Source: an uncultured Anaeroplasma sp. (GTDB lineage Bacteria > Bacillota_I > Bacilli_A > Acholeplasmatales > Anaeroplasmataceae). Taken from it: a stretch of DNA of 44,403 bases. A model generated the notes under the pieces. That model was given only the letters and a program-made list of their open reading frames with translations. It was not told the DNA's origin and did no database searches. The DNA lies in NCBI GenBank assembly GCA_945919465.1, contig CAMEJG010000013.1, positions 1-44,403 of the forward strand. Reading direction: 5' to 3'. Of the stretch, positions 1 to 44,403 are shown one piece after another (positions within the stretch are counted from its first letter, which is position 1; each line of letters opens with the position of its first letter). Made by a program: the position numbers and the translations under genes.

Positions 1-54
1 AGCACTTGACTGTTAATCAAGGTGTCGTAAGTTCGAGTCTTACAGCGGGCGCCA
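1..54 (+). tRNA. tRNA-Asn (GTT), 5' end cut off
   Basis: The 3' part of a tRNA is visible. The anticodon stem CTTGA/TCAAG closes the 7-nt loop CTGTTAA (anticodon GTT, Asn). The T-arm GTAAG-TTCGAGT-CTTAC is intact, the discriminator is G and CCA is encoded at 52-54. The acceptor 5' strand and D-arm lie before the window. Confidence 0.93.
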
Positions 55-58
55 TCTT

Positions 59-134
59 GGAGGACTAGCTCAGTTGGGAGAGCATCTGCCTTACAAGCAG
101 AGGGTCAGCGGTTCGAGCCCGTTGTCCTCCACCA
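59..134 (+). tRNA. tRNA-Val (TAC)
   Basis: Complete cloverleaf. Acceptor GGAGGAC (59-65) pairs with GTCCTCC (124-130). The anticodon stem TCTGC/GCAGA holds the loop CTTACAA, so the anticodon is TAC (Val). The T-loop is TTCGAGC, the discriminator A, and CCA is encoded. Only 4 nt separate it from the preceding tRNA-Asn, so the two are co-transcribed. Confidence 0.97.
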
Positions 135-148
135 TTCTAAATATAAAT

Positions 149-224
<76 letters not shown>

Positions 225-235
225 TTATGAATTTC

Positions 236-264
236 AAGATGATAGTTGGTATCATCTTTTTTTT
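236..264 (+). terminator. Terminator of the tRNA cluster
   Basis: A 9-bp perfect stem (AAGATGATA / TATCATCTT, loop GTTGG) is followed by a run of eight T. It lies 12 nt after tRNA-Thr. Confidence 0.9.
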
Positions 265-313
265 ATCGCTTAGGAAATTGTATGTAACTTCCTAATTTAC
301 CATATATAACAGG

Positions 314-342
314 AAAAATCCTAGGCATTAGGATTTTTTTTT
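314..342. terminator. Hairpin with T/A flanks, probably bidirectional terminator
   Basis: AAAAATCCTA / TAGGATTTTT around the loop GGCAT, followed by nine T on the plus strand; the minus strand also ends in five T. It can stop readthrough from the tRNA side and end the minus-strand transposase transcript whose last gene stops at 381. Confidence 0.7.
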
Positions 343-380
343 GACTAGGATAGATGTTTTATAATATTATTTTTCATATA

Positions 381-785
381 TTATTTCTTATATTTATATT
401 TCTTTTTCCATATATCTATTGGCACAAATTGAGGTTTGCCACATTTAGGACAATACATTTTAGGGTAATTTTCTCCATTCCACATTTCTTCAATTTCTTC
501 CCAATCTTCATTTAGTTCCTCATAATCACACTTTAAACATTTAAGATCTATTGTTTCATCGTATATTTGTTTATTAGAAAATTCATAAATTAGTCCCTTT
601 GTCTTTTCATCTAATTTATTTAAGTTTTTCTCTATATCAACTAGAGGTTGATGATATTCATCTTCTTCATATTTTCCATTGATATATTCAATTTTAAAAT
701 TATTCATATTAAATGTATAGAAGAAGATAGCTCTTCTTATTTTTTCATCTGTAGTTAGTAATCTTCTTTTAATATTAAATTTCAA
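381..785 (-). CDS. Zinc-ribbon protein coupled to the IS91-like transposase
   Basis: Small acidic protein of about 134 residues with two Cys pairs (CLKC and CPKC near the C-terminus) that look like a zinc ribbon. I do not recognise a named family. An in-frame ATG exists at 794, but the Shine-Dalgarno AAGGAGG (801-795) abuts it with no spacing. The TTG at 785 has a 9-nt spacing and lies one base after the transposase stop, so I prefer TTG. A longer reading from 836 is also open but unsupported. The Shine-Dalgarno inside the transposase 3' end implies translational coupling. It may be an accessory gene of the element or a resident gene disturbed by insertion. Confidence 0.6.
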   Translation of the reverse strand: MKFNIKRRLLTTDEKIRRAIFFYTFNMNNFKIEYINGKYEEDEYHQPLVDIEKNLNKLDEKTKGLIYEFSNKQIYDETIDLKCLKCDYEELNEDWEEIEEMWNGENYPKMYCPKCGKPQFVPIDIWKKKYKYKK

Positions 786-786
786 A

Positions 787-2166
787 TTAACCATCCTCCT
801 TAGTATAACCTGCAAAGTAGCAAAGGTCAGGAACAATGTTCATTACAGCTCCGCAGTGACAAAGTAATGGATCATATTTATACGATGCAATAAGTTTATC
901 TCTCCATTTAAGAGTAGTTTTCATTTTATTAATTTCATCTAATTTGTACAATTTTGGCAGATGTGTTGTATCTAAAGAAGAATGATTAGCATAAAAACCA
1001 TAATATCTAGTTGTATGAACTTTTTCTTCTGGTATATGAACAATAAGCTTAGCAATAAAATCAAATACGGATTCAGTTACATATTGTCTACCAATTTTAT
1101 CATTTTCATTAAGTATAGCATCATCTTCATGTGGGTCATAATAGTAATAAATCATCCTATTTTCTTTATCATATTTAATGATTCTAGATTCACTCATAGC
1201 AGGATGACCTGCATATCTACAAACATAATTAACAATTTTTTTAATTTGTTTAGGATTTTTACACTCAGTTTGTGGAGCGTGAACATAAAATCCATTATCT
1301 CTATTTTTAAAAATTTCTGATTTTAACTTATAAAAATCACTGACAATTTTTTTAGGTGCATTTTCCTTTAGATAATTATACATTCTTTTTAGAAGCTGAT
1401 TCATAAATGACTTTCTAAGAGAAATATAATTAAAATATGTAAAAGGTTTCTTTTTACCTGTGTTATCTATGGTACATTCAGCTATTAGGGTATGAATATG
1501 GGGATTAAATTTCATATCACGACCAAAGGTATGAATTGTAGAAATAAAACCTAATCTTTCGTTTCTCTTTTTTGCGGATTTAGATTTTCCTTGAACAAGA
1601 TATGTTAATACATCATTGACAGCTTCAAATAATTCATTATATAGTGCTCTATATTTTTGAAAATAACAACGTAATGAAGAATCAATAGTCCAAGTAATAT
1701 GTCTATGTGGAGCATATATACAGGTTTTAGATATTTCTATAGCTCTAGCATCTCTATACTTTCTTCCACAAGAAACACAAAAGCGTGAATGACATGATAA
1801 TCCTTGAATATAAATATTATTACACTTAGGACATTCAAAAAACAAATATCCTTTTTTTAAATTACGACAATTAATCATATTTTCAACATTAGTCAATATA
1901 GAATTTCTTATAGGCTTATTTGTAGCTTTACAATGGGCTACGAAATCATCCCAATTATCTCTAAAAATTTCTTGAATTGAAATATGATTATTTTCTTTTA
2001 AAGCATAAGGTAAATTATTATATTTATTATAAGTATTTTCATAAACATCTTGTCCAGCTTTAGCAGCAATTAAAAGATTATGTTGAAGATAACCTTGTTT
2101 AGCATGAACATAATATGGTTTTGATTTAATATCAATTGTAAGAAAATCAGTTACAATAGAAGCCAT
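787..2166 (-). CDS. IS91-family HUH transposase (Y2 type)
   Basis: Single-strand DNA transposase of 459 residues, close to the full length of Firmicute IS91-like enzymes. An N-terminal zinc-finger region has C112-x2-C115 and the cluster C125, C130, C133. The HUH metal motif is H223-I-H225 in the context FNPHIHTLIAE. The candidate catalytic pair Y314-x3-Y318 sits in YVCRYAGHPAM. A CHCG motif lies near the C-terminus. The ATG at 2166 is preceded by GGTGAT three bases upstream. The frame is open throughout and all motifs are present, so the enzyme could be active. Family knowledge: IS91 elements move by rolling-circle replication and have no terminal inverted repeats or target duplication. Confidence 0.9.
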   Translation of the reverse strand: MASIVTDFLTIDIKSKPYYVHAKQGYLQHNLLIAAKAGQDVYENTYNKYNNLPYALKENNHISIQEIFRDNWDDFVAHCKATNKPIRNSILTNVENMINCRNLKKGYLFFECPKCNNIYIQGLSCHSRFCVSCGRKYRDARAIEISKTCIYAPHRHITWTIDSSLRCYFQKYRALYNELFEAVNDVLTYLVQGKSKSAKKRNERLGFISTIHTFGRDMKFNPHIHTLIAECTIDNTGKKKPFTYFNYISLRKSFMNQLLKRMYNYLKENAPKKIVSDFYKLKSEIFKNRDNGFYVHAPQTECKNPKQIKKIVNYVCRYAGHPAMSESRIIKYDKENRMIYYYYDPHEDDAILNENDKIGRQYVTESVFDFIAKLIVHIPEEKVHTTRYYGFYANHSSLDTTHLPKLYKLDEINKMKTTLKWRDKLIASYKYDPLLCHCGAVMNIVPDLCYFAGYTKEDG

Positions 2167-2204
2167 AGTATCACCAAAGGCATTTTACTACAAATTGATA
2201 AAAA

Positions 2205-2226
2205 TAAAAAGAGGGCATTGCCCTCT
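2205..2226 (-). terminator. Minus-strand terminator just upstream of the transposase gene
   Basis: AGAGGG / CCCTCT stem with loop CATTG followed on the minus strand by TTTTTATTTTT. Its position before the transposase start would shield the transposase from outside transcription. Confidence 0.65.
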
Positions 2227-2231
2227 GATAG

Positions 2232-2272
2232 GAATGTCACTAAGATTTTAATCTTGTGACATTCTTTTTTTT
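2232..2272 (+). terminator. Strong plus-strand terminator
   Basis: The 9-bp stem GAATGTCAC / GTGACATTC encloses a second stem AAGATT / AATCTT and is followed by eight T. No plus-strand gene lies immediately upstream (the transposase is antisense), so it may be a remnant of the gene order before insertion, or an insulator. Confidence 0.8.
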
Positions 2273-2275
2273 ATT

Positions 2276-2289
2276 ATTAAACGTTTACA
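2276..2289 (-). promoter_or_regulatory. Possible cre half-site upstream of the pyk promoter
   Basis: On the minus strand the site reads TGTAAACGTTTAAT, matching 12 of 14 positions of the catabolite-responsive element TGNAANCGNWNNCA. It ends 17 bp before the pyk -35 box, where CcpA usually activates. A two-mismatch site in AT-rich DNA can arise by chance. Confidence 0.3.
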
Positions 2290-2306
2290 TTACGATTTTT
2301 ATGTTT

Positions 2307-2335
2307 TTGTTATATTATTTGTGATATTATATAAA
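2307..2335 (+). promoter_or_regulatory. Putative sigma-A promoter of pyk
   Basis: TTGTTA (2307-2312), 17-bp spacer, TATAAA (2330-2335). The predicted start near 2342 gives a leader of about 110 nt in which I see no known riboswitch. Confidence 0.5.
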
Positions 2336-2453
2336 TAGTAATAGTTTGCAATATAAAATATTAATATCGTAGGTGATGTCGCAAAAAAATTTTAATTATA
2401 TTTTTTATTAATATAAATTTTTAGAAAGGTAACCAATTTTGGTAAGGAATTAT

Positions 2454-3875
2454 ATGCGTAAAACAAAAATAATTTGTACTCTTGGTCCCGCTTGTGATGA
2501 CGAAGAGACTTTAAAAACAATGATTAAAAATGGTCTTGATTGTGCAAGACTAAATTTCTCACATGGTACTCATGAAGAACAAAAGGTTCGTATGGATCGT
2601 GTAAAAAAAGTTAGAGAGGAATTGAATATTCCACTTCCTATATTATTAGATACAAAAGGACCAGAAATTAGAGTCCGTTTATTTAAGGATGGAAAGGTTA
2701 CATTACATAAAGATCAAGAATTCACATTCTCTAGTGATTTTGATTTGGTTGGTGATGAAACAATAGTTGGATTAACATATCCAGACTTAGCACTATATGT
2801 AAATAAACCTGGTATTAAAATTTTAGCAGATGATGGTAAAATTAGCTTTGAGGTTTTAAGAGTAGAAGGAAAGAATATAGTAACTAAAGTTTTAAATGAT
2901 GGTACTCTATCTAATCGTAAATCTATTAATATTCCAAATGTAATAGTTGATATGCCATACATTAGTGAGGTTGATAGAAAAGATTTAATTTTTGGTATTA
3001 CTGAATGTGTTGATTATATTGCAGCCTCATTTGTTCGTAGACCAGAAGACGTACTTGAAGTAAGAAAACTATTAGATGAATATGATACATCAGGAAAAAT
3101 TCGTATTATCTCTAAAATAGAAAATACTGAAGGAATTGAAAAAATGGATGATATTATTGAGGTTTCTGATGGAATCATGGTGGCTCGTGGTGATATGGGT
3201 GTTGAAGTGCCATTTAAGATGCTTCCAAAAATTCAAAAGGAACTTATTTCAAAATGCTACCATAGAGGTAAAATTGTAGTTACAGCAACTCAAATGCTAG
3301 ATTCAATGCAACAAAATCCTAGACCTACAAGAGCTGAGGTTTCAGATGTAGCAAACGCCATTTATGACCGTACAACTGCAATTATGCTATCAGGAGAATC
3401 TGCAGCAGGAAAATATCCTATTGAATCTGTAACAGCAATGGCTGATATAGCAAATTATACTGAAGAAAATATTAATTTTAAAAAGAGATTTGTTGAAAAT
3501 AATCTTAATTTAGGTGATGATTTCTTATCTTCTATTTGTAATGCAGCAGTATCTTGTGCATATCAGGTTGAAGCAAAAGCTATAATTTGTGTTACAAATC
3601 ATGGTCAAACTGCATTTAAGCTTTCTGCTTATAGACCAAGCTGTCCAGTTATAGCAATTACTGTTAATGAAAAAGCTTGTAGACAACTTAATCTAGCATG
3701 GAATGTTTACCCTGTTTATGCTGAAAAGAAGAATACTACAGATGAATTATTCCAATATGCAATAGATAAGGCATTAGAAACAGGAATTGTTAGTCATGGT
3801 GATAAGGTAATTATCACAGGTGCTTCAAATGTAGGTAATGCAATTACAGATACAATTAAAATTCATATATTATAA
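2454..3875 (+). CDS. pyk: Pyruvate kinase
   Basis: Cytoplasmic glycolytic enzyme: phosphoenolpyruvate + ADP to pyruvate + ATP. About 473 residues, the E. coli PykF-like length without the extra C-terminal PEP-utiliser domain found in many Bacillus enzymes. Visible signatures are KIICTLGPAC at the N-terminus, LLDTKGPEIR, the active-site motif IRIISKIENTEGI with the catalytic Lys, MVARGDMGVEV (metal and substrate binding) and TATQMLDSM. The C-terminal regulatory domain ends GNAITDTIKIH. The ATG at 2454 has TAAGGA six bases upstream. A TTG at 2439 is in frame but lacks a well-spaced Shine-Dalgarno. Own promoter upstream; terminator-like hairpin downstream. Confidence 0.97.
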   Translation: MRKTKIICTLGPACDDEETLKTMIKNGLDCARLNFSHGTHEEQKVRMDRVKKVREELNIPLPILLDTKGPEIRVRLFKDGKVTLHKDQEFTFSSDFDLVGDETIVGLTYPDLALYVNKPGIKILADDGKISFEVLRVEGKNIVTKVLNDGTLSNRKSINIPNVIVDMPYISEVDRKDLIFGITECVDYIAASFVRRPEDVLEVRKLLDEYDTSGKIRIISKIENTEGIEKMDDIIEVSDGIMVARGDMGVEVPFKMLPKIQKELISKCYHRGKIVVTATQMLDSMQQNPRPTRAEVSDVANAIYDRTTAIMLSGESAAGKYPIESVTAMADIANYTEENINFKKRFVENNLNLGDDFLSSICNAAVSCAYQVEAKAIICVTNHGQTAFKLSAYRPSCPVIAITVNEKACRQLNLAWNVYPVYAEKKNTTDELFQYAIDKALETGIVSHGDKVIITGASNVGNAITDTIKIHIL

Positions 3876-3894
3876 TTAACCTAAGTTAATAAAT

Positions 3895-3946
3895 ACTCCC
3901 TTCATATAATATAGTGTAGTGAATAACTACAGAAGGGAGTTTTTTT
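3895..3946 (+). terminator. pyk terminator hairpin that sequesters the next Shine-Dalgarno
   Basis: ACTCCCTTC (3895-3903) pairs with GAAGGGAGT (3932-3940). An inner GTAGT/ACTAC stem forms in the loop and T6 follows. The 3' arm is also the only Shine-Dalgarno of the ORF starting at 3947, and the T-run fills the spacer. A lone TATAAT (3905-3910) sits in the 5' part of the loop. Confidence 0.75.
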
Positions 3947-4282
3947 ATGTCTTGTAATAAGAGTTGTCCTGATACTCATGATGAGGTTTTAGTAGATAAT
4001 GTATTATTTAAATATAATTTAAATGAGGTTTCAGATAATTCATATGATTTAGTTGTTACACCTTGTAATGTTCCTACCGCTATTTATTGTGTTGCAAGAA
4101 TAACAAAAAGAACAAATTGCTGTAATAATATGGATTATTATCAAGCCTTCATCAACACTGATCCTGTTGAAATAATTCAGGATTGTAGTCTAGAGGATAT
4201 AATTTGTCGTTCAATTGCTCATTATATGAATTCTATTGGTGGATGCAATAATAGCAGAAGAGATTATTTCAATTTATTCTAA
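3947..4282 (+). CDS. Small Cys-rich protein of unknown function
   Basis: 111 residues, no recognised domain, no signal peptide or membrane helix. Nine cysteines are spread along it, including a CC pair at 58-59 and single Cys near both ends (SCNKSC at the start, GGCNN near the end). This could mean metal binding or disulfides. The composition and clean ORF suggest a real gene. Translation depends on GAAGGGAG at 3932-3939, seven bases from the ATG and inside the preceding hairpin. It ends in its own terminator at 4295-4331, so it is a single-gene unit fed by pyk readthrough or by an internal promoter. Confidence 0.7.
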   Translation: MSCNKSCPDTHDEVLVDNVLFKYNLNEVSDNSYDLVVTPCNVPTAIYCVARITKRTNCCNNMDYYQAFINTDPVEIIQDCSLEDIICRSIAHYMNSIGGCNNSRRDYFNLF

Positions 4283-4294
4283 TGACTAATTTTG

Positions 4295-4331
4295 GCTTCA
4301 GGGTTATGAATAGCTCTGAGGCTTCTTTTTT
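4295..4331 (+). terminator. Terminator after the Cys-rich ORF
   Basis: 12-bp stem GCTTCAGGGTTA / TAGCTCTGAGGC with three G-U pairs and a TGAA tetraloop, then TTCTTTTTT. Confidence 0.8.
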
Positions 4332-4431
4332 ATATTCAAAAGAACATAATAATATTCAAGTGTAATATTTCTTTTTAAATAATTATTCATTAACAAAATC
4401 ATAAAAAGGTAACAGTTCAGACAGAAATAGC

Positions 4432-4461
4432 TTGCAGTACGGCAAGCGTTGATGCTATAAT
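4432..4461 (+). promoter_or_regulatory. Putative promoter for the 4627 gene
   Basis: TTGCAG (4432-4437), 18-bp spacer, TATAAT (4456-4461). The -35 overlaps the hairpin GCTTGC-AGTACG-GCAAGC (4430-4447). The predicted start near 4468 leaves a leader of about 160 nt before the ATG at 4627. Confidence 0.4.
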
Positions 4462-4462
4462 A

Positions 4463-4579
4463 ATGCAGGTGTTTAATTATGTCCTAGGTCTATTTATGCC
4501 ATCAGTAGTAGATTCGATATTGATGGTTATTGACGGAGCTTTTGGAATATACACTGTATGTAATGCACAAATTAGATAG
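4463..4579 (+). CDS. Possible 38-residue hydrophobic ORF or gene remnant
   Basis: Short open frame beginning MQVFNYVLGLF with a hydrophobic middle (SILMVIDGAFGIYTV). It has no Shine-Dalgarno, and its ATG lies only two bases after a good -10 box, so it is unlikely to be translated from that promoter. It may be a decayed fragment. I do not recognise it. Confidence 0.2.
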   Translation: MQVFNYVLGLFMPSVVDSILMVIDGAFGIYTVCNAQIR

Positions 4580-4626
4580 TTTAAAGGATTTGGCGGTTAT
4601 TATTCATATGCATAAGGATTGATAGA

Positions 4627-5087
4627 ATGAAAACATTAAAAATTTTAAACAAAACCAAAGATAATTATAAAATAAAAGATGTTTCATTGAAAAAATATAT
4701 AAATTACCAAAAGGATGTCATCTTGAAGTTAGTATTAGTGAATATAATTCTACACTAGAAATAATTGATTCTTCATTTTATGATTTTAAATCTTTATTAA
4801 AAACTATATTCACATTTATAATTATGTTTATACCATTTCTATTATGTTGTTCAATTGGTATGGTTAATATGTGGTATGGTTTAAAAATTTCTATAGATTC
4901 AAATGACTTAATTGAACAATTAGTAATTGAAAAGAATTCTAATAGAGAAATAAAGTTGAAACATGGAGAAAAGGAAATAGAATATACATTGTTAAAAGGT
5001 AAATCTGTATTAATTATATTTGGTTTTTCCATTGTTTCTTTGCTATTATATATTTTTATTGTGATATTGATATATAATATTAATTGA
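4627..5087 (+). pseudogene. Two-helix membrane protein gene with a -1 frameshift at an A6 run
   Basis: The ATG at 4627 has AAGGA eight bases upstream. The first frame (MKTLKILNKTKDNYK...) runs into a stop near 4756. A one-base shift back at the A6 run 4690-4695 joins it smoothly to the frame that reads KLPKGCHLEVSISEYN and ends at 5087. The joined product would be about 153 residues: an N-terminal soluble part, a helix around IFTFIIMFIPFLLCC, a polar segment of about 50 residues, and a C-terminal helix around VSLLLYIFIVILI. Family unknown. It may be a true frameshift mutation, a homopolymer sequencing error, or -1 slippage at GAAAAAA. Confidence 0.6.
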
Positions 5088-5175
5088 TTTTCAGTAATTT
5101 AATCATATTTTATTAAAAATAAGTTTTATTATTACATAAAAAGTATAAAAATATCATTAAAACGTAAAATAATGC

Positions 5176-5204
5176 TTGCATTTATATTTTTGATATGCTA
5201 TAAT
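5176..5204 (+). promoter_or_regulatory. Promoter of the tRNA-Pro/tRNA-Gly unit
   Basis: TTGCAT (5176-5181), 17-bp spacer, TATAAT (5199-5204). The predicted start near 5211 lies about 20 bp before tRNA-Pro. Confidence 0.85.
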
Positions 5205-5229
5205 GAATAAGCATTCGGTGAGAATACAA

Positions 5230-5306
5230 CGGGAAATAGCTCAGTTTGGTAGAGTGCTTGGTTTGGGACCAAGATGTCGCAGGTTCGAATCCTGTTTTCC
5301 CGACCA
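5230..5306 (+). tRNA. tRNA-Pro (TGG)
   Basis: Acceptor CGGGAAA pairs with TTTCCCG. The anticodon stem CTTGG/CCAAG holds the loop TTTGGGA (anticodon TGG, Pro). T-loop TTCGAAT, discriminator A, CCA encoded at 5304-5306. Confidence 0.97.
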
Positions 5307-5315
5307 TCTAAATAT

Positions 5316-5389
<74 letters not shown>

Positions 5390-5399
5390 ATTGTTAATT

Positions 5400-5435
5400 A
5401 AGATGATGCATTTTGTATCATCTTTTATTTTTTTT
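5400..5435 (+). terminator. Terminator of the tRNA-Pro/Gly unit
   Basis: AAGATGAT / ATCATCTT stem (5400-5407 / 5417-5424) followed by TTATTTTTTTTT. The stem is nearly identical to that after the first tRNA cluster (236-258). Confidence 0.85.
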
Positions 5436-5440
5436 CAATA

Positions 5441-5469
5441 TTGAAAATAATTATTTAATATTTTATAAT
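5441..5469 (+). promoter_or_regulatory. Promoter of the YegP-repeat gene
   Basis: TTGAAA (5441-5446), 17-bp spacer, TATAAT (5464-5469), 37 bp before the ATG at 5507. Confidence 0.8.
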
Positions 5470-5506
5470 ATAAAATAATAAAGTATTAATATATGGAGTT
5501 GATAAA

Positions 5507-6931
5507 ATGTTTTTAAATTTCATTTCAGATTTAAGCGCAGCTGATAAAGTGTTTTTTTCTATAATAATTGCTTCTATTTTATTAGTTGTTCTTTGGTATT
5601 TATTAGGAAAACTTATTAATTCACTTTCTGCAAAAAAGAAAATGACTCTTCAAAAGGAAATTAATGATAGGAAAGCTCAAAATATTGAAAATTCAGAAAT
5701 ACCTAATTCTAATGTTAATATAGAGGAATCTCAAAATAAAGAAGTTTCTCAAACTGAAGAAACTCCTGATACAGTAGAAGAAACACAAATTGAAGAAGCT
5801 CCTGATGTTGTAGAAGAAGCACAAGTTGAAGAAACACCTGATACAGTAGAAGAAACACAAGCTGAAGAAACACCTGATACAGTAGAAGAAGCACAAGCTG
5901 AAGAAACACCTGATGCATTAGAAGAAGCACAAGCTGAAGAAACACCTGATACAGTAGAAGAAGCACAAGCTGAAGAAGCTCCTGATACAGTAGAAGAAGC
6001 TCAAGCTGAAGAAACACCTGATACAGTAGAAGAAGCACAAGCTGAAGAAACACCTGATACAGTAGAAGAAACACAAGCTGAAGAAACACCTGATGCAGTA
6101 GAAGTGGCCCAAAATAAACCAGCGCTCCCTACAAAGAGAAATACTAAAAAGACAATTGTTGCCCCTTTAAATGATGCAATTAAGCCTCAAGCACAAACTG
6201 AAGAAAAAAAAGGTAGAAATTATAATGGAAAATATGAAATTTATCAAGTTGCTGGAGGATATGCATATCATTTAAAAGCATCAAATGGAGAAATCTTAGT
6301 TGTATCAGAAACCTTTTCAACAAGAGAAGGAGCAGTAAAGGCTATTGATGTTGTCAAAAAAAATCTTGAAACTGGTACAATAAAATTCTTTTCTGATAAA
6401 AAAGGAAAATTTAAGTTTAAACTAGTATCTAAAAATTATAGAGTACTATTAATAAGTTCTAATTATCCAACAGAAAAAGGAGCTACTAGAGCTAGTGAAT
6501 CATTTAAAAAATTTGCAGTTAAGGCAGATATTGTCGATATAGAATTAGTTGATGCAGAGGCAAAAACAGCTACAGTAATTCAAATTCAAAATAAAGAGAA
6601 TAAAACTGGTGGCAAATACCATATTGAAAAATATAATGGCGAATTTAGCTGGGATTTAAAGGCCTCTAATGGTCAAATATTATGTCAAGCAGATGGATAT
6701 ACAACTAAGTCAGGATGTTTAAATTCAATTGAGTCCTTTAAAAAGAGCGTTCAAGAGGGTATCTTTAAATGTGTTAAAGATAAAACTGGCAGATATTGTT
6801 TTAAGCTTTATAGCACAACTGGTAGAATTTGTCTTGTTGGTGAATCATATACATCACGTTCTAGTGCCGAATCTGCAGCTAATTCAGTAGCGGCATTTAG
6901 TCAGCTAGCAGAAATAGTTGAAATCAAATAA
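5507..6931 (+). CDS. Membrane-anchored protein with acidic 12-residue repeats and four YegP/DUF1508 units
   Basis: 474 residues. A single membrane helix near residues 16-35 anchors the protein, followed by a short basic stretch. Residues 86-202 are ten tandem copies of a 12-residue acidic unit of the type TPDTVEEAQAEE. A Pro/Lys-rich linker follows. From about 240 to the end come four units of about 50 residues with the YegP/DUF1508 pattern: GKYEIY...HLKASNGEIL...F, GKFKFKLVS..., GKYHIEKY...LKASNGQIL, GRYCFKLYS.... The second and fourth are more divergent. Topology is most likely N-in with the repeats outside, though the reverse is possible. Function of DUF1508 is unknown in this setting. The gene has its own promoter and terminator. 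Confidence 0.8.
   Translation: MFLNFISDLSAADKVFFSIIIASILLVVLWYLLGKLINSLSAKKKMTLQKEINDRKAQNIENSEIPNSNVNIEESQNKEVSQTEETPDTVEETQIEEAPDVVEEAQVEETPDTVEETQAEETPDTVEEAQAEETPDALEEAQAEETPDTVEEAQAEEAPDTVEEAQAEETPDTVEEAQAEETPDTVEETQAEETPDAVEVAQNKPALPTKRNTKKTIVAPLNDAIKPQAQTEEKKGRNYNGKYEIYQVAGGYAYHLKASNGEILVVSETFSTREGAVKAIDVVKKNLETGTIKFFSDKKGKFKFKLVSKNYRVLLISSNYPTEKGATRASESFKKFAVKADIVDIELVDAEAKTATVIQIQNKENKTGGKYHIEKYNGEFSWDLKASNGQILCQADGYTTKSGCLNSIESFKKSVQEGIFKCVKDKTGRYCFKLYSTTGRICLVGESYTSRSSAESAANSVAAFSQLAEIVEIK
5762..6112 (+). repeat. Tandem 36-bp coding repeat, about ten copies
   Basis: In-frame minisatellite: nine full units and one 27-bp partial unit. It encodes (T/A)PD(T/V/A)(V/L)EE(A/T)Q(A/I/V)EE. 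Unit-to-unit changes are few, and the reverse strand is also open, as expected for a 3n repeat. Length polymorphism by slippage is likely. Confidence 0.95.
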
Positions 6932-6939
6932 AAATTTAT

Positions 6940-6967
6940 AAAAGGCTAATTTAGCCTTTTATTTTTA
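6940..6967 (+). terminator. Terminator after the YegP-repeat gene
   Basis: AAAAGGCTA / TAGCCTTTT perfect stem with loop ATT, followed by TTTATTTTT. The next gene starts only 13 bp later, so some readthrough is likely. Confidence 0.8.
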
Positions 6968-6979
6968 ATAGGAGTAGCT

Positions 6980-8098
6980 ATGGAAATAATAATACCTGAT
7001 AGAATAATAAAAGGAACTTTATCAGTGAAAAAAAATAAGGAAAATAAATATCAAAAATGTACAATTAAATTAATTAAACTAAAAAATGAAGAATTCTATC
7101 AGATTAGTTTATTTACAGATAAACAAGTATTTCATGAAAACATAAAGTATTCAGAAATAAAAGAATACTTAAATAATATTTATTCTAATAATTTTATGAA
7201 TATGGAATTATTCACTAATGATAAAATCTTCAGCTATAGAATAACTTCAAAAGGAAAATTATTAACAAATTCAAAGAAAAACAATTCGCTTATAGAAATT
7301 GAAAATCATAATAAAAAGAAAAATTATTTACTTCCTGAAGGAATCTTTATTCCTCCACTTGTAGATTTAGGTGTATTAACAAAAGAGGGTAAGATAATTC
7401 AATCATCCTATGATAAATATAAGCAAATTAATCGTTTTATTGAAATCATTGATGATTCAATAAAAAATGAAACAAAACTGAAAATAATAGATTTTGGTTG
7501 TGGAAAAAGCTATTTAACATTTATTTTATTTTTCTATTTAACTGAAATAAAAAAAATTGAATGTGAAATAATTGGATTAGATTTAAAAGAAGAAGTTATA
7601 GATTTTTGTAATGATTTAGTTAGAAAATATAATTATTCGGGAATAAGATTTTTAAAAGGTGATATTGCTTCATTTGATACTGATAGTAATATTGATATGA
7701 TAATCACTCTTCATGCTTGTGACACTGCAACAGATTATGCCTTATATCATGCAATACGTATGAAATGTAAATATATATTTTCAGTTCCTTGTTGTCAACA
7801 TGAGATAAATCAACAACTTAAGACTGATAAGCTTCATTCAAACACAAAATTTGGAATCTTAAAAGAAAGATTCTCTGCAATTTTAACAGATTCTATTAGA
7901 GCTAATATTCTTCAATATTATGGATACAAAACTCAAGTTATGGAATTTGTTGACTTCGAGAATTCTCCTAAAAATCTTTTAATTAGAGCTGAGTATATTC
8001 AATCAAAAAATTCAAATGCATTAGTTGAGGTAAAAGAATTAATTAATTCATTTGAAATAAGACATACATTATATGAATTATTATTTAGTGAGGAATAA
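6980..8098 (+). CDS. SAM-dependent methyltransferase (Methyltransf_32-like)
   Basis: 372 residues, cytoplasmic. A poorly conserved N-terminal domain of about 160 residues is followed by a Rossmann methyltransferase fold: motif I IIDFGCGKSYLTF (about 169-181), acidic end of strand 2 GLDLKEEV, GDIASFD, and motif IV-like MIITLHACDTATDYAL. The Cys pair in SVPCCQHEIN is the feature that points to the PF13679 group. The substrate is unknown; RNA is plausible from related proteins. The Shine-Dalgarno TAGGAGT precedes the ATG. The stop is 2 bp before the next gene, so the two are co-translated. Confidence 0.8.
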   Translation: MEIIIPDRIIKGTLSVKKNKENKYQKCTIKLIKLKNEEFYQISLFTDKQVFHENIKYSEIKEYLNNIYSNNFMNMELFTNDKIFSYRITSKGKLLTNSKKNNSLIEIENHNKKKNYLLPEGIFIPPLVDLGVLTKEGKIIQSSYDKYKQINRFIEIIDDSIKNETKLKIIDFGCGKSYLTFILFFYLTEIKKIECEIIGLDLKEEVIDFCNDLVRKYNYSGIRFLKGDIASFDTDSNIDMIITLHACDTATDYALYHAIRMKCKYIFSVPCCQHEINQQLKTDKLHSNTKFGILKERFSAILTDSIRANILQYYGYKTQVMEFVDFENSPKNLLIRAEYIQSKNSNALVEVKELINSFEIRHTLYELLFSEE

Positions 8099-8100
8099 AA

Positions 8101-9081
8101 ATGAGTTTGTTGGATATTATAATACCACAATATAATGAAAATGATGAAATGGTTTCTCAGCTTTTGGATTCAATAAATATGCAGAAGGGAATTGATTTTA
8201 ACGATATTAATATTGTAATTATCAATGATTGTTCTAATGTTCTGTTAAGTACTGAATTATTTTATAATTATCCTAAGCTTAAAGTGAAGTATCTTAAAAT
8301 GGAAAAAAATTCAGGTCCTGGTGTGACAAGACAATTTGGAGTTGATAATACAAAATCACCATATGTAACATTTATTGATGCAGATGATGTTTTATATGAT
8401 CAATATTCACTTTATATAGCTATTAGTTGCATAAAAGAAATATCTCCAGAAGTACTTTTCACATCAACTGCTCAAGAAATTTATGTTAATAATGTAATAA
8501 ATTACAAAGTGAGAAGAAAAAAAGAAGTATTTAAATTTTTACATGGTAAATTTATAAGTAGAAATTTTTTAAATATGAATAATATTCGATTTCATCCCAC
8601 ATTAAGATCATGTGAAGATTCATATTATTGCATAATTCTTTTAGCTATTGGGAAAATTGAATATGTAGATTACATAACATATTTATGGAAATTTAATGAT
8701 TCTAGTCTCACACGAAAAAAGCGAAAATATAATATTTATATTGAGCATTTTGATGATTTTTTTAGAGGTGGTATAGATGCTTATACTTTTATTAAGGATA
8801 AAAATCCTGAATTTTCTGAAGTTTTTTTAATTAAAATTATTTTTGGAAATTATATTATTTTAAATTCTAATTTGTTTGATTATAAAGATCTTAAATTTGT
8901 TAAAGAAGAATACACGAAAAAAGTAGAAGAAATAATTAACAATTATAGTTCAATCTTATTAAAATATTCAGTAGATTTAAAATCTTTTTTTGAGGAAGAA
9001 TATAATGCATTAAAATCATCTGATAAAGAATTGTGTATTAATGAACATCTATTTAATGATTTTTTAAAAAGGATAGTGTAA
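8101..9081 (+). CDS. Family 2 glycosyltransferase
   Basis: 326 residues with a GT-A fold. The N-terminal strand LDIIIPQYNEND, the nucleotide-binding IVIINDCS and the DxD-type metal motif FIDADDVLYD (near residues 93-102) are clear, as is GPGVTRQFGVD between them. No membrane helix, so a cytosolic or peripheral enzyme. Acceptor and sugar cannot be read. It follows the methyltransferase by 2 bp and precedes glmS by 49 bp. An amino-sugar route from GlmS to UDP-GlcNAc may supply its donor, but this is inference from neighbourhood. Confidence 0.85.
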   Translation: MSLLDIIIPQYNENDEMVSQLLDSINMQKGIDFNDINIVIINDCSNVLLSTELFYNYPKLKVKYLKMEKNSGPGVTRQFGVDNTKSPYVTFIDADDVLYDQYSLYIAISCIKEISPEVLFTSTAQEIYVNNVINYKVRRKKEVFKFLHGKFISRNFLNMNNIRFHPTLRSCEDSYYCIILLAIGKIEYVDYITYLWKFNDSSLTRKKRKYNIYIEHFDDFFRGGIDAYTFIKDKNPEFSEVFLIKIIFGNYIILNSNLFDYKDLKFVKEEYTKKVEEIINNYSSILLKYSVDLKSFFEEEYNALKSSDKELCINEHLFNDFLKRIV

Positions 9082-9130
9082 TAACTATTCTTTTTTTTAA
9101 ATTTAAGACATATTATATTTTGGTGATAAT

Positions 9131-10825
9131 ATGTGTGGAATATATGGATACATTGGCAATACAACTATTAATAATTTTGTAGATAAACTATCGTTATTAG
9201 AATATAGAGGATATGATTCATGTGGAATAGCCTATAATTATAATAATCATATTATTTTGATTAGAACGAAGGGTAATACAAATAATTTAAAACGAATTAT
9301 TAATAATAATACTATACAAATTGGAATAGGGCATACTAGATGGGCAACACATGGAAAGATTAGTCCAATTAATGCTCATCCTCATACTTCTAGAAATAAT
9401 AGATTTTATTGTGTTCATAATGGGGTTATTGAAAATTATCAGGAATTAAAGGATAAATATAATATTCAAACGATTAGTGAATCTGATTCAGCTATAATAC
9501 CAGTGATTTTAGATTTTCTTATTAATAAATACAGTATAATAGATTCATTAAAAATATTAATTAAGGAGTTTGTGGGAACCTATGCCATAGCTATTATGGA
9601 TAGATACAACCCAGAAACTCTTTATTTCATTAAAAATAAATCGCCTTTATTAATATCCAAATCAGATAATAATATTTCAATTTCATCAGATCAAATAAGC
9701 TTTAATGATGGCGAAAAAATAATTGTCTTAAACGATCTTGATTATGGTTCTATTTCAAAAAAAGAAATTATAATAAATAATTATTTAAGTGATAATGAAA
9801 GAGTAACATTTATAAAAAATGAATCACAGTTATGTAAAAGAAATGAAGCCTATTATATGCTAGATGAAATATATTTTGAAAAAAAGTTGCCTTCTATTAT
9901 TAGTGAAAAATATAAAAGAATACATTTAGATGAATATAAAATGACAATAACTACATCAAAAGAACTTGTTTTTATTGGTTCAGGAAGTTCTTATTATGCT
10001 GCATCAATATTGGCTTATGAATACGAAAAAAAATTAAATAAAAGATGTTTTTCATTAATTGCCTCAGAAGTTAAAAATTTCAATATATCTAATAATTCTA
10101 TGTTCATAACTCTATCTCAGTCAGGAGAAACAATGGATTTATGTGATGCAATTGATTATTTAAAAAGTAAAAATCAAAGAATAATATCAATTTGTAATAT
10201 TGTTCATTCTACAATTGGTTTTAAATCAGATTGTGTATATCCTTTATCAGTAGGTAGAGAGATATCTGTAGCTTCCACAAAGGCTTTTATGGCAATGCTC
10301 TATGTTGGTAGAGGATTATTAGACAATAGTTATTTTAATAATTCTATTTATATTTCTCATTCAATTAAAAATGCATTACTTTTAGAACCAAAAATCATAG
10401 AGATTTCTAAAAGAATTAGTTCCTCTAACTTTATTTTTTATGTAGGTTCAGGAATAGATTATTTATATTCTCTTGAAGCTTCATTAAAACTTAGAGAAAT
10501 CAGTTACTTGCATTCATTATCAATTCAAACAGGAGAACTTAAGCATGGAAGCTTAGCGCTTGTTGATTTTAATACATACTGTATTGGCATCCTTTCATCA
10601 CTTGATTCTAAGGCTAGGCTTGAATCTAGTCTTTCTGAGGTTTCTAGTAGAGGAGGAAAAACCATTATTATTTCTAACGTATATAATAAGGCTGATCTAT
10701 TTTATGAAGGAGATTCTTTAGGATTAATTGTTATTATACAATTGATAGCCTTTCATACAGCTAGATTATTAAATAGAACTATAGATCAACCCAGAAATTT
10801 AGCAAAAAGTGTTACTGTAAAATAA
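9131..10825 (+). CDS. glmS: Glutamine--fructose-6-phosphate aminotransferase (isomerizing)
   Basis: Makes glucosamine-6-phosphate from fructose-6-phosphate and glutamine, the first step to UDP-GlcNAc. The N-terminal glutaminase begins MCGIYGYIG with the nucleophile Cys2, then LLEYRGYDSCGIAY, GHTRWATHG and HNGVIEN. Two SIS sugar-isomerase domains follow (IGSGSSYYAA; LSQSGETMDLCDAI; GREISVASTKAF). The C-terminus DQPRNLAKSVTVK is the canonical GlmS end. At 564 residues it is about 40 shorter than the usual 600, the loss being in the linker and SIS region. The ATG is preceded by GGTGAT at three bases. Only 49 bp lie upstream, so a glmS ribozyme is absent. Confidence 0.95.
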   Translation: MCGIYGYIGNTTINNFVDKLSLLEYRGYDSCGIAYNYNNHIILIRTKGNTNNLKRIINNNTIQIGIGHTRWATHGKISPINAHPHTSRNNRFYCVHNGVIENYQELKDKYNIQTISESDSAIIPVILDFLINKYSIIDSLKILIKEFVGTYAIAIMDRYNPETLYFIKNKSPLLISKSDNNISISSDQISFNDGEKIIVLNDLDYGSISKKEIIINNYLSDNERVTFIKNESQLCKRNEAYYMLDEIYFEKKLPSIISEKYKRIHLDEYKMTITTSKELVFIGSGSSYYAASILAYEYEKKLNKRCFSLIASEVKNFNISNNSMFITLSQSGETMDLCDAIDYLKSKNQRIISICNIVHSTIGFKSDCVYPLSVGREISVASTKAFMAMLYVGRGLLDNSYFNNSIYISHSIKNALLLEPKIIEISKRISSSNFIFYVGSGIDYLYSLEASLKLREISYLHSLSIQTGELKHGSLALVDFNTYCIGILSSLDSKARLESSLSEVSSRGGKTIIISNVYNKADLFYEGDSLGLIVIIQLIAFHTARLLNRTIDQPRNLAKSVTVK

Positions 10826-10849
10826 AAAAGGATTGAGATTTCTCAATCC
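10824..10849 (-). terminator. spo0A terminator (also in the glmS 3' region)
   Basis: GGATTGAGA / TCTCAATCC hairpin. On the minus strand it is followed by T6, placing it 8 bp after the spo0A stop. On the plus strand the T-run is weak, so it serves mainly spo0A. Confidence 0.8.
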
Positions 10850-10856
10850 AATTTGA

Positions 10857-11639
10857 TTAGCATTTGATTTTATGTGCAAGTCTTAATTTATCTGCAATCA
10901 TAGCAATAAATTCAGAATTAGTAGGCTTTGATTTATTATAACTAATAGTATAAGAAAATATTTGTGATATTGCTTCAACATTTCCTCTATTCCAGGCTAC
11001 TTCAATAGAATGTCTAATAGCTCTTTCGACACGAGAAGAAGTAGTATTATATTTTTTCGCTACTGTTGGATATAATACTTTTGTAATACCACTCAAAATA
11101 TCAATATCATTGTATACCATTGTAATAGATTCTCTAAGATACATATACCCCTTGATATGTGCTGGTACTCCAATTTCATGAAGAATATCTGTTATTTCCT
11201 TATCAAGGTCTAAAGGAGCCTCCTTCGATTCTCTTAAATTAATTGAGGTTCCTTTTTTGTTTGAATCCTCATTTAATAAATTTAATATAGTTTTTTGTAA
11301 ATTATCTAAATTAACAGGTTTAATAATAAAATAATCAGCACCTGCTTTTGAAGCTCTTGCCATAATATTTTCATTTGGAAAAGCTGTAAACATAGCAATC
11401 TTTTTAGGTCTATGATATTTTGGATTATTATTAATTTGATTTAATAATTCAACTCCGTCAATCTCAGGCATACAAATATCAAGTAAAAGTACATCACATG
11501 ATTCATTTTCTAAATGTTTTAGTAATTCTTTTCCTGAAGTAAATGATTTTACAATATCAACAAAAGATTGCATTTTTAAATATTCTGAAACCATATTTAA
11601 GATTTCAACGCTGTCATCAGCTATAATTATTTTTGCCAT
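10857..11639 (-). CDS. spo0A: Sporulation master regulator Spo0A
   Basis: Response regulator and transcription factor that commits the cell to sporulation, 260 residues (normal length). The receiver domain has the acidic pair D8/D9, phospho-acceptor D54 ([12 protein letters not shown]), T85 and K107 (IIKPVN). A variable linker follows. The C-terminal Spo0A DNA-binding domain starts near 150 ([17 protein letters not shown]) and contains the recognition region [19 protein letters not shown]. The Shine-Dalgarno AAGGGAGGG lies before the ATG. A sigma-A promoter and several 0A boxes lie upstream, and a terminator follows directly. Confidence 0.97.
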
Positions 11640-11665
11640 ATATTATCCCTCCCTTAACAATCGCT

Positions 11666-11694
11666 ATATTATCCAATTTTATTTTACAATTCAA
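11666..11694 (-). promoter_or_regulatory. Proximal spo0A promoter
   Basis: On the minus strand: TTGAAT (11694-11689), 17-bp spacer, TAATAT (11671-11666). The predicted start near 11659 is about 20 nt before the ATG. Confidence 0.6.
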
Positions 11695-11748
11695 TACTTT
11701 TTTTAAAATTAGAAATAAGTTTTTTTTGATTCAATTTAATTTGACATT

Positions 11749-11801
11749 TGTCGATTGTCGAATTAAATTATATTCTATCATATTTGTCATTATTTGTCGA
11801 A
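11749..11801 (-). promoter_or_regulatory. 0A-box cluster and a second spo0A promoter
   Basis: Read on the plus strand, four copies of the Spo0A-box core TGTCGAA or close variants occur: TGTCGAT (11749), TGTCGAA (11756), TGTCATT (11785) and TGTCGAA (11795). The last two are in register 10 bp apart as ATTTGTCNNN repeats. On the minus strand TCGACA (11800-11795), 17-bp spacer and TAGAAT (11777-11772) form a promoter whose -35 coincides with the best box. This resembles the known arrangement of Spo0A-activated sigma-A promoters. Confidence 0.6.
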
Positions 11802-11815
11802 ATGTATTCACTGAT

Positions 11816-11839
11816 AAAAAAAAGGAGTTTTTACTCCTT
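11816..11839 (-). terminator. Pectinesterase terminator overlapping its stop codon
   Basis: On the minus strand AAGGAGT-AAAA-ACTCCTT followed by T6. The TAA stop lies within the hairpin. Confidence 0.8.
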
Positions 11840-12766
11840 AAAATTAATATATTTAAAATATTCATATATATATTTTTCTTTTTCATTTTCTGTAAGTATA
11901 TGAGCCCAAGGTACACGTTTAGATAGATCATATTTATTAGAAAACTCATAGAATCTTGCAGTTTTATCTCTATTTGTATTATTCCATTTATTAAAACCCT
12001 CAGGGACAATATGTGCTTCATAATCAGAATCAATAAAGGCTGCATAACCATAATCTCTCCATGGTCTTGCTAAAAATACATTTTTGGTTCCCTTATCACA
12101 TGTGAAATTACATTTATAAAATAAATATCCAAATCTAGTTTCTAAAGAATGAGAAGGGGCACAACAATAACCATTTGTTTCAAAAGGAGAAGTGCTTTTT
12201 AAAAGGGAATGAATTTGGCATTGATAAAATAAAGCAGTACTACCACCAAAAATAAAATCAACATCACCAATAATTAGGCAATTATTGTATATTTGTTTGG
12301 TTTCTTTTCCTAATAAGTGAGAATCAGGCTGAAAGCCTTGATATCTATCAATAAGATTTTGAGGCATTGGACCTGTAAATAAAGTATCTTGTGCACTTTT
12401 AATAATCAAATTATCCCCATAAAAATTGTCTCCATCTACATGTAGAGCTACTGCTTGTCCATATTTCGAAGAAGGAACGCTACTGTTTTCTATTGTTAGA
12501 TTTTCTATTTTAACATTATCGCTATTAACATATAAAGTATATGTTCTAAAGGTATTACATTCATTGCAATCAGGCATGATTTTGTGATAATAATCATTAT
12601 TCGTTATTATTACGTTTTCTTTAGACTCTCCAATTATTGTAATTCCATTAGAATATATTTCAACTTTTTCTTTATATATACCATTTTTTAGAAATAATAT
12701 ATCGCCAGAATTACATTTTGATAAAATTTTATTGATTGAGTTACTATTGTTAATAATATATTTCAT
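11831..12766 (-). CDS. Cytoplasmic pectinesterase (CE8)
   Basis: Removes methyl esters from galacturonan, 311 residues. Parallel beta-helix signature motifs of CE8 are all present: GQAVALHV (103-110), QDTLF with the acid D127, GDVDFIFG with the nucleophile D170, and LARPWRDYG with R234. There is no signal peptide, so it acts on imported oligogalacturonides. It diverges from the pectin transporter operon across a 233-bp region. The ATG is preceded by TGGAGGT. A promoter-like TAGCAT-N17-TATACT sits just upstream. Clear family, high confidence; cytoplasmic location is inferred from the absent signal. Confidence 0.93.
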   Translation of the reverse strand: MKYIINNSNSINKILSKCNSGDILFLKNGIYKEKVEIYSNGITIIGESKENVIITNNDYYHKIMPDCNECNTFRTYTLYVNSDNVKIENLTIENSSVPSSKYGQAVALHVDGDNFYGDNLIIKSAQDTLFTGPMPQNLIDRYQGFQPDSHLLGKETKQIYNNCLIIGDVDFIFGGSTALFYQCQIHSLLKSTSPFETNGYCCAPSHSLETRFGYLFYKCNFTCDKGTKNVFLARPWRDYGYAAFIDSDYEAHIVPEGFNKWNNTNRDKTARFYEFSNKYDLSKRVPWAHILTENEKEKYIYEYFKYINFKE

Positions 12767-12787
12767 ATAATATTACCTCCATTTATG

Positions 12788-12816
12788 AGTATAGCATAAG
12801 CATATAAAAAATGCTA
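12788..12816 (-). promoter_or_regulatory. Putative pectinesterase promoter
   Basis: On the minus strand TAGCAT (12816-12811), 17-bp spacer, TATACT (12793-12788). The -35 is weak and the leader would be only about 15-20 nt. Confidence 0.4.
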
Positions 12817-12879
12817 TGGTAATCTTAAAATTAAAATTTTATTAAGGTAGTTCCTTTGAAAAATATTATTAAAAATCTA

Positions 12880-12908
12880 TTGACTAATATATGCATTAAT
12901 GCTAAAAT
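12880..12908 (+). promoter_or_regulatory. Promoter of the pectin transporter operon
   Basis: TTGACT (12880-12885), 17-bp spacer, TAAAAT (12903-12908). Predicted start near 12915, followed immediately by paired operator-like sites. Confidence 0.75.
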
Positions 12909-12920
12909 AAGTTATGAATT

Positions 12921-12963
12921 ATGTAAGCGTTATTTTGTTATTTTCAAATAGCATTGTAAGCGC
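12921..12963 (+). promoter_or_regulatory. Paired TGTAAGCG operator-like sites
   Basis: TGTAAGCG occurs at 12922-12929 and again at 12955-12962, 33 bp apart (three helical turns, same face). TGTAAGCG is a half-site used by LacI-family repressors including CcpA. Both lie just downstream of the predicted start, a roadblock position. Neither has a good second half-site. Confidence 0.5.
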
Positions 12964-12999
12964 TCTATAGTTTTATTTGCTTTGTTTAGAGGTGTTGAA

Positions 13000-13749
13000 G
13001 TGATAAATAGTGTAAAAAAATATATGATAGTTGATTTAGTAATGTTAGCTGTCATAGGATTTATACTTGAGTTCCTATGTGTTAAATTTAGTGGAACAGT
13101 ATTGTATGCCGCACCCTCTGTTACAATAGCATTGCTTATTGCATTCATAGCAGTTACTAGATGGAATCTTTGGGGATTATTAATTTGTCCGGTTTTAGCC
13201 CTAGCAACATTATGGGGTGGAAGTCAAATAGAGATTAGTTATATGAGTGCTGTATATGATTATAAGTTATACATATCAATGATTATTGGATATCTTGGAA
13301 TTTCTACGAATGTAATTTTCTATAAAAAATATAAAACTGATAAAATTATCTCAGGAGCATGGCTTATTGGCATAATGCTTTTAGATTATGTCTTATTTTG
13401 TGTTTTACAAATGGTATCATATTATTTATTATGTGTGACAACTGGTGATTCAGGTTTATTTACATATCCAGATGTAGTAGATGGGGTTGTGACTGATGTT
13501 ACAACAAATGTTCAGCAATTTGGTATGAATGGTTTTATATATAATTTGTTAGGATTAATAGTCTTAATAGTTGGTGGTTATGTTTTAAGGTCACAAGGAG
13601 TTGTTTGCAATAGAAAGCAAAGATTCGTTGATGATAAAGAAAATGCTGAATTGATGGCTAAAGATCGAAACTTTAGGATTAAAGAAGCAGATGGGGATAA
13701 TCATGTTGGTGATGGTGTTTCCCCAAAAAATGATGGAGAAATCCATTAG
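13000..13749 (+). CDS. Multi-pass membrane protein opening the pectin operon (unknown family)
   Basis: About 249 residues from the GTG at 13000, which has AGAGGTG five bases upstream; an in-frame TTG at 12982 lacks a Shine-Dalgarno. Five or six membrane helices are visible (about 8-27, 36-55, 59-78, 89-108, 124-150, 180-200). A charged, Gly/Asp-rich cytoplasmic tail of about 45 residues follows. There is an extracellular-looking polar loop before the last helix. I do not recognise a family; the overall look is reminiscent of integral substrate-capture subunits but no motif supports that. It is the first gene of the operon, 26 bp before the LplB-type permease, so a role in the importer is likely. 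Confidence 0.7.
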   Translation: MINSVKKYMIVDLVMLAVIGFILEFLCVKFSGTVLYAAPSVTIALLIAFIAVTRWNLWGLLICPVLALATLWGGSQIEISYMSAVYDYKLYISMIIGYLGISTNVIFYKKYKTDKIISGAWLIGIMLLDYVLFCVLQMVSYYLLCVTTGDSGLFTYPDVVDGVVTDVTTNVQQFGMNGFIYNLLGLIVLIVGGYVLRSQGVVCNRKQRFVDDKENAELMAKDRNFRIKEADGDNHVGDGVSPKNDGEIH

Positions 13750-13775
13750 TAAGTTTTTTAAAGGATGGTGTTTTT

Positions 13776-14807
13776 ATGCAAAGAGTTGTTGAGACTGATC
13801 AAAATGTTGTTGATGAAGTCGAACGTACAAAATGGAAACGTACATTACAAACTTTAGCAAAGGATTGGAGATTGTATGTATTATTAATCCCAATGCTAGC
13901 CTTCTTAATTTGTTTTAAGTATATGCCAATTGGTGGTATTTTAACAGGATTTAAGTGGGGCGATGATGGTACAATTTACAATTCTCAATGGTGTGGCTTT
14001 TATTGGCTAGACTATATTTTCAATGGTGATGCTTCACAATCATTCTGGAGAGCATTTAGAAATACATTCGTAAATAGTATGTATGGTTTAATTTTTGGTT
14101 TCCCTATTCCAATTATTTTAGCATTATTGTTTAGTGAAATTAAAAATCAACATTATAGAAGCTTCCTTCAAGTGGCATGTTATTTGCCTCACTTCGTTTC
14201 AGCAGTTGTTGTTACTCAAATTATTCGTTTATGGTGCGAAGGAACTCGTACTGGTTACGATGGAGGTATGCTTTATCAATTATTTGCAAATTTAGGTTGG
14301 ATGAAGGATGATCTTGGAAATGTAATTAAAGAAGGAGTTTTGTTACAACCAAAATTCTTTAGACCAATATATCAGGTATCTGGTGTATGGGAAGGTGCCG
14401 GTTATGGTTCAATTGTGTATTTTGCAGCTATTCTAGCTATTTCACCAACAAGTTATGAAGCTGCAAGAATAGATGGTGCATCAAAATTACAACAAATTAG
14501 ATATGTAACATTCCCAGGAATGGCTCCTACATTAACTATTATGTTAATTATGCGTATTGGTCAGATTCTTAACATAGGTTATGAAAAGATTATTCTTTTA
14601 GTAGAAGATAAATCTTCTGCATGGGAAACTGCAGATGTTATATCTACTTTCGTTTACCGTATGTCAGGTAAATCCCAAGCAGAAGGTGTAAAGGCTATAG
14701 CACAAGTAGGTATCGTTATGGATTTATTTAATGCAATTATCGCGATGTGCTTAGTATTAGGTGCTAATGCAATAAGTAGACGAGTATCATCTACATCATT
14801 ATTCTAG
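13776..14807 (+). CDS. ABC sugar importer permease, LplB type
   Basis: 343 residues. The N-terminal pattern LYVLLIPMLAFLICFKYMPIGG is typical of LplB/CUT1 first permeases. Six helices are expected. The EAA loop that docks the ATPase reads EAARIDGASKLQQIRYVTFPG near residue 228, followed by a final helix. There is an insertion between the central helices (about residues 155-205, rich in charged and aromatic residues). It pairs with the next gene, 12 bp downstream. In related clusters this permease pair imports oligogalacturonides or other complex sugars. Confidence 0.92.
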   Translation: MQRVVETDQNVVDEVERTKWKRTLQTLAKDWRLYVLLIPMLAFLICFKYMPIGGILTGFKWGDDGTIYNSQWCGFYWLDYIFNGDASQSFWRAFRNTFVNSMYGLIFGFPIPIILALLFSEIKNQHYRSFLQVACYLPHFVSAVVVTQIIRLWCEGTRTGYDGGMLYQLFANLGWMKDDLGNVIKEGVLLQPKFFRPIYQVSGVWEGAGYGSIVYFAAILAISPTSYEAARIDGASKLQQIRYVTFPGMAPTLTIMLIMRIGQILNIGYEKIILLVEDKSSAWETADVISTFVYRMSGKSQAEGVKAIAQVGIVMDLFNAIIAMCLVLGANAISRRVSSTSLF

Positions 14808-14819
14808 GAGGTATTTACA

Positions 14820-15695
14820 ATGAAGAGACTTGATAAAACTGAAATTGTATTTAAGATACTTTCTTATATAATATTAACAATTTTTGCATTATGCTGTTTA
14901 TATCCATTTATCTTTATATTATCTTGTTCAATTTCTTCAAAAGCTGCTGTAGATGCTGGTAAAGTTTTATTATGGCCTGTTTTTGACGAAACTGGACCTA
15001 ATTTTACAGCTTATATAAAGGTATTTACAGATAAAGGCTTCTGGATTTCTTATTGTAACTCATTTTTCGTCACAATGTATGGTACATTAGTATCGATGCT
15101 TGTAGCAATTTGTGGTGCTTACTCTTTATCTAAGACAAGATTGTTATTCGGTCGTGGATTTAACTTTATGTTAGTATTCACAATGTGGTTTAATGCAGGT
15201 ATGATTCCTACATATAAGAATTTCATTAACTTTGGTGTAAATAATATTTATATGTTTATTATTGCATTAGGATTCAATGCATTTAATATTATCTTATTAA
15301 GAAATTATTTTAGTTCAATTCCAACAGAAATTGAAGAAGCTGCTACAATTGATGGTGCTACAGAATTCCAAATTTTATCAAAGATTTATGTTCCAATGTC
15401 AAAATCATCAATTGTTACAGTTGCGATGTTCTATGCAGTTTCTAGATGGAATGGTTATTTATGGGCACAAATGTTATTAGTACCTGAAAACCATCCATTA
15501 ACAGTATATATTAGAATTACTGTAGAGAAACTAATAGAGACAATTGATCAGGGTGGTGGACAAAATATCGACTACTCAGTTAACGCATTAAGATATGCAT
15601 TTATAGTATGTTCTATCGTTCCAATCATCATTATCTATCCTAAGCTACAAAAATATTTTGCTGCTGGTGTTAATGTTGGTGGAGTTAAGGAATAA
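14820..15695 (+). CDS. ABC sugar importer permease, YtcP type
   Basis: 291 residues, the standard length of the second CUT1 permease. N-terminal helix ILTIFALCCLYPFIFILSC, and the EAA loop EEAATIDGATEFQILSKIYVP near residue 176. The C-terminus KYFAAGVNVGGVKE matches the usual YtcP ending (..G...GSVKG). The ribosome site TAGGAGG lies in front. It forms the heterodimeric channel with the LplB-type permease. Confidence 0.93.
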   Translation: MKRLDKTEIVFKILSYIILTIFALCCLYPFIFILSCSISSKAAVDAGKVLLWPVFDETGPNFTAYIKVFTDKGFWISYCNSFFVTMYGTLVSMLVAICGAYSLSKTRLLFGRGFNFMLVFTMWFNAGMIPTYKNFINFGVNNIYMFIIALGFNAFNIILLRNYFSSIPTEIEEAATIDGATEFQILSKIYVPMSKSSIVTVAMFYAVSRWNGYLWAQMLLVPENHPLTVYIRITVEKLIETIDQGGGQNIDYSVNALRYAFIVCSIVPIIIIYPKLQKYFAAGVNVGGVKE

Positions 15696-15727
15696 TAGAA
15701 AAGAAAAAAAAGGAGAAAAGGAAAAAA

Positions 15728-18130
15728 ATGAAAAAGAAAAATTTGGCTTTATTAAGCTTAACAGTTTTAGCTGGACTTTCACTAGCTAGCTGTGGTGGAA
15801 CAAATGATCCAACTAGTGCTCCTAGTGCTGGTACTTCAGGTTCAACAAATGCCGTAACTTCAGGTTCAACATCTAGTACAGCTGAAGTTACAAAAGAAGT
15901 TTCTGTACTAGATAATGTAGGTGGTTCTGGAGCAAACACATCATTACCTGCATATGTAAGTGATGGCGTTACTGACACTAAAGGTCTAGATATTTGCTTA
16001 AATTATAATGGTGCGCAAGGAACAACTTTAAGAGATTCTTCTAAGATGAATTCAGTAGAAAATACGAACTATAATAAGGGCGATTTATTACCAACTTGGA
16101 AGGAATTTGCAAAGAATTTAAATACTTCAATTCGTGATGCTGCAGATTACTCTACAAGCTCAGATAATGAAACTTATACTAAGGTTTCTAGTGGTGCATA
16201 TGTTTCTCAAACTGATGCTACTCAAAAGATTGACATATTCTACAATACTACTGCAAATATTGAAAAAATGGGTGCAGCTGGTGAAGCAGTTAATCTTTTA
16301 GATTATGTTAATGCTGGTAAAATGCCTGCATTCAAGGCTTGGTTAGAAGCTAACCCAACAATGGCTAAGGCTATTACAAAAGGTGGTAAGATTTACTATA
16401 CTCCATATTTCGATGGTTATCAAGACGTTGAACGTATGTTCGTTATGGATACTAATGTGGCTAAGGCTGTTCTAGACGCTGCTGACTTTTCAAAATTTGA
16501 TAATACTTTAAATGGTAAAGGTGGAGCAGATAATACATTGAAAGAAGCTAAGTATCAACCATATATGGATACTCAAAACAACTATCGTTGTAATGAAACT
16601 GTTGTTCCATGTTTAAATGGTACTGAAGTTGTTAACGTAACAATTAAGCAAACTAAGAACATTATTCTTCTACAAAATGAATTATTAGCAAATGGTTGTA
16701 CAGGTAAACAATTAGCTGAACAATTCCGTGCATATTTAGATGAAGCATTTGGTGAATATATTGGTGCTGGTAAATTATTTGAAAACTATTCAGATATCTT
16801 TGTTTCTGAATCTGCAGCTTACAATGCTGATGAATTAATTGCTTTAATGCGTGTTGTAAAAGCAAATCCAGGTGTTGTTACTGGTGATGTAAATTCTGAA
16901 GTTGTTGGTTTATTCCCACGTGGTGTTGCACATAACCGTGTTGATAATATTGCTGACTTTATGCAAATTTGGGGTGTTCAAGGTATGACTTCTAAGAAAG
17001 ATATGTTATACTTCGATGCTAATGGCTGCTTAAATGATGCTGCAACAACAAATCAAACATATGACGGTCTTGATAATTTAGCTGCATTATATAGTGAAGG
17101 CTTAATTTTAAATGAATTCTGGGGCAAGCCAGGTTCTAGTTCAAAGACTTTATATCTAGATAAGTATTTTGGTAAGACTGCTGATGGTTCAGGTTATGGT
17201 CTATTAATGTATGATTATGCTGCATCTACTGGTGCTACAAATACAAAGGTTAATGGTATTGGTACTGATGACTCTAAGAGAAATGGTGGATTTAAGGATA
17301 CTTCTGTTACAGGTGTAAGACCTATTCTTCCTCCTCTAGCTTATTGGGCAACTGAGTCTGATTTTGATGTTGAACAAGATTTAACTGATTTTACTGGTAA
17401 GACTTTACTTCGTTATTCAGAAGAAAATAGATCATTAAAGTCTACTTCTTGGTGTATTCCTACATCATCAGATAATATAGACGGTGCTATTCGTTTGTTT
17501 GATTATCTATTTACTTTAGAAGGTACTCGTATTCAAGATTTTGGTCCAAATAATGGTTTATATTGGACTTTAGGTGATATTGCTGGTACACAAGCACCTA
17601 TTATGTCTTCTGCAATTAAGGAAATGATTGGTAATTCTAATACTGACTTCTGGTCTTGTATGAGAGCATATGTTGGTTCAACACATGGTGTTGGTCATGT
17701 TCGTGAAACTGCTATTCAAATTCAATCTTGTAATTCTTATGCTCAAGTTGGATTAAATAATCTAGAAGATGCAATTGCTGCAGGTGTTGTTTATGCTAAT
17801 AGAGTTGATAAGCATGGTTCTGTATTCTCTTGGGATTGTACAGTTCCTACAGCAGGATACACTTCTCCAACTGAAGAAGTTGCTGCAAAATATGCTGGTT
17901 TAACTGCATTCTGGCAATCAAATAAGAATGCTGAAGCTGCTAATGGTTGGGTTGCTGTTGTAAAGGATGGTTTAGCAAGAACATCAAATAATACAATTGG
18001 TAATATCGCTACTGGCGGTGAATATAATTATGCTGGTATTTTAGCAGAAATTGATTTAAAGAATGAAAATTACCTATATACACTTGCTAGTTCATTAGGT
18101 GATAGTTTTGTTCCAAGTTATTTAAAGTAA
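15728..18130 (+). CDS. Large solute-binding lipoprotein of the pectin importer
   Basis: 800 residues, well above the 430-560 usual for LplA/YtcQ-type binding proteins. The signal peptide MKKKNLALLSLTVLAGLSLASC ends in the lipobox LASC, so Cys22 is lipidated. A Ser/Thr/Gly-rich tether follows (about 23-60). The rest looks like an extracellular binding fold rich in Asn, Tyr and Trp, with the hinge-like DIFYNTTANIEKMGAAGEAVNL early and STSWCIPTSSDNIDGAIRLFDYL late. The assignment rests mainly on signal peptide and position after the permeases. The extra length could be a second carbohydrate-binding domain. The Shine-Dalgarno AAAGGAG is strong. A stable hairpin follows the gene. Confidence 0.88.
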   Translation: MKKKNLALLSLTVLAGLSLASCGGTNDPTSAPSAGTSGSTNAVTSGSTSSTAEVTKEVSVLDNVGGSGANTSLPAYVSDGVTDTKGLDICLNYNGAQGTTLRDSSKMNSVENTNYNKGDLLPTWKEFAKNLNTSIRDAADYSTSSDNETYTKVSSGAYVSQTDATQKIDIFYNTTANIEKMGAAGEAVNLLDYVNAGKMPAFKAWLEANPTMAKAITKGGKIYYTPYFDGYQDVERMFVMDTNVAKAVLDAADFSKFDNTLNGKGGADNTLKEAKYQPYMDTQNNYRCNETVVPCLNGTEVVNVTIKQTKNIILLQNELLANGCTGKQLAEQFRAYLDEAFGEYIGAGKLFENYSDIFVSESAAYNADELIALMRVVKANPGVVTGDVNSEVVGLFPRGVAHNRVDNIADFMQIWGVQGMTSKKDMLYFDANGCLNDAATTNQTYDGLDNLAALYSEGLILNEFWGKPGSSSKTLYLDKYFGKTADGSGYGLLMYDYAASTGATNTKVNGIGTDDSKRNGGFKDTSVTGVRPILPPLAYWATESDFDVEQDLTDFTGKTLLRYSEENRSLKSTSWCIPTSSDNIDGAIRLFDYLFTLEGTRIQDFGPNNGLYWTLGDIAGTQAPIMSSAIKEMIGNSNTDFWSCMRAYVGSTHGVGHVRETAIQIQSCNSYAQVGLNNLEDAIAAGVVYANRVDKHGSVFSWDCTVPTAGYTSPTEEVAAKYAGLTAFWQSNKNAEAANGWVAVVKDGLARTSNNTIGNIATGGEYNYAGILAEIDLKNENYLYTLASSLGDSFVPSYLK

Positions 18131-18162
18131 TTTTGAGTTATAATTTATTTAAAGTAATTTTG
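18118..18162 (+). repeat. 18-bp direct repeat duplicating the end of the binding-protein gene
   Basis: TTATTTAAAGTAATTTTG occurs at 18118-18135, spanning the last codons and stop, and again at 18145-18162. The period is 27 bp. It looks like a local duplication. Confidence 0.85.
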
Positions 18163-18180
18163 TTTTAGTTTTTAAAATAT

Positions 18181-18217
18181 AGTTATCCTGGGACTCGTTA
18201 AGAGTTCTAGGATAACT
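18181..18217 (+). promoter_or_regulatory. Stable intra-operon hairpin without a T-run
   Basis: A 16-bp stem (AGTTATCCTGGGACTC with its 3' partner, two G-U pairs) and a 5-nt loop sit between the binding protein and the next gene. No U-tract follows, so it fits an RNA-stabilising or processing structure that raises binding-protein mRNA over downstream genes, as known for malE-type operons. Confidence 0.7.
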
Positions 18218-18237
18218 ATTCCTATAAGGAGGTTTAT

Positions 18238-19050
18238 ATGGCAAATTTTTTTAAGAAAAATGCCAAATTATTGCTAATTACATATGCAGTAATTATATTT
18301 GCAACATTAGTTGCTGGTCTATTTTATTTAACTAGTTTAGGAAATGTTCATATATATTATTCTATAGACGCTAATACATCTGAACCTACATTTAGTTCAG
18401 ATGACACAATATCATCTACTGGATTAACTAATCTACAAGTTTTTAAGTATTTTGGTAATTCAGAAGTAAAAAATAACCTTCCTGATTATGTTAATTATGA
18501 TGTGGACCCAGATAATGGTGGAATGTATAGCACATTCTTTGCAGATAAAGGCTATGCTAAAATTGTTTATGATTTCCAAATCGCAATGAGTGATTATAAC
18601 ACACAAATAATTATATATTGTATTATATCATTGTTATGTTTTTGCGTTATGATGATTTTCTCTAATCATTCTAGAAAAATTTATTATAAGAGTAATTTAT
18701 ATTCAGGTATTTTAATGCCAACAGCTGTAGGCGTATATACTGTAATTATGATGATTCAAAATTTCAGTTTAATGGCTGTATTTAATGAAAATTATCATTT
18801 ATTTAGAACTGTATCTGTATTACAAGATCCAAAAATTAATGATAGAACTAAGGGTAATATGGTTGATTATCAATTAATTTTAGACAATAGCCAAGGTTTT
18901 GGAGATTCTTGTTATTGGGTACAAACAATTTTCTATTCTGTTGTACTATTATATTCTTTATTCTTAATTGTATACACTATCTATAGATATAAGGAATCTA
19001 CTAAGCGTAGAAATGAAGTTATAGAGAGGGCGGTGCAGAAGAATGATTAA
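18238..19050 (+). CDS. Membrane protein of the pectin importer locus (unknown family)
   Basis: 270 residues. One helix at about 12-32 is followed by an extracytoplasmic stretch of about 85 residues rich in Asp, Asn, Ser and Tyr. Then three more helices follow (about 123-142, 157-178, 236-258), a second polar loop between the last two, and a basic C-terminus. No recognised domain. AAGGAGG gives a strong ribosome site. The 3' end overlaps the next gene by 8 bp, which implies stoichiometric synthesis of the two proteins. The exposed loop could contact the lipoprotein or substrate; this is inference only. Confidence 0.7.
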   Translation: MANFFKKNAKLLLITYAVIIFATLVAGLFYLTSLGNVHIYYSIDANTSEPTFSSDDTISSTGLTNLQVFKYFGNSEVKNNLPDYVNYDVDPDNGGMYSTFFADKGYAKIVYDFQIAMSDYNTQIIIYCIISLLCFCVMMIFSNHSRKIYYKSNLYSGILMPTAVGVYTVIMMIQNFSLMAVFNENYHLFRTVSVLQDPKINDRTKGNMVDYQLILDNSQGFGDSCYWVQTIFYSVVLLYSLFLIVYTIYRYKESTKRRNEVIERAVQKND

Positions 19051-19720
19051 TGATATTGAAAATAAAAATTCACAGAAGGTTATGTCTGATCTTGAGTATG
19101 CTAAAAATGATACTGAAATGATGAGATATAGAGTGAATGGTTTATCGTATAAATTGGGATTAGCTGCTATGATTTGTAGTTTACTTGGTGCATTCATTTG
19201 CTTAAATTCATATAGCCCAAGAGATTTCCAAGTAATTATGATTATAATTCTAAATATTATAATATTACTAGGTGGATTTCTATGTGCTGAAAAAGTAAAA
19301 AATTATAATAAGGCTGGTGCAATAGGCCAAATTGTTTTTGGTGCAGTATGTATAGGAAGAATATTCTATGTTCCTGTTATCCTTATGGTTCAATTCAGTA
19401 AATTTATGGAAGCTAATGATTGGTTAGCGTATTATAATGGACTTAAAAGAGAAGAACAAAGAAAGCTAAAGGATACTTTAGAGCAAATGAATACTCTAAG
19501 ATCTGAATCTTCTAATTATTTAGGTCAAACAATTACTTCATATTATAATAGTAATAGATATGCAAATGCTTTCCTACCAGCAAATGGTTATTTTAGAGGT
19601 ATTTCTGCAATGGTATTATTTGGCTGTGCAGCTGCATTATTCATAGTTGCTGGTATTATTGGCTATCAAAGAGCTAAGAAGCTTAGAACTTATCTTGATA
19701 GTATTAATGTAAAGAATTAA
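19043..19720 (+). CDS. Membrane protein of the pectin importer locus (unknown family)
   Basis: 225 residues. Soluble charged N-terminus (about 1-30), three closely spaced helices (about 34-53, 61-79, 88-112), a polar segment of about 70 residues with a Lys/Glu-rich, coiled-coil-like start (GLKREEQRKLKDTLEQMN) and a Tyr/Asn-rich part. A last helix lies near 184-207 before a basic tail. Not recognised. Translationally coupled to the gene before it (8-bp overlap) and 11 bp before the ATPase gene, with AAGGAGGGG between. Confidence 0.7.
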   Translation: MINDIENKNSQKVMSDLEYAKNDTEMMRYRVNGLSYKLGLAAMICSLLGAFICLNSYSPRDFQVIMIIILNIIILLGGFLCAEKVKNYNKAGAIGQIVFGAVCIGRIFYVPVILMVQFSKFMEANDWLAYYNGLKREEQRKLKDTLEQMNTLRSESSNYLGQTITSYYNSNRYANAFLPANGYFRGISAMVLFGCAAALFIVAGIIGYQRAKKLRTYLDSINVKN

Positions 19721-19731
19721 GGAGGGGTAAT

Positions 19732-20835
19732 ATGTCTGCTGATGTTATTTTAAGAGATGTAAATAAAGTTTACCCAAATGGATTTCATGCTGTTTATGAT
19801 TTTAATATTGAAATTGAAAAAGGTGAATTTATAGTATTAGCTGGTCCTTCTGGATGTGGTAAGTCTACAACTTTACGTATGGTAGCTGGTCTTGAGGATA
19901 TTTCAAAAGGCGATTTAATCATTAATGGTAAAAAAGTTAATAATGTTGCTCCTAAGGATAGAGATATCGCTATGGTATTCCAAAATTATGCATTATACGC
20001 ACATATGACTGTATACCATAATATGGCATTCTCATTAACTATTCGTAAGGTTGATCCTGTTGAAATTCATGCAAGAGTTATGAAGGCTGCAGAAGTATTA
20101 GGTCTTGTTCCTTACTTGAATAGAAAGCCTAAGCAATTATCTGGTGGACAACGTCAACGTGTTGCTTTAGGACGTGCAATTGTTCGTGACCCAGTAGTAT
20201 TTTTACTAGATGAACCACTATCTAACCTAGATGCTAAGCTTCGTGGTACAATGCGTAAGGAATTAATGCAATTACATGAAAGATTAAATGCTACATTCTT
20301 ATATGTTACACATGATCAAATTGAAGCATTAACCTTAGCTTCTAGAATTGTAATTATGAAAGATGGTTATGTTCAACAAATTGCTTCACCAAAAGAAATG
20401 TTTGATAATCCAGAAAATCTATTTGTTGCTGGTTTTATTGGAACACCTCCAATGAATTTCTTAAATGGTCATATTGATGATGCATGTGAATATTTTATTC
20501 ATGATAATACACAAATAAAATTTAAATTAACTGCACATCAACATGAAATAATTCATAGTTATGCTGGAAAAAATGTTATTTTAGCTGTTCGTGCTGAATA
20601 TGCATATATTGATGATGCTACTTTAGAAAAAAATGTTGAATCTAAATTTACTTTAGATGTTGATTATACTGAGTATTTAGGAGCTTATAATTTAATATAT
20701 GGAAAATTAGGCGAAGAAAATCTTATTTGTAAGGTATATAATCGTTCTGACATTACTGATAAAAAAATTGAAGTTGCTTTCGATATGGAAAAGGTTCATT
20801 TCTTTGATATCGAAACAACAAAACGTATTCGTTAA
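19732..20835 (+). CDS. Sugar ABC importer ATPase, MsmX/UgpC type
   Basis: 367 residues. Walker A GPSGCGKST at 38-46, Q-loop MVFQNYALYAHMT, signature LSGGQRQR near 136, Walker B VVFLLDEPLSNLD near 153, and switch His in YVTHDQ. The C-terminal regulatory TOBE-like domain (about 240-367) carries VRAEYAYI and the usual interaction surface. In many Bacillota one MsmX serves several importers from a remote locus; here the ATPase is inside the operon, so the system looks self-contained. N-terminal start after AAGGAGGGG is clear. Confidence 0.95.
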   Translation: MSADVILRDVNKVYPNGFHAVYDFNIEIEKGEFIVLAGPSGCGKSTTLRMVAGLEDISKGDLIINGKKVNNVAPKDRDIAMVFQNYALYAHMTVYHNMAFSLTIRKVDPVEIHARVMKAAEVLGLVPYLNRKPKQLSGGQRQRVALGRAIVRDPVVFLLDEPLSNLDAKLRGTMRKELMQLHERLNATFLYVTHDQIEALTLASRIVIMKDGYVQQIASPKEMFDNPENLFVAGFIGTPPMNFLNGHIDDACEYFIHDNTQIKFKLTAHQHEIIHSYAGKNVILAVRAEYAYIDDATLEKNVESKFTLDVDYTEYLGAYNLIYGKLGEENLICKVYNRSDITDKKIEVAFDMEKVHFFDIETTKRIR

Positions 20836-20852
20836 TTAGGAGGAATGATTAT

Positions 20853-21596
20853 ATGGATAATAATCGTTACGAAGAAGTTGAAAAAAAAGAAAACATATTT
20901 TTTAGACTTTTAAAGATGTTTGGTCAATATCTTAAAAATTTAGGGTATGATTTTGTAGTATCTTTTAAGTATAATAATATGAAATTGCCAGCAATTTTAG
21001 TTGCTATTCCTGGTGTACTTTTAGGATTCTTCCTATTATGGCATGCTCCAGTTGTTACACAAATAAATTTTGAGCAAGCAACTATTGATGGTGTAACACA
21101 TTTTTATAAGAATATTTCATTTAACTATTCAGGTATGATTCTATTTATTCTTATGTTGTTTGGTATTTTGAATATCTTTACAGCTGTTTCAATGTCTGGA
21201 AAAAAGAATTTGGGTTCTGTTGTTTTATCAACAATTTGTACTTCTGTAATAGTAATTTGTGGTATATTGTATTTGTATGCAGTATTTACATTTTTTGAAG
21301 GTTATAATATATATCAAGATGCATATGCTAAGGAATATGCAAGTGCCTATGCAGAATTAATTGCTAATATTGATCCATCAAATGCTGAGGCTTTAGCAAA
21401 AGCTGCAATTGATGCAGATATTGCTGCAAAGGCAGCTTGTAATTTGACTGGTATATCAACAAGTGAAACAGTATCCTTCGATACTAATTTCATAGTTTCA
21501 GTTACATCAATTATTGTATCAATGGTTTCAGCTGTAACTGGATGTATACTAGGATTTATATTCTACGATAGAACATACGAAAAGGTAGATAGATAA
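20853..21596 (+). CDS. Membrane protein of the pectin importer locus (unknown family)
   Basis: 247 residues. An amphipathic basic/acidic N-terminus (about 1-40) precedes four helices (about 46-66, 93-113, 125-148, 214-238). Between the first two is a short outside loop. Between the third and fourth is a polar, Ala-rich, probably helical extracytoplasmic region (AEALAKAAIDADIAAKAACN, about 150-205). Not recognised. 17 bp after the ATPase gene, with TAGGAGG. Its stop overlaps the next start (TAATG). Confidence 0.7.
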   Translation: MDNNRYEEVEKKENIFFRLLKMFGQYLKNLGYDFVVSFKYNNMKLPAILVAIPGVLLGFFLLWHAPVVTQINFEQATIDGVTHFYKNISFNYSGMILFILMLFGILNIFTAVSMSGKKNLGSVVLSTICTSVIVICGILYLYAVFTFFEGYNIYQDAYAKEYASAYAELIANIDPSNAEALAKAAIDADIAAKAACNLTGISTSETVSFDTNFIVSVTSIIVSMVSAVTGCILGFIFYDRTYEKVDR

Positions 21597-22180
21597 TGAG
21601 TATAAAGAAGAAGAGAATTGAAGAAGAATTTGATCCATATAAGGTTGATAAATTATCTAAAATTCCTTCTTGGATAATTATCTTTGTATTGAAATATTGG
21701 GCAGCTGCGGCTGCCGTTTTCTTTACTGTAATAGGCGGTATAGATATAGGTCTTGATTTCTCTACAGATAATTACCAAGATTTAATTGCTTCTATAAATA
21801 CTTCTGAACAAATTATTTTGTTTATCGGTTTAACTTTGGCACTATTATTGAATTATGCTGTAAAACAGGTAGTAATTATGCTAAATAATAGAAGAAATAA
21901 TACCTTTAGATATAATTTAATAAATCAATCTGGATTAATTGGTTTTTTCCTACATTTATTATATTGTATGTTTGTTTCATTTGTGTTATTTTTTGTAATT
22001 TGCTTTTTAGGATATAAAGGTTGGATTATTAACTTGTTTGGAACAAGTAATTACGGTCTTGAACCATTTACTTATGGATTATGCTTTATAATAATTGATA
22101 TTATATTTGTATTATTAAAGAATATCATTTATAATGTTATTGAAAGAATTAAATATAAAAAGCAATTAGCTATGGACTAA
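21596..22180 (+). CDS. Membrane protein of the pectin importer locus (unknown family)
   Basis: 194 residues, four helices (about 28-50, 77-97, 119-143, 160-181) with short loops and a Lys-rich start (MSIKKKRIEEEFDP) and end. Start overlaps the preceding stop by one base, so it is translationally coupled. Paired with the preceding protein, both four-helix proteins with charged N-termini, suggesting a heteromeric unit. Not recognised. Followed 13 bp later by the GH28 gene. Confidence 0.7.
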   Translation: MSIKKKRIEEEFDPYKVDKLSKIPSWIIIFVLKYWAAAAAVFFTVIGGIDIGLDFSTDNYQDLIASINTSEQIILFIGLTLALLLNYAVKQVVIMLNNRRNNTFRYNLINQSGLIGFFLHLLYCMFVSFVLFFVICFLGYKGWIINLFGTSNYGLEPFTYGLCFIIIDIIFVLLKNIIYNVIERIKYKKQLAMD

Positions 22181-22193
22181 TTGGGAGGTTAAT

Positions 22194-23744
22194 ATGGAGT
22201 TTAAAACTATATTTATAAGTTCAAGAAGCTTAACAATTGAAATACTAAATAATGATATTGTAACAACAACCCCATATGATGTTTATTTAAATGGAGAGTT
22301 ACTAAGCTCAAATGAATGTGTGAATGTATATTCAATTTATAATTTAAATCCAAATACAGAATATTTAGTTAAGATTATTCAAAATGGATTATGCTATGAA
22401 AAAACTATTAAAACAGATGATGAATATGTATCATTAAATGTTAAAAGGTTTGGTACTAAGGGAGATGGCGTAAGCTTAGATACAAACTTTATTCAAGCTG
22501 CTATTTTAAGTTGCCCAGATAACGGTAGAGTATATTTTCCTAAAGGAGAATATTATACAGGACCATTATTTTTAAAGAGTAATATTACTATAGAATTAGC
22601 TGAGGGAGCTCATTTAATTGGTGATATTGATAGAAATAATTATCCAATTTTACCTGGTATTATATTTACTTCTGATGAGCAAGATGAATACAATCTTGGA
22701 TCATGGGAGGGGAATCCACTTGATTGTTTTGCAAGTATTATTACAGGCATTAATATTGAAAATGTCAAAATCATTGGTAAGGGTATCATTGATGGTAATG
22801 CTCAAAATAGTGATTGGTGGACAGATGTAAGAACTAGAAGAATTGCGTGGAGACCAAGAGGAGTATTCCTAAATCATTGTAAAAATATTAGCTTCCAAGG
22901 TGTAACTGTTACAAATACACCATCTTGGAATTTACATCCATATTTTTCTAGTAATTTAAAATTTATTGATATGAAGGTTCAAAATCCTAAGATATCTCCA
23001 AATACTGATGGATGTGATCCTGAATCTTGTAACAATGTTGATATTATAGGTGTTAATTTTTCTGTTGGAGATGACTGTATCGCAATTAAATCCGGAAAAA
23101 TATATATGGGTAGAAAATATAAAAAGCCTTCAGAAAAATTCAATATTAGAAACTGTTCAATGAATTTTGGTCATGGTGCTATAGTTTTAGGTAGTGAAAT
23201 GTCTGGTGGTATAAAAGATATTACTGTATCTCAATGTTTATTTAATAAGACTGATAGAGGCCTTAGAATAAAAACTAGACGTGGAAGAGGAAAAGATGCA
23301 ATAATTGATGGTATTACCTTTGAAAATATAAAAATGAGCGAGGTACTTACTCCATTAGTTATTAATATGTTCTATTATTGTGATCCAGATGGACATACAG
23401 AATATGTGTATTCTAAAGAAAAATTACCTGTTGACGATAGAACTCCTTATTTAGGAAAATTTGTATTCAAGGATATTGATTGTACAGAGGTTAATGTTGC
23501 AGCTGGAACATTCTTTGGATTACCTGAGAAACCTATTGATTCAATAACTCTTGAAAATGTTAACTTCCATTATGCAAAGGACCCTGTTTTAGGATTACCA
23601 GCAATGATGGATGGACTTCCTAAAATGAAAGGAAAAGGTTTAATATTCTCTTATGTTAATCAAGTTAATATAAAAAATGTAAATTTTGATGGCTTAAATG
23701 ATAAGGAATATGAGTTTACTGAAGTAAATAATATAAATAAATAA
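22194..23744 (+). CDS. Cytoplasmic GH28 polygalacturonase
   Basis: Hydrolyses alpha-1,4-galacturonan; probably an exo-enzyme acting on imported oligomers. 516 residues. An N-terminal beta-sandwich (about 1-80, fibronectin III-like with NLNPNTEYLVKI) precedes the right-handed beta-helix, which starts VKRFGTKGDGVSLDT. All four GH28 signatures are present: NTDGCDPE (about 270), GDDCIAIKSG (about 292), GHGAIVLGSEMSGG (about 326) and RGLRIKTRRGRG (about 357). No signal peptide. Last gene of the operon, with a terminator after it. Together with the divergent CE8 gene it defines the substrate as pectin. Confidence 0.94.
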   Translation: MEFKTIFISSRSLTIEILNNDIVTTTPYDVYLNGELLSSNECVNVYSIYNLNPNTEYLVKIIQNGLCYEKTIKTDDEYVSLNVKRFGTKGDGVSLDTNFIQAAILSCPDNGRVYFPKGEYYTGPLFLKSNITIELAEGAHLIGDIDRNNYPILPGIIFTSDEQDEYNLGSWEGNPLDCFASIITGINIENVKIIGKGIIDGNAQNSDWWTDVRTRRIAWRPRGVFLNHCKNISFQGVTVTNTPSWNLHPYFSSNLKFIDMKVQNPKISPNTDGCDPESCNNVDIIGVNFSVGDDCIAIKSGKIYMGRKYKKPSEKFNIRNCSMNFGHGAIVLGSEMSGGIKDITVSQCLFNKTDRGLRIKTRRGRGKDAIIDGITFENIKMSEVLTPLVINMFYYCDPDGHTEYVYSKEKLPVDDRTPYLGKFVFKDIDCTEVNVAAGTFFGLPEKPIDSITLENVNFHYAKDPVLGLPAMMDGLPKMKGKGLIFSYVNQVNIKNVNFDGLNDKEYEFTEVNNINK

Positions 23745-23755
23745 TAATTTTATTT

Positions 23756-23787
23756 GGCGTATTTTATATAAATATACGCCATTTTTC
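23756..23787 (+). terminator. Terminator of the pectin operon
   Basis: GGCGTAT / ATACGCC stem (23756-23762 / 23774-23780) with an AT-rich inner part, followed by ATTTTTC. Confidence 0.8.
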
Positions 23788-23840
23788 TATTTATTTTTGC
23801 TAACTATAGTATTATAATAAATACATAGGGAGGATTAAAT

Positions 23841-24344
23841 ATGATTGAAAAGATAAAAAATAATATTAAGTATATTATGTTTTTGGCTGCTTTTGTTTCT
23901 ATTGGATTAGTTATTCCTAGCATTTTTGGATTGTTTTCATCTGAAATAACTGATACTTCAATTATTAGTCTATTGTATTATGCTGGAATTATATTAACCA
24001 ATATATTCATTCTTATAATGGCTAATAAAAAAATAGAAGAAATTAATATTACTATCCCATTATTGCTAATTTGTATAGCTAAAATTATTAGTTATGTAAA
24101 TGGTATAATGAATAATCAATATATTAATTTAGTTTATATTGGCTTATATTTAAGTATATTAATTTTACAATTTATAAAGTGTAATAAAAAAGTCTTATTT
24201 GCTCTTTATATATTATTAGCTTTAGCTATTTCCTTTACAATACTTAATGTATTTACAGGTTCTCAACTTGGATTAGCTAGTCTTATTTGCTTATGCATAA
24301 TATTCTTAATTATTTATTTACAAAAAGGAAAGGGAGAAGAATAA
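23841..24344 (+). CDS. Small multi-pass membrane protein (unknown)
   Basis: 167 residues, almost entirely hydrophobic with five or six helices and short polar turns, and a Lys/Glu tail. No recognised family. AGGGAGG precedes the ATG. It follows the pectin-operon terminator, so it is a separate unit. Its stop overlaps the start of the next gene (TAATG). The two may interact. Nothing links them to pectin other than position. Confidence 0.65.
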   Translation: MIEKIKNNIKYIMFLAAFVSIGLVIPSIFGLFSSEITDTSIISLLYYAGIILTNIFILIMANKKIEEINITIPLLLICIAKIISYVNGIMNNQYINLVYIGLYLSILILQFIKCNKKVLFALYILLALAISFTILNVFTGSQLGLASLICLCIIFLIIYLQKGKGEE

Positions 24345-24916
24345 TGAAAAAGTTGACTTTAGCTTCATTTGTTTTAAATTTAGTAGCGGTATTACTACCA
24401 ATAGTTTCAATTGTATTATATTTTATTAAAAAGGATGATTTACCAACAAATTATTCAACATTAATTGGATTAGTATTTATTGGTGTTTTAACATCAATTG
24501 TTAGTGTAGTATTTTTGAAGAAATTTGAAAATAAATTAAGAGTTCTTCATATTATTCCAGTATTATTAAATTATGTAGGTTTTTCTATTGTTTTGGCTGC
24601 AATTAGTGGTACTACATCAAATTCTAATACAGTTTTAGGATTATTAGTAATTGTTTTATATGTAGTTGGATTAGTATTTGCATTAACTAAGAATGCAAAA
24701 TGGGCTTCAATTGTAGTTATTACTATTAGCAGCTTATTTATTAAATTATGTTTGCCTATTGCTTTTGGAAATATAGTTTCATCTGATGTAGAGATGCTTA
24801 TTCTTGCATTTATTGGATTATATTATGTGATAACCTTTGTAGCTCAAATAGTATTCTTTTCTGCAAATTTTCTTGCTAATAGCGAAAATAAAGAAGTAGA
24901 TTCAAAAACAGAATAA
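24344..24916 (+). CDS. Small multi-pass membrane protein (unknown), coupled to the previous gene
   Basis: 190 residues from the ATG at 24344, chosen because GGGAGAAG lies seven bases upstream and it overlaps the preceding stop; an in-frame ATG at 24287 lies inside the previous gene. About six helices (7-27, 39-59, 70-90, 97-115, 122-140, 150-173), then a charged Glu/Lys tail. Not recognised. A terminator follows. Confidence 0.65.
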   Translation: MKKLTLASFVLNLVAVLLPIVSIVLYFIKKDDLPTNYSTLIGLVFIGVLTSIVSVVFLKKFENKLRVLHIIPVLLNYVGFSIVLAAISGTTSNSNTVLGLLVIVLYVVGLVFALTKNAKWASIVVITISSLFIKLCLPIAFGNIVSSDVEMLILAFIGLYYVITFVAQIVFFSANFLANSENKEVDSKTE

Positions 24917-24925
24917 TTTTTATTC

Positions 24926-24957
24926 ACTATGCTTGAATAATAAGCATAGTTTTTTTA
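24926..24957 (+). terminator. Terminator after the membrane-protein pair
   Basis: ACTATGCTT / AAGCATAGT stem, loop GAATAAT, then seven T. Confidence 0.9.
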
Positions 24958-25022
24958 TGTAAATTATGCTTAATATTTAGTAAATGGATACTAAATTATA
25001 AATGAAAATAAAAGATTTTTTA

Positions 25023-25036
25023 TCAAAACGTTTTCA
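25023..25036 (-). promoter_or_regulatory. Candidate cre site upstream of rpiB-upp-atp
   Basis: Palindrome TCAAAACGTTTTCA; 13 of 14 positions of TGNAANCGNWNNCA match in either direction (TGAAAACGTTTTGA on the minus strand). It ends 50 bp before the -10 box. Confidence 0.5.
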
Positions 25037-25083
25037 TAAACATTTTATTAATGTTTGATTTATTTAATTTCAATATTAGTTTG

Positions 25084-25092
25084 TGTTATAAT
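25084..25092 (+). promoter_or_regulatory. Extended -10 promoter of the rpiB-upp-atp operon
   Basis: TGTTATAAT (TGn extension plus perfect TATAAT); no convincing -35 box at the right distance. The start would be near 25099, with AAAAGGAG and the rpiB ATG close behind. Confidence 0.65.
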
Positions 25093-25127
25093 AGTAATGA
25101 TAAGTACTTTATGAAAAGGAGATAAAT

Positions 25128-25586
25128 ATGAAAATATCAATAGGTTGTGATCATTCCGCATTGGAATTAAAAGACGCAATTATCACTCACCTAGAGAGTT
25201 TAGGACATGTTGTTCTTGATAAAGGAACATATACTAAAGATAGTTGTGATTATACTGATTATGGATATTTAGTAGCAAAAGATATTAAAGATGGTGTTGT
25301 TGAACGTGGTATTGTAATTTGCTATACTGGTATTGGTATGTCTATTATTGCAAATAAGGTTAAGGGTGTAAGATGTGCACTTGTAGGTTCTAAAGATGCT
25401 GCTACTTTAACAAGAGAGCATAACGATACTAACTGTTTAGCTTTATCTGCTAAATATACAGGAATTCCATTAGCCAAAGAAATTGTTGATATATGGCTAA
25501 ATACTGAATTTTCACATAACGAAAGACATCAAAGAAGAATCAATAAAATAACAGAATATGAGGAGAAGGAATTATGTCAAAAGTAG
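25128..25586 (+). CDS. rpiB: Ribose-5-phosphate isomerase B
   Basis: Interconverts ribose-5-phosphate and ribulose-5-phosphate in the pentose phosphate pathway. 152 residues, the RpiB/LacAB length. GCDHSA near the N-terminus, catalytic Cys65 in [11 protein letters not shown], and His98 in [12 protein letters not shown] are the RpiB active-site elements. The usual C-G-T-G-I-G is CYTGIG here. Start supported by AAAAGGAG. The 3' end overlaps upp by 13 bp, so ribose-5-phosphate supply and uracil salvage are co-expressed. rpiB upstream of upp and atp is the Bacillus-type order. Confidence 0.93.
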
Positions 25587-26200
25587 TTGTATTAAATCAT
25601 GCATTAATTAAACATAAGCTAACAAATATTAGAAATAAAAATACTTCGACAAAGGATTTCTATCAAAATGTAAATGAAATTGCTGGCTTAATGGCATATG
25701 AAATAACACGTGAATTTCCCTTAAAAGAAGTAGAAATTGAAACTCCTATTTGTAAATCAATTCAATATGAGCTTGCTAGTGAAGTAGTAATAGTTCCTAT
25801 TTTACGTGCTGGCTTAGGAATGGTTGATGGAATAAGAGAAATGATACCTACAGCTAAGGTTGGTTTCATTGGATTATATCGTGACGAGGAAACCTTAGAG
25901 CCACATGAATACTATGCAAAATTCCCTAATGAAATAAAGGATTCTATTGTTTTATTAGTAGATCCTATGCTTGCAACAGGAGGAAGTGCATCAGCTGCTA
26001 TTACAATGCTTAAGAAGCGTGGCTGTAAGGATATTCGTTATGTTGGATTAGTAGGAGCTCCTGAAGGAATTAAGGCACTTCAAAATGATCATCCAGATGT
26101 TGATATTTATTTAGCTAGTCTAGATGAAAAGCTAAATGAAAAGGGATATATTGTTCCTGGTTTAGGTGATTGTGGCGATCGTTTATTTGGAACTAAATAA
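25574..26200 (+). CDS. upp: Uracil phosphoribosyltransferase
   Basis: Converts uracil and PRPP to UMP. 208 residues (normal 209). The PRPP loop [18 protein letters not shown], the N-terminal [14 protein letters not shown] and the uracil-binding C-terminus [16 protein letters not shown] are canonical. GAGGAGAAGG precedes the ATG inside the end of rpiB. The stop overlaps the next ATG (TAATG), so it is coupled to the atp genes, the arrangement seen in Bacillus. Confidence 0.97.
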
Positions 26201-26430
26201 TGAAAGTAAAAAAATATGCCAAATATTATTCACTAGGTACTCAAGGTATTTTTACCATGGTCATTCTATTATTTTTGGGTTATTATATTGGCTATAAAAT
26301 AAATAAGGATTCACCATGGCCTGCAATATTAGCAGTTGTGGGTGTATTAATTGGTTTATTTACCTTTGTTTCATATTTGCTATATATTCTTAAGTGTGAA
26401 GAAAAGGAAAAGAAAAATGAGAAATCTTAA
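26200..26430 (+). CDS. AtpZ-like small membrane protein
   Basis: 76 residues with two helices (about 14-34 and 41-64), with SLGTQGIFTM and GYYIGYKINKD resembling the AtpZ / ATPase_gene1 family found first in many atp operons, where it works with AtpI. Strongly charged C-terminus. Overlaps the next gene by 14 bp. Confidence 0.75.
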   Translation: MKVKKYAKYYSLGTQGIFTMVILLFLGYYIGYKINKDSPWPAILAVVGVLIGLFTFVSYLLYILKCEEKEKKNEKS

Positions 26431-26833
26431 AGCAAATCTTTGGGTTGTTCCCATTACTTTAATAGTTACTTTTATAGTAGCACTGATTTTAGGATTGACT
26501 GGTCTTAATTGGAAATATTTTTTAATTGGGGCTTTATTAGGATTAATGAATCATAGTATTATGGTTAAGCAAAATGCTAGGATGGTTAGAATGGTTCAAT
26601 TAGATCCTGATCATACAGTATTTAATCCTAAAAAATCAGCATTATTATGGTATTTAATTAGAATGGGATTATTTTTAGGAGTATTTGTTGTATTAGTATA
26701 TTTTTCTAATATTAAGAATGATCATTCTAAAATATGGGATATTGTAATAGCCTTAGGTGGATATATAGTAATGAAAATAATATTTGTATTATGCTTAGTA
26801 TTTTTTAAAGAGAAGAAGGTGAAAGATAAGTGA
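26417..26833 (+). CDS. atpI: ATP synthase subunit I
   Basis: 138 residues from the ATG at 26417, which has AAGGA eight bases upstream within the atpZ-like gene; a longer reading from 26351 lies out of frame over that gene and is not supported. Four helices (about 10-30, 33-52, 77-96, 107-127) and position before atpB identify AtpI, the assembly factor for the c-ring in related bacteria. Stop TGA overlaps the GTG of atpB. Confidence 0.8.
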   Translation: MRNLKANLWVVPITLIVTFIVALILGLTGLNWKYFLIGALLGLMNHSIMVKQNARMVRMVQLDPDHTVFNPKKSALLWYLIRMGLFLGVFVVLVYFSNIKNDHSKIWDIVIALGGYIVMKIIFVLCLVFFKEKKVKDK

Positions 26834-27498
26834 CCTTTTTATATGACTTTTATGGTCCTATGAAGGCTAGTGTCATAATTATTGCTGTTCTTTGTATTTT
26901 CTTTATAATATTATCATTTTTTATTAAGAAGGTTGATCCTTCTAAAAAAACTCCATTATGGCTAGTGCCGTTTTTGTGGATTGTTGATTTAGTAAATGGA
27001 TTTGTTAAAGAAAATATTGGAATGAGATGGAAGAGCTATGCTCCATGGTTTTTGACATTAGTAATATTTATATTTTTTGCAAATATCTCAAGTATTTATT
27101 TACTTGATAATCCAACAAGCTATATTGTTGTAACTGCTGCATTGGCATTTTGCTCTTTTGTAGTTATTCAAGCTACAGGTGTTGTATCCCTTGGTCCAAA
27201 GGGATATTTAAAGAGCTTTTTAGACCCAATGCCACTTATGCTTCCTATGAATATCATTAGTGAGTTTACATTCCCATTATCATTATGCCTACGTTTATAT
27301 GGAAATGTAGTTTCAGGAGTTGCAATATCAATTCTTGTTAAAAATGCATTTGAATGGTTTGCAATACCATTTATGCCTGTAATCAATTTGCTATTTGATA
27401 TAGCTTTTAGCATTATTCAAGTAGCAGTATTCGTTATTCTGTCTATTATCTTTACTTCTATGAAGATTAAAGATGAAGAAAAAATATATAATAAATAA
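26830..27498 (+). CDS. atpB: ATP synthase Fo subunit a
   Basis: 222 residues, integral membrane stator of the ion channel. The essential Arg sits in LCLRLYGNVVSG (about residue 154), matching LRLFGN of the family. Five or six helices. The GTG start overlaps the atpI stop (GTGA). The C-terminal helix FSIIQVAVFVILSIIF is typical. It would form two half-channels for the coupling ion at the c-ring, see atpE for ion type. Confidence 0.95.
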   Translation: MTFLYDFYGPMKASVIIIAVLCIFFIILSFFIKKVDPSKKTPLWLVPFLWIVDLVNGFVKENIGMRWKSYAPWFLTLVIFIFFANISSIYLLDNPTSYIVVTAALAFCSFVVIQATGVVSLGPKGYLKSFLDPMPLMLPMNIISEFTFPLSLCLRLYGNVVSGVAISILVKNAFEWFAIPFMPVINLLFDIAFSIIQVAVFVILSIIFTSMKIKDEEKIYNK

Positions 27499-27516
27499 TA
27501 AAGGAGAATTTATAAA

Positions 27517-27792
27517 ATGGATTTTATGTTAGTTTTACAAAATGTTTTATTAGCTTTTGCTGAGATTTCTGTTGGAGAAGGTTTAAAGTATATCGCAGCT
27601 GCAATTGCGGTATTTACTGGTTTTGCCTGTGCATTAGGTGAAGGTAATGTTGCAGCTCATGCACTTGATGCAATGGCTCGTCAACCTGAAATTGCTGGTA
27701 ATCTACGTGTATCAATGCTTATTGGTCAAGCAGTATCAGAAACTACTGGTCTATATGGTCTAGTAATCGCTATTTTAATTCTATTTATTTAA
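27517..27792 (+). CDS. atpE: ATP synthase Fo subunit c with a two-carboxylate Na+-type site
   Basis: Rotor subunit of 91 residues: two helices joined by the loop ARQPE (54-58). The essential carboxylate is E75 in GQAVSETTGLYG. Aligning on R55 places E42 at the position of Ilyobacter tartaricus Q32, V73 at V63, T76 at S66 and Y80 at Y70. A Glu at the Q32 position together with E/T/Y at the others is the two-carboxylate ligand set described for the Na+-driven Fusobacterium nucleatum ring. About ten extra residues precede the usual start. Good Shine-Dalgarno AAAGGAG. Confidence 0.96.
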   Translation: MDFMLVLQNVLLAFAEISVGEGLKYIAAAIAVFTGFACALGEGNVAAHALDAMARQPEIAGNLRVSMLIGQAVSETTGLYGLVIAILILFI

Positions 27793-27832
27793 TATTGAAA
27801 GGAACTACTAAAGGGTAGTTAAAGGTAAAAAT

Positions 27833-28405
27833 ATGTTTTTAAGTATGGCAGATGCTATATCTGAAATAATGTTATATTTAAAGCGTTCCTTTGGCCCTAT
27901 TACTGGCGCGAATGGTGGTTGTGATATCCTTACTGCTGCTGCAGAATTTGGTGTTCAGCTTGCGTCTACTATCCTTCTATTTATAATAGTTCGTGTTTTT
28001 TTCTGGAAGCCTATTACTAACATTCTTGAAAAAAGAAGAGAAGCAATGGATCATGATCTAGAAGCTGCAAAAGAGGCTAAAGAAACAGCAGTTGAAACTC
28101 AAAAGAAACTTGAAGCTGAATTAGGTGAGGCTAAAAGTAAAATTAGAGAAATGCTAGAGGCTGCTGAAAAGGAAGCTAATATAAAGCGAGATGAAATATT
28201 AGCTAAGGCTAAGGAAGATGCTGAAAAGAGAATGGAAAATCTTGAGCTTGAATTAGCAAATGAAAAGAAAAGCATGGAAGCTGAAATTCGTAAAGAAATT
28301 GTTGATGTTGCATTCGCTGCTGCTGAGAAAATAGTCGCAAGAGAAATTAATCAAGACAAGTATTTAGATGTCGTTGATGAAATCTTGAAGGGAGCTATGG
28401 AATAG
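27833..28405 (+). CDS. atpF: ATP synthase Fo subunit b
   Basis: Peripheral stalk, 190 residues: short N-terminal segment, one helix (about 41-60, ASTILLFIIVRVFFWKPI), then a long charged coiled coil (about 65-170) ending in a delta-binding region. The N-terminus before the helix is about 25 residues longer than in many b subunits and contains GANGGCDILTAA. A second in-frame ATG lies at 27845. Stop TAG overlaps the GTG of atpH. Confidence 0.93.
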   Translation: MFLSMADAISEIMLYLKRSFGPITGANGGCDILTAAAEFGVQLASTILLFIIVRVFFWKPITNILEKRREAMDHDLEAAKEAKETAVETQKKLEAELGEAKSKIREMLEAAEKEANIKRDEILAKAKEDAEKRMENLELELANEKKSMEAEIRKEIVDVAFAAAEKIVAREINQDKYLDVVDEILKGAME

Positions 28406-28920
28406 TGGTTGAAAATGAATATGCTCAAGCTATTTACGATTTAGCTAAGGAAGAAAATAAAATAGATATTATAAATGAATGCTTTATAGTTGTAAATAAA
28501 AGTATTGAAGATAATGATTTTATGGAATTATTATCCTCTCCAAAACTTACTAAAGAGGAAAAAAAGAATATTCTTACTAAGGTATATGGTAAGCTCGATA
28601 GTCTTTTTTTAGATTTTATGTATGTTTTAATTGATAATAATAGAATTAATAGAATTAGTTATATTTATGATTATTATAATCAATTAATTAAAATTGAACA
28701 TAATATCTTACATATTGAGGCTTATTCAGTTAAGGAATTAACTAAGACTCAAATAGATAATTTACGTAAAACATTATCATCCTATTATAATGGTAAAACT
28801 TTAGAAATTGAGAATATAGTAGATCCAAAATTAATTGGTGGAGTACGTATTGAATGTAATGGTAAAACATTGGATGTTACATTGAAAAAGTCGCTAGCTA
28901 ATATGAAGGATTCACTATAA
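28405..28920 (+). CDS. atpH: ATP synthase F1 subunit delta
   Basis: Joins the b stalk to F1. 171 residues (family about 180). Begins with the OSCP/delta pattern ENEYAQAIYDLAKEENK and ends with the conserved DPKLIGGVRIECNGKTLDVTLKKSLANM. GTG start overlaps the atpF stop by one base, so translation is coupled. Confidence 0.95.
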   Translation: MVENEYAQAIYDLAKEENKIDIINECFIVVNKSIEDNDFMELLSSPKLTKEEKKNILTKVYGKLDSLFLDFMYVLIDNNRINRISYIYDYYNQLIKIEHNILHIEAYSVKELTKTQIDNLRKTLSSYYNGKTLEIENIVDPKLIGGVRIECNGKTLDVTLKKSLANMKDSL

Positions 28921-28930
28921 GAAAGGGTAA

Positions 28931-32736
<3,806 letters not shown>

Positions 32737-32737
<1 letters not shown>

Positions 32738-33129
32738 TGAGAATTATAGTTTCTACTCATCAAGGTAATTTATATAATGAAGAAGTAGATTATGTAGTTG
32801 TTCATAGCGCTACAGATGGCGAATATGCAATTATGTCAGACCATATTCCTGTTATTTCTGTAATGGAAGAAGGATATATTAAATTTGTTCGTGGTAATGA
32901 AGAATATTACGTTGTTTTAGTAAGTGGTATCCTAGAATTTCATGATAATACAGTTGTAGTCTTAGTTCAGGAGGCACATATTGGTCAAAATAAGGACTCT
33001 GCAAAGGCTCATCTTGAACAAATAAGAAAAGAGAGAATGGAGCTTAATAAAAAAGAAGCCATTGACTTTACTCAAAAGGAAAAGGAGCTTCATGAAAATA
33101 TAAAAAAAGCTGGTGCAGGAAGCTTATAA
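32737..33129 (+). CDS. atpC: ATP synthase F1 subunit epsilon
   Basis: 130 residues. N-terminal beta-sandwich (VHSATDGEYAIMSDHIPVI) and a C-terminal helical hairpin with KAHLEQIRKERMELNKKEA. The hairpin may inhibit ATP hydrolysis as in other bacteria. Start overlaps the atpD stop. Last gene of the operon before a terminator. Confidence 0.95.
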
Positions 33130-33135
33130 AAATTT

Positions 33136-33165
33136 AGCTATATACCCTAGGTGTATAGCTTTTTT
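33136..33165 (+). terminator. Terminator of the atp operon
   Basis: 11-bp stem AGCTATATACC / GGTGTATAGCT (one G-U pair), loop CTA, then TTTTT. The next gene begins 12 bp later, so partial readthrough is likely. Confidence 0.8.
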
Positions 33166-33177
33166 AAAAGGTGAAAT

Positions 33178-33393
33178 ATGTTAACAATCAACATAAATTA
33201 TATTTTATATACAGTTATATATTTATTAAGCTTTTGTTTTTCCTATTATGTGGTAATATCTTCACGGATGGAATCGTTATTTAAGCAAGGAAGTATTTGG
33301 TCAATTAGAATAGCTCAAGTTTTACTAAGTGGAATAATTGCTTATTTATTTACTCAAGGAATCTATAATTTAATAACAATGTTTAATATTTAA
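33178..33393 (+). CDS. DUF1146 (YwzB-like) membrane protein
   Basis: 71 residues with two helices (about 6-27 and 44-67) joined by a basic loop with the pattern MESLFKQGSIWSIRIAQVLLS. This pattern and its place immediately after atpC match the DUF1146/YwzB family of Bacillus. Function unknown. AAAAGGTG lies before the ATG. Confidence 0.8.
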   Translation: MLTININYILYTVIYLLSFCFSYYVVISSRMESLFKQGSIWSIRIAQVLLSGIIAYLFTQGIYNLITMFNI

Positions 33394-33411
33394 AAAAAAT
33401 AATTATTTTTT

Positions 33412-33441
33412 GTATAAACTTTCCCCTAGTAGCTCATAATA
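33412..33441 (+). promoter_or_regulatory. Sigma-F promoter of the spoIIQ-like gene
   Basis: GTATA (33412-33416), exactly 15 bp, GCTCATAATA (33432-33441). The Bacillus sigma-F consensus is GYATA-N15-GGNNANANTR; only one fixed position differs. Predicted start near 33448, just before the Shine-Dalgarno GTGAGGTG. Confidence 0.8.
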
Positions 33442-33457
33442 CAAGTGAGGTGAAAGT

Positions 33458-34138
33458 ATGAAACAAAAAATTAAAAGCTTTTTAGTTGAGAAAAAGGAAT
33501 TAATCATATTTATTAGCGCGATTGTATTTGTATTTATTTCAGTTGTAGCCATTGCTTCATTTGCATTTAAGGATAATTCTGTTCCAGTAGTTGATCCTAC
33601 AAATGTAGTAACTCCAACAAAAACAGATGACCCAGTTGTAGAGCCTACAAAAACAGATGAGCCTGTAGCTATTATTCATAAGTTTTCATTACCAGTTTCT
33701 GGTGAATATGAAATGGTTAGAATCTTCTTTGATAGTTCTTTGAATGATGAGGAATTAGCTTCAGCAATTATTGACAATGGAACTACTATTGAAACATCAT
33801 CAGGAATTTCTTTTGCAAAAAGTGATAACTCATCATTTGATGTCTTATCAATTTATGAAGGAGAGGTCGTAGATGTTACAACTGATGAAGTATTAGGATG
33901 TTCTGTAACAATTAAGCATGCTAATAACGTAAAAAGTATTTATTCCTCTTTACAGGATGTTACAGTTGAAATTGGACAAGAGGTTACTCAAGGTAGTGTA
34001 ATCGGCCAAGCATCAACTTCATCTAATGATATCTCAGCCGGAGTACATGTATATTTACAAACTATGGTTAATGATAAATATATAAATCCTGCATCAATAA
34101 TGGGACGCACATTAGAAGAATTAATTTCAGAAAAGTAA
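33458..34138 (+). CDS. spoIIQ: SpoIIQ-like forespore membrane protein with degenerate LytM domain
   Basis: 226 residues. Basic N-terminus, one helix (about 14-37), a Pro/Thr/Asp-rich linker with two copies of TPTKTDDPV/EPTKTDEPV (about 50-70), then a LytM/M23-like domain (about 75-215). Zinc ligands are mostly lost: the usual HxGxD region reads SSGIS (114-118), and the HLH region reads GVHVYL with only H197 kept. This resembles the inactive LytM domain of Bacillus SpoIIQ, which forms the forespore-to-mother-cell channel with SpoIIIAH. The sigma-F promoter and the neighbouring spoIIID support the call. Confidence 0.85.
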   Translation: MKQKIKSFLVEKKELIIFISAIVFVFISVVAIASFAFKDNSVPVVDPTNVVTPTKTDDPVVEPTKTDEPVAIIHKFSLPVSGEYEMVRIFFDSSLNDEELASAIIDNGTTIETSSGISFAKSDNSSFDVLSIYEGEVVDVTTDEVLGCSVTIKHANNVKSIYSSLQDVTVEIGQEVTQGSVIGQASTSSNDISAGVHVYLQTMVNDKYINPASIMGRTLEELISEK

Positions 34139-34145
34139 GCAAAGG

Positions 34146-34171
34146 ACAAGTCTTTATAGACTTGTTTTTTT
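34146..34171 (+). terminator. Terminator of the spoIIQ-like gene
   Basis: ACAAGTCT / AGACTTGT stem with loop TTAT, then T6. Confidence 0.85.
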
Positions 34172-34172
34172 G

Positions 34173-34201
34173 TAATAAAAGTGCATTTTTTCTCATAAGA
34201 T
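34173..34201 (+). promoter_or_regulatory. Possible sigma-E promoter of spoIIID
   Basis: TAATAAA (34173-34179), 14 bp, CATAAGAT (34194-34201), fitting the sigma-E -10 pattern CATANNNT. The predicted start would lie within the Shine-Dalgarno, leaving a leader under 10 nt, which weakens the call. Confidence 0.3.
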
Positions 34202-34215
34202 TTTATGGTGATAAA

Positions 34216-34470
34216 ATGCTAGATGAACTAGAAAAAAGAGTTATTGAAATAGCGTATTTAATGTTAGATGGAAATAGAACAGTTAGAGAAGTGGCAAGGA
34301 TTATAGGAATTTCAAAATCTACAGTTCATTATGATTTAACTAAAAGGCTAGATTCTATCGATAATTCCTTATATTTAAAGGTTAGAAAGTTATTAGATTA
34401 CAATAAAAAAATCCGCCATATTAGAGGCGGAGAAGCAACTAGACTAAGGTATCTACATAAGTCTCAATAA
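34216..34470 (+). CDS. spoIIID: Sporulation transcription factor SpoIIID
   Basis: Mother-cell regulator that acts with sigma-E during sporulation. 84 residues from the ATG at 34216, which has GGTGAT three bases upstream; an in-frame ATG at 34162 lies inside the terminator T-run and is rejected. The helix-turn-helix TVREVARIIGISKSTVHYDL and the C-terminal basic part LLDYNKKIRHIRGGEATRLR match SpoIIID nearly residue for residue. The 3' end overlaps the convergent yigZ-like gene by 32 bp. Confidence 0.95.
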   Translation: MLDELEKRVIEIAYLMLDGNRTVREVARIIGISKSTVHYDLTKRLDSIDNSLYLKVRKLLDYNKKIRHIRGGEATRLRYLHKSQ

Positions 34471-35077
34471 TATCATTACCTACTTCAGTTAAAGATGATG
34501 CTTCAATTTTATATTTATATAAATCATCTTTTAATTCTTCAAAATAATCAATATCTGTAGAACCTTCAATAATTACATCCTTTTGAAAAGAAACATTATT
34601 TATATTAATTTTATTCATAGTATTTAATATTGTATTATATCCAGAATATGAGGTTGTTAAAATAAATTTTTTTTGTAATTTTGGTACATATATTTTAACT
34701 CCCTTTAAGCATTCACTTACAGAAGAGGAATAAGCTCTAACCAGTCCACCTGCACCTAATAAAATTCCCCCAAAATATCTAGTGACAATAGCTAAAATAT
34801 TAGTTAATCCTTTCTTTTTTAATACATCAATCATAGGGGCTCCAGCTGTTTTTGAGGGCTCACCATCATCTGAGGCCTTTTGAATATCTTGATTTTCTCC
34901 TAAAATATATGCATAGCAATTATGAGTCGCATCATAATGCTTTTTTCTTATATAATTTAATTTTTCATTTACTTCTTGAATAGAATTGACTCTATATATT
35001 CTACAAATAAATTCACTTTTTTGAATAATTATTGTATTTTCGTATTCACCCTGAATTAAAAACAAATTAATCACCAT
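34439..35077 (-). CDS. YigZ/IMPACT family protein
   Basis: 212 residues. N-terminal UPF0029/IMPACT domain with HNCYAYILGE, SDDGEPSKTAGAPMIDVL and TRYFGGILLGAGGLVRAYS, all hallmarks, then a smaller C-terminal domain. Biochemical role unclear; related eukaryotic proteins bind translation factors. The ATG at 35077 has almost no Shine-Dalgarno. A TTG at 35065 has GGTGAT four bases upstream, as used by other genes here, and may be the true start. Convergent and overlapping with spoIIID. Confidence 0.9.
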   Translation of the reverse strand: MVINLFLIQGEYENTIIIQKSEFICRIYRVNSIQEVNEKLNYIRKKHYDATHNCYAYILGENQDIQKASDDGEPSKTAGAPMIDVLKKKGLTNILAIVTRYFGGILLGAGGLVRAYSSSVSECLKGVKIYVPKLQKKFILTTSYSGYNTILNTMNKININNVSFQKDVIIEGSTDIDYFEELKDDLYKYKIEASSLTEVGNDIIETYVDTLV

Positions 35078-35137
35078 TCTTTTCGATTTATTTTATCATA
35101 ATATCATATTTTCTACAATTAGCATTTTATAAAAAAC

Positions 35138-35166
35138 TAGACTACATCTTAATAAAATGCTATAAT
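35138..35166 (+). promoter_or_regulatory. Promoter of the cca-pulA-yhaM genes
   Basis: TAGACT (35138-35143), 17-bp spacer, TATAAT (35161-35166), just before the Shine-Dalgarno AAAGGTG. Confidence 0.65.
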
Positions 35167-35182
35167 ACAAAAGGTGTTGGTT

Positions 35183-36271
35183 ATGAACGAATTCGGTTTA
35201 GGTTTAGAATTAATTAAATATATTAATACCTTAGGCTATGAAGCATATTTAGTAGGTGGGTGTGTTAGAGATTATTTATTAAATATCCCATCAAATGACA
35301 TTGATATTACAACATCAATGCCAATTGATGAAATAAAAACTCACTTTACTACTATAGATAATGGTTCTTCATATTATTCTTTAACTATTTTATATCATAA
35401 TATTTCTTTTGAAATTACTCATTTTAGAAAGGATTTAAGATATTTAGATAACAGACATCCTGAGGTTATATATGCAGATACTCTAATAGAGGATGCCGAA
35501 AGAAGAGATTTTACAATTAACGCACTAGCACTGAATCATGATAAAAAGATTTATGATTATTTTGAAGGACTTAGTGATTTAAAAAATAAAATAATAAGAA
35601 CTATTAATGATCCAAATGAAAGATTTCAAGAAGATTCCTTAAGAATATTAAGAGGCTTATATTTTTCATCAAAATTGAACTTTGATATTGAGAATAATAC
35701 TCTTAATGCAATGATAGAAAATCGTCATTTACTTAAAAATCTTTCTAATGAAAGAATTTATGATTATTTTATTAAACTTGTTTACGCAAATACTAATAAA
35801 GGAATTAAATATATTATAAATAATAATATATTTGAGTATATAGAAGAATATAAAGCTTGGCTATTAGTTTCTTCAAATAGATATTCTATTGATTCTTTAA
35901 AATATTTATATACATTGAATTATTTAAAATATCCTCCTATGATAAATAAAAAAGAAAAAAGACTTTGTGATATATTAATTCAATTAATAGAAAATAATTA
36001 TTCTAATTATTATTTATATTTATATCAAAATGAATTAATTAATTTCAAGGAAATATTAGATGATTATTATGAATTAAAAAATAGAATCATTTCATTTCCA
36101 ATAAAAAATGATAATGATTTGGCTATATCAAAAGAAGAAATAACAAGTCATTTTCTAGGTGTGAATAAATCATTAATGATAAAGAAAATAATAACTAAAA
36201 TTTTAAATAATGAACTTGATAATACTCAAGAAGATATTAATAGATATATAAGGGAGATTTCTTATGAATAA
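35183..36271 (+). CDS. cca: CCA tRNA nucleotidyltransferase
   Basis: Adds or repairs the tRNA 3' CCA end. 362 residues from the ATG at 35183, with AAAGGTG six bases upstream; a GTG at 35174 is part of that site. Class II nucleotidyltransferase head: YLVGGCVRDYLL, NDIDITTSMP with the metal-binding Asp pair, RRDFTINALAL, and the tRNA-binding region DPNERFQEDSLRILRGLYF. The C-terminal helical part is weakly conserved. All tRNA genes seen here encode CCA, so the role is mainly repair. Overlaps the next gene by 8 bp. Confidence 0.92.
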   Translation: MNEFGLGLELIKYINTLGYEAYLVGGCVRDYLLNIPSNDIDITTSMPIDEIKTHFTTIDNGSSYYSLTILYHNISFEITHFRKDLRYLDNRHPEVIYADTLIEDAERRDFTINALALNHDKKIYDYFEGLSDLKNKIIRTINDPNERFQEDSLRILRGLYFSSKLNFDIENNTLNAMIENRHLLKNLSNERIYDYFIKLVYANTNKGIKYIINNNIFEYIEEYKAWLLVSSNRYSIDSLKYLYTLNYLKYPPMINKKEKRLCDILIQLIENNYSNYYLYLYQNELINFKEILDDYYELKNRIISFPIKNDNDLAISKEEITSHFLGVNKSLMIKKIITKILNNELDNTQEDINRYIREISYE

Positions 36272-38372
36272 GATATATGCATTTATAGATTCTTATGAAA
36301 TAATAACAATATTAGTTGATAAAACTATAAAAAATCCTCAAAAAAAATTTTATTTATCTAATGGAAGCTATAAAGAACCAATTCAAATAATTACATCATA
36401 TGAAGAATCATTATTTTATAAATATGTAGCTAAATTTATAAGAGGAACTTCATTACATAAGGATTATTATGTAATTGATGATGAGGGTAATGATGCATTA
36501 CTTCAAAGTGGTTCTATAGTTAGAACAAAAGAATTTGAAGAGGAATTCAAATATGATGGACCTTTAGGAGTAGAGTACCATAAGGAATATACTATTATTA
36601 GAGTTTGGTCACCAGTTGCTAAAGAAATAAAGGTTGGAATAATAAAAGATAATTTAGAAGAACAATATTCATTATTCTATAAGGATTGTGGAGTATGGGA
36701 AATAACATTATATGGAGATTATGAAGGAATAGGCTATATCTTATATTCTAGAGTAGCTAAAGAGTTAGTTAAAATTAATGATCCTTATGCTATTTCAAGC
36801 GCAACTAATGGAGAATATAATTATATTATTAATCCAGATAAGCTTTATAAAATGAAATATAAAAAACCTAAATTTAGTGGAAATATAACAGATTCTATTA
36901 TTTATGAAGCGTCAATTAGAGATTTTACTTGTAATTTAGAATCAGAAAATAAAGGTACATTTTTAGGAATGCTTGAGAATAATCCTACAACAAAAGGATA
37001 TCCAACTGGCATTGAATATATAAAATCATTAGGAGTTACTCATCTACAGCTAATGCCTATTTTTGATTTTGGTGGAGTTGATGATGATAAGAAGGATAAA
37101 AAATATAATTGGGGCTATAATCCAGAACAATTTTTTGTTCCTTGTGGATGGTATTCTAAAAATCCTAATGATCCTTATTCTAGAATAAATGAGCTATTAG
37201 AGCTTGTAGATAATTGTCATAATTTAGGATTAAGAGTAGTAATGGATGTAGTATTTAATCATGTATTTGTATGTGAGAAATTCGCATTTGACAATTTAGT
37301 CCCAGGATATTTTTATAGAGTAGAATATGATGGAAACAAATCAAATGCCTCAGGCTGTGGTAATGTTATCGCAACAGAAAGATACATGGCCTCACGCTTC
37401 GTTATTGATGCATTAGAATATTATACAAAGGTATTTAATATTTCAGGCTTTAGATTTGATTTAATGGGATTATTAGATATTAATACATTAAATCAAGCTC
37501 AAGTGAGATTAAAAAAATTAGAACCAGAAATCATATTATATGGTGAAGGCTGGAATATGATGAATCCTTTGCCAGATAGTGAAAGACCACATATGTATAA
37601 TCATTATAAAATGCCTGAATATGCATTTTTTAATGATAGATTTAGAGATTTAATAAGAGGAAGTCAATGGAATAAATCAAGAGGCTTTGCTTTTGATAGT
37701 GAGTTTAATATGTTTGATATTTCACATTTAATAAGTGGTTCTTGTTTAGATTTCTTTAAATTTTATTCGCCTACTCAAACTATAAATTATATTGAATGTC
37801 ATGATAATTATACCTTCTTTGATTTTGCTATTAAAGAACTTGGCATCGATGAGGATAAGGCAAAGGATGCTTCTAGATTTGCTTTACAAACTGTAATAAT
37901 GTCAGAAGGTGTTCCTTTTATTCATGCGGGAGAAGAATTCTTTAGAACAAAAAATGGTATTGAAAATTCTTATAATGAAAAAGATTCAATTAATAAATTT
38001 GATTATAAAAGAAGAGATAGGTATTATTCAAACATCGAAGGAATTAAGGATTTAATAGAAATAAGAAAGGAATATCCAGTATTTAGATTAACTAAGTCTG
38101 GAGATATTAGAAAAAATTTACATTTATTAGATGGGTTATCTGATACTCATATGGTTGGTATTTTATATCAGGATAATAATTATTGTTTTTATGTTTTATA
38201 TAAAAATGATTATGAAGTAAGAAAAATTCCTTTAGAAGCAGAAATGATTTTTGATGGAAAGAAAAAATGTGCTATAATTAAGAAGGAATTCAAATTAGAA
38301 GCTCCAGGTGTATATATACTGCGAAAGGAAATAAAAAACGATGAAAATAATTGGAAGAATAACAGCAATTAA
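36264..38372 (+). CDS. pulA: Type I pullulanase (GH13_14)
   Basis: Debranching enzyme cutting alpha-1,6 links in glycogen or branched maltodextrins. 702 residues, no signal peptide, so cytoplasmic. N-terminal domain (about 1-95), CBM48-like domain (about 100-190, VWSPVAKEIKVG), then the GH13 barrel with the pullulanase motif YNWGYNP (near 283), VVMDVVFNHV, nucleophile Asp in GFRFDLMG (near 398), acid/base Glu in LYGEGW (near 427) and Asp in IECHDNYTF (near 513). Length is close to Bacillus AmyX. Co-transcribed with cca; overlaps yhaM by 32 bp. Confidence 0.94.
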   Translation: MNKIYAFIDSYEIITILVDKTIKNPQKKFYLSNGSYKEPIQIITSYEESLFYKYVAKFIRGTSLHKDYYVIDDEGNDALLQSGSIVRTKEFEEEFKYDGPLGVEYHKEYTIIRVWSPVAKEIKVGIIKDNLEEQYSLFYKDCGVWEITLYGDYEGIGYILYSRVAKELVKINDPYAISSATNGEYNYIINPDKLYKMKYKKPKFSGNITDSIIYEASIRDFTCNLESENKGTFLGMLENNPTTKGYPTGIEYIKSLGVTHLQLMPIFDFGGVDDDKKDKKYNWGYNPEQFFVPCGWYSKNPNDPYSRINELLELVDNCHNLGLRVVMDVVFNHVFVCEKFAFDNLVPGYFYRVEYDGNKSNASGCGNVIATERYMASRFVIDALEYYTKVFNISGFRFDLMGLLDINTLNQAQVRLKKLEPEIILYGEGWNMMNPLPDSERPHMYNHYKMPEYAFFNDRFRDLIRGSQWNKSRGFAFDSEFNMFDISHLISGSCLDFFKFYSPTQTINYIECHDNYTFFDFAIKELGIDEDKAKDASRFALQTVIMSEGVPFIHAGEEFFRTKNGIENSYNEKDSINKFDYKRRDRYYSNIEGIKDLIEIRKEYPVFRLTKSGDIRKNLHLLDGLSDTHMVGILYQDNNYCFYVLYKNDYEVRKIPLEAEMIFDGKKKCAIIKKEFKLEAPGVYILRKEIKNDENNWKNNSN

Positions 38373-39225
38373 TACATCTGATGGAAAACATAATTTAGCT
38401 GTATTAACAAAGGATAATGAAACATTTAATATAAAAATAAAAATAGAAGATTCAGAGGATATAAAAATTGGTGGTGTTTATCAATTTGAGTGTAAAGTCA
38501 AAGAAGGAGAAAGAACAGGATATTATGTATATTCTCATTCTTCAATAGAAAACTTAGAATTAGAAGAAAAAAATGAAACCTTAAGAAGCTTTTATAGCTC
38601 ATCACCTATTAGCTTAATTGATGCTGAAAATGAAATAAATAAATATGTTAATAAGCTTGATAATAAAATTATTAAGGATATTACAAGCTATTTAATTAAT
38701 AAATTTCATGATGATTTTTATGTTTATCCAGCTGCTACTAAATTTCATCATGCTTATGTAGGAGGATTAGCATATCATTCAATTGGAATGCTACACATGG
38801 CAGATTCATTTATTGAAAATTACAATTATTTAAATAAAGATTATGTTTATGCAGGAATTATGCTTCATGATATTGGTAAAACAATAGAGCTAACAGGAGC
38901 AGTTAATACTGAGTATTCATTAAAGGGACAATTATTAGGTCATTTAGTACTCGGCGCAATGGAAATCGCAGATACTGCTAAGATTCTTGGATATCAAGAA
39001 ACCGAAGAAGTGTTAATGCTTGAGCATATGCTAATATCTCATCATGGACAGCCTCAATTTGGTTCCGCAAAAAAACCAATGACTCCTGAGGCATTAGCTT
39101 TATGGTTTATTGATACTATTGATTCTAAATTTAGAGTATTAGGTGAAGAATTAGAAAAAACTGAGTCTCATGAATTTACTGATGCGATTGGGGTATTAGA
39201 TAGAGGTAAGTTTTATAAAATTTAG
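38341..39225 (+). CDS. yhaM: 3'-5' exoribonuclease YhaM family
   Basis: 294 residues. N-terminal OB-fold (about 1-85, IIGRITAINTSDGKHN) followed by an HD domain: FHHAYVGGLAYHS (about 134-146), GIMLHDIGKTIEL with the HD pair (about 176-188) and HMLISHHGQPQFGS. This domain order defines YhaM, a metal-dependent 3'-5' exoribonuclease of Gram-positives. The C-terminus DAIGVLDRGKFYKI matches the family (..LD.R.FY). The ATG lies within the pulA end, 12 bases after AAAGGA. Confidence 0.92.
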   Translation: MKIIGRITAINTSDGKHNLAVLTKDNETFNIKIKIEDSEDIKIGGVYQFECKVKEGERTGYYVYSHSSIENLELEEKNETLRSFYSSSPISLIDAENEINKYVNKLDNKIIKDITSYLINKFHDDFYVYPAATKFHHAYVGGLAYHSIGMLHMADSFIENYNYLNKDYVYAGIMLHDIGKTIELTGAVNTEYSLKGQLLGHLVLGAMEIADTAKILGYQETEEVLMLEHMLISHHGQPQFGSAKKPMTPEALALWFIDTIDSKFRVLGEELEKTESHEFTDAIGVLDRGKFYKI

Positions 39226-39227
39226 CC

Positions 39228-39256
39228 TTGAAATAATTTAATAATTTGAGTATAAT
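39228..39256 (+). promoter_or_regulatory. Promoter of the T-box/pheST unit
   Basis: TTGAAA (39228-39233), 17-bp spacer, TATAAT (39251-39256), starting 2 bp after the yhaM stop. Start expected near 39263. Confidence 0.85.
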
Positions 39257-39262
39257 TATTTT

Positions 39263-39487
39263 GATATTAATTTGATGAGGAAAGACATAGTAGAATAATT
39301 TTATTTAGAGAGAGAATCATTTGGTGAAAGATTCTTATAAAATTTCTATGAATTCACTTTCTGAAAGATGCTAATAACATCCGTTTGCTGCGTTAAAGCG
39401 TAATGAGTGCCTAATAATATTTTTATTTTTAGGAACTAAGGTGGTAACACGATAATTCGTCCTTAGAGAAATCTAAGGATTTTTTTA
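39263..39487 (+). ncRNA. T-box leader of pheST
   Basis: tRNA-sensing leader. The T-box core AACTAAGGTGGTAACACG lies at 39434-39451; TGGT (39442-39445) can pair with the ACCA end of uncharged tRNA. AAGG (39438-39441) and CCTT (39461-39464) form the antiterminator. The competing terminator is TCCTTAGA / TCTAAGGA (39460-39479) followed by T8. A TTC in ATGAATTCACTTT (39346-39358) is a plausible Phe specifier codon. AGGAAAGACATAGTAG near the start resembles the Stem I base consensus. Uncharged tRNA-Phe would prevent termination and raise pheST expression. Confidence 0.9.
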
Positions 39488-39515
39488 TTTAACAATAAAT
39501 TCTAGGAGGGGTATT

Positions 39516-40556
39516 ATGAGTCAATTAGATGAATTAGAACACGTAGTTGATGATTTAGAAAACGAATTAAATGATGTTAATGATTTAAACCAGCTACAAC
39601 AAAAAAAAGCAAATTATTTAGGTAAAAAGGGTATTATTGCACAAGCAATGTCTGGAATGAAGGATTTATCTGCTGAGGCAAGAAAAGAAATTGGAATGCG
39701 CTCAAATAAGATTAAACAAACTCTAGAAGAAAAATTTGAACAAAAGAGAAAAGCAATAGAAGAGGCTATTATTAATAAAAAGCTTCAAAATGAAACAATT
39801 GATGTTACATTACCTGGATATTATATTCCTGCAGGAGGAATTCATCCACTTAATCAAACAATTATGGAGCTTGAGGATTTATATATAGGTATGGGCTATA
39901 CTGTAGCTGAAGGACCAGAAGTAGAAACAGATGAAAACTGCTTTGAAAGATTAAATCTTCCTAAGGGACATCCAGCAAGAGATATGCAGGATACATTCTA
40001 TATTAATCCAGAGGAGCTATTAAGAAGTCAAACAAGTCCAGTACAGGTTCGTACTATGCTTGAAAAAAAGGGTGAGCCTATTAAGATTATTTGTCCTGGT
40101 AAGGTTTATAGAAGAGATGCTGATGATGCTACCCATTCACATCAATTTATGCAATGTGAGGGTTTAGTTTTAGGTACTGATATTACTTTAGCAGATTTAA
40201 AGGGTGCATTACTTGAAATGGCAAGAAAAATGTTTGATAAGGATAGAGAAATTCGTCTACGTCCATCCTTCTTCCCATTTACAGAACCATCAGTTGAAGT
40301 AGATGTTTCTTGTGGTTTATGTGGTGGTAGAGGCTGTAGTACCTGCAAAAATACTGGTTGGATTGAGGTATTAGGTGCTGGTATGGTTAATGATAATGTA
40401 TTAAGAATGAGTGGCTATGACCCTGAAAAGATTCAAGGCTTTGCCTTTGGTATTGGCGTTGAGAGAATTACAATGCTTAAACACAAGATTGATGATATTA
40501 GAAACTTCTATACTAATGATATTCGTTTCTTAAATCAATTTAAGGAGGAAAAGTAA
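39516..40556 (+). CDS. pheS: Phenylalanyl-tRNA synthetase subunit alpha
   Basis: Class II synthetase catalytic subunit, 346 residues (normal). N-terminal coiled coil, then [39 protein letters not shown]-type region, [21 protein letters not shown] (motif 2) and the C-terminal [13 protein letters not shown] (motif 3). The Cys cluster [12 protein letters not shown] is retained, suggesting a bound zinc-like element. TAGGAGG before the ATG. One base separates it from pheT. Confidence 0.97.
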
Positions 40557-40557
40557 A

Positions 40558-42930
40558 ATGAAGGTTTCAAAGAATTGGTTAAGTGATTATATTGATTTAA
40601 GTAATTATACAGATGAACAGTTATTTACTGAAATTAATGCTCATGTATGTGAAATAGAATCATATAAGAAATTAGTAGAAGCTACAAATTTAACAATAGC
40701 TAAGGTTTTAGAATGTGTTCCTCATCCAAATAGTGATCATTTACATGTTTGTCAGGTTGAAATTAGACCTAATGAGGTTTCACAAATTGTATGTGGAGCA
40801 CCAAATGTTAAGACTGGTGTAAAGGTTATTTGTGCTTTACCTGGTGCAGTATTACCTGGTAATTTTAAGATTAAACCATCAAAGATTCGTGGTGTAGAAT
40901 CAAATGGTATGCTATGTAGCTTACAAGAATTAGGAATTGAAGAAAAATATGTAGAACCAGAATTTAAGGATGGAATCTATTTATTTAAAGATGATGCTCC
41001 TATAGGAGAAGACCCTTTAAAATATTTAGGCTTTGATGATACAGTTATTGATTTAGAATTAACTTCAAATCGTTCAGATTTATTATCAATTGAGGGTGTG
41101 GCTTTTGATATGGGCGCAACTCTTAAGCATAAGATTAATCCTCATATTCCAGTATTACATACTATAGCTAAGCCAAATCCAGTTACTGTTAAAGTAGAAA
41201 CAGATAAATGCTATAAATATAATGCTCGTTATTTAGAAAATGTTACAATCAAGGATTCTCCTCAATGGATGAAGGCAAGATTAATAGCTAGTGGTATTAG
41301 ACCAATTAATAATGTTGTAGATATTACAAATTATGTATTAATTGAAATGGGTCAACCACTTCATGCCTTTGATGCGGATTCATTAGGTAATACAATTTTA
41401 GTAAGACAAGCCTTAGATGGAGAAAAAATAACTACTTTAGATTCAATTGAAAGAACTTTAAATAGTGATGATATTGTTATAACTAATGGTAATGATGCAA
41501 TATGTGTTGCAGGAGTTATGGGTGGATTATCTACTGAGGTATTACCTACAAGTAAAAATATTGTTTTAGAGGGTGCTTATTTTGATCCACTTTCAATCCG
41601 TAAAACTTCAACTAAATTAGGATTGAAGAGTGAATCAAGTGTTCGCTTTGAAAGAAAAATAGATTATGATAGAGTTGAACGTGCCTTAGATTATGCTTGT
41701 GAGTTAATGGAAAAATATGCTGATGCTAAAGTATATGAAGAGGTTAAGCGTGATGTAAAGGTTACACCTAATGAAAAGCATGTATCAATTACAGTAGAAA
41801 AGATTAATAATGTTTTAGGAACAAGCTTAAGTGAAGCATATATTGATGATTTATTTACAAGCTTAGCATATTCTTATACAAAAGAAGGTAATTTATATAA
41901 TATTACATTACCATCAAGAAGAATGGATTTAGAAGAATCACCTCAAGATATTATTGAAGATGTTGCTAGAATGTATGGATATAATAATATTCCTACAACA
42001 ATAGCAAAAACAAGAGATAAGGGCTATTTAACATATAAACAAAAAAGAACTAGATTAGTTCGTCAAATATTAGCTTATATGGGTTTAAATGAGGTTGTAT
42101 CTTATTCTTTAATCTCTAAAAAGGATTTAGGCTTATGGGTAGAAGAAGTTAAAGAACCAGTAGAGGTTTTAATGCCTTTAACTGAGGATAGAGCTGTAAT
42201 GAGAGAAAGCTTATTAAATGGAGTAGTTGATGCAATTAGCTATAATAAAGCAAGAAAAATTGATAATTTAGCTTTATTTGAAATTGGTAATGTTTATAGT
42301 AAGAATGAAGAGCATCTTCATTTAGCTATTGCCTTATCAGGAGTTTACACTCATCAACAATGGAATGGCACTAAGCAGGTAAGTGATTTCTTCTTATTAA
42401 AGGGTATATTAGAATCATTATTCTCTAAATTAGGCTTTAAAGCTTCATATATTCCATATAAAGGTATAAAAGCATTCCATCCTGGAAGATGTGCAGAAAT
42501 TATTCATAATGGACATTCGATTGGAGTAATTGGAGAAATACATCCAAAAACAGCAAAAGATTTAGGTGTTAATGGCTGTTGTGCATTAGAAATAAATTTA
42601 GAGGATTTAGTAACTGAAGAGAATAAATTAAAATATTCTTCAATTAACAAATTCCCTTCTGTAGAAAGAGATTTGGCTATTGTTTGTGATAAAACAATAA
42701 GCTCTTCTGATATTCAAAGAGTTATTGAAAAATCAGGAAAGAAATATTTAACAAATATTGATTTATTTGATGTATATACAGGTGAAAATGTTGGTGTAAA
42801 TGAGAAATCCTTAGCATTTAAATTAATATTTGAGGATCCTACAAAAACTCTAGCTACTGAAGAGGTTGATGAGGTTATTAAAAATATATTAGATAAGCTA
42901 GCTAAGGAATATAATGCTAGATTAAGATAA
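40558..42930 (+). CDS. pheT: Phenylalanyl-tRNA synthetase subunit beta
   Basis: 790 residues (normal about 800). Domains in order: tRNA-binding OB-fold (about 40-150, with ECVPHPNSDHLHVCQVE), B3/B4 editing domain (about 210-380, GIRPINNVVDITNYV and MGGLSTEV), B5 domain (about 400-475), catalytic-like core (about 490-690) and the C-terminal anticodon-binding FDX-ACB domain (about 697-790, FPSVERDLAIVCD). Preceded by AAGGAGG within the end of pheS. Strong terminator downstream. Confidence 0.97.
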   Translation: MKVSKNWLSDYIDLSNYTDEQLFTEINAHVCEIESYKKLVEATNLTIAKVLECVPHPNSDHLHVCQVEIRPNEVSQIVCGAPNVKTGVKVICALPGAVLPGNFKIKPSKIRGVESNGMLCSLQELGIEEKYVEPEFKDGIYLFKDDAPIGEDPLKYLGFDDTVIDLELTSNRSDLLSIEGVAFDMGATLKHKINPHIPVLHTIAKPNPVTVKVETDKCYKYNARYLENVTIKDSPQWMKARLIASGIRPINNVVDITNYVLIEMGQPLHAFDADSLGNTILVRQALDGEKITTLDSIERTLNSDDIVITNGNDAICVAGVMGGLSTEVLPTSKNIVLEGAYFDPLSIRKTSTKLGLKSESSVRFERKIDYDRVERALDYACELMEKYADAKVYEEVKRDVKVTPNEKHVSITVEKINNVLGTSLSEAYIDDLFTSLAYSYTKEGNLYNITLPSRRMDLEESPQDIIEDVARMYGYNNIPTTIAKTRDKGYLTYKQKRTRLVRQILAYMGLNEVVSYSLISKKDLGLWVEEVKEPVEVLMPLTEDRAVMRESLLNGVVDAISYNKARKIDNLALFEIGNVYSKNEEHLHLAIALSGVYTHQQWNGTKQVSDFFLLKGILESLFSKLGFKASYIPYKGIKAFHPGRCAEIIHNGHSIGVIGEIHPKTAKDLGVNGCCALEINLEDLVTEENKLKYSSINKFPSVERDLAIVCDKTISSSDIQRVIEKSGKKYLTNIDLFDVYTGENVGVNEKSLAFKLIFEDPTKTLATEEVDEVIKNILDKLAKEYNARLR

Positions 42931-42970
42931 TAAAATATAGTTAATTATAATTAATTTAATGATGAAATTA

Positions 42971-43021
42971 AGGCGATTATATACTACTTTTAAATTATAG
43001 TAGTTATATGATCGCTTTTTG
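42971..43021 (+). terminator. Terminator of pheST
   Basis: Long stem built from AGGCGAT, TATA and CTACT pairing with AGTAG, TATAT and ATCGCT, followed by T5. It lies 40 bp after pheT. Confidence 0.85.
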
Positions 43022-43268
43022 TTATTTATTATTTATTTGTATTAAATAATTATGTTGCAATCTAAAGATGAATCAGAGTAATATTTTTAAAGTTGAAATA
43101 TATGGATTTTTAAATTGTTATAGTTTATAATTAATCAAGGCATTAATTGTTAAGAAGTTTGATTTTTAACAAAAAAGAGTATATTTTAATTAATAATATT
43201 ATAATTTAAAAGAATAATTATAATATTAATATGTGGCTTTTTAGATATTAGAAAGGAGTAAGCTCATT
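43022..43268. other. AT-rich intergenic region with no gene
   Basis: No open frame of useful size and no recognised RNA in the stretch between the pheT terminator and the next gene (pheT-to-gene gap 42931-43268). Two TATAAT-like boxes (43200-43205 and 43219-43224) could serve the gene at 43269 but neither has a good -35. A weak repeat TTGTTAA...TTAACAA lies near 43148-43173. Confidence 0.6.
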
Positions 43269-43667
43269 ATGGATTATTTTGATGAAGAAAAGAAAGACGA
43301 TTTAGATAAAAAATTATTTGAAGCTAGTTATAAAAAACAAATAAAAGCTAGTAAAAGAATTTTTAAAATTATGGGATTTATATTTACTATGTTTTCAATT
43401 TTTCCGATAATATTTGGTTTTTCTTCTTTAGAATATGAGGCCTGTTACATGGCTATTCCATTTGTAGTTATGGGAGTAGTATTTATATTATTAGGCTTTA
43501 TATTACCAGAAAAATATAGCTATGATGCTGTAAAGAGAAGACAAAATAAATATGGTTATTTGAATGTTTATGAGATGTCTGCAAAGATAATTATGCTTGA
43601 AGAAAAAAATAAAATTCTAGAGTCTAAGATAAGAAATTTAGAAGATGAAATTAGAAAATTAAAATAA
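43269..43667 (+). CDS. Small two-helix membrane protein with C-terminal coiled coil (unknown)
   Basis: 132 residues. Charged N-terminus (about 1-35), two helices (about 36-57 and 64-82), then a cytoplasmic tail ending in a Leu/Ile heptad coiled coil (LEEKNKILESKIRNLEDEI). Not recognised. GAAAGGAG precedes the ATG. Single-gene unit with its own terminator. The coiled coil suggests self-association. Confidence 0.7.
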   Translation: MDYFDEEKKDDLDKKLFEASYKKQIKASKRIFKIMGFIFTMFSIFPIIFGFSSLEYEACYMAIPFVVMGVVFILLGFILPEKYSYDAVKRRQNKYGYLNVYEMSAKIIMLEEKNKILESKIRNLEDEIRKLK

Positions 43668-43677
43668 TAATTATTAT

Positions 43678-43717
43678 GGTTCTTATAGTATTTATTTCTA
43701 TGAGAACTATTTTTTTA
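43678..43717 (+). terminator. Terminator after the two-helix protein gene
   Basis: GGTTCTTATAG pairs with CTATGAGAACT (one G-U), then a run of T. Stem arms 43678-43688 and 43698-43708. Confidence 0.8.
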
Positions 43718-43723
43718 TTAAAT

Positions 43724-43796
43724 ATATCATAAATTGATATTTTTTCTTGACAATGTCAAGTTGTTTGTTATAATAATTTATATCAATTTATGATAT
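43724..43796 (+). promoter_or_regulatory. degV promoter with three palindromic operator-like sites
   Basis: TTGACA (43747-43752), 16-bp spacer, TATAAT (43769-43774). The -35 lies inside the perfect palindrome CTTGACA-A-TGTCAAG (43746-43760). The promoter is flanked by a 17-bp motif: ATATCATAAATTGATAT at 43724-43740 and its exact reverse complement at 43780-43796. Each copy is itself an imperfect palindrome, ATATCA...TGATAT. Confidence 0.75.
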
Positions 43797-43809
43797 AAAG
43801 GAGAATAAT

Positions 43810-44325
43810 ATGAGAATAATAACAGATTCAGCAAGTGATATTACTCAAGAGGAGGCATTAAAATATAATATAGATGTTATTCCATTAAGTGTTAGCTTTA
43901 ATGGAGTTGCTTATAAAGATGGAGTAGATATTACTAAGGTTGAATTTTATAATAAACTAATTGAAAGTCCTGAAATACCTAAGACAAGTATGATTTCTTC
44001 ATTTGTTTTTGAAGAATATTTTGATAAATATAAGGATGAAGAGGTTATTTATATAGGATTATCTAGCAAGCTTTCGAATAGTTATAATCAAGCATTAATT
44101 GCAGCTAAAGAAAAAAATAATGTTTATACTGTTGATTCACTTAATGTTGCGATGGGACAAAGAGTATTAGTAGAATATGCAATTAGATTAAGAGATAAAA
44201 ATATTGAAGCTAAAGAAATAGTTAAGCTATTAAATGATAATAAAGGACGTACCGAGGTTATTGCATTGCTTGATACCTTAGATTATTTACAAAAGGGTAA
44301 TCAGCAGCTGACAGATTCAATATAA
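43810..44325 (+). pseudogene. DegV family protein, N-terminal half only
   Basis: 171 residues against about 280 for a full DegV fatty-acid-binding protein. The N-terminal domain is intact: IITDSASDITQEEALKYNIDVIPL, the fatty-acid contact region PKTSMISS and the segment YIGLSSKLSNSYNQA. The frame stops just after LDTLDYLQKG, where full proteins continue with GGRI and the C-terminal domain, and a terminator follows 10 bp later. No C-terminal half is visible nearby. It may be a truncated remnant or a deliberate one-domain variant. AAAGGAG precedes the ATG. Confidence 0.8.
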
Positions 44326-44334
44326 ATTAATGAT

Positions 44335-44363
44335 AAAAGTATAGTTTTTTTCTATACTTTTTT
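44335..44363 (+). terminator. Terminator after the short degV gene
   Basis: AAAAGTATAG / CTATACTTTT perfect 10-bp stem with a T7 loop, then T-rich sequence. Confidence 0.85.
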
Positions 44364-44372
44364 CTCTTTTTG

Positions 44373-44403
44373 TGATATAATTAAGTATAGAATAGTGGTG
44401 ATT
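44373..44403 (+). promoter_or_regulatory. Promoter and ribosome site of a gene starting beyond the window
   Basis: Extended -10 TGATATAAT (44373-44381), then GGTGATT at the very end (44397-44403). GGTGAT three bases before ATG is used by several genes here, so a start codon is expected 2-5 bases past the window. Confidence 0.5.

Follow-up and report, generated by a model that had tools for sequence, protein, structure and literature searches.

In Bacillus subtilis, the spo0A control region contains two promoters, Pv and Ps, and the boxes 0A1-0A4, and Spo0A~P regulates its own gene directly. Sigma-H and sigma-F are among the usual partners of Spo0A, and DNA looping has been proposed for B. subtilis. 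At the spoIIG/spoIIE-type sigma-A promoters, which are activated by Spo0A, tandem boxes lie 10 bp apart and close to the -35 element. The Mollicutes-related family Anaeroplasmataceae has long been regarded as non-sporulating. It has been reported that sporulation genes including spo0A are present in the majority of Anaeroplasmataceae genomes (Field et al. 2024, PMC10868615).

In this study, we analyzed the spo0A control region in a 44,403-nucleotide stretch of DNA from an uncultured Anaeroplasma sp. (contig CAMEJG010000013.1, referred to as the window). As in B. subtilis, the leader contains several 0A boxes and two putative promoters and is predicted from its sequence to serve direct autoregulation by Spo0A~P; its outer boxes are reverse and then forward, as in most of the Bacillaceae loci compared. 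Boxes 0A1-0A3 of B. subtilis lie between Pv and Ps (PMC12090719). In the window, a tandem covers the -35 of a candidate distal promoter rather than following Pv. The proximal promoter also differs from that of B. subtilis in that it looks sigma-A-type and lies 42-53 bp from box B2, with no sigma-H gene found in the family, and the neighbor of spo0A is a pectinesterase-like gene instead of spoIVB. The 10-bp tandem close to a -35 is shared with the spoIIG/spoIIE-type promoters, but the polarity of the spo0A boxes is opposite to that of activator-type sites elsewhere in the family. This type of control region is well known, and the novelty seems to be a variant of it in a Mollicutes-related host that apparently lacks sigma-H and sigma-F. 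Regulatory evidence thereby joins the gene-content evidence that some Anaeroplasmataceae may keep a working Spo0A circuit; the parts that appear to persist with sigma-H apparently gone are the box polarity, the 10-bp spacing steps and the sigma-A-like proximal promoter.

Gene context and 0A boxes of the spo0A leader

The window corresponds to contig 13 of a genome of 2.1 Mb that is 97.7% complete. Its spo0A gene (10857-11639, minus strand) encodes intact receiver and DNA-binding domains. The full-length protein matched TIGR02875 with 313.5 bits against a curated cut-off of 200, and the DNA-binding domain, Spo0A-C, aligned over 115-117 residues with 1fc3 (E = 6e-56) and 1lq1 (E = 2e-55), with a 16-residue segment kept in the window protein. 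The nearest named relatives of this Spo0A belong to an "uncultured Mollicutes bacterium" (71%) and an "uncultured Anaeroplasmataceae bacterium" (69%), and the spo0A upstream regions of both are identical to those of family genomes (L016 to L103 and L017 to L099), on which grounds we assign the family to Anaeroplasmataceae. We found spo0A in 21 of 55 family genomes and in 5 of 27 genus genomes.

A leader of 191 bp separates spo0A from the pectinesterase-like gene upstream (11831-12766, minus strand; PF01095, E = 2.6e-37). An intrinsic terminator at the end of this gene (11822-11839, minus strand) was the sole terminator match between 11000 and 13000, and an Rfam scan of the window returned tRNAs only. 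The pectinesterase-like gene is the upstream neighbor of spo0A in many family genomes of several genera (the window, L009-L012, L098-L103, L106 and L110), with spoIVB located elsewhere (C36, L148). In other lineages (L108, L018 and L021), the neighbor is spoIVB.

The original prediction placed four 0A-box-like cores upstream of spo0A, two of them in a 10-bp register. All four were found on the plus strand: TGTCGAT (11749-11755), TGTCGAA (11756-11762), TGTCATT (11785-11791) and TGTCGAA (11795-11801). The first two abut at 7 bp, and the spacing of the last two is 10 bp. The leader contained two exact 0A boxes compared to a shuffle mean of 0.028, a number reached in none of 3000 shuffles, and four boxes with at most one mismatch compared to 0.71 expected (P = 0.006).

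The family upstream regions were aligned on their boxes. They follow a plan in which a reverse pair, TTCGACA-N3-(T)TCGACA (A1 and A2), precedes a forward TGTCGAA/T (B2). In the window, A1 is an exact TTCGACA of reverse polarity (11795-11801, minus strand) and occupies the same place as in most family upstream regions. A2 (11785-11791, minus strand), the predicted TGTCATT, reads AATGACA; its position, 10 bp from A1, is conserved and TTCGACA-like in most relatives, and it has decayed here. B1 (11756-11762, minus strand), another exact TTCGACA, is an extra reverse box of the genus; measured between starts, it follows A2 by 29 bp and precedes B2 by 16 bp. Four of the five genus members share this spacing, and other genera lack the box. 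B2 (11740-11746, minus strand; TTTGACA on the plus strand), which the prediction had missed, is a forward TGTCAAA with one mismatch at the conserved downstream-box position, where 16 of 19 other family sequences have TGTCGAA or TGTCGAT. L010 lacks the usual B2 and proximal promoter.

The remaining core, TGTCGAT (11749-11755; ATCGACA on the minus strand), sits between B1 and B2. It was rejected as a 0A box and is probably not functional, as its columns are unconserved and read AGCGATG, TTCGAAA and ATCAACA in genus relatives.

The 19 family upstream regions held 29 exact boxes, compared to 0.5 expected. In the wider class, 75 of the 97 regions upstream of spo0A contained one or more exact boxes, compared to 2.4 expected, and reverse polarity was seen in 71 of 99 boxes. 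A set of 74 loci, mostly from Bacillaceae, most often (27 loci) had a reverse box far from the gene and a forward box near it, which agrees with the 0A1-0A3 region of B. subtilis (PMC12090719). We also considered that the boxes arose by chance or are relics, left in a lineage that has lost sporulation. The degradation of A2 and B2 in the window and the 34 of 55 family genomes without spo0A would fit such a history, which nevertheless appears most improbable given the box excess over shuffles, the fixed box positions, and the presence in the same genome of spoIVA, spoIVB, sigE, sigG, sigK, spoIIAA/AB and a boxed spoIIA promoter.

With considerable confidence, we regard the region as one through which Spo0A~P regulates spo0A, organized on a plan common to Bacilli, with A1/A2 over the candidate distal -35 and B1/B2 between the promoters. 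Box conservation before spo0A extends from the family through the class to Bacillaceae, and the DNA-binding domain is close to the solved one; on these grounds, autoregulation by Spo0A~P, known from Bacillus and proposed in the original prediction, is very probable. With A2 and B2 both degraded here, this species may have a weaker circuit.

Proximal and candidate distal promoters

A promoter scan was not used as support by itself, as it gave 30 matches in 2 kb of AT-rich DNA compared to 17 expected. The second promoter that had been predicted nearer to spo0A was found as TTGAAT-N17-TAATAT (P2; 11666-11694, minus strand) and is strongly conserved: 19 of 20 family sequences contain TTGnnn-N17-TAnnnT, located 54-79 bp upstream of the start codon. 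P2 looks sigma-A-like throughout the family, as judged by its fit to the sigma-A pattern; the sigma-H pattern used for comparison was too crude to serve as a positive control in Bacillaceae leaders. An AAAAAG-TTTT-like A-tract recurs between B2 and P2 in family upstream regions (about 11700-11732 in the window). In several relatives it lies about 24 bp before the proximal -35 and is possibly an UP element.

A distal promoter with a 0A box on its -35 was also predicted, and the minus-strand sequence TCGACA-N17-TAGAAT (11772-11800) is indeed present, with TCGACA lying inside A1. Its support is confined to the genus. Part of the overlap follows from the motif itself, as the TCGACA of a reversed 0A box (TTCGACA) agrees with TTGACA in five of its six letters. 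A -10 matching at five or more of six positions was found 16-17 bp from a box in all five genus members, two of them with TATAAT; in the window and L010, A1 would serve as the -35, and the other three members would use A2. When the downstream stretch was shuffled, an equally good -10 arose in 17% of cases, and the -35/-10 pair taken alone is weak evidence for a promoter.

These observations leave room for a tentative alternative, which we think somewhat improbable, in which P2 is the sole genuine promoter. The apparent distal promoter would then reflect the likeness of reversed boxes to TTGACA in an AT-rich sequence, and every box would act on P2 from a distance. The five-of-six match by construction would be expected under this explanation, as would the scarcity of a good -10 near a box outside the genus (one of ten sequences of other family genera), the near-invariant form of P2 and the phase that A1 keeps with it. 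The -10 elements of the genus, present at the proper spacing in five of five members, argue instead for a distal promoter.

The spacing of the elements in the family changes in discrete steps. Start to start, A1 and P2 are 106/107 or 116/117 bp apart, B2 and the proximal -35 are 42 or 52/53 bp apart, and A1 and B2 are 53/55 or 64/65 bp apart. In other families of the class, the A1-B2 distance is 55 bp (seven f10 genomes) or 74 bp (five f13 genomes). Steps of about 10 bp fit a need for the sites to lie on one helix face, although the independent changes are few and relatedness is uncorrected. The outer-box distances of 27 mostly Bacillaceae loci gave a peak period of 10.5 bp, with R = 0.65 (0.57 on distinct values) in a calculation that ignores relatedness. 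Values from the Mollicutes side (53-55, 64-65 and 74 bp) differ in phase from that set. Helical phasing of the outer boxes is thus only suggestive.

Sporulation genes and sigma factors in the family

The genome of the window contains spoIVA, spoIVB (away from spo0A), sigE, sigG, sigK and spoIIAA-spoIIAB, and a weak spoIIGA match is clustered with sigE and sigG. The sigE, sigG and sigK products matched these families best, yet scored under the strictest curated cut-offs, which is attributable to the distant lineage. No protein in the 55 family genomes, including 17 good-quality genomes with spo0A, exceeded the TIGR02859 cut-off for sigma-H, while B. subtilis was positive; the best match to this model in the genome of the window was sigK.

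Likewise, no separate sigma-F was found in ten genomes with spo0A searched with the sigma-F model. They gave one match of about 255-263 bits, with the remaining matches at the RpoD level, and G002 (78% complete) gave an RpoD-level match only. In the genome of the window, the protein matching the sigma-F model scored higher as SigG, and its gene adjoins sigE. We considered that sigma-F had been lost with its whole operon, and this was ruled out by a spoIIAB search, which found the operon present without sigF. At six loci (L268, G000:C22:26500-31500, and L269-L273), spoIIA consists of spoIIAA and spoIIAB without sigF. spoIIAB is directly followed by spoVA-like genes at four of the six, and an unrelated ORF of about 185 aa intervenes at L269 and L270; spoIIAA and spoVA were assigned by eye from translations.

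With sigF missing from the spoIIA operon and no separate sigma-F found in the ten genomes, the target of SpoIIAB may be the one sigma-F/G-type factor encoded next to sigE. It is plausible, though we hold it with reserve, that the family has a shortened sporulation program, in which Spo0A autoregulation would run through sigma-A promoters only, without sigma-H, sigF has gone from spoIIA, and SpoIIAA and SpoIIAB would act on that one remaining factor. The searches may have overlooked a sigma-H or sigma-F of strongly diverged sequence.

Box polarity and the sign of regulation

Across the family, exact 0A tandems occurred in 11 of 55 genomes, ten of which have spo0A, and a control pattern occurred in none. 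The eleventh genome, G011, is 64% complete and has spoIVA and spoIVB. This distribution supports the autoregulatory reading. For the ten exact tandems away from spo0A, the forward reading leads toward a gene; at least two of them lie between divergent genes, and several show a -35 at 9 bp and a TATAAT-like -10 at 16-17 bp. In spoIIA, one forward box lies 26-27 bp before TATAAT in all six genomes, including that of the window.

The polarity of A1/A2 is opposite to that of these activator-type sites before spoIIA and genes for exported proteins, which makes repression at A1/A2 more likely than activation. The opposite sign, with the distal promoter switched on by Spo0A~P bound to A1/A2 in the manner of spoIIG-type sigma-A promoters, draws on the 10-bp tandem over the -35 and on the TATAAT-like -10s that follow 17 bp on in the genus. 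We consider it unlikely, as the ten other exact tandems and the spoIIA box all read forward while A1/A2 is reversed, and modeling in B. subtilis found the spo0A boxes, as a group, to be mainly repressive (PMC12090719).

In the repressive model, Spo0A~P would bind the reverse tandem of A1 and the decayed A2 over the candidate distal -35, and the downstream pair B1 and B2 between the two promoters. Occupation of A1/A2 and of B1, which covers the start region, would lower distal promoter activity. Binding at B2 would adjust the proximal promoter, which would carry most of the expression. The signs assigned to A1/A2, B1 and B2 are inferred from box position and polarity. A promoter switch, as originally predicted, is possible, but the classical sigma-A/sigma-H switch of B. 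subtilis does not apply, since the family genomes yielded no sigma-H gene and P2 resembles a sigma-A promoter; this lineage is expected to do without a sigma-H step. The named sites are now available for testing both autoregulation and DNA looping.

Exact forward tandems also precede sigma-A-like promoters of genes whose products resemble exported proteins or lipoproteins (L123-L125 and L129-L132); judged by their N-termini, many genes after tandems are of this kind. These tandems possibly represent a Spo0A regulon outside sporulation. In the genome of the window, no 0A box was found before the spoIIGA-sigE-sigG cluster. The decayed spo0A tandem of the window does not pass the near-perfect tandem filter, and the only tandem in this genome that passes is TTCGACAAAATTAGACA (G000:C30:20058-20074; L149, about 4560, minus strand), which precedes an HPt-like gene and a receiver-GGDEF-EAL-like gene.
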